From Candidatus Tenebribacter davisii (lineage in GTDB: Bacteria > Cloacimonadota > Cloacimonadia > Cloacimonadales > TCS61), in contig JAVCCH010000194.1 of assembly GCA_030765535.1 (NCBI GenBank), positions 1-64,000 of the forward strand: 64,000 bases of DNA. The letters run 5' to 3'. Under the pieces are notes generated by a model that made no database searches, was not told the origin of the DNA, and saw nothing but the letters and a program-made list of their open reading frames with translations. The position numbers and the translations under genes were made by a program. This document shows, one piece after another, positions 1-64,000 of this stretch; the first letter of the stretch is position 1, and every line of letters begins with the position of its first letter.

Positions 1-1573
1 CAATTAATGTTCCAAGATAATAGCTACCAATCAGGTGACGAGCTCCATTACTTCCCAACAAAGTGAGATATGAATCAGGTGCATCACCGAAATCATAATT
101 TGAGGATGCACCGGTTATAATGAAATTAAATGTGTCATCAGCTAGTCCTCCGGTGTAAGCTGCTCGAATTGTAATATCAATATTAACGTTGGAAGTAACA
201 GTGGGATTGGCAGTAAAAATCAACTGATTATTACCATTGAACGTTAAAGTAAACTCTTCTAAAGAAAGATCAGTAACAACACTATAGCTTAGTGATGTAG
301 TAGATCCTTCGTAATAATTATCAAGATCAACACCAGTATAAGGTAACAGAGATACATCTATAGACACATCCGGCAATGGTCTCCATTTTCTCGGTTCCAC
401 TCCAAAAAGTGCTGCTTGAAAAAATCTATAATCATAGTTTGGTAGAGAAGGTGCTAAAGCATCTAAAGTGAAATATCCATTATACCCTCCACTCCAACCC
501 CAGTTGACATGGTAACTATCATTGGATGCACCCTGATAACCATCTATTACAAAAGCATGACCATCAGTACCACCACTATTATAACCATCATACACAAGCG
601 GACGATTGTTATCTAATTCTGTTTTCAGCATTCCATGCCAAACTAATGGTGTAGCAGTATAGTTATTTCTTTGGTCATAATATGAATTAGAATCATATTT
701 AAAGTGATTCTGTAAAGCGCTTAATGCTGTAGCTGGATGTGCTCCTCCAATCCAGGCTCCTGAACCATATACCCCATAACCCATTTCTGCACCAACTCCT
801 ACATGATATAAAAGTGTATGAACAGAAGGATTTACAGCTAGTACATTATTTGGCATAAGTGCCCAGCTATAGGTTGTTGCCCCAAAGTTTGCAGATTGCA
901 GTCCATAAGTAGCATCAGTATAACTATGTGTACCTTCACCAATTGCTGGATGAGCATGATACTTCATTACTTGAGCTGTTGCTGTAGCAGTACATCCTGC
1001 CCAGACATAACCATTACCTGGTGTATTTGGGTCACTAGGTACTGAACCCGCATCAGCAGGACAACTCTCGTTGTAGTATTGTCCCTGGTTCCATGTAGTA
1101 GATAACAGTGGAAGAACTACTCGAACATTCTCAGGTACAAATATGTCAGCTGTAACTTTAAGTCTATTCCATTTATCTACTGTTTCCTGTGCTGGAGATA
1201 GATCATTCTCTCTAGCATACAATATCTGCTCTTTGAAACTAGCCAGCATAGCATCAAATTGAGGTGGATGATTTTCTGTTGTGTAATTATGTTCAAAAAC
1301 ATAACCAAGAATAGGAACAGCAATATCATCTGCAGATACTATCACAAATCCAGTTTTATCGAAATTAAAAATGTAATAAATGTTATTAGCATTCTCTTGT
1401 TCAACAAAAGTTTCGATGATCTTAAAATCACTTAAAGCTCTTTCATTCCTTTCAGTATACAAATTCAAGGCAACCTGTTCTGCTGTTGTTTGTGTAACTA
1501 CAGCTGAATAGATAATTGAAGGAATGAATAATACAAAAGTTAAAATTAAAAATAAACATGTTTTACTTCTCAT
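1..1573 (-). CDS. C10 family (streptopain-like) cysteine peptidase, secreted; 3' end runs off the window
   Basis: Manual minus-strand translation from ATG at 1573: MRSKTCLFLILTFVLFIPSIIYSAVVTQTTAEQVALNLYTERN... (signal peptide, propeptide), GCTATATAQVMKYH (Cys region), DGHAFVIDGYQG...YHVNWGWSGGYNGYF (His/Trp region). Not in ORF track because it is open at the window edge. Confidence 0.85.
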   Translation of the reverse strand, partial: MRSKTCLFLILTFVLFIPSIIYSAVVTQTTAEQVALNLYTERNERALSDFKIIETFVEQENANNIYYIFNFDKTGFVIVSADDIAVPILGYVFEHNYTTENHPPQFDAMLASFKEQILYARENDLSPAQETVDKWNRLKVTADIFVPENVRVVLPLLSTTWNQGQYYNESCPADAGSVPSDPNTPGNGYVWAGCTATATAQVMKYHAHPAIGEGTHSYTDATYGLQSANFGATTYSWALMPNNVLAVNPSVHTLLYHVGVGAEMGYGVYGSGAWIGGAHPATALSALQNHFKYDSNSYYDQRNNYTATPLVWHGMLKTELDNNRPLVYDGYNSGGTDGHAFVIDGYQGASNDSYHVNWGWSGGYNGYFTLDALAPSLPNYDYRFFQAALFGVEPRKWRPLPDVSIDVSLLPYTGVDLDNYYEGSTTSLSYSVVTDLSLEEFTLTFNGNNQLIFTANPTVTSNVNIDITIRAAYTGGLADDTFNFIITGASSNYDFGDAPDSYLTLLGSNGARHLIGSYYLGTLI

Positions 1574-1754
1574 TGCGCCCTCCTCCAGCATTTAATAATT
1601 GTCATTTACAAATCATCTATAAGCAATTACGAGATATTAATTTAGATCAAATCGTGTCAATTAATTTTTGTTTAAAAAAATATTTTACTCCATATAATAT
1701 TTATTTTATTTAATTTTAGAATAGTTTTTTTTGTGATTTAATATTTAATAAAAA

Positions 1755-1780
1755 AGCCCCTCAGTCTAAACTGAAGGGCT
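1755..1780 (-). terminator. Rho-independent terminator for the 1807..3093 gene
   Basis: AGCCCCTCAGT-ctaa-ACTGAAGGGCT stem with T-run on the minus strand. Confidence 0.75.
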
Positions 1781-1806
1781 AATTACTAATTTATATTTTC
1801 TAATTT

Positions 1807-3093
1807 CTATTTTACAAGCAGCATCTTCTTGCTGTATTCTTTTGTATCTGTTATCAGTTTGTATAAATAAACACCGCTTGAAACCTGTTTTCCATTCTCA
1901 TCATCTCCAGCCCAGACTGCTGAGCCAATTTCATCTGCATAAATATGACCGCTGAAGACAGACTTGATCTTCTCACCTTTCACATTATAAATAATGAGCT
2001 GAACATCACTCTCTTCTTCTAAGGTAAAACTGATAGAGGTACTTGGGTTAAATGGATTTGGATAATTCTGCTGAAGTCCGTAAAAATCCGGTGTGATGGG
2101 TGCATCTTCATACGGTATAGTTAGTGTAATTGGTTCATGTATTTCTGTTTCACCATCGGTAGAAACATCTTCTATCCAGTACCAGTAGGTTGTATTCTGC
2201 AATATAGGTGCAGTATCTACATAAATATAATCCGAAGCATTGTTAGTTGTCCCATTGCCTGGAACCGGATCAGCTCCATTAAGCAGCGCTGCTTCAGTGA
2301 AATTATCACTGCTGCTGCGGTAAACATTCCAGTAATCATTGCTTTCTTCTGATTGTGTCGTCCAGTAAAGTGTTGGAGTTCCACCAAGATAAATAGCATA
2401 GAATGATGAAAGATTTACGGGAAGGATAAAATCCCCGAATGTAGAGAAATCATATCTAGTAGCATTATTACCAATCCAATTTGAATTATTACTAATAGAT
2501 GATAAAGTAGCAGCTGGATTACTGAAATTTGTGGAACCATTATAAATCACATTATCATATTCATCAGAAGCACCAGACCCAGCTCCTGTAGCAACAGCAT
2601 TAGTGCCATCTGTTAAACCTTGTGGTAAAGCAGAATCATTTTCAGATGTAGCATCACTTTGCCATACATTGCTGTTAAACTGCATTGCGTAAATAAAAGT
2701 AGGACTGGTTGATACCCCTTGAAATGCAAATACCTGATCTCCCCAATATGATAAATTAATTCCATCATTCCCTACACTAGCATCACCATCATCAATAAAA
2801 TCCGTTGAATTACCAGAATAAGTAATTACCGTACCTGCAGTAATTGCAGTTGGAGATGTATATTTTTGAGCACCTTCATCTCCTTGGAATGCATTAATGC
2901 TTAGCCATCCACTATCTGTAAATCTTATTTCTGTTCCAGCTTCAATATCAACAAGTAATAAAAATGCAAAATCATCTGGATTATCTGAGTTTGCACCAAG
3001 AATTGCGATATCACCCGCTGATAAAGTTGTCTGACCCCACACAAAACTCGTTAAAAATAGAACAAATATAACAAATAAAATTGTTTTTTTCAT
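1807..3093 (-). CDS. Secreted protein with C-terminal FlgD-like/T9SS-type sorting domain
   Basis: Signal peptide MKKTILFVIFVLFLTSFVWG; C-terminus NYPNPFNPSTSISFTL...NGKQVSSGVYLYKLITDTKEYSKKMLLVK. Confidence 0.8.
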   Translation of the reverse strand: MKKTILFVIFVLFLTSFVWGQTTLSAGDIAILGANSDNPDDFAFLLLVDIEAGTEIRFTDSGWLSINAFQGDEGAQKYTSPTAITAGTVITYSGNSTDFIDDGDASVGNDGINLSYWGDQVFAFQGVSTSPTFIYAMQFNSNVWQSDATSENDSALPQGLTDGTNAVATGAGSGASDEYDNVIYNGSTNFSNPAATLSSISNNSNWIGNNATRYDFSTFGDFILPVNLSSFYAIYLGGTPTLYWTTQSEESNDYWNVYRSSSDNFTEAALLNGADPVPGNGTTNNASDYIYVDTAPILQNTTYWYWIEDVSTDGETEIHEPITLTIPYEDAPITPDFYGLQQNYPNPFNPSTSISFTLEEESDVQLIIYNVKGEKIKSVFSGHIYADEIGSAVWAGDDENGKQVSSGVYLYKLITDTKEYSKKMLLVK

Positions 3094-3260
3094 AATTCCT
3101 CCATTTATGGAATAAATTTAATTTTTTAATTAGTGTTAATATAAAAAACATAAATTTATGTGTCAAACACTTTATTTATTAAATAATTTATTTACAATTA
3201 AAATTGGGAACAAAAAATGCGTATTGAAATATAAAAATATGAAGTGACTCAGGAGGAACT

Positions 3261-5858
3261 TTGAAAACAAGATTGATCTTATTTATTATTATAATCGCAA
3301 TTACTACGATTTCAGCTAATGAACTCAGGCAGGCTACGCTTGATAACGGTATGCAAATAGTTGTAAAAGAGAACAGATTAAATGAATCAGTCGGATTTTA
3401 CTGTTTTGTGAAAACCGGCTCTGTGAATGAAGGTAAATACCTGGGAGCAGGGATCTCCCACAATCTGGAACATATAGTATCAAGTGGTACGACCAAGTTC
3501 CATACAGAAGATGAATACAATGAAATGGGCAAAGAGATGGGTTCACTTGTAAATGCCTATACCACCCAGGATGCAACAGCATTTTACATAACTGTGGACA
3601 AAGCTTACAAAGAGATCGCCTTACAAAATTTATCTGAACAGATGCAGCATTGTGTGTGTGATTCTTTTGAAGTGGCAAGGGAACGGGAAGTTATCCTCAA
3701 AGAGATCGTTATGCGTTCTACTCCGCCAAATTCCAAAGTATATCAGAAACACAGTGAACTTGTCTATCCAAATTCTAATAAACACTATCCGGTAATAGGT
3801 TATACAAATCTTTACAAAACTATCACCCGTGATGAACTTGAGGATTATTACAAAATAAGATACGCACCCAATAATATGGTATTTGTTGCAGTTGGAAATT
3901 TTGAAGCTGAAGAGATGCTGGCTGAGATAGTTGCCTCGTTCAAAGAATTTCCCCGTAAACAAATCGATCCGGTTTATCTTCCAGCTCAACATCAAAGGGA
4001 AGGTTCACTTGAATATACAGAAGAATTTGAAATCGAAACAGCTTCAGTGTATATTTCCACAATACTGTCTGCACAGAATTACACGGATGCAACTGCACTT
4101 AATACTGCTTTTGATGTCCTATTTGCCAGAAGACAATCACCTATCCGCTATAAACTTGTAGAAGAGCTACAATTAGTGAACAGCAGAGGATTTTATGCTT
4201 ATGCCAGTGGTGCTCCAAATTCACCTGAAGGAGAAATAACAATTCATTTTGAGCCAAAAAGATCTGCTGATATTGATAAGATCATAGCAATTATAGATGA
4301 TGAAATTGAAAAATACAGTAAAGCAGGTTTTGAAGATGAAGATATCCAGAATTACATTAATCGGGTAAAAGCACAGAAGTTACTACGAACTCCCGGTGTA
4401 TCTTCCGATGCTAATAATATTGGCTGGACAATGATGCTTTATAATGTACCGGATTACTATCAAACAGAGATCAAAGTTCTGGAATCATTAACAGTTGAGG
4501 ATCTTGCCCTGCAGTTACGCAAACACTTGGTTCCCAAAAACCGGGTGATCTTTAAAGCTGTTCCCCAGGGTGACAAAACCCTTTTGGAGAGTAAGGAGAT
4601 TGCCTCAATAGAAAAAACAGAAATTGAAAAAGTACAGATCAATGAGAACTTGACCCTGCTACATAAAATGAACACGGAAAAACCATTGATCAAAGCAGTG
4701 TTAACCCTCCCGATCTCAACAAACTATGAAACTGAACAAAATGCCGGCACTCTCTCATTTATGACCGATCTTATGTTCCGCGGCTCTAAAAAATTTGACT
4801 CTTTGGATATTACTGAATGGATGGAAGATCATGCAGTCTCTTTTAATACTCGTTGTTCAACAGCCGGTTTCAACCTGGATTTCAAATGTTTGAAAGCCGA
4901 TCTACCTAAATTGCAGGAGATGCTGTTCGATGCATTTAATAATCCAAGTTTTGAAGATAGAGAACTTGCACTGGCTAAAGAAGAAGTTAATGCAAATTAT
5001 AAACGATCTTTGAGCAGAGCTTCAACTTCTCATAAAGATTTTATTAACTCAACTCTTTATGATAATTCACGTGCAGGACTTTCCAGTGAAGCAAGAAACA
5101 ATATAATTCAGCAGCTGATCCGAAAAGATCTTAAAATGTTACATAAAACTTTTTTCAATTCTGATAAATTGATCATTACACTTTTTGGTGACATAACAAA
5201 AGAAGAAGCTGTAAAACTAGCTAAAGAAATCTATAATAATATTCCTGATAGGAATATTGAAATGGAGAAAAACTTTACCATAACTCCAGATCAAAAGGGA
5301 ACTTTCATAAATTCTTATGACTTCGAGGAAGTTAATATTGATATCTATTGTCCTGCTCCACCTCTCTCTGCAGAAGATTTCAATGCTATGAACCTGATCA
5401 GTGAAATTCTAAGTGGAGCTCGAGGCAGACTTCATCTTGCTGTGAGAGGAACTAATAACCTGGCCTATTTTGCTTTCCCTCAATATCAATACTCTGAAAA
5501 CTTTGGTACATTCAGATTAAATAGTCAAACTTCTATCGATAAGAAAGATGAGCTGGTTGATGTCATGATAGATCAGCTTACAAAATTAATGACTGAAGAA
5601 ATAACTGTTGATGAATTGAACAGTGCCATTGATGAAAATGAAAAGATGTTGAGAGCAATGTTGAATGAAAATTCCCTGCCTTATTACATAACCTATTTTG
5701 AATCTTTAGGATTGGGTTATGACTACATTGACCGGGTTTCTGAAATTCATAAGAAAATAACTCCTACTCAAATAAAGAATGTTGCAAATAAGTACTTTAA
5801 AAATCAAGCGATTATCATCTCTCAACCTGATGAGAATGTTGAGTTAATGGTTGAATAA
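3261..5858 (+). CDS. M16 family zinc metallopeptidase (insulinase/pitrilysin-like), two-domain
   Basis: HxxEH motif in GAGISHNLEHIVSSGT; signal peptide; 865 aa with tandem M16 halves. Confidence 0.9.
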   Translation: MKTRLILFIIIIAITTISANELRQATLDNGMQIVVKENRLNESVGFYCFVKTGSVNEGKYLGAGISHNLEHIVSSGTTKFHTEDEYNEMGKEMGSLVNAYTTQDATAFYITVDKAYKEIALQNLSEQMQHCVCDSFEVAREREVILKEIVMRSTPPNSKVYQKHSELVYPNSNKHYPVIGYTNLYKTITRDELEDYYKIRYAPNNMVFVAVGNFEAEEMLAEIVASFKEFPRKQIDPVYLPAQHQREGSLEYTEEFEIETASVYISTILSAQNYTDATALNTAFDVLFARRQSPIRYKLVEELQLVNSRGFYAYASGAPNSPEGEITIHFEPKRSADIDKIIAIIDDEIEKYSKAGFEDEDIQNYINRVKAQKLLRTPGVSSDANNIGWTMMLYNVPDYYQTEIKVLESLTVEDLALQLRKHLVPKNRVIFKAVPQGDKTLLESKEIASIEKTEIEKVQINENLTLLHKMNTEKPLIKAVLTLPISTNYETEQNAGTLSFMTDLMFRGSKKFDSLDITEWMEDHAVSFNTRCSTAGFNLDFKCLKADLPKLQEMLFDAFNNPSFEDRELALAKEEVNANYKRSLSRASTSHKDFINSTLYDNSRAGLSSEARNNIIQQLIRKDLKMLHKTFFNSDKLIITLFGDITKEEAVKLAKEIYNNIPDRNIEMEKNFTITPDQKGTFINSYDFEEVNIDIYCPAPPLSAEDFNAMNLISEILSGARGRLHLAVRGTNNLAYFAFPQYQYSENFGTFRLNSQTSIDKKDELVDVMIDQLTKLMTEEITVDELNSAIDENEKMLRAMLNENSLPYYITYFESLGLGYDYIDRVSEIHKKITPTQIKNVANKYFKNQAIIISQPDENVELMVE

Positions 5859-5861
5859 AAT

Positions 5862-5903
5862 AGTGTTGAGTTGTAAGTGTTGAGTGACGAGTTGTTAGTT
5901 ACT
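5862..5903. repeat. Short imperfect tandem repeat, about 3 x 14 nt
   Basis: AGTGTTGAGTTGTA/AGTGTTGAGTGACG/AGTTGTTAGTTACT. Confidence 0.5.
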
Positions 5904-5925
5904 TGCTTAAATTTTAGGGAATATT

Positions 5926-6699
5926 ATGTTAGCTGAATTCAGATTCAATTATAATTCACCTATCGTCTGTGCTGCCATACATAATGGACATGATATTTCA
6001 AAAGAGGTGAAAGATAATCTGGCTATTTCAGAAAACATCCAATTGATGGAAGAAGATCCATATACAGAACAATTTACCAAATTATCTCAAAATGCCATAA
6101 TTGCCCATACTAGCCGCTTTGAAGTTGACCTGAATAGACCAGTAGAAAAGTGTATTTATTTAAAGCCGGAGGATACCTGGGGTTTAAAGACCAGGAAAAA
6201 TCCACCCACTGATCTCGTTATCTCTAATAGCATTGAAAAATATAATGAGTTCTACAATTTAACTAAACGTCATTTAACTGAAATGAAAAAGAGATATGGA
6301 AAATTCTTCGTTTATGATATCCATTCCTATAACCATCACAGAAAAGGACCAAAGGCAAATTTTGATGATCCCAAATTAAATCCTGAGATAAACATTGGAA
6401 CGAATAATATGCCGGAAAAATGGTCACCCCTGGTGGAAAAGATACAGAACAAACTTACATCGATCGATTATTTTGGCAGATCACTTGATATACGAAAAAA
6501 TGTGAAGTTCACAGGTGGAAATTTCCCACGCTGGGTTCATAACAATTTTCCCGATTCTGCCTGCTGTATTTCAGTTGAATTTAAAAAGATTTGGATGGAT
6601 GAATGGACCAGTGAGATCTATAAAGATAAATTTGAAAAACTGATTCATATATTTAATTCTACTTTTAAATTAATTGAAGCAGATATCACAAATTATTAA
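5926..6699 (+). CDS. N-formylglutamate amidohydrolase family protein
   Basis: VYDIHSYNHHRKGP and overall layout; 257 aa. Confidence 0.7.
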   Translation: MLAEFRFNYNSPIVCAAIHNGHDISKEVKDNLAISENIQLMEEDPYTEQFTKLSQNAIIAHTSRFEVDLNRPVEKCIYLKPEDTWGLKTRKNPPTDLVISNSIEKYNEFYNLTKRHLTEMKKRYGKFFVYDIHSYNHHRKGPKANFDDPKLNPEINIGTNNMPEKWSPLVEKIQNKLTSIDYFGRSLDIRKNVKFTGGNFPRWVHNNFPDSACCISVEFKKIWMDEWTSEIYKDKFEKLIHIFNSTFKLIEADITNY

Positions 6700-6765
6700 A
6701 AATACTTGCACAAAATCCATCAAATAATTCAGATTGTTTTGTCTGTTTTTTAATGATCATTACAA

Positions 6766-6841
6766 GCGGATTTAGCTCAGTTGGTAGAGCATCAGCTTCC
6801 CAAGCTGAAGGTCGCGGGTTCGAGACCCGTAATCCGCTCCA
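6766..6841 (+). tRNA. tRNA-Gly (anticodon CCC), CCA encoded
   Basis: GCGGATT acceptor pairs with AATCCGC; anticodon loop TTCCCAA; U73; GGTTCGAGACC T-arm; encoded CCA. Confidence 0.95.
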
Positions 6842-6890
6842 TTATTAATGATAATATATTTATTGTTATGCTAATCATTTGGAGTACAAT

Positions 6891-7352
6891 ATGATAGAGA
6901 CTAAATTGTATTATAGGAATTTTATGGGACCCATAGGGGACCTTACTCTAATTTCAGATGGACACTCATTAATTGAAATCAAATTTGGACCTGTAACTAA
7001 TACGGTTAATTCTAACAAACCAATTCTATTGGAAACTGAAAAACAACTCTCAGAATATTTTAAGAAAGAAAGAAAAGTCTTCAGTATAAAACTTGATCCA
7101 ATCGGAACAGAATTCCAATTAACAGTTTGGAATAAGCTATTACAAATTCCTTATGGCGAGACAATATCATATCAGGAATTAGCGAGTAGAATTGGAAAGA
7201 AAAATGCATCTCGTGCTGTTGGCAATGCAAATGGTAAAAACCCGATTCCAATTATAATTCCTTGTCATCGCGTAATACGAAAAAATGGCAGTTTCGGTGG
7301 ATATGCGGGTGGACTTAAAGTAAAAAAATATCTTCTAGAGCTTGAAAAATAA
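6891..7352 (+). CDS. ogt: Methylated-DNA--protein-cysteine S-methyltransferase
   Basis: IIPCHRVIRKNGSFGGYAGG active-site motif; GGAG RBS upstream of ATG 6891 favours this start over the TTG at 6879. Confidence 0.92.
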   Translation: MIETKLYYRNFMGPIGDLTLISDGHSLIEIKFGPVTNTVNSNKPILLETEKQLSEYFKKERKVFSIKLDPIGTEFQLTVWNKLLQIPYGETISYQELASRIGKKNASRAVGNANGKNPIPIIIPCHRVIRKNGSFGGYAGGLKVKKYLLELEK

Positions 7353-7367
7353 CTTATTAAAAAATAA

Positions 7368-7398
7368 AATAGGCTGCCGAATCTGGCAGCCTATTTTT
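7368..7398. terminator. Bidirectional terminator between ogt and htpG
   Basis: AATAGGCTGCC-gaatct-GGCAGCCTATTTTT. Confidence 0.85.
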
Positions 7399-7410
7399 AA
7401 ATGTTAATTA

Positions 7411-9399
7411 TTATATCATTTTTAATACATTATTAGCATTCTCAATAAAGGCATGAAGTTCTTTACCGGTAAATCTTTTTTGTTCCAGCATGGCAAGATC
7501 ATGAATATGATTTGTCAGCATTTTAACTTTATCCATTTCACCTTTTTCATTAAACTTCAGGATCTTCTTGATAATTTCATTCTCAGGGTTAACAATTAGA
7601 GTATGGTTTTTTAACATATCCATACTATTGCCCGGTTGGTTCATCATATTCATTTCCTGGAATCTGCGCATAAATTCATTAAAAACTATCATAGCTGGGA
7701 TATCTTTAGATTTAAGGTGTTTAGTTTCAGTTTTGATTTCAATGAATGCTTTCTGAACGATTTCAGTATATGCTTCTTCACCTATTTCTTCTTTTACTTT
7801 TGTATTAATCTCATAAGGTTTGATCTTCGTATTATCATCTTTTGTTGTAATAAATGGCGTTAAAGCAATCGCAGCTTTAGGATATTTCTTGAGGTATTTA
7901 GCATAGTCATCCTTACTGAAACTGGCTTCAATCTTATCATTTAATGCTTTATTAAAGATCATCTCGATCTTAGCAGAATTCACAGTTTTCTTTTCGTCCT
8001 GTTTATCGATCAGGTTTTCATTTATCTCAGAATCTATCCGGACAAATGTAACTTCATTATTTTTCATCTCCAACTGCTGGAATATATGATTATCTAAAAT
8101 AGAGTTCGAATAGATCACACCTATTCCCTGCTCTTTCATCAGTTTGAGATAAGATACCTGAGTATCTTCACTTTGAGCGTAATATATTTTCTGAGGTTTA
8201 TCATCAGTTTTATTTCTGGTTTTATATTCATCGATCGTTACATAATCATCATCAGTAGTTTTAAAGATTAGTTGATCTTTGATGGAATCAGAAAATTTAT
8301 CATCAGCAAGGACTCCATATTTAATGAACTGGTTAATATCTTCCCAGAATCCTTCATATTTTTTCCTGTCAGTTTTGAAGATATCTTTAAGACTATCCGC
8401 AACTTTTTTAATAATGAATTTTGAAATTTTCTGAACCTGTTGATCCTGCTGCAGGAAACTTCTGGAAACATTTAAGGGAATATCAGGAATATCGATCCCA
8501 CCTTTTAGCAGCAACAAGAATTCAGGAATGATCCCTTTGAGGTCATCAGCTACAAACACATTATTACAGAAGAGTTTAACCTTGCCGGTATTCAGATCAA
8601 TCTGATTCTGAATTTTGGGGAAATAGAGAATGCCCTTTAAGTTAAACGGAAAATCAACATTCAGATGTATCCAGAATAATGGATCATTATAATCATGGAA
8701 TAACTGCTTATAAAACTCCTTGTATTCCTCTTCTTTTACATCTTTCGGTTTACGCAGCCACAATGCTTCAGTTTGATTTACCTGCTCTTTTTCTTTATTC
8801 ACATAAATCGGGAATGGCATGAAATTACTGTATTTCTCTATCAACTCCTTGAGTGTATTATCTTCAAGATATTTTTCATTATCCTTATTTAAATGAATCG
8901 TTACAGTTGTTCCTATAGTAGTACTCTTCCCTTCTGAAGCCGAATATTCAGTCTCTCCTTCACATTCCCAGTAAGCTGGTTTAGTTCCCTTTTTATAGGA
9001 GAGTGAATCGATAGTAACCTTTTTTGCTACCATAAAACTGGAATAAAAGCCCAAACCAAAATGTCCAATGATCGTTGATTGTTTATCTTTAAATTTTTCT
9101 ACAAAATCTTCAGCTCCGGAAAAAGCGATCTGATTTATATATTTCTTTATCTCAGAAGCTGTCATGCCGATTCCATAGTCAATTATCTGAATTGTCTTTT
9201 TCTTCTTATTAGTCTTAATTTCTATTTTAAATTCACCATCAAATTCGCTGTCTATCGCCTTGCGTTTATTCATGGCATCAACAGAATTTGAGATTATTTC
9301 ACGAAGAAAAATATCATGTTCTGAATAGAGCCACTTCTTAATAATTGGAAAGATGTTTTCTGTGTGAATGGATAATTTACCGGTATTTTTATCTACCAT
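7411..9399 (-). CDS. htpG: Molecular chaperone HtpG (Hsp90)
   Basis: HTENIFPIIKKWLYSEHDIFLREIISNSVDA..., IGHFGLGFYSSFMVA. Confidence 0.97.
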   Translation of the reverse strand: MVDKNTGKLSIHTENIFPIIKKWLYSEHDIFLREIISNSVDAMNKRKAIDSEFDGEFKIEIKTNKKKKTIQIIDYGIGMTASEIKKYINQIAFSGAEDFVEKFKDKQSTIIGHFGLGFYSSFMVAKKVTIDSLSYKKGTKPAYWECEGETEYSASEGKSTTIGTTVTIHLNKDNEKYLEDNTLKELIEKYSNFMPFPIYVNKEKEQVNQTEALWLRKPKDVKEEEYKEFYKQLFHDYNDPLFWIHLNVDFPFNLKGILYFPKIQNQIDLNTGKVKLFCNNVFVADDLKGIIPEFLLLLKGGIDIPDIPLNVSRSFLQQDQQVQKISKFIIKKVADSLKDIFKTDRKKYEGFWEDINQFIKYGVLADDKFSDSIKDQLIFKTTDDDYVTIDEYKTRNKTDDKPQKIYYAQSEDTQVSYLKLMKEQGIGVIYSNSILDNHIFQQLEMKNNEVTFVRIDSEINENLIDKQDEKKTVNSAKIEMIFNKALNDKIEASFSKDDYAKYLKKYPKAAIALTPFITTKDDNTKIKPYEINTKVKEEIGEEAYTEIVQKAFIEIKTETKHLKSKDIPAMIVFNEFMRRFQEMNMMNQPGNSMDMLKNHTLIVNPENEIIKKILKFNEKGEMDKVKMLTNHIHDLAMLEQKRFTGKELHAFIENANNVLKMI

Positions 9400-9469
9400 A
9401 ATGATCTCCTTTACTTTAATTTATTTCTGAAGATAATTTAATTGTTCCTGTTTATTTGTCAAATAAAAT

Positions 9470-9494
9470 TAGCACTCCAGTTTCAGGAGTGCTA
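9470..9494. terminator. Hairpin terminator downstream of pyrR
   Basis: TAGCACTCC-agtttca-GGAGTGCTA. Confidence 0.6.
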
Positions 9495-9516
9495 TTATAT
9501 CTTGAAATTTGGCTTA

Positions 9517-10056
9517 TTAATCTACTGTTACTATCTTGACGTTTTCCTCTCCATCGGTATCAATAAAAGATACTTTGATGATCTCTTCACCGGAAGTTGG
9601 AACATATCTTCCCACGAAATCAGCATGGATTGGAAGTTCTTTGTGTCCTCTATCGATAAGTACACATAACTGGATCTCTTTTGGACGTCCTATATCAAGA
9701 ATTGCATCAATAGCTGCTCTAACGGTTCTTCCAGTATATAGGACATCATCAATGAGAATAATCTTTGCATTTTTGACCTTAAAATCAATTTCAGTATTTT
9801 TGTGCACTGGATTTTCAGCAACTTTAGAGAGGTCATCTCTATAAAGGGAAATATCAATTATACCTGTTTCTATATCGATATCTTCAATTTCTTTTAAATA
9901 TTTGGCGAGTTTTTCTGCCATTGGAACTCCCCTGCTTCTAATTCCAACAAGATAAACATCATCCATCGACTTGTTATGCTCAACGATCTCCAGTGCTATC
10001 CTTCTCATTGAACGTTCGATAGCTTTAACATCCATAATTTTACTTTTTGTTTTCAT
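9517..10056 (-). CDS. pyrR: Bifunctional pyr operon regulator/uracil phosphoribosyltransferase PyrR
   Basis: PRPP-binding motif IILIDDVLYTGRTVRAAIDAILDIGRP; 179 aa. Confidence 0.92.
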   Translation of the reverse strand: MKTKSKIMDVKAIERSMRRIALEIVEHNKSMDDVYLVGIRSRGVPMAEKLAKYLKEIEDIDIETGIIDISLYRDDLSKVAENPVHKNTEIDFKVKNAKIILIDDVLYTGRTVRAAIDAILDIGRPKEIQLCVLIDRGHKELPIHADFVGRYVPTSGEEIIKVSFIDTDGEENVKIVTVD

Positions 10057-10063
10057 AGGCTCC

Positions 10064-12208
10064 TCAGTTCTTTAATTTTTTAAATTTTAATTTGTATAAT
10101 ACACCATTTTTTTGTATTACTTCAACTTCTGCAGAAAGTTGTATAATTATTATTCTAATAAGTTCCAATCCTGTAGTTTCCGGTTTTTTATAATCAATAT
10201 TATCAGGTAAAACAGCTCCAGTATTGCTTATCTCCAGATGGATAAACTCATTTTCATCTTTCGACATATTTATTTTTATTTCACCCTTTTTATTGTCATT
10301 AAAACCGTGTTTAACTGCATTCACTACAATTTCATTTATTAGTAAACCGCATGGTATGGCTGTATTCACATTCAATTCAATATCTTGTATGTTAATTATT
10401 GGTCTGATCCTTGATTCTCTCACTCTATAAGCTGTGTATATATTATTTACCAATAACTTAACATATAATTTAAAATCAACAACGGCTAGATCATTATTCG
10501 AATATAATTGCTCTTGAACTAATGACATAGACATAATTCTACTATGTGTGTTTTTTAACATTTTTATGGTTTCTTCATTGGTAGACGCTCTGGCTTGAAT
10601 ATTAAGAATACTGGTAAGAACTTGAAGATTGTTTTTTACTCTATGATGTATTTCTTTCAGCATAACATCTTTCTCATCTAGTGATGATTTAAGTTTATCA
10701 GCTGTCTCTTTTCTTACTTCAATTTCATTTTTCAGGTTTTCATTGGTTTCCAGGATCTCTGCTGTTCGTTGATCAATTCTATTTTCAAGATCTTCATTTA
10801 CTTTTCCAAGAATAGCATTTAATTTATTTCTTTTCATTATGTTGTGAATTAAGAATATCCCAATTGAAACAAGTAATAGCACCATAAGAAACAGAGAAAA
10901 TCTCCAGGATTTATCCTTCTCAACTTGAAGCTTATAGATCTGATTATCTTTTAATAGAAGCTCTTTTTCTTTTAACGTTTTTTCAATAGTAAAATTATTT
11001 CTATATTGAGTAATTTTATCACCGGTCTCTTCATTAAAAAGCGAATCTTTCATACAAGAACAATTCTTTTTATATAAATATGCATTTTCATAGTCGGCTT
11101 TTTGATAATAATATTGAGATTTTAATTCATAAATATCTTTTATAATATCACGTGCTCTGATTTTTTTTGCTATCTCAAGACTTTCACTTAAATACAGATT
11201 TGCTTGTTTATAATCTTCTTTTTTTAGGAAGATGTCACCAAGATTCTTCGCTGTGTTTGCATAACCAAATAGATCCTTTACTTTTTTCTTTAAAGTTAGA
11301 GCTTTTTGATAATTATTTAAGGCCTCATCTGTCTTACCTAATTCTTCATAAACTATCGCTATATTATTCAAACTGCTTGCAATTTCTTTTTCATTTTTAT
11401 TTTCTTCATTAATTTTCAACGCTTCTGAAAGATACTTCAAGGCACTATCATAGTCTTTTAATTTTAGATAAATATTACCGATATTGTTTAAGGTTGATTC
11501 CGTATTGATCTGTAATTTCCGCTTATGCTCCAATGATAGCTGATACATTTCCAGTGCTTTACTATGATCACTTAAACGTACATAAATATTACCAAGATTG
11601 TTAAGTGTAGAATGGAGCAGCGGATCATTGATCTCTTCTCTGATACTCAATGATTTGAGAAAATTTTTCATTGAATCATCATACATACCTAACCGGTAAT
11701 ATACAGTACCAAGATTATTATATGATATTGACTGACTATGTTCATCACCAAGAGCTATGGATATTCCTAAGGAACGTTTATAATAATCTAATGATTTTGA
11801 GAAGTAACCTTGAAACCAGTAAATATGGCCGATGTTATTGTAAATATTTGCAATATCTGAATTACTTTTAAGTTTCCGGTAAATTTCGAGAGCCTGCTGA
11901 AAATTATTGATCGCTTCCTCAAATTCATGGATCTTCCTAAAATAATGGCCGACTCCATTCAGGGCATCTGCAATCCCTTTTTGATCATTACTGGTTTTCG
12001 CCAGTTCTAAAGCTTGAGTTGCGTAATCATAACTAATTTCAGAGTTATCTATTCGATATAGATTAGAAAGCCTATTTAAAGCATTGATTTTTTCATGACC
12101 GTTCAAGTTATCAAGAATAGTTTCAAGGCTGTCAATTTTAGATAAAGAGAATAAATTTGTAGTGAGAATTACCAATATTAAGAATATTTGATATTTCTTT
12201 TTATACAA
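10064..12208 (-). CDS. TPR-repeat sensor histidine kinase (HisKA_2/HATPase type)
   Basis: Tandem TPRs, TM segment, EIHHRVKNNLQVLTSILNIQA, LLINEIVVNAVKHGF. Confidence 0.9.
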   Translation of the reverse strand: MYKKKYQIFLILVILTTNLFSLSKIDSLETILDNLNGHEKINALNRLSNLYRIDNSEISYDYATQALELAKTSNDQKGIADALNGVGHYFRKIHEFEEAINNFQQALEIYRKLKSNSDIANIYNNIGHIYWFQGYFSKSLDYYKRSLGISIALGDEHSQSISYNNLGTVYYRLGMYDDSMKNFLKSLSIREEINDPLLHSTLNNLGNIYVRLSDHSKALEMYQLSLEHKRKLQINTESTLNNIGNIYLKLKDYDSALKYLSEALKINEENKNEKEIASSLNNIAIVYEELGKTDEALNNYQKALTLKKKVKDLFGYANTAKNLGDIFLKKEDYKQANLYLSESLEIAKKIRARDIIKDIYELKSQYYYQKADYENAYLYKKNCSCMKDSLFNEETGDKITQYRNNFTIEKTLKEKELLLKDNQIYKLQVEKDKSWRFSLFLMVLLLVSIGIFLIHNIMKRNKLNAILGKVNEDLENRIDQRTAEILETNENLKNEIEVRKETADKLKSSLDEKDVMLKEIHHRVKNNLQVLTSILNIQARASTNEETIKMLKNTHSRIMSMSLVQEQLYSNNDLAVVDFKLYVKLLVNNIYTAYRVRESRIRPIINIQDIELNVNTAIPCGLLINEIVVNAVKHGFNDNKKGEIKINMSKDENEFIHLEISNTGAVLPDNIDYKKPETTGLELIRIIIIQLSAEVEVIQKNGVLYKLKFKKLKN

Positions 12209-12226
12209 AATTTTTCTCCTCTAGAT

Positions 12227-14866
12227 TCAATCTCGCTTAGTAAAAATAAGACTAAACGCAACTCCTTCTTTTTGGTCTATTATCAATTCGGCTTCCAATT
12301 GCAGTTTCAGTATATCGACAAGTCTCATACCAAAAGAATCTAGATTCTCCATTGAAAAATCATCTGGAAGTTTGACACCGTTATTCCAGACTGTTAGTTT
12401 TAATTTTTCATCCTCAATTTCATGCATTGAAACCTTAATGATACCTTCTCTTTCATCCGGGAAACCATATTTTAAAGCATTTGTGATCAATTCATTTATC
12501 AAAAGACCACATGGAATTGCTGCAGAAATATTAAAATATACATCATGAATATCAATCTCATATTTTATTCTATTTCCAGTTATATTCAGTGATGTAAACA
12601 GGTTTTTAATGAGAGTTTCTGTATAATCTTTGAAAGAGATTTGTGATAGATCGTTTGATCTATATAATTTTTCGTGAACCAGAGACATTGATTTAACTCT
12701 ATTCTGACAGTTCTGGAACATTTTTTTTGCATATTCATCCTCAACATAGGACGCTTGTAATTTTAACATACTCGAAATTATTTGCAGATTGTTTTTAACC
12801 CGATGATAGATCTCCTGAAGCATTACTTCTTTTTCTCTTAATTGAGATTTAATTTTTTTATCTGCTTTTCGAATATCAGTTATATCTACAAATATTGCGA
12901 TCGTTGCAGTATAGTCCCCATCATCAACTAATGGACTCGCAGTAACTGTTAAAAGCCTTTTATCTCCATTTTTGCAGATTACTCCCAGTTCATATTTTGA
13001 GCTTTCTCCTTTTATTCGCTTATCAGTTTCCAATTGTAATTTTGCATAATCTTCATCTGATACAAGCTGCTTAAAGTTCATTCCAGACATCTCTTCTTCT
13101 GTAAAACCAAATATATCCCTGGCAGCTTTATTCGTGAAAATGAAATTTTCGAATTCATCTGCAATGACCAAACCTTCTTCAATTGATTCCACCAAGTGCT
13201 TATATCTTTTTTCACTTTCATGAATTCTAATATCAGCATCTTTTCGTTCAGTAATATCTGAAGCTGTACCTAAAACAACTACAGCATCATTGATAACTGC
13301 GCGACTATTAAAAATTTCCATCCACTTGATCTCATGCTGCTTTGTAATGATCCGGAATGCATACTGTTGCCGAACTCCTTCTCCTTTAATTCGATTGAAT
13401 CCTCTTCCCATGACCATTTCTTTATCTTCAGGATGAACTATATTAAAGAATTTCATAGAAAGAAGTTCCTCTTCAGAGTAACCTGTTATGTTTACAGTAG
13501 AAGGATTCACATAAGTAAATACACCTTCAATGTTAAAAGTGAATATTGCAATTGAAATATTATCAGCCAGCTGCTGGAATCTGTTTTGGCTTTCCGTAAG
13601 TCTTTTCTCGGTTTCTTGTCTTATGCCAATTTCACGAATTTTTTCCTGGAATAAAAATATCAGAAAAATTAAAACAATTACTCCAAATATTAGAACTACA
13701 ATTAGAATTATAGTAATTTTCTTTTGATAATTCTGATTCTCTTGTAATTTACTGATTTTTTTTTCTTTACTTTTCAGTTCTAGTTTATGTTCTAATGTTG
13801 TGATCTTCTGATTTTTTGCTTCAGAAAATATTGAATCATTTTTTATATTATATAATTCAAGATAGTCTAAAGCCTGTTTGTAATTGCCTTTAGCTTTATA
13901 ATATTCGGAATAAATCTGATAATTATCTGCAATTATATCGTTCAATTGTATCTTCACTGCTAGTTCCATACTTCTTTGCAGTGCAGAAATAGCCTGATTA
14001 TATCTTTCTAAATGCAGATAAGAAGAAGCAAGCTGATTATTGGTATAAGCTATCCCTTCAAGATTTTCAATTTCTTCGAACATATTCAAAGCCATCAAAT
14101 TATATCTGATAGCTTTCTCATAATTTTCTTGTGAACTGTAAAGAAACGAAAAGCTGTTGTAGCAATAAGCAATAGCAAACTTATCATTCTTTTTCTGCAT
14201 ACTTGCAAGCGAACGATCAAGAAATTCAGAAGCTTCAGCCCATTTTTCCATATCGAGATAAACTAGAGCAAGATTATGCAGTACGGTTGCCGGTTCCGGA
14301 TCATTTAATTTCTCTTCTTTATTTTTTAGTGCGATTTTATAATAATATAGAGCTTGCTCAGTATTATTTAATTGTAAATATAAATTCCCTAAACTATTAT
14401 AAGTGACAGTCAGATTTTTTATATCGTTTATTTCATCGAATATGTTCATTGCTCTTAATAAGAAATCAAGTGAATTGTCATAATCAGCTAGTTGAGTTTT
14501 TACTATCGCAATATTAAGAAGTGCTATTCCTTCCCCTTTTTCATATGAACTTGATTGTGCGATATTAATTGCTGTTTCATATTGCAGGATTGCTTCAGGA
14601 TATTCACCTGAATATTCATAAGCTATACCCAACTGGTTTAAATAATCAACCCTTAAAACTTTAGATTTTGTATTTTTAATCGCTAATTCTGCATACTCTA
14701 CACTTTTACTGGGTGAGATTTGTAAATACTCTAAAGAGAGTTTGTTGTAAAGAGCTCCCTTGTCAACTTCCGGTTTATCCAGATCTGCTAATAAACTATC
14801 TATAGCAGTTGCAAAAATTGAGATGTGAATTGTTAATATGGCAAATATAATTAATTTTATTTTCAT
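12227..14866 (-). CDS. TPR-PAS-PAS sensor histidine kinase (HisKA_2/HATPase type)
   Basis: TPRs, TM, two PAS domains, EIYHRVKNNLQIISSMLKLQASY, LLINELITNALKYGF. Confidence 0.9.
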   Translation of the reverse strand: MKIKLIIFAILTIHISIFATAIDSLLADLDKPEVDKGALYNKLSLEYLQISPSKSVEYAELAIKNTKSKVLRVDYLNQLGIAYEYSGEYPEAILQYETAINIAQSSSYEKGEGIALLNIAIVKTQLADYDNSLDFLLRAMNIFDEINDIKNLTVTYNSLGNLYLQLNNTEQALYYYKIALKNKEEKLNDPEPATVLHNLALVYLDMEKWAEASEFLDRSLASMQKKNDKFAIAYCYNSFSFLYSSQENYEKAIRYNLMALNMFEEIENLEGIAYTNNQLASSYLHLERYNQAISALQRSMELAVKIQLNDIIADNYQIYSEYYKAKGNYKQALDYLELYNIKNDSIFSEAKNQKITTLEHKLELKSKEKKISKLQENQNYQKKITIILIVVLIFGVIVLIFLIFLFQEKIREIGIRQETEKRLTESQNRFQQLADNISIAIFTFNIEGVFTYVNPSTVNITGYSEEELLSMKFFNIVHPEDKEMVMGRGFNRIKGEGVRQQYAFRIITKQHEIKWMEIFNSRAVINDAVVVLGTASDITERKDADIRIHESEKRYKHLVESIEEGLVIADEFENFIFTNKAARDIFGFTEEEMSGMNFKQLVSDEDYAKLQLETDKRIKGESSKYELGVICKNGDKRLLTVTASPLVDDGDYTATIAIFVDITDIRKADKKIKSQLREKEVMLQEIYHRVKNNLQIISSMLKLQASYVEDEYAKKMFQNCQNRVKSMSLVHEKLYRSNDLSQISFKDYTETLIKNLFTSLNITGNRIKYEIDIHDVYFNISAAIPCGLLINELITNALKYGFPDEREGIIKVSMHEIEDEKLKLTVWNNGVKLPDDFSMENLDSFGMRLVDILKLQLEAELIIDQKEGVAFSLIFTKRD

Positions 14867-14926
14867 TTACTACTCTTTTATATAAGAATTTTTTTCTTAA
14901 AAACTTTATATGAGGGAAGTGTCAAA

Positions 14927-16747
14927 TTAAATATTATTTTTTAACAAATATTTAGATATCTTCTCGGCACTTTTTTTCCCAATACCCTTAACAGCCATTA
15001 TTTCTATGATCGAAGCATTTCGAATATTATCTACAGAACCGAATTGCTTTAATAATAAAAATTTAGTTTCCTCTCCAATACCTTTTATCTTATCGAGTTC
15101 ACTTGTGAGAGTTCTCTTTCTTCTTCTTTTTCTATGGAAAGTGATCGCAAATCTATGTGCTTCATCGCGTATCTTTATCAGCACTCTTAAGGCAGATGAA
15201 TTACGGGGAAGAATTATTGAATTTTTACTCCCAGGCAAAAATACCTCTTCGATCCTCTTCGCTAGAGATATTATCTCGATATCAGTTATCTTCTCCTCTT
15301 TTAGAATGTTATATGATTTTCCGAGTTGACCCTTTCCACCATCGATAACTATCAGATCAGGTTTTTCATTCTCTTCGATCTTACCTAAATATCGCCTCAT
15401 GGTCTCTTCCATGGAAGCAAAATCATCCTGTCCGGTTACTGTTTCCATAATGAAGTGGCGGTAATTCTTCTTTTTTGGTTTTCCATTCTCAAAAAAAACT
15501 AATGAAGATACGGTATCGGAGCCCTGAATTGTAGAAATATCGATACAGATCATTTTCCTGGGAAGCTTATTCAGGTTGAGTTTATCCTTTAATTCCTTAA
15601 TTGGAAAGATCGTCCGATTGCTTTTTCTTAAATATTCTAATTTTTCCTCTTCCACAAAATTGAAAGCATTTTCTTTTGCGATCGTTATTAGTGCTTTATT
15701 ATCACCTTTTTGAGGAATTATTAACTTATTTTTTAACCATTTATTCAACGCTGGCAAATCTTCCGGTTTCACTTGCAGGAATATCCTGTAAGGCAATTCC
15801 TCAAATCTTGATAAATAATACTGTTTCAAAAATGCTTCCATGATCTGCTGCAATGATTTCCCATCTGCATTATCCATGGCGTAGATCTCTTTATTAAGCA
15901 GTTTTCCTGAAAGTATTTTTAGTACTGCCACAGCAGCTCTTTTCCCTTCCTGATATACTCCAATGATATCTCTATTCTTTTCATCTGTAAAAAACATATT
16001 TTTAGATCTATTGAGTCTTTGAATATTTTCAATTTTATCTCTGAATTTAGCCGCTTCCTCAAAATTAAGTTTAGCAGAGTTTTCTTTCATACGACCCGTC
16101 AAATCACGGATTATATCCTGATTTCTCCCTCTAAGAAAGTGAATTAATGCTGTTACGTTCTTGCCGTATTCTTCCACACTTATCTTCCCTATACATGGAG
16201 CTGTGCATTTACCTAATTGATAATTAATACACGGTCTTTTAAAAACCGGTTCACCTGCCGGGATATTACGTGTACACGTTCTTATGGGAAAAATCCATTC
16301 CAGCATACGCATTGTTTTTCTAAGAGCTTTTGTATCTGTATAAGGTCCAAAATAAAGGTACTTTGAACCTTTATTCTGCAATTCCCTGGTAATAAAAACC
16401 TGGGGGAATGGTTCTTTGATAGTTATCTTAATAAAGGGATTCCGTTTATCATCCTTGAGTGCTATATTATATTTTGGTTTATATTTCTGGATTAAATTTG
16501 CTTCCAACTCTAAAGCCTGATCTTCGGTTTTGGTCAGGATATATTCCAGATCAGCTATTTTGGTTATCATCTCCTGGGTCTTAAGATCAGAATGAGTTCC
16601 TGTAAAATATGATCGTACCCTGTTTCGAAGCACTTTCGCCTTTCCGATATAAATGATATTATCAGCTTCATCTCTCATGATGTAAACACCGGGAGATATG
16701 GGTAATAATTTCAATTTATCTTTTACTTTACCTGGAACTTCCTGCAT
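14927..16747 (-). CDS. uvrC: Excinuclease ABC subunit C
   Basis: N-terminal GIY-YIG (PGVYIMRDEADNIIYIGKAK), UVR domain, HhH C-terminus. Confidence 0.96.
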   Translation of the reverse strand: MQEVPGKVKDKLKLLPISPGVYIMRDEADNIIYIGKAKVLRNRVRSYFTGTHSDLKTQEMITKIADLEYILTKTEDQALELEANLIQKYKPKYNIALKDDKRNPFIKITIKEPFPQVFITRELQNKGSKYLYFGPYTDTKALRKTMRMLEWIFPIRTCTRNIPAGEPVFKRPCINYQLGKCTAPCIGKISVEEYGKNVTALIHFLRGRNQDIIRDLTGRMKENSAKLNFEEAAKFRDKIENIQRLNRSKNMFFTDEKNRDIIGVYQEGKRAAVAVLKILSGKLLNKEIYAMDNADGKSLQQIMEAFLKQYYLSRFEELPYRIFLQVKPEDLPALNKWLKNKLIIPQKGDNKALITIAKENAFNFVEEEKLEYLRKSNRTIFPIKELKDKLNLNKLPRKMICIDISTIQGSDTVSSLVFFENGKPKKKNYRHFIMETVTGQDDFASMEETMRRYLGKIEENEKPDLIVIDGGKGQLGKSYNILKEEKITDIEIISLAKRIEEVFLPGSKNSIILPRNSSALRVLIKIRDEAHRFAITFHRKRRRKRTLTSELDKIKGIGEETKFLLLKQFGSVDNIRNASIIEIMAVKGIGKKSAEKISKYLLKNNI

Positions 16748-16884
16748 TCTCTTCCCTCAATTAATTTTTCACGCTAAAATGATACAAACAAATTAATAAC
16801 TTTAATGTAAATAAAAAATTCATTTTAGTTTGACAACAAATAAAATCACTTTATTAAGGTTAATTATTAAACAAAGGATTTATT

Positions 16885-18057
16885 ATGGAAAAAGAGAGTA
16901 TCGCCTTTGGGATCATTACTCGAAATTTAAATAAGCTAGATCCAATCAATTCTTTTCTTAGAAATGCTGTAGAAAACGGTCATAATGTAGAACATCTGAT
17001 AATTGCTTATGAAGAATATATTGATCCCGTAATATTAAAAGAACTGCAGAAAGTATGCAGGGTAACTACTGTAAAAAGAGGGAAAGCTCCAATACTTAAA
17101 TCATATCTCAGAGAGCTTGGCCTATCCAGGGATGAAACAGAATCGATCCTGGGAACACCATTTAAAGAAAAATATGGCATGGTATCTTACGGTACTTCCA
17201 GGAATTATGTATTAGTTGCAGCATTAATGCTGGGTATTAATTATCTCATGTTCTTTGATACAGACATCTATCCAAAAATATTAAGTGAATTTCACGATGG
17301 AAGTTACAGCTTTATTGATATTGATTTTGTCGGTTCTCACTTGAAATATTTAAAAGAAAAAGATGTAATTTTAACAACAAGTGACTATACTGGTTACTAT
17401 ATTATTCCAAAAATGAATTTCCCTTATCTTTTAGAACTGCTTAAAGGTGTTCAGAAGGAAGACAGATTTTATTTTATCTCCAGTGTGGATGCACCCGTTA
17501 CCAGAAACACACATTCGGAAAATATTTTCAATACTCAAAAATCCTTAGGCGGCAATGTGGCACTTGATCTAACCAAGATAAAGATCATTCCACCTTTCTT
17601 TTCTACTACTCTTATACTAAATGATGAATGTTTCTTAGGCCGGGGAGAGGATACATTATTTGGTCCAGAAGTACACGACAAGGGACGATGCATGGACATT
17701 GATCTGCTTGTTTTTCATAATTGCTTCGGAGATTTTCCTAATAAGCCAGTAATTGCTGTACAGAAAAATCTAGACCGATTTTTTTACGCTTGCATGGGCT
17801 GGATCATTAGAAATCCATTTCTTAATTGGTTGCGAGATAAATATAAACTTTCAACTGAAACTATTGATAGGGATAAGAGATATGAATCTCTATTGATCGG
17901 CAGTAGATCCGCTGCTGAGTATTTTAATGATAAAAGATTTCTAATGCTACCCAATGCTTATAATTTATCATATCTAAAATTAGAAGAAGACATTAAACAA
18001 TATAATGAATTAATGTCTTCCTGGGAAAAATTGAGACGGTTAATAAAGGAGAAATAA
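16885..18057 (+). CDS. Putative glycosyltransferase (GT-A-like)
   Basis: DxD-like MFFDTDIYPK; lies in a GT cluster; overall GT2-like layout. Confidence 0.6.
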   Translation: MEKESIAFGIITRNLNKLDPINSFLRNAVENGHNVEHLIIAYEEYIDPVILKELQKVCRVTTVKRGKAPILKSYLRELGLSRDETESILGTPFKEKYGMVSYGTSRNYVLVAALMLGINYLMFFDTDIYPKILSEFHDGSYSFIDIDFVGSHLKYLKEKDVILTTSDYTGYYIIPKMNFPYLLELLKGVQKEDRFYFISSVDAPVTRNTHSENIFNTQKSLGGNVALDLTKIKIIPPFFSTTLILNDECFLGRGEDTLFGPEVHDKGRCMDIDLLVFHNCFGDFPNKPVIAVQKNLDRFFYACMGWIIRNPFLNWLRDKYKLSTETIDRDKRYESLLIGSRSAAEYFNDKRFLMLPNAYNLSYLKLEEDIKQYNELMSSWEKLRRLIKEK

Positions 18058-19806
18058 ATGCGAACTTATATGGTAATTCCAACTTACTGGACTGGACCAA
18101 ATAATGAATGGGAAGAAGGAGATAAGGTTTTTGATCATGCCACACCGGTAAGTGAAGACGGGACTTTAGGGCGAATCCTTGATTCTCTGCATAATCTTGA
18201 TAATTTAGACTTTACACTGATTATTATAGCAATTGCAACAAATAAAAAATATGAAAAACCAATGAAAGAAAAGTTGGAGAAAATGTTGGCTGACGCAGAT
18301 ATCCCGGTTGATACGATCTTATTTACCGAATCAACCCTGAATAAACTGAAGAAGGAGCTTTATAAAAACTATTCTGGGAAAGATATATTAAGTTTAGATA
18401 ATTATGCTCATATTAGAAATATGTGTATTTATGTTCCTTATATTTTAGGTGCTGATATTGCATTACTGATCGATGATGATGAAGTTTTTGAAGACTCAAA
18501 ATATGTAACAAAAGCAAAAGAATTCATTGGTAAACGGTACTATGGTAATACTATAGACGGTGTAGCAGGATACTACGTAAATGAAGATAATGAGTATTAT
18601 GACAAAGTTGATATAGTCCCATGGATGACCTATTGGGATAGATTCGGAGGCAAACGGGAAGCATTTGATAAAATAATAGGCAGCGAACCACGCCTGAAGA
18701 AAACACCTTTTGCTTTTGGCGGTGCTATGGTTATTCACCGTAACTTGATGCGCATTGTTCCTTTCGACCCTAAAATTACCAGAGGTGAGGATACCGATTA
18801 TGTTTTCAATGCACGTATTTTTGGTTTCAATTTCTTCTTGGATAATACCTTGGCAATTAAACATTTACCTCCACCTAAAAAACACCCGGTGTGGAAGAGA
18901 TTCCGCGAAGATATCTATAGATTCCTCTATAATAAATCTAAATTTGACACACAAACTTATAAAACTAATCTGCATGAAATTCAACCGGAAGAATTTGATC
19001 CTTATCCAGGCTCATTTGTAAAACCGGATCTGGGTGATAAAATATTCAAAACAAATATTCTCCTCGCTCTTAATTATCTGGCAGATGGCGATGTAGAGGC
19101 TTGTAAAGGTACAATTGAAAATATCTATTTGGCCAAATATGATGCAATACCTCATTACAACACTTTTGAAACATATCTCGAATTTCAAAAAGAGTGGAGA
19201 GCTACATTAGAACAATCAAAAACTGTGAAAGAAATTCTGCAGGATATAGTTAAAAAAGGACAAGTTATAAAATTTGATAAATACCAGATCGAAAAAAAGA
19301 AATTGCTGGAAAAAACAAGTATTCACCAAAATTTGAATCTACGGGATATTACAATCTTTAAAGATTTCTCAAAAAAAGAACTAAGAACTATTTTCTTCAT
19401 TTCCAATGTAGTCAATTTAAAAAAAGGTGATTATGTCTTTAAAGCTGGAGATTTAGATAGCTGTGTCTATATTGTTCTGCAGGGGACACTTAATATTATT
19501 AAGGAAAGAAAAAATTCTGATCATAATATACTGGTTTCAGAAATTGTTCAAGGTGACCATTTTAACGAAACATCCATCTTCTTTAAAGCAAAACATAAAG
19601 TTTCTATAGTTGCTACCTCAGATGTGGATCTCCTGAAAGTGAATAATGAAGAATTTTCCAAACTGCTCAAAGGAAATTGTGAATTATCTTCTAAACTTTT
19701 ATGGATTGTATCGAGAAAACTGAGTGAACACTTGATGCATACTACCGATAAATTCTCGGAAACCCATGATCTGGTCTCTGATGTTTCAGATACTATGGAA
19801 GAATAA
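18058..19806 (+). CDS. Glycosyltransferase-like protein fused to C-terminal cyclic-nucleotide-binding domain
   Basis: N-term ALLIDDDEVFED GT-A-like; C-term IFKDFSKKELRTIFFISNVVNLKKGDYVFKAGDLDSCVYIVLQGTLNII..., typical cNMP/CRP-like beta-barrel layout. Confidence 0.75.
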   Translation: MRTYMVIPTYWTGPNNEWEEGDKVFDHATPVSEDGTLGRILDSLHNLDNLDFTLIIIAIATNKKYEKPMKEKLEKMLADADIPVDTILFTESTLNKLKKELYKNYSGKDILSLDNYAHIRNMCIYVPYILGADIALLIDDDEVFEDSKYVTKAKEFIGKRYYGNTIDGVAGYYVNEDNEYYDKVDIVPWMTYWDRFGGKREAFDKIIGSEPRLKKTPFAFGGAMVIHRNLMRIVPFDPKITRGEDTDYVFNARIFGFNFFLDNTLAIKHLPPPKKHPVWKRFREDIYRFLYNKSKFDTQTYKTNLHEIQPEEFDPYPGSFVKPDLGDKIFKTNILLALNYLADGDVEACKGTIENIYLAKYDAIPHYNTFETYLEFQKEWRATLEQSKTVKEILQDIVKKGQVIKFDKYQIEKKKLLEKTSIHQNLNLRDITIFKDFSKKELRTIFFISNVVNLKKGDYVFKAGDLDSCVYIVLQGTLNIIKERKNSDHNILVSEIVQGDHFNETSIFFKAKHKVSIVATSDVDLLKVNNEEFSKLLKGNCELSSKLLWIVSRKLSEHLMHTTDKFSETHDLVSDVSDTMEE

Positions 19807-21002
19807 TGAAAGTACTATTGATAAATCATTTCCCGCTACAAGGTTCAGGCAGTGGAATATATACTTTAAATATTGCTCTAGAACTTATCAAAGAGGGTAA
19901 TGAAGTATTTGTTATCGATATCGATTGCAGGAAAGATAAAACTGAATACCCATTCCAGAGAAGAACAATATTGTGTGATAACACAAAGAACGATAATCCT
20001 GATCTAAACTTTAACTTTCCCTGCTTCACAACACATCCACGCAGTTTAAATACCTATTATAATATCTCTGATAAACATGTTTTGCAGTACGTTCAAACGT
20101 ATGTAAGAATAACTCAGGAAGTGGTCGATGAATTTAAACCGAATATTATTCATGCACAACATTTATGGGTTACTCCATTTGCAGCCTTAAAAAGCGGAAT
20201 TCCTTATGTTATTACGGTTCATGGAACAGATCTGATGGGATTTAAGAAAGATAAACGCTATCATAAATATGCCCTAGAAGGTGCAAAAAATGCTGCAAAG
20301 ATCATTACTATTTCCAGACAAGTCCATAATGATACTCTAAAAATATACAAACTGCCGAAAGCTAAACTTGTAATGAATCCGAATGGATTTGATGATGATA
20401 TGTTCCGACCTAAGAATATATCTAAGAAAGATATTTCTGAGAAATTTGGTTTGAATGTTATCCCACAAAAACTGGTTAGTTTTGTCGGGAAATTCACCGA
20501 ATTCAAAGGAATTGATGTTCTCATAAAAGCAGCAAGAAAGGTAACAGATGCAATTCCGGAAGTTGTTTTTGCTTTAGCTGGTGACGGCCAATTGATGGCT
20601 GAAATGAAGCAGTTAAAAGCAGATCTTAAGCTGGAGAATGTCTATTTCCTGGGACATCAAAACCAGGAGGATGTAGCTGACCTGTATTCTGCGGCTGATA
20701 TTTCTGTAGTCCCTTCACGCATCGAACCCTTCGGGCTAGTAGCTATTGAAGCCCTCGGTTGTGGAACTCCCGTAGTTGCCACAAATGCCGGTGGTCTTCC
20801 AGATTTTATTAATAATGAAGTCGGACGGCTTATCCAGATGGAAGATGTAGATGCACTAGCCAATGCGATAATAGAAGAATTGAAAAATAATACTAAACTT
20901 ACAAAGGGTAAATACGCCAGGGAATATGCTGTTAAAAATTATGCCTGGAAGAAAACACTCCAAAATGTTATTGAGACTTATCGTGAAGCGATCGCAACCT
21001 GA
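19806..21002 (+). CDS. Glycosyltransferase family 4 protein
   Basis: HGTDLMGFKKDKRY, VPSRIEPFGLVAIEALGCGTPVVATNAGGLPDFI. Confidence 0.92.
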   Translation: MKVLLINHFPLQGSGSGIYTLNIALELIKEGNEVFVIDIDCRKDKTEYPFQRRTILCDNTKNDNPDLNFNFPCFTTHPRSLNTYYNISDKHVLQYVQTYVRITQEVVDEFKPNIIHAQHLWVTPFAALKSGIPYVITVHGTDLMGFKKDKRYHKYALEGAKNAAKIITISRQVHNDTLKIYKLPKAKLVMNPNGFDDDMFRPKNISKKDISEKFGLNVIPQKLVSFVGKFTEFKGIDVLIKAARKVTDAIPEVVFALAGDGQLMAEMKQLKADLKLENVYFLGHQNQEDVADLYSAADISVVPSRIEPFGLVAIEALGCGTPVVATNAGGLPDFINNEVGRLIQMEDVDALANAIIEELKNNTKLTKGKYAREYAVKNYAWKKTLQNVIETYREAIAT

Positions 21003-21009
21003 TATAATT

Positions 21010-22209
21010 CTATTGGGCAATAAGTTCTTTTAAGGTTTTCTCCAGTACCTCAACTCCCTTTTGCCAAGAATATTTTTCCAACATTAATTTCCTGCCATTC
21101 TCAGCCAGTTTTTTGTGTAAAATCTCATCTGTTAAAAGAAGTGAAACCTTATCCGCAAATTCCTGGGCAGTTTCTGCCAGTAGGAACTGTTCTCCATCCT
21201 TGCCGTCAACACCCTGAACACCTAAAGAAGTAGAAACTACAGGTACACCACTGGCCATAGCTTCCAGTGATTTCCCTCGGAAACCTCCGCCTAACCTTAC
21301 AGGGATAACCGAGACTAAAGATCTATCAAAATATGGTTTCACACTCTCGACAAATCCGGTTACAATAACCTTATCTTCTTCGGCATAATCCAAGATCTCC
21401 TGAGGTGGTTTTTGCCCGACAATATAGAATTTCACATCTTTTATCTTTTCCCTAATCAGCGGCAAGATCTCTGTATAGAAATAAACTACAGCATCAACAT
21501 TTGGTTTATGCCCGAAATTCCCCAGGAACATAACTGCATTTTTCTCTGGCTTGCGCTTATCCGGCTTGAAGAAATCAACATCTACTCCATGCGGTACGAT
21601 CTTAACTAGCAAATTTTTATTATAATGCAGAACCTCTTCCCTGCCTTCCGGTGTAAGTGTAAGAGTTAGATCGTCATCAGCATACATTTTGAATTCATAA
21701 GGACGTAAACGAACATAATAAAAAAACGCTTTCACAGCATCCCAGGAAAATGGCTGCTTCTTCATAAGCTTAAGCCTGGCTACTGTATAACATTCATGAA
21801 CCGACATCACCTTCTTAGTAGATTTGGGAATATACTTATTCTTATAGAGATATTGTGCCATCATTGTGAATTCAGAAATTACTACATCATAGTTTTCCTG
21901 GGAAACCATCTCGCCAACTTTCTGTTCCATTTCCCTGGAATACTCCTGCAGCATATAGTTGGGCCGTGCTGAAAAGAAGAAATCAAAGATATTACGCAGA
22001 ATTCCCCTTTTAGCTGGATATGGCACATGTTCCACTCTCTTACAGTATTTGCCAACTGTGTCTATATATTGTTTCTGCTCTTCCCTGATAAAAGAAAGCA
22101 AATGAACTTCATGATCTGCTGAAAGATATTTAACCCGATTGTAAATAATTATAGGACCTCCCACAATACGTGAATGCGGGAAAACCTTTGGAATAAACAG
22201 TATCTTCAT
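21010..22209 (-). CDS. Glycosyltransferase (GT4-like)
   Basis: VSVIPVRLGGGFRGKSLEAMASGVPVVSTSLGVQGV. Confidence 0.88.
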   Translation of the reverse strand: MKILFIPKVFPHSRIVGGPIIIYNRVKYLSADHEVHLLSFIREEQKQYIDTVGKYCKRVEHVPYPAKRGILRNIFDFFFSARPNYMLQEYSREMEQKVGEMVSQENYDVVISEFTMMAQYLYKNKYIPKSTKKVMSVHECYTVARLKLMKKQPFSWDAVKAFFYYVRLRPYEFKMYADDDLTLTLTPEGREEVLHYNKNLLVKIVPHGVDVDFFKPDKRKPEKNAVMFLGNFGHKPNVDAVVYFYTEILPLIREKIKDVKFYIVGQKPPQEILDYAEEDKVIVTGFVESVKPYFDRSLVSVIPVRLGGGFRGKSLEAMASGVPVVSTSLGVQGVDGKDGEQFLLAETAQEFADKVSLLLTDEILHKKLAENGRKLMLEKYSWQKGVEVLEKTLKELIAQ

Positions 22210-22400
22210 AATATGTCTCCTTTCATCTTTTTTCTATTTCTATTCATCTTTCGTGTCAAGATGAAAAATAATTCCTTTAAATTAATTGATGATACCTTCG
22301 ATAGAAATAAAAATAAACCAGTTACTTTCATCTTTTATTTTGACATTAGAACTTTCATAATTAGTTTGTCTCAAGATATTAGTTCTTTATATAAACATAC

Positions 22401-22753
22401 GGGGGTGTCCTGGTTTCGACAGGGATAAAGGGGATTGCTGATGCATGCCGAGAAGATTACCTACTCGTTAATCACGGTGATAAACAAATTAAACGCAAAC
22501 GATAACTTTGCACTAGCTGCCTAAGTGTAGCTACGGTTCCTGCCTGACTTTGTTGTTAGGTCGGCAGATAACCGCCATAATTAGCAACTATAAACGACAG
22601 ATGTCTATGATGTCGTCCGAAATTCTATAGACGTGTTTTCCTGCTTGGTTTGACTGTTTCCCTTTGGGAAAGCGAGATTAAAAACAGCTAAGCATGTAGA
22701 TTCGGCTTTTGACTTATTTTTGGACGCGGGTTCGATTCCCGCCACCTCCACCA
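22401..22753 (+). ncRNA. ssrA: transfer-messenger RNA; tag peptide ANDNFALAA*
   Basis: 5' GGGGGTGTCCTGGTTTCGACAGGG and 3' GGTTCGATTCCCGCCACCTCCACCA; internal ORF GCA AAC GAT AAC TTT GCA CTA GCT GCC TAA. Confidence 0.96.
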
Positions 22754-22875
22754 TTATTCGCTTGAAGCGGAGCGAAATGTGAAGAATGTCACGCCGTAAT
22801 AGCTTTAGCTATGAAGGCGGACAAAAACTATAAAGTATTAACCCGCTCCAAGTCTACGACTCGGCAGGCCAATTT

Positions 22876-23124
22876 ATGAAAGAATTTTATTTTGTTTACA
22901 TCTTAGAATCTATATTACAACCTGAAAATTATTACACAGGGCAGACTAAAGATGTTATCTCCAGATTAAAAAAACACAACGAAGGCGGATGTCCTCATAC
23001 AGCAAAATTCAAACCCTGGCAAATTAAGAATTACTTCGCTTTTAATTCAAAAGAAAAAGCTCTAAAATTTGAGAAATACTTGAAATCTGGATCAGGAAGG
23101 GAATTTGCCAGAAGACATTTCTGA
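22876..23124 (+). CDS. GIY-YIG nuclease family protein
   Basis: FVYILESILQPENYYTGQTKDVISRLKKHNEGGCPHTAKFKPWQIKNYFAF...ALKFEKYLKSGSGREFARRHF. Confidence 0.85.
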   Translation: MKEFYFVYILESILQPENYYTGQTKDVISRLKKHNEGGCPHTAKFKPWQIKNYFAFNSKEKALKFEKYLKSGSGREFARRHF

Positions 23125-23247
23125 GTTTAGCAATATACGAATACTGTCACACCATTCTAGATTTATTATTCTTGACGAATTCGAACTAGAGACTTTTAGG
23201 ATTCTCGGTGAAATGGCACTTTTATTTAGGGTGGTGTAATTAATACA

Positions 23248-25161
23248 ATGCATAGACTCAAATTTTATTCGTTGATCGATATGTCTATTAGACATAATCT
23301 TATTAAACTTTTAGAAATCGTTAAAAACTTCGACGATACAAAGCAAGATTACACAATAAATGAAATCATAGAATTTTATAATGTCACTATATTTATCAAT
23401 AATAATCTATTCTTAACAAAGTGGTCAGAAGATGAAGTAAAGTTAATCAAGGATTCAAACAAGCAATTTAAAATCCTAATCAATAAATTATTTAGTTCTA
23501 TTTCTGGTATTAACTTAGGACAATTATACGATACGATTGATTGGAATTACAAAGACAATTTTTGGGAAATCATTGAAAAGTTTAATACATTTAATGTATT
23601 TACCGAAAATGAATTTATTAAATTTATTAATCAGAACTCGCCCGATTTAAGAAACATCCTGCGTAACAAAAAAACAGTATCTCATTTTGATACTGCTGTT
23701 AAAGGCTATATCATGTCCAATCCTATAAATACAGAAGTATTAATAGATAACTTTGAAGTTCATGATAATCAATTTGCATTACATTTACCCAAATCATTAT
23801 CCATTAAAGATAAAGAACTTTTGATTGTCAGTTACATTAACAGTTCAAATCCAAATCTTAATTACTTACGTTTATTAGCCATTATTCAAAATAATAAAGA
23901 TAAGATAGTAATATCAGATAAAGTTCGTTTGACCGCAATAAAAAAAACACAAGAGATTGAGAACAGAATGTTCGCAAATAGAAGTGGATTTAATGTAAAT
24001 CTTGCAGTAAAATTCAGAGAACAAGAAGAAAAAGTTCTTGTTAAATCAGACAAACATTCATTCGAATACTCATATAGTACAAAGTGGATTAAAGAAAACA
24101 ATGATTATTCTACTCTTTTAATTAATTTCATTCATTTATTTAAATATGTAGATCAGCAAATGAGGATTTCTTTAACAAAGAATATTTCAGAAATGGGAAC
24201 AATTGAGAGAATAGTAATCTTACGCTCTCAAAATTCATATAGTCCAGGTATGGGTTTTATTAATAAAAATAATATGGCAAATCTTCAAATGATTGGCTAT
24301 TATAATCAATTAGAGCAAATGGATATCTTTTTAGAGGATATTATTGAGTGGTTTTTTCAAGAATATCTTTTAACTGAATTTAAGGCACAAGATTATCGAA
24401 TAAAAATTCCGTCAAAGGAAGCTAAATATTTCGAAAAATGTAGATCTATTTTACCAGAGATGGAAAGTATTTTGAAACAATTTAATCTTTATGTCGACGA
24501 CGGAAAGATAGACCACGAATTACTTCAGATATCTTCAGAACATTTACTTCTTAGAAATTGTAAGAGCTTAATTGAAAAAAAATACATTTATGCCGATAAT
24601 AACGATTTTCAAAGGATAACTCATTACTTTTTCTCAGATCAGTGTATGTTAGCATATATTGAAAGAATTTCCAAAAGATATAATAATTTTTATGAATTAA
24701 TTCGAAAAGAGTCAATAAACATGGATGATTTTGCTGATTATCAAATTCCTGACTTAAACTGGCTATTAGAAAATAATTTTATTGAAATTAAAGATAACAA
24801 AATTGGTTTTTCTAACTTAATCCAAATCTTAATCTTAAAAGATTTATATTTCAACGATGTTATTAATTACTTACGGTATCCTCCAGAAATACGAACAGAA
24901 ATTGATAAATTTATTGATAAAGGCTTATTAAAATCGGAATCATCCTTATTTTCAAAACCCGAGCAAGATTATTTAAACTATCATTTAAATAAATCGACAT
25001 TTAATGATTCATTAGATTTACGTAACAAATATAGTCACGGTACTCAACCAAATGATAAAAATGATGAAGATATACACAAGGTTAATTATATGATAATTTT
25101 GAAATTACTTATTTTGATTATCTTTAAAATTAATGATGAATTTTGTCTTGCAGATGAATAA
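23248..25161 (+). CDS. Uncharacterised 637-aa protein with C-terminal HEPN-like Rx4H motif (LRNKYSHG); candidate RNase/defence gene
   Basis: Single long ORF; C-terminus LDLRNKYSHGTQPNDKNDEDIHKVNYMIILKLLILIIF matches the generic HEPN RNxxxH pattern; start could also be ATG 23281. Confidence 0.6.
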   Translation: MHRLKFYSLIDMSIRHNLIKLLEIVKNFDDTKQDYTINEIIEFYNVTIFINNNLFLTKWSEDEVKLIKDSNKQFKILINKLFSSISGINLGQLYDTIDWNYKDNFWEIIEKFNTFNVFTENEFIKFINQNSPDLRNILRNKKTVSHFDTAVKGYIMSNPINTEVLIDNFEVHDNQFALHLPKSLSIKDKELLIVSYINSSNPNLNYLRLLAIIQNNKDKIVISDKVRLTAIKKTQEIENRMFANRSGFNVNLAVKFREQEEKVLVKSDKHSFEYSYSTKWIKENNDYSTLLINFIHLFKYVDQQMRISLTKNISEMGTIERIVILRSQNSYSPGMGFINKNNMANLQMIGYYNQLEQMDIFLEDIIEWFFQEYLLTEFKAQDYRIKIPSKEAKYFEKCRSILPEMESILKQFNLYVDDGKIDHELLQISSEHLLLRNCKSLIEKKYIYADNNDFQRITHYFFSDQCMLAYIERISKRYNNFYELIRKESINMDDFADYQIPDLNWLLENNFIEIKDNKIGFSNLIQILILKDLYFNDVINYLRYPPEIRTEIDKFIDKGLLKSESSLFSKPEQDYLNYHLNKSTFNDSLDLRNKYSHGTQPNDKNDEDIHKVNYMIILKLLILIIFKINDEFCLADE

Positions 25162-25224
25162 TCGAAATTCGATTGTTCTTTCACAGTGCAATGCTGGGTG
25201 TTATCTTTTACTTAGTTGAATATC

Positions 25225-25285
25225 TGCATACAGCATAATTCAAATCCTGGAAATTATTATCTTTTGTGTCCTTCAATTTTCAATG
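25225..25285 (+). pseudogene. Remnant of a second GIY-YIG gene
   Basis: Translation LHTA*FKSWKLLSFVSFNFQ compares with PHTAKFKPWQIKNYFAFNSK of 22876..23124; nucleotide match catacagcaWaattcaaaYcctggMaa. Confidence 0.55.
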
Positions 25286-25340
25286 CTTTCCACTTCCCCA
25301 CTATTACCTTAAAGATAAAAATACTAAATTCTTATTGACA

Positions 25341-25360
25341 GTTTGACAAATTCGTCAAAC
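25341..25360. promoter_or_regulatory. Candidate ArsR-family operator
   Basis: GTTTGACAAATTCGTCAAAC: 18/20 palindrome directly 3' of a TTGACA (25335-25340), 22 bp upstream of the ArsR ATG. Confidence 0.65.
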
Positions 25361-25382
25361 TTGCAATCAAAAGGAGAACATA

Positions 25383-25703
25383 ATGAGTTATTCAAAAGAA
25401 AAGTATGAAATGCTGTCGGATATTTTAAAGGCAACTGCCCATCCGGTAAGATTATATATCCTGGAAACCTTATCAGAAAAAAAACTATGCGTCAAAGAAT
25501 TTGCTGACGAATTGAATTTTGATATTTCCACTATATCAAAGCATCTGACTCAAATGAAGAATAGCGGTCTTATATATGATCAGCGGGAAGGAAACTGCGT
25601 ATATTATTATATTCGTTGTGACTGTGTTGCCCGTTTCTTAATTGCAGCAAAAGATATTTTACTCACTAATCTGGCTAGAGAAAAAGAACTAATAAACAAA
25701 TAG
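25383..25703 (+). CDS. ArsR-family winged-helix transcriptional regulator
   Basis: ATAHPVRLYILETLSEKKLCVKEFADELNFDISTISKHLTQMKNSGLI. Confidence 0.92.
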   Translation: MSYSKEKYEMLSDILKATAHPVRLYILETLSEKKLCVKEFADELNFDISTISKHLTQMKNSGLIYDQREGNCVYYYIRCDCVARFLIAAKDILLTNLAREKELINK

Positions 25704-25714
25704 GAAAAAATAAA

Positions 25715-25948
25715 ATGAAGATAGAAGTATTAGGCTCAAACTGTAAAAGATGCAAATCATTAGAAGAGATCGTTAGAAAAGTTGTAAGTAATAATAATAT
25801 CGAAGCAGAGATCGAAAAAATTACAGACCTGCAAATTATAATGAACTATGGTGTTATGAACATTCCCGCCCTGGTAGTGGATGGTATAGTAAAATCAACC
25901 GGGAAAGTACCTAAGGCAAAACAGATCCTCGGATTTATAAAAGGTTGA
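25715..25948 (+). CDS. Small thioredoxin-fold redox-active disulfide protein (CxxC)
   Basis: MKIEVLGSNCKRCKSLEEIVRKV...GVMNIPALVVDG. Confidence 0.88.
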   Translation: MKIEVLGSNCKRCKSLEEIVRKVVSNNNIEAEIEKITDLQIIMNYGVMNIPALVVDGIVKSTGKVPKAKQILGFIKG

Positions 25949-25950
25949 AT

Positions 25951-26907
25951 ATGTTCCAATTCTTAGAAACATTTGCTGAATATATTACAAACCTGGTTGG
26001 ATTAGATCCAACCTCTCACTGGGGTGAAGCCTTAATATTCTTTATTTATGACACTTTGAAGATCATCATTCTATTGAACATAATGATATTTTTGATCTCG
26101 TATCTCCGCTCATACATAAATCCGAACCGTTTGAAAAAGGTTATCTCGAAGGTAAACGGTATTGGAGGTCACTTCCTGGCATCGATCTTCGGGATCGTAA
26201 CTCCGTTTTGCTCCTGCTCATCAGTTCCCATGTTCATTGCTTTTGTGGAAGCCGGCATACCGGTTGGTGTTACACTCTCCTTTCTCATCACCTCCCCGAT
26301 CGTAAATGAAGCTGCTTTTGCTATATTACTGGCTTCTTTTGGTTGGAAGATAGCGCTGATCTATGTATTGTGCGGTGTCTTTGTAGGCGTAACGGGAGGA
26401 CTTATAATTGGCCGGTTCAAACCTGAAAGATGGGTAGAATCATATGTTTTTGATATGAAGTTCAATAACTCAAATGGTGATCAGTTCTCTTCTCAAAAAG
26501 ATCGGATCAGCTGGGCTTTTGAGCAAGTAAAGGACATTGTAAGCAGAGTCTGGTATTTTGTTTTGATCGGTATCGGTATTGGAGCTGTTATACATGGTTG
26601 GATTCCAAATGGTGCACTGGCAAAATATGCTGGTGCGGATAATCCTTTCTCTGTAATTGTTGCCACCATATTCGGCATTCCCCTTTATTCCAATGCTTTG
26701 GGAACAATCCCTATCGCTGAAGCCTTGATAAGTAAAGGTGTAGGTATTGGAACTGCTTTGGCTTTCATGATGGCTGTTACCGCTCTTTCACTACCGGAAT
26801 GCATAATCCTTAAAAAGGTAATTAAACCAAAACTGATCGGTATTTTCATAATTACCACCGGTATCGGTATTATCTTCACAGGTTACCTGATCAACTTCTT
26901 ATTTTAA
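25951..26907 (+). CDS. Permease of the UPF0718/DUF318 (ArsP/YraQ-like) family
   Basis: TPFCSCSSVPMFIAFVEAGIPVGVTLSFLITSPIVNEAA; ATG 25951 preferred over TTG 25945. Confidence 0.88.
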   Translation: MFQFLETFAEYITNLVGLDPTSHWGEALIFFIYDTLKIIILLNIMIFLISYLRSYINPNRLKKVISKVNGIGGHFLASIFGIVTPFCSCSSVPMFIAFVEAGIPVGVTLSFLITSPIVNEAAFAILLASFGWKIALIYVLCGVFVGVTGGLIIGRFKPERWVESYVFDMKFNNSNGDQFSSQKDRISWAFEQVKDIVSRVWYFVLIGIGIGAVIHGWIPNGALAKYAGADNPFSVIVATIFGIPLYSNALGTIPIAEALISKGVGIGTALAFMMAVTALSLPECIILKKVIKPKLIGIFIITTGIGIIFTGYLINFLF

Positions 26908-26991
26908 AGATCAAAGTGTTAAGGTAACGTAAGATTATTTTTATATGTTCTTTTGTTTCACTCTCAACTTTGAGAGATTTAATGAAAGGTG

Positions 26992-28149
26992 CTATTTAGG
27001 AGAAACCTTAACTTTTCCTGATTTCTTGAGTGCGGAAAGGTAGAAGGTGATAGCTAAGATTACAACCGCACAAAATATGGGTATAAGATAAGAGTAATTA
27101 ATACTGTGATCACCTATTACACCCATAGAGCCGGAAATTATTACGTTACCAATACTGGCAAAGGCAAATACCATACCATTGAAAAGTCCAACTTCACGTG
27201 GTGGCAGTTTCTGTACCGAATATTTTTGCATCAGCGGGAAGGTTGGTGCCATTGCTGCTGCCAGCAAAACAAAGAATATAGGTTTACTACTTAATAGAAG
27301 TAAAACCAGGAAAACTATCGACAATATACTGCTGAGTTTAGCAGAATTCAGTTTACCCAGTAACTTTTCCATAAATTGTATCATCAATCTGGATATTGTA
27401 AATACTATCCAGTAGAAACTGAGCATCAACGAAGCGAACTGGACACTATGCCCCATCGCATCACTTAGCAGGTTACCGCTCCACATCACTATTCCCTGCT
27501 CACTTCCAGCCTGGAATATAATGATAATGAGCACAGGCAGAACGAAACTTTTACGGATGATGCTAAAAGCTTCTTTAAATTTTATATTATCATATTTTCT
27601 ATTCTCAATTAAACTTGTGGAAGCTACGTAAGCTATGAAACCTATAAACATAACAACAAGAAGATAGTAGAAATAACGATAATTTATTTCATGTTTAAGC
27701 AGTACACTGATGACAGCCGGAGTAATGATTCCACCAATACCGAAGAAAGCATGGAACACCCCGTAATTCTGGTACTTCAGTTTAATATGAGCAAAAATGG
27801 TCGAGGTATTAGTGAGACCGAAAGCAGTGGAAATACCAATGAGTGTAATGCCGATAAGGAAAAGATAAATATTACTGGAAAAAGCCAATAAAATGCTGGC
27901 AAATAGACTTATCAACAGGAAATAAAGGTTTAGTCTTTTCAAACCCAGTCGAGCAGATACAGAAGCAATGATAACATTGGTTATGAATCCGCCAAGTGTA
28001 CTGATGATGGGAATAATAGCAGATTGAGCTATAGAGAGATCATACTCTTTCTGAAAAGTCGTAATAAGCGCTGGAATGGATACGGCAGCCATTGAGAGAG
28101 CTATCATCTGCGCCAGAATTAGTACTCTTATTTTTCTATCTTTATCCAT
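26992..28149 (-). CDS. Major facilitator superfamily transporter
   Basis: 12 hydrophobic segments, MFS layout (GGFITNVIIASVSARLGLKRL). Confidence 0.85.
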   Translation of the reverse strand: MDKDRKIRVLILAQMIALSMAAVSIPALITTFQKEYDLSIAQSAIIPIISTLGGFITNVIIASVSARLGLKRLNLYFLLISLFASILLAFSSNIYLFLIGITLIGISTAFGLTNTSTIFAHIKLKYQNYGVFHAFFGIGGIITPAVISVLLKHEINYRYFYYLLVVMFIGFIAYVASTSLIENRKYDNIKFKEAFSIIRKSFVLPVLIIIIFQAGSEQGIVMWSGNLLSDAMGHSVQFASLMLSFYWIVFTISRLMIQFMEKLLGKLNSAKLSSILSIVFLVLLLLSSKPIFFVLLAAAMAPTFPLMQKYSVQKLPPREVGLFNGMVFAFASIGNVIISGSMGVIGDHSINYSYLIPIFCAVVILAITFYLSALKKSGKVKVSPK

Positions 28150-28293
28150 TTATAACCACAATTTGACCTTTAAACTTTTTTCTTAAATTTTAAAGAAGGT
28201 TTCATCCGTCAATGTAAAAAAAACAGGGTAAATTATAAATAACTTGGCAATAAATATCCTGATTATATATTATCCAAAAAAATAGGAGGAGAA

Positions 28294-28776
28294 ATGAAAG
28301 ATCTATTAGCAGCTATAAAAGATGCCATGCGTGGTGAAATGGACAGTATAAATATTTACAAACACGCACTTGCAAACACAAATGATGAAGAAGTAAAAGC
28401 ATTTTTTGAGAATAGAGTTAAAGAAGAGAAGGAACATTACAACTACCTGGTAGATCATTACAGTTCACTTACAAATGATAAAGCACTGAAGAAAATAGAA
28501 TTTACTGAAGGTGAAAATCTGATTTTTTCGGAAAATTTCAAACGCAGGATCGGTGAGAGCCAGATCTTGTTCTCAGCTATTTCCGTGGCTACCATGCTGG
28601 AGAAGAACGCTTTTGAATTTTACGGTAGAGCAGCTGAAAAGACTAAAGATATACAGATGAAAGAATTCTTTAATAAAATGGCTACCTGGGAAAAACAGCA
28701 TTATGATGATCTTCTGGAAATTGCAGAAGAATCGGAGCAGTATTATTGGCAACAGAACAGATTTGAACCATTTTAA
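28294..28776 (+). CDS. Ferritin-like/rubrerythrin-family diiron protein
   Basis: RGEMDSINIYKHAL...VKEEKEHYNYL, LEKNAFEFYGRAAE..WEKQHYDDLL: paired E/ExxH motifs. Confidence 0.85.
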   Translation: MKDLLAAIKDAMRGEMDSINIYKHALANTNDEEVKAFFENRVKEEKEHYNYLVDHYSSLTNDKALKKIEFTEGENLIFSENFKRRIGESQILFSAISVATMLEKNAFEFYGRAAEKTKDIQMKEFFNKMATWEKQHYDDLLEIAEESEQYYWQQNRFEPF

Positions 28777-28823
28777 GAAAATATTATATTAGAAAAACGT
28801 TGGAATATGCTGTTAACAGCACT

Positions 28824-28847
28824 CAGCTGCCCCTGGCAGCTGGTTTT
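28824..28847 (+). terminator. Stem-loop downstream of the ferritin-like gene, terminator-like
   Basis: CAGCTGCC-cct-GGCAGCTG followed by gTTTT. Confidence 0.5.
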
Positions 28848-28938
28848 GCCCTCTGACGGCAGGCATTACAGCACTAACTTCAACTTGACATAAAATCACT
28901 ATCTCATCATTTGAGCACAATTGTTTTGGAGAGTGATA

Positions 28939-29991
28939 ATGGATAAAAAAGAAAATATCGTAAAGTTGACCCATTTTGTAAAAGCGGCTGGCTGAGCTGG
29001 TAAGGTAAGTCCGGCGGACTTAAAAATAATACTCAGTGGTCTAAACTTTCCCTCTTCTGAAAGAACACTGGTGGATAGAACTGATAATGATGATTCCGGA
29101 GTTTACAAGATAACGGATGATATTGCTATAGTGCAGACAGTTGATTTTATAACTCCTGTAGTTGATGATCCCTATATATACGGTCAGATAGCAGCTGCCA
29201 ACAGTCTAAGTGATATTTACGCCATGGGAGCGAAAGTAAACACGATCCTCAATATTGTAGCTTATGATAATTGCCATTTAACCAAGCAAATACTGCATGA
29301 TATACTGCATGGCGGAATGGATAAGATAAGGGAAGCCGGCGGCGTTGTTCTGGGTGGACATACCATAGAAGATATTGAGATGAAATACGGTCTTTCTGTT
29401 ACAGGAACTGTACATCCGGGGAAAGTTTTGCGAAATAATACCATCAAGGCTGGAGACAGGATAATTCTTACCAAACCTTTGGGAATGGGTGTTATCACAA
29501 CTTCACTTAAGGCTGAAATGGCTCCTAAGAGTGCTGTGGATAAAGCAATCTTTCATATGTCTTCTTTGAATAAAACTGCTTCCGAACTGGCTGTGGAGAT
29601 TGGCGTAAGTGCTATGACCGATGTAACCGGATTCGGTCTGCTGGGACATATGTATGAAATGATAAATAAACAAACTTCAATTGAACTTGATCATGCTAGA
29701 ATTCCTATAATTGAGGAAGCTTTTGATCTGGCGAAATCCAGCTTATTCCCCGCCGGCACAATTCATAATACTGATTATTACAGTTCTCATGTTGTTTTCA
29801 AAAATAGTTCAATTGAAGAATATAAAAGAACTCTTTTATTCGATGCTCAAACTTCTGGTGGTCTGCTAATATCTGTTCCAAAAGAGAAAGCTGACCTGCT
29901 TTTAGATAAGATAAGATCAGCTGGAATTGAATGGGCTGCTGTCATTGCGGAAGTTACCGATTCTACAGAGCATAATATAGTTGTAAGTTAG
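28939..29991 (+). CDS. selD: Selenide, water dikinase SelD; selenoprotein with in-frame UGA at 28993..28995
   Basis: ATG 28939: MDKKENIVKLTHFVKAAGUAGKVSPADLKIILSGLNFPSSERTLVDRTDNDDSGVYK..., in frame with ORF 29071..29991; UGA sits at the known Cys/Sec position of SelD. Confidence 0.93.
29007..29021 (+). promoter_or_regulatory. Candidate bacterial SECIS apical hairpin
   Basis: AAGTCC-GGC-GGACTT, loop about 17-20 nt after the UGA with G in the apical loop. Confidence 0.6.
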
Positions 29992-30073
29992 AAATTTTAG
30001 ATATTTAAGCTATAATAATTTAACAACAGAATTTATTTATTTTTAACTTGACAGTTAATTCCAAAAACTTTTC

Positions 30074-30091
30074 TTTAACTAAGTGGTTAAA
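30074..30091. promoter_or_regulatory. Candidate operator of the XRE/S24 regulator
   Basis: TTTAAC-taagtg-GTTAAA inverted repeat 20 bp upstream of ATG 30112. Confidence 0.45.
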
Positions 30092-30111
30092 TTTTAAGCA
30101 GGGAGATAAAT

Positions 30112-30759
30112 ATGCCATTTGGAAGAAGAATGAAGGATGTTTTAAAAAAACTGGATCTCACACAGGTCGGTCTGGCAGAGAAGTTAGATATTTCCAACGT
30201 TGTAATAAACCGTTATATTAAGGGTAAAACAAATCCTAACTACGATTTTCTTAATAAGCTTGCTACCACTTTCAACATAAATATCACCTGGCTCATCACT
30301 GGTGAAGGTCCTATGTTCCCCACCCGTAATACTGAAGTTATAGGCAGTCGAGAGTATTTCCATATGCCCATTCTGGATAATGTAAGCTGCGGTTCTCCTC
30401 AAGAGATAGAATCAGCTGAACCTTTAGATCACATAATGATGGATACCAGTTCACTTTCCGGTGATTTTAATTCTTATTTTGCCTTTTATGCCAGTGGAGA
30501 CAGTATGGAACCTTACATTTCCAATGGTGATGTCATCATCATAAAGCAGTGTGATAACTGGGTTGCTGCTGATGAAAGGATCTGTGCCGTGCGGGTGGAT
30601 GGTGAAGTTACACTAAAGAAAATAAAATCTTTTACGGAAGGGAAAGAGATACTGCTGCAACCTTTCAATAAAGATTACGAGCCAATACTTCTGGATAAAT
30701 ATTCCCTGCGCGAATCACTTCTTATCGGTATTGCAGTCATGTCTGTCAGGAATCTGTAA
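30112..30759 (+). CDS. XRE-family HTH repressor with C-terminal S24 (LexA/CI-like) peptidase domain
   Basis: KLDLTQVGLAEKLDISNVVINRYIKGKTNPNYDFL; ASGDSMEPYISNGDVIIIKQ; GEVTLKKI. Confidence 0.9.
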   Translation: MPFGRRMKDVLKKLDLTQVGLAEKLDISNVVINRYIKGKTNPNYDFLNKLATTFNINITWLITGEGPMFPTRNTEVIGSREYFHMPILDNVSCGSPQEIESAEPLDHIMMDTSSLSGDFNSYFAFYASGDSMEPYISNGDVIIIKQCDNWVAADERICAVRVDGEVTLKKIKSFTEGKEILLQPFNKDYEPILLDKYSLRESLLIGIAVMSVRNL

Positions 30760-31135
30760 TTTTCTTAATCTTCTCAAGTAATAACCAGCTTGCTATAGAA
30801 CCCAGTAAGTAATAAATAAAGTCACTTGGAACAAATGTTGTTCCCAAGATAGTTCTGCCTATAAATGTAGCTCTTATGATTTGCAGGAAAGGCGGATGCC
30901 AAAGCTGTAAAAACTCCAGAATACAAGTTATTACAAATACTGCTAATGCTATTTTCCATGGTTTAGATTTAATAAAAATGAATAGGAACAACAGACACCA
31001 GAAAATTACATAGAGAGAACCGCCTAATGAATCATTGAACCATTTAGAATTTGGACCTGCATAGAATTTGCTGGCAAATCCAAGAGGTGTAATAATTGAA
31101 ATTGCTATAAGCGTAATTAATCTGATCTTTCTCAT
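30746..31135 (-). CDS. DUF2809-like small membrane protein
   Basis: MRKIRLITLIAISIITPLGFASKFYAG...WCLLFLFIF; internal ATG 31135 gives a cleaner N-terminus than 31174. Confidence 0.65.
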   Translation of the reverse strand: MRKIRLITLIAISIITPLGFASKFYAGPNSKWFNDSLGGSLYVIFWCLLFLFIFIKSKPWKIALAVFVITCILEFLQLWHPPFLQIIRATFIGRTILGTTFVPSDFIYYLLGSIASWLLLEKIKKITDS

Positions 31136-31216
31136 CTTAATTAATAAGAATTGATCTGGTAAAATAAAGCTCAAATAAAAAATAACTAATTTATGAGTAT
31201 TTATAAAACTGCATTA

Positions 31217-31384
31217 TTAGTGGATGTATGAATTTTTATGTTTAGCAGGGCTTTTCCTGTCTTCTATAAAAGCTCCTTCATGCTTATACTCTTCTTTAGT
31301 ATTCAGCGCTTCTTTTATATCGTTTGTAAGCTTAATTATCTTACCACTGCCAGTTTTAATTGTGTAACGTTCTTTTTTACTCAT
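31217..31384 (-). CDS. Small hypothetical protein (55 aa)
   Basis: Minus ORF MSKKERYTIKTGSGKIIKLTNDIKEALNTKEEYKHEGAFIEDRKSPAKHKNSYIH* with GGAGATAATT upstream; absent from ORF track. Confidence 0.55.
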   Translation of the reverse strand: MSKKERYTIKTGSGKIIKLTNDIKEALNTKEEYKHEGAFIEDRKSPAKHKNSYIH

Positions 31385-31606
31385 AATTATCTCCTTGGCA
31401 AATTTTCTATATTCACGATTTATTAATGTTTTTTTTGATGATTATGTCAAACTAAAAAATAATATCTGGTAATTACATAGTTCATAAATTTGGAATTAAC
31501 TCTATTATAAAAAGATTGATAATTAGCTTTATTCTTGACAAATATATTGTGCAAACTATTTAAGTGTACAGATGAACAATGAATAAATTCAAAAAAGGGA
31601 GAGAAT

Positions 31607-31855
31607 ATGAAAAGATTATTAAAGATTTTACTAGTAGTAATGGCACTTTCTATACTTCTTTCAGCCTGTGCTCCACCACCACCACCGGTGACAAAGGGGC
31701 AATTAGGAACAGCTGAAACTGAAGCAATAGATGAAGAAAAGAAAGCAGACGAGTTGAATACTGAGATGCAATCTTTAGAAGCTAAATTAGCTGAAGAAGA
31801 AGCTGAACTTAAGAGTTTGAAAGAGTATCAAAAAGAACTGGAAGCAGGGAAATAG
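31607..31855 (+). CDS. Small lipoprotein with coiled-coil
   Basis: Lipobox LLSACAPPPPP; ELNTEMQSLEAKLAEEEAELKSLKEYQKELEAG. Confidence 0.8.
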   Translation: MKRLLKILLVVMALSILLSACAPPPPPVTKGQLGTAETEAIDEEKKADELNTEMQSLEAKLAEEEAELKSLKEYQKELEAGK

Positions 31856-31864
31856 GAGTAAACT

Positions 31865-32752
31865 ATGAAAAGAATAATAATTTTATCATTAGTCGCTTTA
31901 CTGGTATTACCTGTATTGATCCAGGCACAAGTTACTTATCTTTCTGAAGATGAGTATAAAGATCTTAAAAAGAAAGAAAGATTAGCTTATTGGGAAGATC
32001 TTGAAACTGATCTTGCTAACTATCAGCAAAGAAAAGCTGACGCCATAGCCGATCAGGACAAATATACTGCTAGAATTGAGGAACTTAATGGCGAAATGGT
32101 TCCTGTTCAAACAGAATATGACAAAGTTCATGGTGAAATTCTTGAGTTTCTTGGTGTAACTGAAGATGATTTTGCTGGAATTATGCAAAAGATCAAATAT
32201 TACAATGGTGAGATAGACAATTGGGATGGTCTTACTGATAAAGAACTCTGGAGTGCTAAGAAAACTGTTAAGGCTCTTGTAGCTGATTATAAAGATTACA
32301 GAGGCTCCAAGTATGGTAAAGTTCCAGATTTCAGAAGCGACTTTTCTGATCTTGATAACAAAATTGCAAATCTTTGTGATAATCTGGAAAATGCTAAACC
32401 TAAATATTACGAAGATGATTATACAATTGTAAAAGGTGATTGGCTTTCTAAAATTGCTCAGTACAGTTTCATTTACGGAGATATGTCAAAATGGCCTGTA
32501 ATCTATAGAGCTAATAGAGACCAAATTAAAGATCCTAACTTTATCTATCCTGATCAAGTTATTAAAATACCACGTGGTCTTCCTTATGAATGGAAGGTTT
32601 ACAAAGGTGAATGCCTGTGGAAAATTGCCGGTTATCAGGAAGTTTATGGTAATGCTGCAAAATGGCCGCTTATCTTTAGAGCAAATAAAGATCAGATCAA
32701 AGATCCAGACCTTATTTATCCTAACCAGATCTTTGAAATTCCTAGAGATTAA
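31865..32752 (+). CDS. Exported LysM-domain protein (two LysM)
   Basis: Signal peptide; YTIVKGDWLSKIAQYSFIYGDMSKWPVIYRANRDQIKDPNFIYPDQVIKIPR and second similar repeat. Confidence 0.88.
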   Translation: MKRIIILSLVALLVLPVLIQAQVTYLSEDEYKDLKKKERLAYWEDLETDLANYQQRKADAIADQDKYTARIEELNGEMVPVQTEYDKVHGEILEFLGVTEDDFAGIMQKIKYYNGEIDNWDGLTDKELWSAKKTVKALVADYKDYRGSKYGKVPDFRSDFSDLDNKIANLCDNLENAKPKYYEDDYTIVKGDWLSKIAQYSFIYGDMSKWPVIYRANRDQIKDPNFIYPDQVIKIPRGLPYEWKVYKGECLWKIAGYQEVYGNAAKWPLIFRANKDQIKDPDLIYPNQIFEIPRD

Positions 32753-32767
32753 TCTAACTAAATACGT

Positions 32768-32799
32768 GAAGCCTCTCTATCCAGGAGAGGCTTCTTTTT
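32768..32799 (+). terminator. Rho-independent terminator
   Basis: GAAGCCTCTC-tatccag-GAGAGGCTTCTTTTT. Confidence 0.88.
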
Positions 32800-32809
32800 A
32801 ATAAAACAA

Positions 32810-34900
32810 TTGAAAATAAACAAAATCCACCTAATCATTTTTACAGCTCTTCTAATTGCATTATTGCATTTTGCTTATAATCCATATCGCAATGTATCAA
32901 ATATTTATGATTTGAAACTTGGTGAAATTGCAGAGAAGGATATCAATGCACCTTTTGATTTTAATGTTTATAAAAGTAAGGAAGCCCTGAAAGCTGAACA
33001 AACAGTTGCAGCTGCAAAAGTACAACCTATTTATAAAGTATCCGAAAACCTGAAATTCAATGCTCAAAAGAACTTGGATTTTGTATTTCAGCACTTTATT
33101 CTTCAGGATGGACTTGATATTCAAAAAACTAAAACAAAATTAAAACAAAATGGTTATGAACTTTCGCTCGAAAACATCAAACTGTTAATGAATGAAAAGA
33201 GAAGAATAAGTATTTATAATTTTCTGAGTGAAAACATTACCAAAATATTTACAATAGGTATATATTCAGACAGTTATAGATATCAGGAAATAAAGATATC
33301 CAAATCTAACAGAGTTGTAGAGTATAATCTTAATCGATTGTATTCACTGGAAGAGGCAAAAAATAAATTAGTTAACTGGTATACTGTTGAAAGCGAAAGA
33401 CATCTAATTCATGAACTTGCAGATATTATTTTAATAGAGAATATCATCGTTGATAACGATATGACCGAACTTGAAAAGAAAAAGTTAAAAGAGAATGTTT
33501 CTCTCACTCTGGGAAAAGTTAAAAAGAATGAAAGGATCATTGGTAAAAATCAAAAGGTTACACCTATTGAACTTCTCAAATTACAATCACTTTTAAAAGC
33601 ACAGAGAGATTTCCAATCATCCCGGAATAACGTTCAGTTAATGTTATCCTCATTTGGGATATTCCTCCTTTCATTACTGATATTGTTCCTTTTTGATTAT
33701 ATTATTGTAATTTTCTTTCCAAGTAATTTTTCCTCGATTCCAAGAACTATTATTATCCTCAGCAGTATTCTGATCTCAATTATTTTAACTATATTTATTA
33801 ATAATATCCTTGTAATTCCATCCTTGATTATTCCATTCAGTTTGTCTGTGCTTATCATTGCACTCATATTTAACCCGCACATTGGAATTCTTTTTAATTT
33901 TATTATACTTATATTTGTTTCCATATTCCTCAATTGGAGTTTCACAAATCCAATGATCTTAAGTTTAACGACCTTTGGTGGCATTATTGCACTTAAACAT
34001 ATGAAAAAGAGACAGGAATATTACCCGATCACACTTTATTTACTGATCTCATTTTTTATTGTGACAACCTCCGTATCGCTTATTAAATTTGAAGGTATCA
34101 CGATCTATTTCTGGCATCTTCTCTGGGGTTCTATTTCATGTATAACCTCGGTTGTCGGATTGATCCTCTTAACACCTTTTATAGAAAGAAAATTAAATCT
34201 GGCAACAAAACAAATTTTATTAGAATTACTTGATTTCGATAATGAGTTATTAAAGAAAATGGCTACTGTTGCATCGGGAACATATCATCATTCTCTTATC
34301 GTAGGAAATCTTTCAGAAAGTGCTGCAGAAGCTGTTGGGGCAAATCATCTGCTTGCCAGGGTAGGAAGCTATTATCACGATATTGGTAAGCTGGAAAATC
34401 CGCAGTTCTTTATCGAGAATAATCCTGAATCAACTGAACTTCATGATAAAATGATGCCTACAGAGAGTGCTCGACTGATTAAAAATCACATCAGTAACGG
34501 TGTCGCAATGGCCAGAAAGTATAAACTTCCGAGATCTGTTATTGATATCATTCAACAACATCATGGAACCGGACAGATAAAGTTCTTCTACAATAAAGCC
34601 ATAGAAGCTAAACTCGAATTTGATGAAGAACAGTTCTACTATTCCGGTCCTAAAGCCTATACCAAAGAAGCCTCCATTGTAATGATAGCAGATATTGTTG
34701 AATCCACAACAAAATCGTTGGATGATTTCTCTGAGAAGAGATTGAAAAAAGTATTGGACGATACGATCTATAATCTCATAAATGAAGGTCAACTGAATGA
34801 ATCACCTCTTACCTTGAAAGAACTTGAAAAAATTAAAATTTACATGCTGCCCATATTAATGGGAGTGTATAGGAAGCGACTTGAATATCCCGAAATTTAG
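32810..34900 (+). CDS. 7TM-HD (HDIG) membrane phosphohydrolase, PgpH-like
   Basis: N-terminal extracellular region, TM cluster, ASGTYHHSLIVGNLSESAA...VGSYYHDIGKLENPQFF; TTG start. Confidence 0.9.
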   Translation: MKINKIHLIIFTALLIALLHFAYNPYRNVSNIYDLKLGEIAEKDINAPFDFNVYKSKEALKAEQTVAAAKVQPIYKVSENLKFNAQKNLDFVFQHFILQDGLDIQKTKTKLKQNGYELSLENIKLLMNEKRRISIYNFLSENITKIFTIGIYSDSYRYQEIKISKSNRVVEYNLNRLYSLEEAKNKLVNWYTVESERHLIHELADIILIENIIVDNDMTELEKKKLKENVSLTLGKVKKNERIIGKNQKVTPIELLKLQSLLKAQRDFQSSRNNVQLMLSSFGIFLLSLLILFLFDYIIVIFFPSNFSSIPRTIIILSSILISIILTIFINNILVIPSLIIPFSLSVLIIALIFNPHIGILFNFIILIFVSIFLNWSFTNPMILSLTTFGGIIALKHMKKRQEYYPITLYLLISFFIVTTSVSLIKFEGITIYFWHLLWGSISCITSVVGLILLTPFIERKLNLATKQILLELLDFDNELLKKMATVASGTYHHSLIVGNLSESAAEAVGANHLLARVGSYYHDIGKLENPQFFIENNPESTELHDKMMPTESARLIKNHISNGVAMARKYKLPRSVIDIIQQHHGTGQIKFFYNKAIEAKLEFDEEQFYYSGPKAYTKEASIVMIADIVESTTKSLDDFSEKRLKKVLDDTIYNLINEGQLNESPLTLKELEKIKIYMLPILMGVYRKRLEYPEI

Positions 34901-35315
34901 ATCAATATACTTAAATAATAAAACCGCTAACAATCTTGGAGCTGAAGCCTTTGAAGAGTTGTTCCTTCTTGTTATCAGCGGTGAATCACGACCTCCGGAC
35001 AGCTTTATTAACCTGGAGCTTACAGAGGATGGTTCAATACAGCAATTGAATAAAAAATATCTAGGAAGAGATGAAGTAACAGATGTTCTCTCCTTCACAG
35101 CCGATATTCCGGGAGTTAACCTGATCGGAGATATTATCATTGACACCAAAGTTGCAGATAGACAAAAAGAAGACAGATCATTAAAAGAAGAAGTGCAGAT
35201 TCTGTTCTTACATGGTCTTCTGCATTGCCTTGGTTATGATCATTTAGCGGCATCCGATAAGAAAATTATGAATGCAAAAGAAAAAAAATATTTTAAATTA
35301 TTAATTCGGGAGTAA
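34881..35315 (+). CDS. ybeY: Endoribonuclease YbeY
   Basis: LFLHGLLHCLGYDH zinc motif. Confidence 0.92.
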   Translation: MNIPKFRSIYLNNKTANNLGAEAFEELFLLVISGESRPPDSFINLELTEDGSIQQLNKKYLGRDEVTDVLSFTADIPGVNLIGDIIIDTKVADRQKEDRSLKEEVQILFLHGLLHCLGYDHLAASDKKIMNAKEKKYFKLLIRE

Positions 35316-35325
35316 ACACTAACCA

Positions 35326-36594
35326 GTGAACTTAAATTTTTTATTAATATCAATCTTTGGATTTCTTATTCTTTCTGCTTTTTTTTCAGGATCAGAGACA
35401 GCCTTCTTCTCATTATCAAAGATCCAGATAAAAAAATTAGAAAATAACAAAAATAAGAGTTCAAAAAGAATTATCAGACTTCTCAGAAATTCTAAAGAAT
35501 TACTCATAATAATACTCTTGGGTAATACTATTGTTAATGTTGCTGCATCTTCCACTGCCGCACTAATTGCCATTAATATTGGAGAAAGTCATTTTCAAAA
35601 CTTTTCACAATCTATAATTATGCTGATAGAAATTGTCATAATGACGATCTTACTTCTTATTTTTGGTGAGATCGCCCCAAAATTATATGCATTTTCATCA
35701 CCAGAGAAAGTTGCCCGTTCTTCCAGCTTAATTCTGGAAGTCATCAAATTTGTTTTCTGGCCTGTAATCAAAATACTGGAATTGATCAGTTCATTATTAT
35801 CTGTGAAAAAGCATAAAGAGGAAGAGCCGGATATTACATCAGAAGATTTTAAGAATCTGATAAGATCAAAAGTTACACATCACTCTTTAGAAGAAAACGA
35901 AAAACAGATTATTTCCAGTATTTTCCGTTTTTCTTCTACTGATGCTAAAAACATTATGACGCCAAGAGTAGATATGGCTGGTGTTGACACCTCTGAAGGA
36001 TTGCAAAAAGTTAAGGATACAATAATCAGTTCCGGTCACTCTAAAATTCCGATTTATAAAACTAATATTGATAATATTATTGGCATAATTTATGCTAAAG
36101 ATATAATCTTGAATCCTCAGAAAAGTACAATCAGTTCTCTACTACGTCCTCCGCTTTTTATAACTGAGAATACCAAGATACAGAAACTGTTGAATAAATT
36201 CAAAAGGAGTAAGATCCTTATTGCTATAATCGTTGATGAATATGGTGGAACTGAGGGATTGATCACTCTGGAAGACATTCTGGAAGAAATCGTTGGTGAG
36301 ATCCGCGATGAATATGATAAAGAAAAACCCAATATAGTGCAGCAGAATAAAAATACTTATATAATTAATGGCATGTATACTATCTCAGAATTAAATGAAA
36401 AATTCATGTTGGATATCGATGAAGAGGAATATGATATCCTGGCTGATTTCATTTACGATAATTTCAACAAAGTACCAGATGAAAATGAGAGTTTTATTTA
36501 TCAGGATATGGTCAAATTCACTGTTAAACGCGTCAAGGCGAGACGGATTCAATATATTACTTTAGAAGTAATTAATAACGACGATGAATCATAA
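35326..36594 (+). CDS. HlyC/CorC (CNNM/CBS) family transporter
   Basis: CNNM TM region, CBS pair, IVDEYGGTEGLITLEDILEEIVGEI; GTG start. Confidence 0.92.
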   Translation: MNLNFLLISIFGFLILSAFFSGSETAFFSLSKIQIKKLENNKNKSSKRIIRLLRNSKELLIIILLGNTIVNVAASSTAALIAINIGESHFQNFSQSIIMLIEIVIMTILLLIFGEIAPKLYAFSSPEKVARSSSLILEVIKFVFWPVIKILELISSLLSVKKHKEEEPDITSEDFKNLIRSKVTHHSLEENEKQIISSIFRFSSTDAKNIMTPRVDMAGVDTSEGLQKVKDTIISSGHSKIPIYKTNIDNIIGIIYAKDIILNPQKSTISSLLRPPLFITENTKIQKLLNKFKRSKILIAIIVDEYGGTEGLITLEDILEEIVGEIRDEYDKEKPNIVQQNKNTYIINGMYTISELNEKFMLDIDEEEYDILADFIYDNFNKVPDENESFIYQDMVKFTVKRVKARRIQYITLEVINNDDES

Positions 36595-37306
36595 ATTTAT
36601 TCTTATTGCAGTAATAATTCTTCTTATTCCTGTATTTGTCTGTGCAGAGAGTTTTGATATTTCAATTAAATACTTGGGTATTAGTGTTGTGAAAGTTAAA
36701 ATAACCAATGAAGATTCAACTCTTTCCGTTCAAGCAAGATCGACCTTTATTGCCAGTATTGCTTCTAATATGAATAATCGATATACTTCTGTATACACAG
36801 GAAATTATTTGCCTTTTACATATCAGAAACAGATTAATCAAGGTGATTATTTTGAAGATAGAATAGTTAAATATGACAGACAACATCTAACAGCGCAAAG
36901 AATTAGCAGTATCTCCTCTGAACGTAATAGTGAATATGAGATCAAATCTGAAAGCAGGGATTTTTTCTCAGCTCTTTTTTATCTCCGTAAAGCAATTGAT
37001 GAAGTGCAGGGTGAGATGTGGGTTGATGCCAATAAACTTATCTGGAATGTACAGTATTCAGTTATAGGGAAAGAGATAATATCAACAAAACTTGGCAGGA
37101 TAAATACCATTAAAGTTAAACTGAATTTCCAGAAATATTCAAACAGGGAAAAAGAGCGTTCTGATATGCTTACAAATAACCTGGTAAATGAAGAGAGGTC
37201 ACTGATATTCTGGTTCTCTGATGACGAGCAAAGACTTCCAGTAAAAGCGAAATTTTTAATGAAACCATTTGCTGTAGTCTGGAAATTAAACTCTTACAAA
37301 AAATAA
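36584..37306 (+). CDS. DUF3108-like exported protein
   Basis: Signal peptide; YEIKSESRDFFSALFYLR...LIFWFSDDEQRLPVKAKF. Confidence 0.65.
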   Translation: MNHKFILIAVIILLIPVFVCAESFDISIKYLGISVVKVKITNEDSTLSVQARSTFIASIASNMNNRYTSVYTGNYLPFTYQKQINQGDYFEDRIVKYDRQHLTAQRISSISSERNSEYEIKSESRDFFSALFYLRKAIDEVQGEMWVDANKLIWNVQYSVIGKEIISTKLGRINTIKVKLNFQKYSNREKERSDMLTNNLVNEERSLIFWFSDDEQRLPVKAKFLMKPFAVVWKLNSYKK

Positions 37307-37315
37307 ATTATTTAA

Positions 37316-37669
37316 ATGAATAAAAAAAAATTTAAAATTGCTTTTTGTGTCTGGACTGTAATTATATTTACATTAACCTCAATTCCAAAATTACATTCAC
37401 CACTGCATGATTCTCTTAATGTTGATAAACTAGCTCATTTTATTGTTTATCTGATATTTGCCTATCTATTCATGAGAATGTATGATAAAAGCCAATATAA
37501 TAAGAAACTCAAGTTTATAACTATTCTAGCTTTTATTATCCCGGTTTTTGATGAATTACATCAAATCCCAATTCCCGGAAGATCCTTTTCCTATTATGAT
37601 ATTCTTGCTGACTTCCTGGGATTTCTCACAGTGATGATCTACTTCAGAATCAAACTAAAACGATCTTAG
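37316..37669 (+). CDS. VanZ-like membrane protein
   Basis: KLAHFIVYLIFAYLF...FDELHQIPIPGRSFSYYDILADFLG. Confidence 0.82.
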   Translation: MNKKKFKIAFCVWTVIIFTLTSIPKLHSPLHDSLNVDKLAHFIVYLIFAYLFMRMYDKSQYNKKLKFITILAFIIPVFDELHQIPIPGRSFSYYDILADFLGFLTVMIYFRIKLKRS

Positions 37670-37672
37670 ATA

Positions 37673-38053
37673 TCAGTCTTTAATACGTTTAAGTGAAACT
37701 ACCAGTTCATAATGAAATGGCGGTTTTAACCAGATCTGTTTCTTCAGGTATTTCTGAGGGTTATTCATGATTTCTTTTTCCGGGATCTCTTCTACTGTGT
37801 TGTCTTTTGAAACTACCAAATAGATATTTTCACCTTTTGTTACAGTTTTTGCCGTTGGCATAAGCTCTCCTACTAATTTATATTTTGGATGTTTTTCAAT
37901 AAAATCTAAAAGTATCTCATTTGTGATCATCTTTTTATATTCCTTGCAAAATCTTCTGTCCTCACAACTGGCTGCACAGACAATAATATCAGTATGCCTT
38001 TTAGTTTTGGGGCATACTACAAGGTTTATATCAGATCGAATTTTTTTTCTCAA
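37673..38053 (-). CDS. Hypothetical protein with N-terminal Cys cluster
   Basis: VVCPKTKRHTDIIVCAASCEDRRFCKEY. Confidence 0.6.
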   Translation of the reverse strand: MRKKIRSDINLVVCPKTKRHTDIIVCAASCEDRRFCKEYKKMITNEILLDFIEKHPKYKLVGELMPTAKTVTKGENIYLVVSKDNTVEEIPEKEIMNNPQKYLKKQIWLKPPFHYELVVSLKRIKD

Positions 38054-38059
38054 TTTTTT

Positions 38060-38935
38060 CTATACCAATTTATATTTTTTCAATGTATTTTTTAACATTC
38101 TCAAATTATCCTGTTCCATAAAACAAAGTGGTAATCGTAATTCACGCTCGATCAGCTTCATCATATATAAAGATTCTTTCACAGGAATCGGATTTGTTTC
38201 AATGAATAATGCTTCATTGATCTCAATTAATTCTTGATGGATTTTCAGTGCATCTGCATAATTCTGGTTGGAACATAAAGCAACCAGATCATGTACTTTG
38301 TGTGGTAATATATTTGCAGTTACTGAAATTACTCCATCTGCCCCACACGCCATGATCGGAAGGTTTAAGGCATCCTCGCCAGACATCACAGAAAAATCTT
38401 TATCAGTATTCTTCACAATTCGTGAAAGTTGATCAAGATCTCCACTTGCCTCTTTTATGCCGACTATATTTATAAATTCATTAGCTAGTTTAATCGTTGT
38501 TTCCGCCTGAATATTTACTCCAGTTCGTCCAGGCACATTATAGATTACAATAGGAATCGTTGTGTTCTGCGCAATAGCTTTGTAATATTTATACAAACCC
38601 ATTTGTGTGGGTTTATTGTAATAAGGAGTTATTATTAAGGCATGATCCATACCCCACTCCTGAGCTTTGATAGTTGCTGAAATTGTATGATGCAAATTAT
38701 TTGTTCCTGTTCCCATCATAACGGGAATTCGTTTATCTATCTTTTTTATGCCAAATCGAATTAATCTCTCTTTTTCATCACCTGCAAGTGTCGGAGATTC
38801 TCCAGTAGTTCCACAAAAAAGAATTCCATCTGTCTTATTTTCTATCTGAAAATCAATAAGCTTTTCAAGAGAACTATAATCTATCTCATTATTTTTGAAT
38901 GGAGTAACTAAAGCTACATATGAACCTTTTAGCAT
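38060..38935 (-). CDS. dapA: 4-hydroxy-tetrahydrodipicolinate synthase
   Basis: FCGTTGESPTL, VIYNVPGRTGVNI, VGIKEASGDL. Confidence 0.96.
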   Translation of the reverse strand: MLKGSYVALVTPFKNNEIDYSSLEKLIDFQIENKTDGILFCGTTGESPTLAGDEKERLIRFGIKKIDKRIPVMMGTGTNNLHHTISATIKAQEWGMDHALIITPYYNKPTQMGLYKYYKAIAQNTTIPIVIYNVPGRTGVNIQAETTIKLANEFINIVGIKEASGDLDQLSRIVKNTDKDFSVMSGEDALNLPIMACGADGVISVTANILPHKVHDLVALCSNQNYADALKIHQELIEINEALFIETNPIPVKESLYMMKLIERELRLPLCFMEQDNLRMLKNTLKKYKLV

Positions 38936-39014
38936 AAAACCTCCTGTATATTAATGATTAGACAATTTATTAGTATTGCTCTTTCACGTCAATAGACATT
39001 TATGATCTTATTGA

Positions 39015-39515
39015 TCAATATCCAATTTGCCGCCAGGCTTCATAAATAACTATAGCAACACTATTTGATAGATTTATTGATCTTATTTGATCATTCATTG
39101 GAATCGTTATATTCTGGTTATAATATTTATTCAGGATCTCTTCCGGTATTCCTCTCGATTCTGGACCAAACATAAATACATCACCCTTTTTATATTTTAA
39201 CTCAGTAAACTTTCTATTTGTTTTTGTTGTACAATAGTAAATGTTACTATTAGGAAAATCCGCTAAAAAGCTATCAAAAGAGTCGTGGATCTTCAATGAA
39301 AGTTTATTCCAGTAATCCAATCCCGCTCTTTTAACTAATTTATCAGTCAGAAGAAATCTCATTGGTTTGATAATATGAAGCGTGGAATTTGTTCCTACAC
39401 AAATACGACCGATATTTCCTGTGTTTGACGGAATTTCAGGTTGATATAAAACTACATGAAAGTTACTTTCAGGAGTGATCATTTCAGCATAATCCGCTTC
39501 CACTTTTTTATCCAT
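39015..39515 (-). CDS. trmL: tRNA (cytidine(34)-2'-O)-methyltransferase (SpoU/TrmL)
   Basis: YQPEIPSNTGNIGRICVGTNSTLHIIKP, FGPESRGIPEEIL, IRSINLSNSVAIVIYEAWRQ. Confidence 0.9.
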   Translation of the reverse strand: MDKKVEADYAEMITPESNFHVVLYQPEIPSNTGNIGRICVGTNSTLHIIKPMRFLLTDKLVKRAGLDYWNKLSLKIHDSFDSFLADFPNSNIYYCTTKTNRKFTELKYKKGDVFMFGPESRGIPEEILNKYYNQNITIPMNDQIRSINLSNSVAIVIYEAWRQIGY

Positions 39516-40510
39516 TCATCATACTGCAATCTTGTTTGTCTGGTTGAAAGATCTTTAGTATAGTCATTGGTCATTTTAGGCAGGATCTCGTAATCCGGAG
39601 GCAATTTAACCTTTTTATTAGCTGGTTTCATCCACATTTCATTAGCTATCTTTTCCTGAAATTCTGTTGAGAGGACAAAATCAACAAATTTTTTAGCATA
39701 ATATTTATGCTGAGATGAACTTAAAATACCAACTCCCTCAATAAATTTAAAACCGCCTTCTTTAGGGATAGTTGATCTATACTTTTCTGTATGTTCTTTC
39801 TGTGTATGGAATATGGGAGTTGTATCCAATCCGAGTATCATTGGTGCTTCCCCGGCTAAATATGCATTATAAGCATCATCCTGATTATCATAAATATTAA
39901 ATACATTATCTTTTATACTGCGCCAGAAATGGCCGTATCCGTTCCTGCCGAATGCTGCAACTGACCAGAACAACATAGCTCTTCCCAAACTGGAAGTTCT
40001 AGGATCCATGATTATTATCTGATCTTTAAATTTACCGTCCTGCATCTCACCGAATGTGATCGGTGGATCTGATATTACATAGCTGTTATAATTAAAGGCA
40101 ATATTGCTGTAGCAAACCGGGTTTATTCTGTATTCTTTATCAAAAATGATACCTTCAGAGATATAAGTTAAATTATTTGACTCATACTGAAGAAAAAGGC
40201 TATCTTGATTTGCCAGGAATAAAAGTGTATTGTCAATGCCAAAAAGTATATCAATATCACTACTATCTTTCTCTGAAATGGCTTTATCAAGCATTGATCT
40301 GGCATCTGGAAATTTTATTATATTAACTTCACATTCAAAAATTTTAGTAAATACCGGAATTATATTTTCATAAAAGTCATCATTTAAAAATACCTTAATT
40401 GCGTAAATATTCAATTCAGGTATTTCATTTACAATTTCACTGGTTTCCTGCTTATTACACCCTAACAGCGAAATTAAGATTAAAATAAATAATGTTAATA
40501 ATTTCTTCAT
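39479..40510 (-). CDS. Lipoprotein solute-binding protein (ABC, iron/spermidine-type family)
   Basis: Lipobox ISLLGCNKQ from ATG 40510 (not the track's 40645); periplasmic binding protein pattern DPRTSSLGRAMLFWSVAAFG. Confidence 0.78.
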   Translation of the reverse strand: MKKLLTLFILILISLLGCNKQETSEIVNEIPELNIYAIKVFLNDDFYENIIPVFTKIFECEVNIIKFPDARSMLDKAISEKDSSDIDILFGIDNTLLFLANQDSLFLQYESNNLTYISEGIIFDKEYRINPVCYSNIAFNYNSYVISDPPITFGEMQDGKFKDQIIIMDPRTSSLGRAMLFWSVAAFGRNGYGHFWRSIKDNVFNIYDNQDDAYNAYLAGEAPMILGLDTTPIFHTQKEHTEKYRSTIPKEGGFKFIEGVGILSSSQHKYYAKKFVDFVLSTEFQEKIANEMWMKPANKKVKLPPDYEILPKMTNDYTKDLSTRQTRLQYDEWIKKWKRIMLK

Positions 40511-41271
40511 TATATTGATCCGAATAACAATGCAGCTACAATAAAATCCATGACCAGAATAAGTATGGAAGAATATACAACAGTAATAGTTGTGACCCTT
40601 CCTACGCCTTCGGCTCCTCCACTTGCCCTGCTCCCTGCAAAACAAGCTACTACAGTAATTATAAGTCCGAAAAAGATAGCCTTCACAAGTCCACCGATGA
40701 GGTCTGAAGGGAGGAAAAAATCACGCATATTCGTAAAAAAACTGAACGCATTTATATGGTATTTATAAACTGATAATAAAAAAGCAGAAAAAATGCCAAT
40801 AACATTTGCAAAGATCGTAAGGATTGGAAACATGATAATACCTGCAATTACACGAGGCATATAGACAAGATCAACTGGATCAATTGCCATGGTTTCCAGT
40901 GCATCAAGTTGTTCACTCACCTTCATTGTACCTATCTCAGCCGCAATTGATGCTCCAACTTTTCCTGCCAGTACAAGTCCGGTAAGAACAGGTGCAAGTT
41001 CTATCATGGTAGATTTTCCAATTAGTACACCTATCAGGCTTAGAGGAATATATCCACTGGTTTGATATGATGCCTGAACTGAGGTTACAAGTCCTGTAAA
41101 AGCTGATGTAACAGCAATAAGCAGAAAAGAATCATAACCGATCCTTTTCATTTGCTTCATTATTTCATTAAAACGTTTTTTTATTTTGGTGAGATGACTA
41201 GCAATAGCAATATTAAATAAAACAAATTCACCAATTAAATTAATGAACTTGAATTTATACTTCATACTCAT
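40510..41271 (-). CDS. MlaE-family ABC transporter permease
   Basis: LAPVLTGLVLAGKVGASIAAEIGTMKVSEQLDALETMAIDPVDLVYMPR. Confidence 0.92.
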   Translation of the reverse strand: MSMKYKFKFINLIGEFVLFNIAIASHLTKIKKRFNEIMKQMKRIGYDSFLLIAVTSAFTGLVTSVQASYQTSGYIPLSLIGVLIGKSTMIELAPVLTGLVLAGKVGASIAAEIGTMKVSEQLDALETMAIDPVDLVYMPRVIAGIIMFPILTIFANVIGIFSAFLLSVYKYHINAFSFFTNMRDFFLPSDLIGGLVKAIFFGLIITVVACFAGSRASGGAEGVGRVTTITVVYSSILILVMDFIVAALLFGSI

Positions 41272-42595
41272 TCAGATCTCTAAAAGCTGTGAATTCCTGT
41301 AAAAATCGTAGTTTTATTTTCCCGATTGCGCCATGACGGTTCTTTCCAATAATGATCTCAGCAATACCGGGTTCTTCCGTCTCTTCATTATATACTTCAT
41401 CACGATATATGAACATTACGATGTCAGCATCCTGCTCAATTGCTCCAGATTCCCTCAGATCAGAAAGTTTTGGTCGTTTATCATCTCTGCTTTCAAGTCC
41501 CCGGTTCAATTGAGATAGAGCTATTACAGGTATGCCGATCTCTTTTGCCAGTATTTTAAGTGAACGGGAAATTTCTGAGATCTCCTGCTGTCTGTTTTCG
41601 CGGTTACGGCTAGCTGACATAAGCTGCATGTAGTCAATAATGATCAGATCTAAACCTTTTATCTCTGCCTTCAGACGTCTGGTTTTTGCTCGAATATCCA
41701 GGATCGTGTTGGCACCAGTATCATCAATGTATATTTCCTTTGTAGATAGAACTTCTGCAGCTCCAGCAATACGCAGCATTTTTTTCTGATTCATTCCGAA
41801 CCCTTTCAGCATATTATCCATACTTACTTCAGAGGCGGAACTCATCATTCTCATAAGTATTTCATTACTTTCCATCTCCATTGTGAATATACCAACTTTT
41901 TTATCATATTGTACCGCAGCATTACTGGCAAGATTCAGGGCAAATGCCGTTTTACCCATTGCTGGCCTGGCAGCAACTATGATCAACTGTCCAGGACGTA
42001 ATCCGCCTAATCTTCTATCCAGATCTATGAATCCGGAAGGTACACCCAGTACACTTTTCTTGGATGCTGCTGTTTCTTCGATATTTTTCACTGTGGCTGA
42101 TATAATATTATGGATCCATTCAAATGACTTTCTATCGGGACGTTCAGCAATATTAAATATCATCTGTTCAGCTTCATCAACAATTTGATCGGCATCTTTA
42201 TCAGAAGCATAGCAACCTTCGATAATTTTATTAGATGCTTCAATAAGCTGTCTTAACAGAGCCTGTTTCAATACAATATTCGCATGAAACTCAATATTAG
42301 CACTGCTTAAAACAACATCCGACAGTTCATTTATAAAAGCTTTACCGCCAATCGTATCCAGTTGTTTATTTATTTTCAGTTTATCAATTAATGTGATTAT
42401 ATCAATTTCTATATTGCTTTCAAACAACTCGCAAATTGTCTTGAATATTGTTTGATGTGCTTTACGGTAAAAATGTTCCACATCCAACATTTCTATTGCT
42501 TTTGCAACAGAATATGTATCTATCATCATTGCGGAAAGGACCGCTGCTTCTGCGTTTATATCATTCGGTACTTGTCTTTCAATTCTCTTTGCCAT
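41255..42595 (-). CDS. dnaB: Replicative DNA helicase
   Basis: AARPAMGKTAFALNLA Walker A; DLIIIDYMQLM; SDLRESGAIEQDADIVMFIYR. Confidence 0.97.
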   Translation of the reverse strand: MAKRIERQVPNDINAEAAVLSAMMIDTYSVAKAIEMLDVEHFYRKAHQTIFKTICELFESNIEIDIITLIDKLKINKQLDTIGGKAFINELSDVVLSSANIEFHANIVLKQALLRQLIEASNKIIEGCYASDKDADQIVDEAEQMIFNIAERPDRKSFEWIHNIISATVKNIEETAASKKSVLGVPSGFIDLDRRLGGLRPGQLIIVAARPAMGKTAFALNLASNAAVQYDKKVGIFTMEMESNEILMRMMSSASEVSMDNMLKGFGMNQKKMLRIAGAAEVLSTKEIYIDDTGANTILDIRAKTRRLKAEIKGLDLIIIDYMQLMSASRNRENRQQEISEISRSLKILAKEIGIPVIALSQLNRGLESRDDKRPKLSDLRESGAIEQDADIVMFIYRDEVYNEETEEPGIAEIIIGKNRHGAIGKIKLRFLQEFTAFRDLNEYEV

Positions 42596-42702
42596 AATTT
42601 TTCCTATTTATTATATAATTCTTAATCAATTTTTATAATGATTGAAATATTGCAACTTATTTTTATAATAAATGGGAATTAAATGTTAATAAAAATTACA
42701 AA

Positions 42703-43347
42703 TTATAATGCAAGGTAATCTTTCTGCAGTTTTTGAAGATCTATCCAAGCAAATTTTTTCCAATGCGGATTTCTTAATAAGGCAGAAGGATGATAAGAAA
42801 CGTATGTCTTGATTCCTCTAAATGTATAAGTTCGTTCCCGGAATGCTTTTAGGGTTTGGTCAATTTCTAAAAGAGTAACTGCAGCAACCTTTCCGACCAA
42901 TAGAATAAGTTCCGGCTGGATTATGGAGATTTGTTCATCCAGATATGGCAGGCAAGCTTTTTTCTCTTCCGGTAAGGGATTACGATTACCCGGAGGACGA
43001 CATTTAACAATATTGCTAATATATATTTCTTCACGTGATAAATTTATCGCATTCAGCATTTTAGTAAGTAATTGTCCCGATCTTCCAACGAAAACTTTTC
43101 CTAATCTATTTTCTTCAGCTCCAGGTCCTTCACCAATTATCATCAGTCGTGCATCAGCATTACCATTTCCATAAACAAATTTATGTCGGCCCGTATGCAA
43201 TTCACACTTCTTGCAGTTACAATATTTTTTTTCAAGTTCCTGTAGTAATTCAGCTTTATTTATCTGTTTTTTAGGATTAATAAAAATATCTTGAATACCA
43301 GATAATTTCAAGTATTCAAGATATTGTTTAATAGTATCGTTATTCAA
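42703..43347 (-). CDS. Uracil-DNA glycosylase (family 4-like)
   Basis: CELHTGRHKFVYGNGNADARLMIIGEGPGAEE; YVSYHPSALLRNP; Cys cluster for Fe-S. Confidence 0.9.
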   Translation of the reverse strand: MNNDTIKQYLEYLKLSGIQDIFINPKKQINKAELLQELEKKYCNCKKCELHTGRHKFVYGNGNADARLMIIGEGPGAEENRLGKVFVGRSGQLLTKMLNAINLSREEIYISNIVKCRPPGNRNPLPEEKKACLPYLDEQISIIQPELILLVGKVAAVTLLEIDQTLKAFRERTYTFRGIKTYVSYHPSALLRNPHWKKFAWIDLQKLQKDYLAL

Positions 43348-43362
43348 ATATATCTCAATAAT

Positions 43363-43602
43363 TTATCTTATCTCTTCATCTGAATCGTCATCATCAACTT
43401 CTACAACATAATCCGGAATAACATTTGAAGCGATATGTTCTAAAGCTGTAGTAGTTAGTTTACCCTGCAATTTTCTTTTTATTGAAAAAGGCAAATTACT
43501 AATTCTTTCAGCTTCCAGATTTGCAAGAAGCAGGAAAAGATAAGTCATGTTATTATTTTCTAAAAATTTTTCTACAGTATTTGAGTTTTTATTATTTTCC
43601 AT
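43363..43602 (-). CDS. rpoZ: RNA polymerase omega subunit-like protein
   Basis: Immediately follows gmk; 79 aa; NLEAERISN..TTALEHIAS pattern. Confidence 0.6.
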   Translation of the reverse strand: MENNKNSNTVEKFLENNNMTYLFLLLANLEAERISNLPFSIKRKLQGKLTTTALEHIASNVIPDYVVEVDDDDSDEEIR

Positions 43603-44214
43603 CTATCCTCCGTAATAAATTTCAATATTTTTATATCTTTGAATTCTGTTTTCTTCAGCTTTGATTATTGTCTTAATATTATCAACTGCATTTTCAAGAT
43701 CATCGTTTATAATCAGATACTGGAAATCTCTTATCTCCTTTATCTCTGATTCAGCTGTTTTTAATCTTACTTGAATAACCTCATCTGAATCAGTTCCTCT
43801 ACCCTTTAGTCTTTCCAGCCAAACTTCTCTTGATGGTGGAAGTATAAATATAGTTATTTGATCAATCTCTGAGTTCATGATCTGTTTTGCACCTTGCACA
43901 TCTATATCCATGATAATATGATTATTCTTAAGAATACTAATTACATAACTCTTTGAAGTTCCATACCAGTAACCATGTACCAAGGCAGATTCAAGAAAGT
44001 CACCCGATTGTTTCATCTCAATGAATTTTTCTTCTGAAACAAAATTATAATCAACTCCATTAATTTCATTGATACGAGCCTTTCTTGTAGTATAGGAAAC
44101 AGAATATTTGATCTCAGTATTATCAGCTAATATTTTCTTAAAAATAGCTGTTTTCCCACCACCAGATGGGGAAATTAAAATGATTAAAAAATTTTTCTTA
44201 TTCTTATTGATCAA
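43603..44214 (-). CDS. gmk: Guanylate kinase
   Basis: ISPSGGGKTAIFKKIL; YSVSYTTRKARINEINGVDYNFVS. Confidence 0.95.
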   Translation of the reverse strand: MINKNKKNFLIILISPSGGGKTAIFKKILADNTEIKYSVSYTTRKARINEINGVDYNFVSEEKFIEMKQSGDFLESALVHGYWYGTSKSYVISILKNNHIIMDIDVQGAKQIMNSEIDQITIFILPPSREVWLERLKGRGTDSDEVIQVRLKTAESEIKEIRDFQYLIINDDLENAVDNIKTIIKAEENRIQRYKNIEIYYGG

Positions 44215-44225
44215 AATATATTGTT

Positions 44226-44603
44226 TTAACCTTCAATTAGATCTTTGTATTTATCTGCTTTAAGAAGATCTTCAAGTTCATCTTTATTGGTTAATCTTAC
44301 CTTTATGATCCATCCATCTCCAAATGCATCACTGTTCAACAATTCAGGTTTATCTTCAAGTTCTTCATTAATTGCTATTACCTCTCCACTTACCGGAGAA
44401 AGAATATCTTCAACAGCTTTTACTGCTTCAACAGAGCCAAAACCTTCTCCCTTTTCGACATTTTCTCCTATTTCAGGAAGTTCTACATAAACGATATCTC
44501 CGAGTTCGTGCTGAGCATAATCTGTAATACCGATAACTGCTTCATCACCAATAAGTTCTACCCATTCATGAGATTCTGTGTAGAGCAAATCATTCTTAAC
44601 CAT
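44226..44603 (-). CDS. gcvH: Glycine cleavage system H protein
   Basis: TESHEWVELIGDEAVIGITDYAQHELGDIVYVELPEIG...GSVEAVKAVEDILSPVSGEV (lipoyl Lys); start likely ATG 44603. Confidence 0.95.
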   Translation of the reverse strand: MVKNDLLYTESHEWVELIGDEAVIGITDYAQHELGDIVYVELPEIGENVEKGEGFGSVEAVKAVEDILSPVSGEVIAINEELEDKPELLNSDAFGDGWIIKVRLTNKDELEDLLKADKYKDLIEG

Positions 44604-44703
44604 TATGACCTCCATTTTTTTTGAGTTATGGATTCAAAACACGTTTTTGTGTCAAGTATTAAAGATAGTATAATAACTATAAAAAGGATTTACATTAGTT
44701 TTA

Positions 44704-46098
44704 CTAATTTGTAAAACTGAATTCATTATTTTTAATTAAATCTAAAAAAGTATCAACTATTACTTTATTATACAATACACCCTTGTGAGATTCTACTTCT
44801 TCTATCGCTTTATCCATTCCTAAAGCTGGTCTATACGGTCTATGAGAAGCCATTGCTTCTATCACATCTGCAACTGCAATAATTTGAGCTTCTAAAATGA
44901 TCTCCCTTTTCTTAAGTCCATTTGGATAACCACTGCCATCCAATCTCTCATGATGTTGTAAAACTATTTTTGCAACAGGCCATGGAAAATTGATGCTTGA
45001 TAAGATTTCAAAACCTGCCTGAGGATGTGTTTTAATTAAAGCAAATTCAGCTTCAGTCAATCTCCCGGGTTTACTTAATATTTCTGAAGGGACATAAAGT
45101 TTTCCTATATCATGAACAATTGAAGCAATCCGTAAACCATCTAATTGAAATTGATCCAGGTTCATTTTTACACCAATTGCATTAGTGAGCATTGAAACTC
45201 GACGTTGATGCCCCGCAGTATAAGGATCTCGCTTTTCAACAGCCAGGATCAGTCCATTTACAGTTTCTTCCATTAACTCCTGCAACCGAGTAAAACTATT
45301 CTTTAACGGAGTGATATCATTTGAAACACCTAGTAGAACATCGGGAATATCTGGTGAATCCAGAGGGACCTTAGTTGTTTGAAACCAGATCTTTTTCCCA
45401 TCATCTAACGAGTATGACTCCTCAGGAATGAGAACTTTCTTTTTTCCTTTTATCACTTCGAGATCTTCTTTGGCAATTTTTTCTAAATCTATATCTGTAA
45501 TCTTTGAGTTTAATAATAATTCTCTATCAGTTTTTCCGATCATCTCTTTTGGAGTAGTATTATAAAGTTTTGCAATAGAAGTATTTACCATTAAGTATCT
45601 GCCATTTTTATCTTTAACAAAGATGTTGCTTGGAACAGTATCAATAACTTTTAATAAAAAATTCCTGTTTCTTTTAAGTTTTTGTTCCATATCAGATTTA
45701 TAAAATGCCATCTCTATTGTTGCATGTAATTCTCTGTCCTCAAAAGGTTTGATCAAATAACCAAATGGAGATGACTCAGCAGCCTGCTTTAATATTTTTT
45801 CATCTGCATAAGCTGTAAGGAAAATAATTGGGATTCCAAGGTCATGATAAATTCTTTTAGCTGCCTCAATCCCGTTGATTTCACCTTCTATCATAATATC
45901 CATTAAAATTAGATCCGGTTTATGCTGTCTGGCTTCCCGTATTGCTACTTCACCGTTAGAAATAATATGAGGAACTTTATATTTGAATCTGACTAATGTA
46001 CTCTTAATGTCTTCTGCAATGATCTTTTCATCTTCGACTATGATTATTGTCTTAGCAGCCATAAATTTACCTGTTCTTTTTTGAGTTATGTTTATCAA
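44704..46098 (-). CDS. Response regulator-PAS-HD-GYP protein (putative c-di-GMP phosphodiesterase)
   Basis: REC: DLILMDIMIEGEINGIEAAKRI; PAS; HDIGK...HHERLDGSGYPNGLK. Confidence 0.9.
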   Translation of the reverse strand: MINITQKRTGKFMAAKTIIIVEDEKIIAEDIKSTLVRFKYKVPHIISNGEVAIREARQHKPDLILMDIMIEGEINGIEAAKRIYHDLGIPIIFLTAYADEKILKQAAESSPFGYLIKPFEDRELHATIEMAFYKSDMEQKLKRNRNFLLKVIDTVPSNIFVKDKNGRYLMVNTSIAKLYNTTPKEMIGKTDRELLLNSKITDIDLEKIAKEDLEVIKGKKKVLIPEESYSLDDGKKIWFQTTKVPLDSPDIPDVLLGVSNDITPLKNSFTRLQELMEETVNGLILAVEKRDPYTAGHQRRVSMLTNAIGVKMNLDQFQLDGLRIASIVHDIGKLYVPSEILSKPGRLTEAEFALIKTHPQAGFEILSSINFPWPVAKIVLQHHERLDGSGYPNGLKKREIILEAQIIAVADVIEAMASHRPYRPALGMDKAIEEVESHKGVLYNKVIVDTFLDLIKNNEFSFTN

Positions 46099-47437
46099 TA
46101 TACATTTTCTGGTCAGCTTCTTCTATGGTCTCTTCTACACTTTTTTTCATCTCTGTATTCCAATAAGAACTCCCAATAGCAAAACTTACAGGAAAGGAAA
46201 GCTCACTTTTCTTATTAGCCTTAACTATTGCTTTGCGTAATCTATTCTCAACTATTTCCACTTCCTTACCTGTTTGCGGAAGCATAAGGAGAAATTCATC
46301 TCCACCGCTACGGATAATATTATCTGTTTCTCGAGCCTGGGAAACCAGTAAAGAAGCAACAAATTGAATTGCTTGATCACCCTTATTATGACCGAATGTG
46401 TCGTTTATATGCTTGAGGTTATTGATGTCTACAACAATAAAACCAATATCATTACCATAGCGCTTTGCCAGTTTTACCTCATATTTTATTGCCTGGTTAT
46501 AATATAACCGGTTAAACACATTGGTTAACGGATCGATTACAGCTTTCTTTTTGAGCATTTCCTCATATTCTAATCTTTTTAATGATTCATCTGCATGATT
46601 GAACAGAATCAACAATGTTTTAACTAATACATCTTCATGATAGGCATTTTCGTCTTTATCAACTGCTGCGAAGACAGTTTCATGTCCAATTCTACTTCCT
46701 ATAACAGAGCCAATATCCTTCCAAGTTGGCTCTATTTCAATAATATCTTTTTTGGTTGAAAATATACAAATCTCGTTTGAACAAAAAATATTACCAATAA
46801 TTCCTTCATTTACACTGTATATCGGTTTAAAATGTTTTAAGGATTTTTCGGATATGTTGATCAGGTCATCTAGTTCTCTTTGATAAAAAACAAAATCCGA
46901 AATTTCAAAAACAGCGACGAGTGCTTTGCCTAGTATGCTAAAAATAGATCTCTTAGTCTCACATTCCATTAGCTCCATCGCAACATCATGCAAGATCTCA
47001 ATTTTTTGCTTCTCTTCTATAATTTGCTGATCAAGCTTAAACCTGAATATTGCCATTTCTATTGTAGCATATAATTCCCTATCTTCAAAAGGTTTATTAA
47101 TAAAGCCATAAGGTGCTGTAAGTTTGGCATCCTGGATAGTTTTTTCATTCGTATATGCGGTAACGTAAATTACCGGTATATTGTACTCTTTTTGGATAAT
47201 ATCAGTTAATTCAATGCCGTCGAGATCACCATTTAGTTTTATATCAACAAGTACAATATCAGGTTTTTTCTCTTTTATCCTTTTAAGTACTGTTTCTCCA
47301 TCTCCTTCTACCGCAGTAACATAATAACCAAAATTCTCGACAGACATCTTGATATCATTGGCAATTATAACTTCATCTTCAACAATAAGAATTTTAACCT
47401 TTTTCCGCATATCAACTCCAAACGTAATTATTCGCAT
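46067..47437 (-). CDS. Response regulator-GGDEF diguanylate cyclase
   Basis: REC: DIVLVDIKLNGDLDGIEL; RETDNIIRSGGDEF (I-site plus active site). Confidence 0.9.
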   Translation of the reverse strand: MRIITFGVDMRKKVKILIVEDEVIIANDIKMSVENFGYYVTAVEGDGETVLKRIKEKKPDIVLVDIKLNGDLDGIELTDIIQKEYNIPVIYVTAYTNEKTIQDAKLTAPYGFINKPFEDRELYATIEMAIFRFKLDQQIIEEKQKIEILHDVAMELMECETKRSIFSILGKALVAVFEISDFVFYQRELDDLINISEKSLKHFKPIYSVNEGIIGNIFCSNEICIFSTKKDIIEIEPTWKDIGSVIGSRIGHETVFAAVDKDENAYHEDVLVKTLLILFNHADESLKRLEYEEMLKKKAVIDPLTNVFNRLYYNQAIKYEVKLAKRYGNDIGFIVVDINNLKHINDTFGHNKGDQAIQFVASLLVSQARETDNIIRSGGDEFLLMLPQTGKEVEIVENRLRKAIVKANKKSELSFPVSFAIGSSYWNTEMKKSVEETIEEADQKMYIDKHNSKKNR

Positions 47438-47650
47438 TACTAATTAAATTCAGCATAATCAATTATTTGATCTAGAATATTTTACTGCAAGTTTTTTATT
47501 TTAGTATGTGTAAATAATCTTTTAATTAGCACTATGAGAACTTTAAATCCTGAAGGTTATTATGGGGTGGCAGGGAGATTTGCCACTTAAAAATAGGCCT
47601 AAATATCTTGTAAAGTTTGGTTATAACTGTGTTGAGTGCGTGAACGCCAT

Positions 47651-47670
47651 TGTTGCCACGTTTGGCAACA
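47651..47670. repeat. Perfect 8-bp hairpin in intergenic region
   Basis: TGTTGCCA-cgtt-TGGCAACA. Confidence 0.55.
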
Positions 47671-47745
47671 AACTGCAATTATAGCTTGATTTGTGGCAAA
47701 GGTGTGACATACTTGCGCGACAAAAAAAGTTTCATAGGTTTGTCA

Positions 47746-47948
47746 TATTTTAAGTAACTACTATATTTACAAGTACTTAGAAAATTATAAATGTGAAATT
47801 CCAAGAATTAACTTGTGGATATGTTTTACGTTTCACAGGTAACTATTATATATGGTAAGGAGTTATGAAAATATTTATGTAATGTTAGGAAGTTTAAAAA
47901 ATATGGTATTTTACAAGTAACTATTTTATTTTTAAAGACTTATGGAAT
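47746..47948. repeat. Three imperfect about 40-nt intergenic direct repeats
   Basis: 47746: TTTTAAGTAACTACTATAT...; 47831: TTTCACAGGTAACTATTATATATGGTAAGGAGTTATGAAAAT; 47909: TTTTACAAGTAACTATTTTATTTTTAAAGACTTATGGAATT. Confidence 0.55.
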
Positions 47949-48022
47949 TAATGCTTATTGAAAAACTGTTGACATCATGTCAAAAATGTAACAGGCTTGG
48001 ATCTTTGAATGAAATTAAAAGT

Positions 48023-49540
48023 TTACTTCAATAAAACCATCCTTTTTGCTTTCTTATAATTTCCGGTTTTCAATTTATATAAATATATTCCTGAAGAAAC
48101 TGGTTTATTGTTATCATCTTTACCATTCCAGACTACGGAATGCTGACCAGTGGGAAGTTGCTCACTGACAAGTTGCCTGACTTTTTGTCCTTTGATGTTA
48201 TAAATTGTTAACTCAATGGCAGTATTTTCTGGAAGCTTATAGCTGATAGTTGTTTCTGGGTTGAAGGGATTGGGAAAGTTTTCGAGAAGAATTGTATTAT
48301 CAGGTTTGTTTAAATATTCTTCTTCAACAAAAACACCACCATTAATATATATATAAGCAGAACCGGAATCAATACCATTATAGTCATTATAATTAGCACT
48401 GATTAAAGCATAATTTCCAGAGATGGAAACTGGGCAGCCGAAATAATCAAAATCAGCTCCATCGGATGCGGTTATCTTTTCCTGTTGTGACCAATTTGTT
48501 CCATTTCTATGAAATATGTAAGCAGAACCTCTATCTATCCCATTACCATCATCATGACAGGATCCAACTACCACATAATCTCCATTTATGGAAATGGATC
48601 TACCGAATTCATCATCAGCATTACCATCGTCTGCAGTTATCTTTGTCTGATGTGTCCATAACGTTCCAATTCTATTAAAGAAATAGGCAGAACCGGAGTT
48701 TGAACCATTATCATCATCCCAATGTGCTCCAATTGCTGCATAATCACCATTAATGGAAACTGTATAACCAAACCAATCATAGGCTGCTCCATCTGGTGCG
48801 GTTAACTTTATCTGCTCTGTCCAGTTAGTTCCACTTCTATAATATATATATGCAGAACCGGATTCTTCACCGTTATCATCGTCATAATGAGCACCTATCA
48901 ATGCATAATCTCCTGAGATAGATACTGAATAACCAAACAAGTCTTCATCCATGACTTCAGGTGCGGTTAACTTTGCCTGCTCTATCCAATCAGTTCCACT
49001 TCTATAGAAAATATAAGCAGAACCTCTATCTATCCCATAATCATCAACACCCCAAGCTCCAACAATAGCGTAATCACCCGATATAGAAACTGAACAGCCA
49101 AATTTATCTTCAGTTGCACCATCGGTTGCAGTTATCTTAGCCTGCTCAGACCATGTAGTTCCACTTCTATAAAATATATAAGCAGAACCGGAATCAGTCC
49201 CATTATCATCACCACCATAAGCACCAATCACAGCATAATCTCCAGAGATGGAAACGGAATAACCGAAATAATCTTCAGTTGCACCATCGGTTGCGGTTAT
49301 CTTTGCCTGCTCTATCCAATCAGTTCCACTTTTATGAAAGATATAAGCAGAACCGGTCATAGTCCAATTATCACCATCTTTCCAAGCACCTATCACAGCA
49401 TAATCCCCATCTATGGAAATTGAATTACCGAAATAATCATAAGCTGAACCGTCGGAAGCTGCTAATTGTTGTTCGTTACCCCAATCAGCAAATAAAGTTG
49501 AGCTAAGCAATAAAACGATAATAAGTATAGCTTTTTTCAT
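48023..49540 (-). CDS. Secreted FG-GAP-type seven-repeat beta-propeller protein with C-terminal sorting domain
   Basis: Seven about 55-aa repeats FGYSVSISGDYAVIGA...GSAYIFYRSGT.W; C-term ENFPNPFNPETTISYKLPENTAIELTIYNIKGQKVRQL...SGIYLYKLKTGNYKKAKRMVLLK. Confidence 0.88.
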   Translation of the reverse strand: MKKAILIIVLLLSSTLFADWGNEQQLAASDGSAYDYFGNSISIDGDYAVIGAWKDGDNWTMTGSAYIFHKSGTDWIEQAKITATDGATEDYFGYSVSISGDYAVIGAYGGDDNGTDSGSAYIFYRSGTTWSEQAKITATDGATEDKFGCSVSISGDYAIVGAWGVDDYGIDRGSAYIFYRSGTDWIEQAKLTAPEVMDEDLFGYSVSISGDYALIGAHYDDDNGEESGSAYIYYRSGTNWTEQIKLTAPDGAAYDWFGYTVSINGDYAAIGAHWDDDNGSNSGSAYFFNRIGTLWTHQTKITADDGNADDEFGRSISINGDYVVVGSCHDDGNGIDRGSAYIFHRNGTNWSQQEKITASDGADFDYFGCPVSISGNYALISANYNDYNGIDSGSAYIYINGGVFVEEEYLNKPDNTILLENFPNPFNPETTISYKLPENTAIELTIYNIKGQKVRQLVSEQLPTGQHSVVWNGKDDNNKPVSSGIYLYKLKTGNYKKAKRMVLLK

Positions 49541-49597
49541 TTTCTCCTCCGTATAGTTTTTTTTAATTCACTTTCATTATCAAGAATAAGTACAAAA

Positions 49598-52357
49598 TTA
49601 TTTTCCTCTCACTAACGGAAAGTCCATTCCTCTAGAATCCACCACAGGATATTGAGCTTCCTGCCTGTATTTTTTTGTTAATTCCGGTAATTGCTCTTCA
49701 ATATAACTCATCAACTTTCTTACTGTAACGATTTCGCCTTTTTGAACAGCCTTGCCGTTTAAACCTTCGAGAAGAGTATATGTAAAAACTCCATGTCCAA
49801 GTTCTTTAACTTCTGTTGCGAATTGATCTTTTGATGATGCCGCAATAATGTGTACTCCGGTTGACCTTGATAACTGCGAAAGTGCCTTTCTATCCTCAAA
49901 TCCCCTGAACGCTAATAACACCGCTCCTGATTTACAGGCGTCTATCATCACTAATACTTTTTGAGCTTTAATGTTTTTTATTGAATTTGATAATTCATCG
50001 GATGAAATGGCTTTTTCTTTAACATCATCTTCTCTCTCAGGGTAGGTTAATTCATGCGGTATAAAATACCACTTTTCATTTATATTCTCACCGTGACCGG
50101 CAAGATAGATCAGCACCGCATCCTGAGGATTAGTGTTCTGAAGCTCTTTTAACTTTGCTAATATACCTTCTTTGGTTGCCTGTTCGTTGTAAATATCTCT
50201 GATCTCAACTTTTTTGAATAATTCCGTTCCGCTTTGCCTGAAAAAATCAGCTATCCCTTTTGCGTCAGGTTCAGCATAATTCAAATTTAAAGCAGGATTT
50301 TTATATTTATTTATTCCCACAGCAAAAACATACATTGATATTTCTTTTTCAGGAGCAAGAAGCTTTATCATTATCTCTGATGGATTTGATTCGGTTCTGT
50401 CTCTGCTGAAACCAATAGCTCTGAAAGTATTAAGTCCATCAACAAGTATGATCGTATATGATTTTATGCTTTCGTTATCTTTCGGAACGATCTTAATTCC
50501 TCTCGTTTCTTCTCCGATCGCTTTTCCATTGTGATAAAGCCTTATCTCGTCAATTCCTCCACCTTTATCTTTTGCTGAAACAGTGATCGTAACTTCCTCA
50601 TTCTTTAATTCAGAATTTGTTTCAGGTGATATTATTCTTACTAAAGGTGGTAAAGCTACACCGTCTCTGATGTCGGTAACTGGCTCAAGTTTCTTTCCCT
50701 GCAAAACTGAAGCCACATAAACGGGGTTATAATATTTTTCATAAAAGTTATCTATTGCATATACTTTGTTTCCAACTTTTACATTAAGATATTTGGCACC
50801 ATTTGGTGAAGCATTGAAATAGCCTTCAGGAGTGATCACTATCCATTCGCCGTCTTTCAAACTTATAAACTGGGCGATCTCTTTGCCTGTTTCTATGTCC
50901 CAAAGCTTTATTGAGCCATCTTTACCTCCAGAAATAAAACTTTTTCCATCATTAGAAAAATCGGGGGAATATACACCACCTATATGTCCTGTAAATGTCT
51001 TTATTTCACTGCCCGTTGCAATATCCCAGAGCCTAATTGAATTATTTTTGCCGGTCGATAGGATGTAATTACCGTCAGGGGAAAAACCATAAAATGCATT
51101 GCCCCCGGTCAGTGTAAATGTACTTATCTCTCTACCTGTTGATACATCCCAGATTTTTGTAACCTTTCCACTCTCTGAAAGAACATATCTGCCATCAGGA
51201 GAAAAAGCAACAGATTTAACATCAGATGTATGCCCCTTAAATTGTCTTATCTTTTTGCCTGTTACCACATCCCAGAGTATGAGCATATTATTATTTTTCC
51301 CCGACCGTTTCTCCTGATACGCTCCATTGGGGAGTGTGAGCCAGGTAAAATTATCATCACCTCCAGACAGGATATAACGTCCGTCTGGGGAAAAAGCTAC
51401 TGATTTTACCCACCCCGCATGTCCGGTGAATGTTCTTATCTCCCTGCCGGTTGCAATATCCCAAAGTTTGAGTGTCTTATCACTACATCCGGAAAGGGCA
51501 TATAGCCCATCTGGAGAGAAAGCTACTGATTGAATCAAATCATTCCCATCAATTTCAGTACGAGTGCTCGTCATGAAAGATCTTATCTCTTTTCCTGATG
51601 ATACATCCCAGAGCTTTATGCTGTAATTCTTACCCCCAGAAAGAACATATCTGCCATCAGGAGAAAAGGCTACTGAGTAAATTTGCTTTGTATCACTTAC
51701 AAATGTCCTTATTTCTCTACCCGTTGATGCATCCCAGAGTATGAAAGTTCCATAACTCACCAACAGTATCTGATTTCCATCAGGGGAAAAAACAATTTTT
51801 GATACTGTCTTCTCTCCAATGGGTACAAAAATCTTGACAGATGTATTAGTAATCACCGGCTTAATTTCTTCTAAAGGTTCTGAAATTTGCTCCGTTTCTG
51901 AAAATCCAAGAGATTGCCCCATTGTTCCTACTATGGTCAAAAGTGGATCATTGGGACGGGAAATCAAAAGAACTATTCTATCTCCAGGATCTGTAGCGGA
52001 AACTGCATCCGTAAATTCAGCGGGATTTTTTATATCCTCGTAGTTGAAGGAAAGAATCTTATCATTCTGCTTTATGCCCATTTGTTCTGCCGGGCTTCCT
52101 TTTGTCACTTCGGAAACAATAACACCTCTACTTAACTGAGTGAATCTTATCAGCATCCGTGTACCTGTTGGATTCAAAGGTTGCACCTGTACCCCAAGCC
52201 AGGCCTTCTCAGTGGAAGATGGATTACCGAAAATAGAAGTGGGCAATAATAATAAACATATTATCAGAGAGTAAACATATAAAAACGAGATCAAAGATAA
52301 AAAAGGGATCTTGAATCCGATTTTACAAACACTCTTTTTGCTGTTAAAATTCATCAT
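49598..52357 (-). CDS. Exported PDZ-WD40-caspase (C14) protein
   Basis: Signal/TM; PDZ GVIVSEVTKGSPAEQMGIKQNDKILSF; WD40 repeats; AVLIYLAGHGENINEKWYFIPHEL and VLVMIDACKSGAVLL His/Cys dyad. Confidence 0.9.
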   Translation of the reverse strand: MMNFNSKKSVCKIGFKIPFLSLISFLYVYSLIICLLLLPTSIFGNPSSTEKAWLGVQVQPLNPTGTRMLIRFTQLSRGVIVSEVTKGSPAEQMGIKQNDKILSFNYEDIKNPAEFTDAVSATDPGDRIVLLISRPNDPLLTIVGTMGQSLGFSETEQISEPLEEIKPVITNTSVKIFVPIGEKTVSKIVFSPDGNQILLVSYGTFILWDASTGREIRTFVSDTKQIYSVAFSPDGRYVLSGGKNYSIKLWDVSSGKEIRSFMTSTRTEIDGNDLIQSVAFSPDGLYALSGCSDKTLKLWDIATGREIRTFTGHAGWVKSVAFSPDGRYILSGGDDNFTWLTLPNGAYQEKRSGKNNNMLILWDVVTGKKIRQFKGHTSDVKSVAFSPDGRYVLSESGKVTKIWDVSTGREISTFTLTGGNAFYGFSPDGNYILSTGKNNSIRLWDIATGSEIKTFTGHIGGVYSPDFSNDGKSFISGGKDGSIKLWDIETGKEIAQFISLKDGEWIVITPEGYFNASPNGAKYLNVKVGNKVYAIDNFYEKYYNPVYVASVLQGKKLEPVTDIRDGVALPPLVRIISPETNSELKNEEVTITVSAKDKGGGIDEIRLYHNGKAIGEETRGIKIVPKDNESIKSYTIILVDGLNTFRAIGFSRDRTESNPSEIMIKLLAPEKEISMYVFAVGINKYKNPALNLNYAEPDAKGIADFFRQSGTELFKKVEIRDIYNEQATKEGILAKLKELQNTNPQDAVLIYLAGHGENINEKWYFIPHELTYPEREDDVKEKAISSDELSNSIKNIKAQKVLVMIDACKSGAVLLAFRGFEDRKALSQLSRSTGVHIIAASSKDQFATEVKELGHGVFTYTLLEGLNGKAVQKGEIVTVRKLMSYIEEQLPELTKKYRQEAQYPVVDSRGMDFPLVRGK

Positions 52358-52441
52358 ATCTAAGCCTCCTGTTTAAATTTTAAGTCACTATTGATATTAC
52401 ACCTCATTGCACCGTCCCTTTAATATAACCTGACTTCCCTT

Positions 52442-55400
52442 TTATTTTCCTCTCGTTATGGGAAAGTCCATTCCCTTTGAATCAACAACCGGATATTGGG
52501 CTTCCTGCCTGTATTTTTTTGTGATCTCAGGCAGTTGTTCTTCAATATAGCTCATCAACTTTCTAACGGTAACTGTTTCTCCTTTGCCTGATGCTTTTCC
52601 ACTCAAACCTTCAAGCAAAGTGTAGGTAAATACTCCATGACCGAGTTCTTTTACTTCTGTCGCGAACTGATCTTTTGACGATGCAGCTACGATATGCACA
52701 CCGGTTGATCTTGATAACTGCGAGAGTGCTTTTCTGTCCTCAAATCCTCTGAATGCTAATAGCACAGCACCCGACTTACAGGCATCTATCAGAACCAAAA
52801 CCTTTTGCGCCTTAATATTTTTAATTGAATTAGATAATTCATCTGATGAAATAGCTTTTTTCTTAACATCCTCTTCTCTTTCAGGATAAGTTAATTCGTG
52901 AGGTATAAAATACCATTTGTCATTTATATTTTCACCATGTCCGGCAAAATAGATCAAGACAGCATCCTGAGGATTTGTATTTTCAAGCTGCTTAAGCTTT
53001 GCTAATATCCCTTCCTTAGTCGCCTGTATATTGTAAACTTCTATAATACTGGTACTTTTAAATAATCCGTTGTCATTGTTCCTGAAAAAATCAGCGATAC
53101 TTTTTGCATCAGGTTCGGCATAATTCAGGTTCAGCGCCGGATTTTTATATTTATTTATTCCAACAGCCAGAACGCTTAATGATACATCCTTTTCAGGTGC
53201 AAGAAGTGTTATGATTATCTCAGACGAATTTGATTCAGTTCTGTCTCTGCTGAAACCGACAGCTTTGAACATATTTAGTCCATCAACCAGTGTGATCGTA
53301 TACGATTTTGTGCTTTCATTTCCTTTGGGAACGATCTTTATTCCTCTTGTTTCTTCACTGATCGCTTTTCCGTTATGATAAAGTTTTATCTCATCAATCC
53401 CACCACCCATATCTTTGGCTGATATTTGAATTGTAACTTCATCTGAAGGAGATTCAGTTCCTGAGACAGGAGATATGATCTTTACTTCAGGAGGTAATGC
53501 AACTCCCAACCTGATATCTGAGACCGGATTTACCTTCTTCCCCTGTAGAACTGAAGCCACATAAGCAGGATTGTAATATTTCTCATAGAAATTATCTATG
53601 CTGTAAACCTTATTACCAACCCTGACATTCAGATATTTAGCTCCATTGAGTGATGCGTTGAAATATCCTTCCGGTGTGATAACGATCCATTCACCGTCAG
53701 AAAATGATACAAAACGGGCGATTTCACTTCCTGTTTCAATATTACTAAAAATTACAGTTTTATCGTGATAGCTACCCGATAAAATTGATTTCCCGTCCGG
53801 ACTGAAAACAAGTGAAGTTATCCAGTGTTTGTGCCTTTTAAACGAAATAACTTCATTTTCTTTCTCAGAATCCCATATGGTGATCAGTCCATCATCATCT
53901 CCTGTTGCGAAATATTTTCTATCGCGTGAAAAAGCAATATTTTCAATATCTTTGTGCCTGCCGTCATAACCTTTTGGTGTGTATGTTTTAATTACTTTCC
54001 CTGTCTCAAGGTCATATAGCTTTATGAAACCTCTAACTCCGACCAGAAATTTATTTTCATCAAATAACTCAAATACTCTTGAGTTTCCTGTCTGCTCATC
54101 TAATTTATAAAGCAGTTTACCTGTCTGAATATTCCATATACCTAATTTCAAATTCGGCCATGCCGATGAAATGATCGCTTTTTTATTATCATTAAACGTT
54201 CTGATCATAGACAAATAGTATTTATTTGATTGTTCCAGTTGAACGGGTGGAGCATTAGGATCTTTTAAATTAATAACATTTAAAAAGTATTCTGACTCTT
54301 CATTTTCTCTTAAATTTTTGAATGCGTAATTTCCATCCTGAGTCACATAATACTCAAGACTTTCGTTACCTTCATTTTTACTATCATATGAAAATAGTGT
54401 TTTATTGAATATAGTGTCGAATATTTTTGTTATTCCGGTTTTCTCATCCTTAATATAAACTTGATCTGCAAACATTCTTCTTCTTACCTTAAAATCTTTT
54501 GTATTTAAATTAGAACCATTAAGTTCTAAGATCATATCATGGGTCAAAATATTTAACTTAGATTCGGCATTATAATAAACTCCGATTGGACTTTTTGCTT
54601 CATCAGCTAATACAGTAATATCGTTATTCTGGATATTATACAGAATAACGGTATAAGATCCATTACAAAATGCAATTATATTTCCGTCATGAGAGACTGA
54701 TGTTGTAGTACATGACGGTGCTCTAAAATAACTTCTTATTCCCGTTTCAATAACTTCCAACCGATCATTCTTTGTATCAAAAATTCCGATCATCCCATTT
54801 TTACCTGCCACTGTCATCCTGCCGTCGTTTCTGAAAGCCAGATCTGAAATTTTGCAGCCAGTTTCGATTTTATGATCAGTTGCCTTGGAAGTTATTATAT
54901 CGATAATTTTCAAATGCTTGTCTATAGTAAGTAGGGCTATTTTGGATCCATCTTTCGACATCGCCCATGAATAGATAAAATTACTTTTGAAGCTGTAACT
55001 GAATTTCGGTTCTTTTCTTTCCAAGCTCCATATATCTATTGAATATGAATCTATCTGATCAATATTAGGATCACCTTCTTCCGTAAATTCATTAGGTTCA
55101 GAATAAGTACTGCCGTAAGAATATGAAATAGTTAATAAGTCATTGGAATCAGGCATAAAACTCAGCCCTTTTTTTATATAATTAAAAATGTGTTGATTTT
55201 CTTTGATTTCAAATTCAGTTTTCAGCTCTGAAGTATTCAGATCATATATTTTAATTTCAATCTGATTATCAACCGCATAGAACTTCTCATCATCAGAAAG
55301 GGCTATACCGTAAATTGCGTAACTAGAATAATGAGATTGAAGTGAATCAATTTTCAGTTTTTCTAAATCGCATATTTTTATTACCCCTCCATCTGCGGTT

Positions 55401-55699
55401 AACAGAAACCTTCCGCTTTTTGAAACTGCCATTGAGTAGGTTTTATAGTTAAAAAAGTTTTTTATTTCTCTTTTTGCAGTCAAATCCCATATAGTCGTCC
55501 CCTGACCTCCGCTTGTTACCATTTGTGTATCATTGGAATTGAATGATACTCGTTCTGCCTCAAGTCCGACTCCTTGTATAAAGACTTCCACCGGTACTAT
55601 CTGCTTTATTGTCTTAACTTTATTTTCCTCTACCTTACTGCATGTTGTAAATATAAAAGAGAAAACGGTTATATAAATTAAAAATTTAGTTAATTTCAT
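52442..55699 (-). CDS. WD40-caspase (C14) lipoprotein
   Basis: Lipobox IFTTCSKVEE; WD40-like repeats; AVLIYFAGHGEN, VLVLIDACKSGAVLL. Confidence 0.9.
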   Translation of the reverse strand: MKLTKFLIYITVFSFIFTTCSKVEENKVKTIKQIVPVEVFIQGVGLEAERVSFNSNDTQMVTSGGQGTTIWDLTAKREIKNFFNYKTYSMAVSKSGRFLLTADGGVIKICDLEKLKIDSLQSHYSSYAIYGIALSDDEKFYAVDNQIEIKIYDLNTSELKTEFEIKENQHIFNYIKKGLSFMPDSNDLLTISYSYGSTYSEPNEFTEEGDPNIDQIDSYSIDIWSLERKEPKFSYSFKSNFIYSWAMSKDGSKIALLTIDKHLKIIDIITSKATDHKIETGCKISDLAFRNDGRMTVAGKNGMIGIFDTKNDRLEVIETGIRSYFRAPSCTTTSVSHDGNIIAFCNGSYTVILYNIQNNDITVLADEAKSPIGVYYNAESKLNILTHDMILELNGSNLNTKDFKVRRRMFADQVYIKDEKTGITKIFDTIFNKTLFSYDSKNEGNESLEYYVTQDGNYAFKNLRENEESEYFLNVINLKDPNAPPVQLEQSNKYYLSMIRTFNDNKKAIISSAWPNLKLGIWNIQTGKLLYKLDEQTGNSRVFELFDENKFLVGVRGFIKLYDLETGKVIKTYTPKGYDGRHKDIENIAFSRDRKYFATGDDDGLITIWDSEKENEVISFKRHKHWITSLVFSPDGKSILSGSYHDKTVIFSNIETGSEIARFVSFSDGEWIVITPEGYFNASLNGAKYLNVRVGNKVYSIDNFYEKYYNPAYVASVLQGKKVNPVSDIRLGVALPPEVKIISPVSGTESPSDEVTIQISAKDMGGGIDEIKLYHNGKAISEETRGIKIVPKGNESTKSYTITLVDGLNMFKAVGFSRDRTESNSSEIIITLLAPEKDVSLSVLAVGINKYKNPALNLNYAEPDAKSIADFFRNNDNGLFKSTSIIEVYNIQATKEGILAKLKQLENTNPQDAVLIYFAGHGENINDKWYFIPHELTYPEREEDVKKKAISSDELSNSIKNIKAQKVLVLIDACKSGAVLLAFRGFEDRKALSQLSRSTGVHIVAASSKDQFATEVKELGHGVFTYTLLEGLSGKASGKGETVTVRKLMSYIEEQLPEITKKYRQEAQYPVVDSKGMDFPITRGK

Positions 55700-55702
55700 A
55701 AA

Positions 55703-58420
55703 TTATTTCCCTCTCGTTATGGGAAAGTCCATTCCCTTTGAATCAACAACAGGATACTGTACTTCCTGCCTATACTTTTTAGTGATCTCAGGAAGCTGTT
55801 CTTCAATATAACTCATCAGCTTTCTTACAGTAACCGTTTCTCCTATACCTGATGCTTTCCCATTAAGGCCTTCTAAAAGCGTATATGTGAAAACTCCATG
55901 ACCTAGTTCTTTCACTTCGGTCGCAAACTGATCTTTTGACGATGCGGCCACGATATGCACACCGGTTGATCTTGATAATTGCGAGAGTGCTTTTCTGTCC
56001 TCAAATCCTCTGAATGCCAATAAAACAGCTCCGGATTTACATGCATCTATCAGAACCAGTATTTTTTGAGCTTTAATATTTTTAATTGCTGTAGCAAGTT
56101 CATCCGATGAAATAGCTTTTTTCTTAACATTCTCTTCTCTTTCAGGATAAGTTAATTCGTGAGGTATAAAATACCATTTGTCATTTATATTCTCACCATG
56201 TCCTGCCAGGTAGATCAAGACAGCATCTTGTGGATTAGTACTTTCAAGCTGTTTAAGCTTTGCTAATATCCCTTCCTTTGTTGCTTGTGTATCGTAAACT
56301 TCTATGACACGGGTACTCTTAAATAATCCATTGTCATTGTTCCTAAAAAAATCAGCGATACTTTTTGCGTCAGGATTAGCGTAATTCAGGTTCAGTGCCG
56401 GATTTTTATATTTATTTATTCCAACAACCAGAACGCTTAATGATACATCCTTTTCAGGAGCAAGAAGCTTTATTATTATCTCGGATGGATTTGATTCAGT
56501 TCTGTCTCTGCTAAATCCGACAGCTCTGAACATATTTAGTCCATCAACCAGTGTGATCGTATACGATTTTGTGCTTTCATTTCCTTTGGGAACGATCTTT
56601 ATTCCTCTTGTTTCTTCACTTACGACCTTTCCGTTATGGTATAACCTTATCTCATCAATTCCTCCACCCATATCTTTAGCAGAGATCTTGATTATGATCT
56701 CTTCATTCCTTACTTCTGAATTTGACTCAGGTGAAATTATCCTGATCTCCGGAGGTAAAGCCACTCCTTGCCTTATATCTGAAACCGGTTCTACTTTCTT
56801 CCCCTGTAGCACTGAAGCTACATAAGCAGGATTGTAATATTTTTCATAAAAATTGTCTATTGAGTATACTTTATTTCCAATTCTTACATTTATATATTTT
56901 GCACCATTCGTAGAGGCATTAAAATAACCTTCCGGTGTTATAACGATCCATTCTCCATCTGAAAAAGCATAAAATTTAGCGACTTCGGTTTTATTAACTT
57001 TATCCTGAACCTGAATATGGTTTATCTCCTCTTTAAAATAGAATAATTCACTTTTATAATGTTTAAGATATATCAAAGGGCTGATTGCGTCATAGTAGAA
57101 TTCACTTTCTTTAAATGACTCCTTAAAAAATTCCTGCGGTATTTTTTTATAAAATTCATCAGGATCTTTATATATCCAATTGTAGTCTTTATTCTTATAT
57201 ATTTTGTATGTACTATTGTAAAAATTAAATATTTCTAAATCGGCTGTTGACAAATTCCAGATATTGTAGTTATAATAAATTTTAAGTTGTGTACCAACAT
57301 AGTTAAAACTTTTCTCAATATCCAAAAGTCGTCCATTTGCATAAGCTTGGTCCCGAAAAACTATTGGTTTCATACCGAATTCACGTTCTACTTCACCTGA
57401 AATTTTATCATAAAGTATAATATTAGCATTTTTATGACTGACTATGACTTGTCCCTCATTAGTAATAACCAGTGATTCAAAAGTGTTAACATTCTCGAAA
57501 AACAATGTTTTTTGTTTATAAATTCCGTTTTGCATAAAATCATAAATACTTAGTTCTATATTCGATATCCATTCCCAAGCCTTTTCTCCCTTTTCGGTAA
57601 AACTATCACGATTTAAAACTACTGAGTTGTTCTGCAGAACGGAAAATTTTTTACATTGTTTACCTGGAACACTATTTATGACAGCACCATTATTCAGATC
57701 ATATCTTAATAGTAGTGGATTATCCATATAATACCTATTCTCGTAAATATATTTTAAGGCAGCATCCACTTTTAATAGATCATGATGAACTCGTCCTTTT
57801 ATAATACCTTTTTTCTTTATAGTTAAATTTTCATCATAGATCACATAACCTGTTTCTCCAAGTTTTACTTCTTCGGTGTTGCTGAAAAATATCCCAAAAT
57901 AATCATAACCAAGATTTGTTAAATTAGAACAATCAGAATCATCAGTTTTTTCTGGAAATTTAATTTCCGATCCATCTTCAATATCATAAATACTTACTCC
58001 GGATGAACCATCATCAACATAAAAATACTTAAGATTTTTTGTGATTGATATTTTCCCATTATTTTCGATTTTAGGAAAGGTAAATGTCTTTAGTTTTTCT
58101 CCGTTAACATTATAAATCTCAGCTAGCTTTTTTCCGTTAATAATAATAAACCGTTCATTGTCCAAAAAATTAGTTACTCTACCATTAATTTTCAATGTTC
58201 TTAATTCTCGTCCTTCTGATATTTCCCAGATTTTTTTATTATTCTTTCCTGAACTTACCAAATATTTACCGTCCTGAGAAACAGCAAATGAATATGCACC
58301 ATCAGTATGCCCTGTTTGAACAAATATTTCCGGAATTTCTGTAGTTTCGCTTTTTAATAAAGTAAAAGACAGCAGAAGTAAAAACAACAATAATTTCGTT
58401 AAAATAATACGGTTATGCAT
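55703..58420 (-). CDS. Exported caspase (C14) protein with divergent beta-propeller N-terminus
   Basis: Signal peptide; AVLIYLAGHGEN, ILVLIDACKSGAVLL; only the first WD40-like repeat is recognisable. Confidence 0.88.
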   Translation of the reverse strand: MHNRIILTKLLLFLLLLSFTLLKSETTEIPEIFVQTGHTDGAYSFAVSQDGKYLVSSGKNNKKIWEISEGRELRTLKINGRVTNFLDNERFIIINGKKLAEIYNVNGEKLKTFTFPKIENNGKISITKNLKYFYVDDGSSGVSIYDIEDGSEIKFPEKTDDSDCSNLTNLGYDYFGIFFSNTEEVKLGETGYVIYDENLTIKKKGIIKGRVHHDLLKVDAALKYIYENRYYMDNPLLLRYDLNNGAVINSVPGKQCKKFSVLQNNSVVLNRDSFTEKGEKAWEWISNIELSIYDFMQNGIYKQKTLFFENVNTFESLVITNEGQVIVSHKNANIILYDKISGEVEREFGMKPIVFRDQAYANGRLLDIEKSFNYVGTQLKIYYNYNIWNLSTADLEIFNFYNSTYKIYKNKDYNWIYKDPDEFYKKIPQEFFKESFKESEFYYDAISPLIYLKHYKSELFYFKEEINHIQVQDKVNKTEVAKFYAFSDGEWIVITPEGYFNASTNGAKYINVRIGNKVYSIDNFYEKYYNPAYVASVLQGKKVEPVSDIRQGVALPPEIRIISPESNSEVRNEEIIIKISAKDMGGGIDEIRLYHNGKVVSEETRGIKIVPKGNESTKSYTITLVDGLNMFRAVGFSRDRTESNPSEIIIKLLAPEKDVSLSVLVVGINKYKNPALNLNYANPDAKSIADFFRNNDNGLFKSTRVIEVYDTQATKEGILAKLKQLESTNPQDAVLIYLAGHGENINDKWYFIPHELTYPEREENVKKKAISSDELATAIKNIKAQKILVLIDACKSGAVLLAFRGFEDRKALSQLSRSTGVHIVAASSKDQFATEVKELGHGVFTYTLLEGLNGKASGIGETVTVRKLMSYIEEQLPEITKKYRQEVQYPVVDSKGMDFPITRGK

Positions 58421-58497
58421 AATATCTCCTTAAAATCTGGTTGTCAAATACCCAACAACAGTAATTTAATAGCATAAAAGTTAACAATAATATGATT

Positions 58498-58761
58498 TTA
58501 TAACTTCCCGCTACTCAACGGAAAGTCCATTCCCTTTGAATCAACAACAGGATACTGTACTTCCTGCCTATACTTTTTAGTGATCTCAGGAAGTTGTTCC
58601 TCAATATAGCTCATCAGTTTTCTGACTGTAACTGTTTCTCCTTTGCCTGATGCTTTCCCATTAAGACCTTTACCCGATAAAATATACTTCCCGCCGGCTA
58701 TAATTTTAACGGCATTAGTATAGCCGAAGCTACCGCTTATGTGACCCATCTGCACAATCAT
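58498..58761 (-). pseudogene. Internally deleted fourth WD40-caspase paralog (N-terminal WD40 bit joined to caspase C-tail)
   Basis: MIVQMGHISGSFGYTNAVKIIAGGKYILSGK joined to GLNGKASGKGETVTVRKLMSYIEEQLPEITKKYRQEVQYPVVDSKGMDFPLSSGKL. Confidence 0.8.
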
Positions 58762-60284
58762 TTCTCAAACACCGTCCATTGATAAACTTTCTCCGTAATT
58801 TCCTTTTTAGGATTCTTAATTTTGATTCCTCTCGTTAGAGCAATTTGGGAACTTATATCGACTTCAATAATATCGATATATGTCCCGTCTCCCATATTTT
58901 TTCTTTTATAATTAACAACAGGTTGCTTCTCTGTAGAAGCTTGTAAAATCAGCTGTTCCACACCACTCGGCTCGCAAATCACTCCATCAAAAGGAATTTG
59001 TATCCATTGATTTGCCTGGTCGGTTGCAATAGGATAATTATCTACAAGCAGAATTTTAGTGCCGTCTGCGAAAATATACATCAATCTGACAAAACAGGAT
59101 TTATTTGTTCTTACTAAAATCTTCGGTTCTTCATCGTAATAATAAATAACTGGTCCGTCCGACATTTTATCGGTTTGAATATCTACTTTCAGACAATTAT
59201 CAGTTTGGATTGAATTATATAATGCAAGTTTGCTTTGTAATGCCTGCTCTAAATTTTCAGGTTTTATCTTATCCCAGCCGATATTCACACAGGTAGTTTT
59301 ATTGACAAATAACTGGTTACTTTTAACGACCATTTTGTTAGAGTTTTCCATCGTTAAGGTTAAGAGCATCCCGTTATCCGATTCCATGATTTTTCCTCTG
59401 AAAACCAAGTCTGCCTCTTTATTTTTTGAATAGGAAATACTTTGCCATTTTTTTTTATCGGTGAGAATACCGGAACATATTTCTGCGAAATTCTTTCCAA
59501 AATTAGAGATGAAACCGGTATTTTCATATTCGAAGGGATAAAAAATAAACGAATAATTCCCAGATTGCTGAAGTAGGAAAGTCTTTAAAAGATCATTCGC
59601 TAAAGTCTCTGTGGATTTAGTAGTTGAGCCAACGAGAATTATCAGCTTGTTTTCGATCTTCTGTTGGGAAGGAAGTTTGCTGATATCATTCTGAAATTCA
59701 TTTTGCCATTTGTTCAAGAAAAGATAAATTTGAAGATCATCCTGGAGCAATCCGGTTTGAAAAATACACTCTTCGTATTTTTTGATGGACTGTTCAGGAT
59801 TATTCTCTGCCAGTTCTTCTGCAAAATCATAAACTTCGGAAATTTTCCTGATCGAGTTTTCGATCTTGTTTTTGAAAGAGTTCAGCAAGTCGTTTGCCGG
59901 AATACCGATAAGGAAATAAACATTCTCTGCTTCCTTTTCTGTTTTCAATATTTCATATCCCATTATTTCCAGGTCGGTTCGGATCTTGGTTTCGCTTAGG
60001 AAATATTCTTCAGCTTTTATTTGTGATCCGGTTCCAGCTTCTGATGAATGATTGATCGTTTCTCCCGACACATTACAGGAGATTGTAGAGGATGCATCTT
60101 TTAATGCTTCCAGTTTCGCAATATTTTCTGCCTCAAGAATATCTCCACTCCGAATTCTTGCGAAACTTTTACCGACGAAATAATCCGGATATTCTTTTGA
60201 AACATCAGATGTGAACCAATTTGGAATGGCTGATAATGCTATAGTAATTAATAGCATTACAAATATTGAAATTTTGGCTTTCAT
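58758..60284 (-). CDS. LPP20-like/DUF4384-like exported protein
   Basis: Signal peptide; PDYFVGKSFARIRSGDILEAENIAKLEALKDASSTIS (LPP20/FlgT-like); YYYDEEPKILVRTNKSCFVRLMYIFADGTKILLVDNY (DUF4384-like). Confidence 0.65.
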   Translation of the reverse strand: MKAKISIFVMLLITIALSAIPNWFTSDVSKEYPDYFVGKSFARIRSGDILEAENIAKLEALKDASSTISCNVSGETINHSSEAGTGSQIKAEEYFLSETKIRTDLEIMGYEILKTEKEAENVYFLIGIPANDLLNSFKNKIENSIRKISEVYDFAEELAENNPEQSIKKYEECIFQTGLLQDDLQIYLFLNKWQNEFQNDISKLPSQQKIENKLIILVGSTTKSTETLANDLLKTFLLQQSGNYSFIFYPFEYENTGFISNFGKNFAEICSGILTDKKKWQSISYSKNKEADLVFRGKIMESDNGMLLTLTMENSNKMVVKSNQLFVNKTTCVNIGWDKIKPENLEQALQSKLALYNSIQTDNCLKVDIQTDKMSDGPVIYYYDEEPKILVRTNKSCFVRLMYIFADGTKILLVDNYPIATDQANQWIQIPFDGVICEPSGVEQLILQASTEKQPVVNYKRKNMGDGTYIDIIEVDISSQIALTRGIKIKNPKKEITEKVYQWTVFEK

Positions 60285-60965
60285 AAGTTATTCTCCTATA
60301 TTTTTTGTTTTAACGATTGCTAACACCAACGTTAATCAACCTAGAGTGAAGTGGAAAGTTGAATAACATAAATACCCGCTGACTGAAAATAGTTCGCATT
60401 AACTTCAAATACATTCTTCATTCTTTTTCACCTCGCCTAATATAATATTTCTTTTACGCGAATTTGAAACTAAAGTTCGGAATTCGAAGTAAACTGTAAA
60501 AAGAAAAAGTTAACAAAATAAATAGTCTTCATAAAGCACTCCTTTATTAAAAAAGTTTAATAAGCAATGAAGATCTAAAGAAGTGCAAGTGTATCATAAA
60601 AGAGTCAGAAGGTTATAAGCATATACAAAATCTACACTTCCTTATCTACAGAGATGAAAATTCCCTTATCTTTTTTTTTGTCAATTATTTCATATTAGTT
60701 TTATATGAATAAATATGATATACAGCTTCGTTATGAAGTATTAGTGCATATTGTCAGGTAACACAAATACACTAATAAGTAATTATCGGCTGTTACAGAG
60801 CTTTTAAATTGAGCTTAACGGCTGTTTTGAATAGAATAAAGGTAGCCCCCAACCTTGGGGAGTATATACTAAGTAATTCTGTTGATAAGATCGTTGTTCT
60901 GTCCTTCTTACCCATACTACACCTGACATTTTACAAGATTTATAACTAAATAAATAACATAAAAA

Positions 60966-61052
60966 CTCATAACAACTCAAAAAAAACTTGACTCTTCCCT
61001 GAAAATTCTCATATTTGACTCAGTATTTCTCAAAGATTCTCATTTTTACTCA
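60966..61052. promoter_or_regulatory. Candidate MraZ operator: TGAGN boxes at about 10-bp spacing
   Basis: CTCA (TGAG on minus) starts at 61008, 61019, 61029, 61039, 61049, plus a pair at 60966 and 60976. Confidence 0.7.
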
Positions 61053-61070
61053 AATGATAAGGAGGATGTG

Positions 61071-61511
61071 ATGTCAGGTGAATTCTTAGGCACTTTTACT
61101 AACTCGGTCAATAAACTTAAATGGATCACTATTCCTGCTGTATTCAAGAAGAAACTTGATCCTCAGATAGAGCAGACCGTTATTATCACGCTAGGACCTA
61201 ATACAGATATAGCGATCTATCCGTTAGATAACTGGAAAGATAAAATTGAAAAGCTGAAAAACGGTACTGATCGTGATAAGAGGCTGCTTGCCAATTTACG
61301 TACATTTGCTTCTTCCGAACAGAAAATTGAGGCGAACGGCAGAATTAAGATAGGCTCTGAACTTTTAGAGATTGCAAATATCAAAGATAAGGTCATAGTT
61401 AAAGGATCAGGAAATTACATTTCTGTATGGAGTCCGGAAAATTACGAACAATTCCGTCAGAAACGTCTGGAAGAGCACAGAGAGCTCTTTAATTCTTTGG
61501 ATTATCAATAA
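61071..61511 (+). CDS. mraZ: Transcriptional regulator MraZ
   Basis: FLGTFTNSVNKLKWITIPAVFKKKL; followed by rsmH; AAGGAGG 5 nt upstream of ATG 61071. Confidence 0.92.
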   Translation: MSGEFLGTFTNSVNKLKWITIPAVFKKKLDPQIEQTVIITLGPNTDIAIYPLDNWKDKIEKLKNGTDRDKRLLANLRTFASSEQKIEANGRIKIGSELLEIANIKDKVIVKGSGNYISVWSPENYEQFRQKRLEEHRELFNSLDYQ

Positions 61512-62443
61512 TGAAAGAATATCATGTTCCGGTATTATTGCCTGAATGTTTAGAAGCTTTAGATATTAGGGATAGCAAAGTTTATGTAGATGCCACCTTT
61601 GGAGGTGGAGGACATTCTGCCAAAATACTGGAAAGTGGAAAAGATATCCGATTATTCGGTTTAGATCAAGATCCTGATTCCATTAAACAAAGTTTAGTTC
61701 TGCAGGAAAAATATCCTGAAAAGTTTGTGATGATCAAAGAAAATTTTGCCAATCTAAGAACTGGACTTGCACTTGAAAGAATAAAAAAAGTTGATGGAAT
61801 ACTATTTGACTTGGGTGTTTCTTCTCATCAGATAAATGATCCGGCGCGAGGTTTCAGTTTTCAATATGATGGTAGCCTGGATATGAGAATGGATCAAAGT
61901 TCAGACCTTACAGCAGCCGATGTTGTGAATAATTATTCATTTGAAGAACTTGCTAAAATATTCAGAGAATTCGGTGAAGAAAAAGAGGCTGCAAGGATCG
62001 CAAATTGTATTATTTTAGAAAGATCAAAAGAGCAGATCAAAACAACTCTGCATTTAGCTAAGATCATTGAGAACTGTATCGTTTCCAAAAAGAGCATTAA
62101 AGCTAAGGCCAGAATATTCCAGGCTTTAAGGATCTATATCAATAAAGAGATGGATGTTTTGCGAACTGCTATAGAAGATTCTATCAAGATGTTAAATCCT
62201 GATGGCAGGATTGTTGTAATCTCGTATCATAGCTTGGAAGATAGAATTATCAAGAATATTTTTAAATTCGAAGCTAAATCTTGTATTTGTCCCCCGGAAT
62301 TCCCAAGGTGTGTATGTGATAAGATCTCAACAATAGAGATCTTATCACGAAAGCCTATTATTCCCACCTTACAAGAAATTGAAAATAACCCGCGAGCCAG
62401 AAGCGCAAAACTGAGAATAGCCCGAAAAAGGAGTGTTTTATGA
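61511..62443 (+). CDS. rsmH: 16S rRNA (cytosine(1402)-N4)-methyltransferase
   Basis: HVPVLLPECLEAL, VDATFGGGGHSAKIL, DGILFDLGVSSHQINDPARGFSF. Confidence 0.97.
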   Translation: MKEYHVPVLLPECLEALDIRDSKVYVDATFGGGGHSAKILESGKDIRLFGLDQDPDSIKQSLVLQEKYPEKFVMIKENFANLRTGLALERIKKVDGILFDLGVSSHQINDPARGFSFQYDGSLDMRMDQSSDLTAADVVNNYSFEELAKIFREFGEEKEAARIANCIILERSKEQIKTTLHLAKIIENCIVSKKSIKAKARIFQALRIYINKEMDVLRTAIEDSIKMLNPDGRIVVISYHSLEDRIIKNIFKFEAKSCICPPEFPRCVCDKISTIEILSRKPIIPTLQEIENNPRARSAKLRIARKRSVL

Positions 62444-62769
62444 AATGGAAATTTATTGTAATTGTTTTTTTAATTTTTGCTTCATTCTTTTGTCATTATA
62501 GTAATAAACACAAAATCATAGTTTACGGCCGCAGTCTTAATGGATCTCAAGAACTATTACAGGCTGAAAAAGTTATTAATCTGGATCTTGTTACAACTAA
62601 CAATAAACTTAGTTCTATGGATAGGATCCAGCAATTAGCTTTTGAGAACCTGAGTATGTTTTATCCAACAAACAATGATAATGTGCATAACATCAAGTTT
62701 AACAATAAGAAAGAAACATTCCGGTTAATAGATTACATTGTCCCTTCTGCTGAAGCATTAACACGATGA
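62440..62769 (+). CDS. FtsL-like short bitopic membrane protein
   Basis: Single N-terminal TM, position between rsmH and ftsI. Confidence 0.6.
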   Translation: MKWKFIVIVFLIFASFFCHYSNKHKIIVYGRSLNGSQELLQAEKVINLDLVTTNNKLSSMDRIQQLAFENLSMFYPTNNDNVHNIKFNNKKETFRLIDYIVPSAEALTR

Positions 62770-62775
62770 ATTATT

Positions 62776-62806
62776 GCTCATTCTTTATTGAATGAGCTTT
62801 TTTTTT
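62776..62806 (+). terminator. Terminator-like hairpin directly abutting the ftsI ATG
   Basis: GCTCATTC-tttatt-GAATGAGC-T9. Confidence 0.8.
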
Positions 62807-64000
62807 ATGAATTCCAGAATAAAATTATTAGTAATTTTCAACATTATAATCATTATTATTTGGATAAGTTATCTTTTTTCTATTCAAATATTAGATGCAC
62901 ATCATCTTAAATCAGCTGTACAGATCCGTCAAAATCCTTCCAAAGAAATCTTGATCCCTAACAGAGGAAATATTTATGATCGTAATAATAGTCTGCTTGT
63001 AAGTTCAATAAAATATTACCAGTTAGACATTGATAGACGTGTAATAGTTAAAAATTGTAAAAAGAAAACAGATGTTAATCCAGCTGATATTTTTGCAAAA
63101 ATTACTCAGATAATATCTGAGAATAGTGACGTTAAGAAAAAAGTTCTGCTCAAACGTTTAAATAAAAATCCAATTAATTCAAGTGTTTACATTGCAACTG
63201 ATATTTCTGAAAATCAGCTTCATATCATTAAACAAGAATTTGCAAAAGAAAATATCAAAGGTCTCGTAACGTCTTTCAGTAAGATCAAGCGTTCTTATCC
63301 TCATGACAAACTTGGAGCAAACTTCATGGGGATCATTGATGATAAATGTAAAAATAATTCCGGGAATGTAATTTATACTACGCATGGAAAGAATGGAATT
63401 GAAGCTACCTATAATAGTCAACTTTCTGGAGAAGTCGGCTGGAGAGAGATGATATATGATGCCAACAATCAAATTATTCCGCTATTATTTCTCAAAGAAA
63501 AATCAGCTCAACCCGGACAATCGATCTATCTCACTATTGATAAAAGAATTCAGGAAATTGTAGAAGAAAATTTATTGATCGGATTGAAAGAATACAAAGC
63601 CAAAAATGCCATCGGAATTGTTATGGATCCTAACACAGCCGAGATCCTTGCTCTGGCAGGTATTACAAAGGATCACGAAAAAAAATCAGCGAAAGAGCTG
63701 CGTTCCGTTACCGATATTGCAGTTTCTTTTATGTTCGAACCGGGCTCTACCTTAAAACCGATAACAGCTTTACTGGCTTTAGAAAAAGGAATTTATAACC
63801 CTACAGATAAGATCGACTGCAAAAATTACCACCTGGAGTATGAATCTGAAGAAAGGATAATTAAGGATGACCACAAATTCAAGACTTTAAGTTTTAAAGA
63901 TATTATTGCCTATTCCAGTAATGTAGGCATAAGTAAAATAGTAGAAAAGATTGGAAGTAAGTTACTTTATGAAAGAATGATCGCAATGGGCTTCGGGCAT
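62807..64000 (+). CDS. ftsI: Penicillin-binding protein 2/FtsI-like transpeptidase (3' end cut by window)
   Basis: MNSRIKLLVIFNIIIIIWISYLFSIQILDAHHLKSA...ILIPNRGNIYDRNN; FEPGSTLKP (SxxK) and YSSNVGISK (SxN). Confidence 0.92.
   Translation, partial: MNSRIKLLVIFNIIIIIIWISYLFSIQILDAHHLKSAVQIRQNPSKEILIPNRGNIYDRNNSLLVSSIKYYQLDIDRRVIVKNCKKKTDVNPADIFAKITQIISENSDVKKKVLLKRLNKNPINSSVYIATDISENQLHIIKQEFAKENIKGLVTSFSKIKRSYPHDKLGANFMGIIDDKCKNNSGNVIYTTHGKNGIEATYNSQLSGEVGWREMIYDANNQIIPLLFLKEKSAQPGQSIYLTIDKRIQEIVEENLLIGLKEYKAKNAIGIVMDPNTAEILALAGITKDHEKKSAKELRSVTDIAVSFMFEPGSTLKPITALLALEKGIYNPTDKIDCKNYHLEYESEERIIKDDHKFKTLSFKDIIAYSSNVGISKIVEKIGSKLLYERMIAMGFGH

Follow-up and report, generated by a model that had tools for sequence, protein, structure and literature searches.

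A putative re-specified MraZ operator of CTCA boxes at the mraZ promoter of Candidatus Tenebribacter davisii

Few regulator-operator pairs in bacteria are as conserved as MraZ and its DNA box. The MraZ sites known so far consist of GTG direct repeats, which have a 10-bp period and lie over the −10/start region (PMC7761207; PMC5282649; PMC8475190); GTG repeats make up the sites of E. coli, B. subtilis and the mycoplasmas (PMC7761207), and the Mollicutes site reads (AAAGTGKN3)3 (PMC5282649; PMC8475190). For comparison, we used a reference set of 80 genomes from outside the phylum Cloacimonadota (79 bacteria, nearly all of different families, and E. coli), and fitted an unsupervised model of three 10-bp units, with no prior motif, to the regions upstream of mraZ. 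The reference set gave AAGTGGnAAA on the coding strand, in agreement with the known GTG-type sites, and classical GTGG boxes were found on the coding strand of the reference genomes. The same procedure returned kTCA and CTCA for Cloacimonadota. The fits reached 14.6–19.9 bits per sequence, as compared with 0.3–3.8 for shuffled sequences. A literature search found no published MraZ site from the Cloacimonadota.

The window, i.e., the whole stretch of 64,000 nucleotides analyzed here, carries mraZ near its end. Among named organisms, Ca. Tenebribacter burtonii is the nearest to the Ca. Cloacimonadota genome from which it comes. The first-pass annotation had listed seven copies of TGAG upstream of the gene, which read CTCA on the mraZ strand, and all seven were found at, or immediately beside, the positions proposed. 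Five of them form a contiguous array with periods of 11, 10, 10 and 10 bp (Table 1). The remaining two had been described as upstream copies at ten-bp spacing; they lie 10 bp apart and at a distance of 32 bp from the main array, and therefore form a separate pair, which flanks the −35 element TTGACT. Overlap of the array with a plausible promoter was also borne out. Box 1 overlaps the probable −10 element, and the offset between TTGAC and the array is kept throughout the phylum. Box 2 is near the expected start site and boxes 3–5 occupy the predicted mraZ leader, the array ending 6 bp ahead of the Shine-Dalgarno sequence. Thus, as in classical operators, at least three direct repeats with a 10-bp period lie over the mraZ promoter and start region.

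Nowhere else in the 64-kb window does a 4-mer recur four or more times in a chain with 10/11-bp spacing. A five-copy CTCA chain has a chance expectation of about 5e-7, and no 4-mer repeated fivefold at period 10 was found in 100 shuffles. In the genome to which the window belongs, the pattern CTCA-N6-CTCA-N6-CTCA matched the mraZ site, with two overlapping matches, and one stray site.

Table 1. Features of the mraZ promoter, its array and the downstream genes (window positions)
Feature	Coordinates	Strand	Remarks
Upstream auxiliary box CTCA	60966..60969	+	22 bp before TTGACT; C[T/C]CA at −22 in 5/24 aligned family members
Upstream auxiliary box CTCA	60976..60979	+	12 bp before TTGACT; C[T/C]CA at −12 in 10/24 aligned family members
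−35 element TTGACT	60988..60993	+	Followed by 16-bp spacer; TTGAC at fixed offset from array phylum-wide
Operator box 1 CTCA	61008..61011	+	Overlaps −10; relatives CTCA 19/24, CCCA 2/24
Probable −10 element CATATT	61010..61015	+	Consensus match only
Operator box 2 CTCA	61019..61022	+	Around expected start site; relatives CTCA (11), CCCA (8), CCCG (4) of 24
Operator box 3 CTCA	61029..61032	+	24/24 aligned relatives
Operator box 4 CTCA	61039..61042	+	24/24 aligned relatives
Operator box 5 CTCA	61049..61052	+	24/24 aligned relatives
Shine-Dalgarno AAGGAGG	61059..61065	+	Sequence
mraZ, 146 aa	61071..61511	+	Start ATG 61071; Pfam MraZ match, predicted fold
N-half recognition motif NKLKW (residues 14–18)	61110..61124	+	Replaces D-x-K-G-R
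C-half motif EANGR	61329..61343	+	Usual D-x-Q-G-R; GR retained
rsmH (mraW), second operon gene	61511..62443	+	Pfam Methyltransf_5, 360 bits
Small ORF at ftsL position	62440..62769	+	Position and size only
ftsI-like transpeptidase	62792..64000	+	Extends past window end; position and translation

CTCA boxes were present upstream of mraZ in every host-family relative with an orthologous MraZ for which enough sequence upstream was available. Alignment of the upstream regions of relatives, a check that had been proposed for the array, was possible on TTGAC for 24 family members, from which the box-by-box counts in Table 1 are derived; the periodicity is present, and the spacer bases vary, unlike boxes 3–5. 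We also searched entire genomes of the family, without bias as to location, for CTCA-N6-CTCA-N6-CTCA. The pattern was present in 26 of 39 genomes and in all 26 it adjoins mraZ upstream, on the mraZ strand. Away from mraZ only three stray matches occurred across all 39 genomes, and a backward control pattern gave a single match in the same set. Thirteen genomes lack the pattern: nine, several of them incomplete, in which no mraZ could be detected, three with a divergent MraZ (22–26% identity) and one with irregularly spaced CTCA boxes. The divergent proteins, which belong to two genera, have neither the motif NKxKW nor a five-box array upstream of their genes, and possibly reflect replacement of the ortholog. 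In three genomes of one genus, about 130 bp of dispersed repeat, matched 8–24 times per genome, separates an intact array from the mraZ start. Such an insert is tolerable for an operator that acts at the promoter, but it alters the leader.

Arrays with a 10-bp period at a fixed offset from TTGAC were also found in other families and orders of Cloacimonadota, the distance from array to start codon ranging from 2 to over 200 bp. The in-register boxes of class-level outgroup families were TTCA (19), GTCA (18), GGCA (11) and CTCA (2); those of the other families of the order were GTCA (134), CTCA (61), TTCA (14) and GGCA (6), with a few others; and those of the host family were CTCA in 98 of 98 cases, in a count that leaves CCCA aside. 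The core C[T/C]CA is fixed only in the host family, where T-rich spacers precede CTCA. The array had been interpreted as a change of the third base, from TGGGN to TGAGN. Neither a local nor a single change fits these counts well; they show a phylum-wide series of GGCA, GTCA, TTCA and CTCA. No GTG/GTGG core was detected in the host family, in which the mean longest GTGG chain was 0.18, as in shuffled sequences (0.18).

The array had first been read on the minus strand, and that reading is probably wrong. On the coding strand, where the classical GTGG lies, the intermediates suggest a descent from GTGGnA through TGGCA and TGTCA to CTCA. We consider this same-strand descent the likelier course, with reasonable assurance, because GGCA and GTCA occur in register within the phylum and a series of GTGGCA and TGGCA boxes occurs on the coding strand in another phylum. 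It is less likely, although it would be compatible with our main explanation, that the classical TGGGN was turned to the other strand, giving TGRGN on the template. The fitted host-family motif does resemble the canonical one better as its reverse complement (8.25) than on the same strand (7.30), and relatives frequently have CCCA, which complements TGGG exactly, as box 2. The remaining groups of Cloacimonadota, however, are more similar on the same strand (8.05 versus 7.64 and 7.90 versus 7.71 for the opposite strand). The helical phase of the boxes relative to the −35 element does not separate the two orientations.

The window MraZ scored 50.4 bits against Pfam PF02381 (cut-off 23), and belongs to the family by that measure. 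Its matches to the NCBIfam equivalog models were below the cut-offs (TIGR00242: 54.8 versus 98.35), scores that mark it, as judged from sequence, as a divergent member. An AlphaFold2 model (pLDDT 91) showed the tandem swapped-hairpin AbrB-like fold, with TM-scores (query) of 0.74–0.78 to 9r4j, 9qlg and 1n0e; the best matches were to M. genitalium MraZ, in crystal and promoter-complex structures, the 4-box complex 9sz7 among them. The motifs D-x-K-G-R (N-half) and D-x-x-G-R (C-half), a conserved feature of the family that is outside the curated definition of MraZ, are both missing from the window protein, in which only GR of the second is retained. The gene order is that of the dcw cluster: mraZ comes first, followed by rsmH, by a small ORF placed where ftsL would be and by an ftsI-like ORF. 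Elsewhere in the window (52442–58761, minus strand), two neighboring caspase-like proteins, the first with a Peptidase C14 match, are nearly identical toward their C termini, and their last part recurs in a short ORF (58498–58761); this looks like tandem duplication with decay.

In the 80 reference genomes the N-half motif of MraZ is conserved at D (97%), K (96%), G (85%) and R (100%), and the C-half motif at D (97%), G (93%) and R (98%). In Cloacimonadota, D of the N-half is replaced by T/S, H or N, and K by R, Q, L or another residue. Nearly all groups other than the host family have lost one residue of the GR turn, of which R remains; the host family has a full-length turn that reads K-W. 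In the C-half, GR is kept and E replaces D. All Cloacimonadota MraZ proteins form one clade, and the correlation between protein and box within the phylum therefore counts once, as a single event at its base. Lys-less MraZ is rare outside Cloacimonadota. In the phylum with GTGGCA and TGGCA boxes, D11 is replaced by T/S throughout and K13 (E. coli numbering) is present or absent: a G precedes TGG in 54 of 63 boxes of members with K, giving GTGG, versus 4 of 34 boxes of members without it, which mostly have A/T before TGG and TGGCA boxes. In a further phylum, a K-to-N member has AAATGGA boxes and its K-bearing sister has GTGG. The third case is an order in which members with a K-to-Q change, their motif being D-K-Q-G-R or similar, seem to have lost any recognizable GTGG array, and members with K have GTGG boxes.

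When all scored boxes are taken together, those of K-bearing proteins have the first G in 205 of 230 cases and those of proteins without K in 4 of 24. An independent-pairs test of K13 against the first G gave 2–3 pairs, all or nearly all concordant, which are too few for significance; with so few independent events, the link is a strong lead and no proof. We tentatively suggest a one-letter recognition code, which we hold to be almost as likely right as wrong: K13, the Lys of D-x-K-G-R, would read the first G of GTGG, a base that becomes free to vary once the Lys is lost. In Cloacimonadota, the disappearance of D11, K13 and the N-half GR turn may then have let the operator shift from GTGG to kTCA and, in the host family, where a Trp was gained at R15, on to CTCA. 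A tight link between the change of R15 to KW and CTCA was also considered, and is weakened by several families that have R and no W and also use CTCA boxes; KW thus accompanies the strict CTCA of the host family and is not required for it. As to D11, C is found at box position 7 in 6 of 176 boxes with D and in 45 of 69 with T. An association of D11 loss with this C is suggestive; the independent pairs give it no firm support, and one D-to-S lineage has no C.

What we observed, namely the array, its position and conservation, its exclusivity to mraZ and the change in the protein, is very probably explained by a re-specified MraZ operator through which mraZ-rsmH-ftsL-ftsI would be autoregulated. 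An MraZ-type operator of altered specificity had been suggested for this site, and conservation, exclusivity to mraZ and the changed MraZ motif strongly support that suggestion at the level of comparative sequence. Re-specification is favored because the N-half motif is lost and because loss of the Lys tracks loss of the first G in other lineages; we infer that the motif change and the box change are causally linked. An MraZ ring would sit on the five boxes along one face of the helix, one box per turn, cover the −10 element and the start site, and repress transcription by occlusion, with the auxiliary pair upstream of the −35 element accompanying the main operator. The classical working principle would be kept, while the core would have passed from AAGTGGnAAA to (T)kTCA in Cloacimonadota and to strict C[T/C]CA in the host family, alongside the dismantling of the N-half D-x-K-G-R, which in the window MraZ has become NKLKW.

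It is improbable that another ring-forming or cooperative regulator, rather than MraZ, reads the array. The degenerate N-half motif might mean that MraZ has lost DNA binding, but the array occurs only at mraZ, is missing where an orthologous MraZ is missing or divergent, and has the repeat structure, period and position of classical MraZ operators; moreover, the protein retains GR in its C-half, and its predicted fold resembles that of MraZ in promoter complexes. Still more improbable is an RNA element, in which CUCA repeats in the mraZ leader would be bound by an RNA-binding protein or would regulate translation. Boxes 3–5 do lie within the predicted leader beside the Shine-Dalgarno sequence, but box 1 is on the −10 element and the auxiliary pair is upstream of the −35 element, and these would thus be untranscribed from the predicted promoter; also, the position of the array is tied to TTGAC and not to the start codon, and its period is that of the DNA helix. 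That the array consists merely of phased T-tracts, conferring intrinsic curvature on an AT-rich promoter, is very improbable in spite of the T-rich spacers of family members, as the information resides in the letters C-T-C-A (about 1.2–2.1 bits each, versus less than 0.7 bits for the T spacers) and GTCA/CTCA is kept in other families that have no T-tracts.

A re-specified MraZ operator would have consequences beyond this locus. A whole phylum in which both MraZ and the box have changed, with apparent intermediates elsewhere, is a natural experiment on the reading of tandem boxes by a ring-shaped repressor, and on how the specificity of a regulator-operator pair can change without breaking the control of cell division. 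The code, if true, predicts a specific contact, from K13 to the first G. Also, anyone who looks for operators by GTGGG will overlook the control exerted by MraZ in Cloacimonadota.

Compared with described systems, the window array is similar to mraZ1p/Pmra of E. coli in that 10-bp direct repeats lie over the promoter and start, mraZ is first in the dcw cluster, and the gene codes for an MraZ-family protein. In E. coli, however, the coding strand carries three boxes that read GTGGG, and MraZ has the motif DSKGR, whereas the window has five C[T/C]CA boxes with an upstream pair, and NKLKW. As in PmraBc of Burkholderia cenocepacia, which has four repeats (PMC7761207), repeats lie downstream of the −10 element and overlap the start site; the Burkholderia site is a GTG motif (PMC7761207), and the window has no GTG array. 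The 10-bp repeats and the MraZ fold are shared with the Mollicutes site and M. genitalium MraZ (9r4j, 9sz7), the protein being ring-shaped there and its fold predicted here, but M. genitalium combines a GTG core with the Lys-bearing motif DNKNR, and the window has neither the GTG core nor the Lys.
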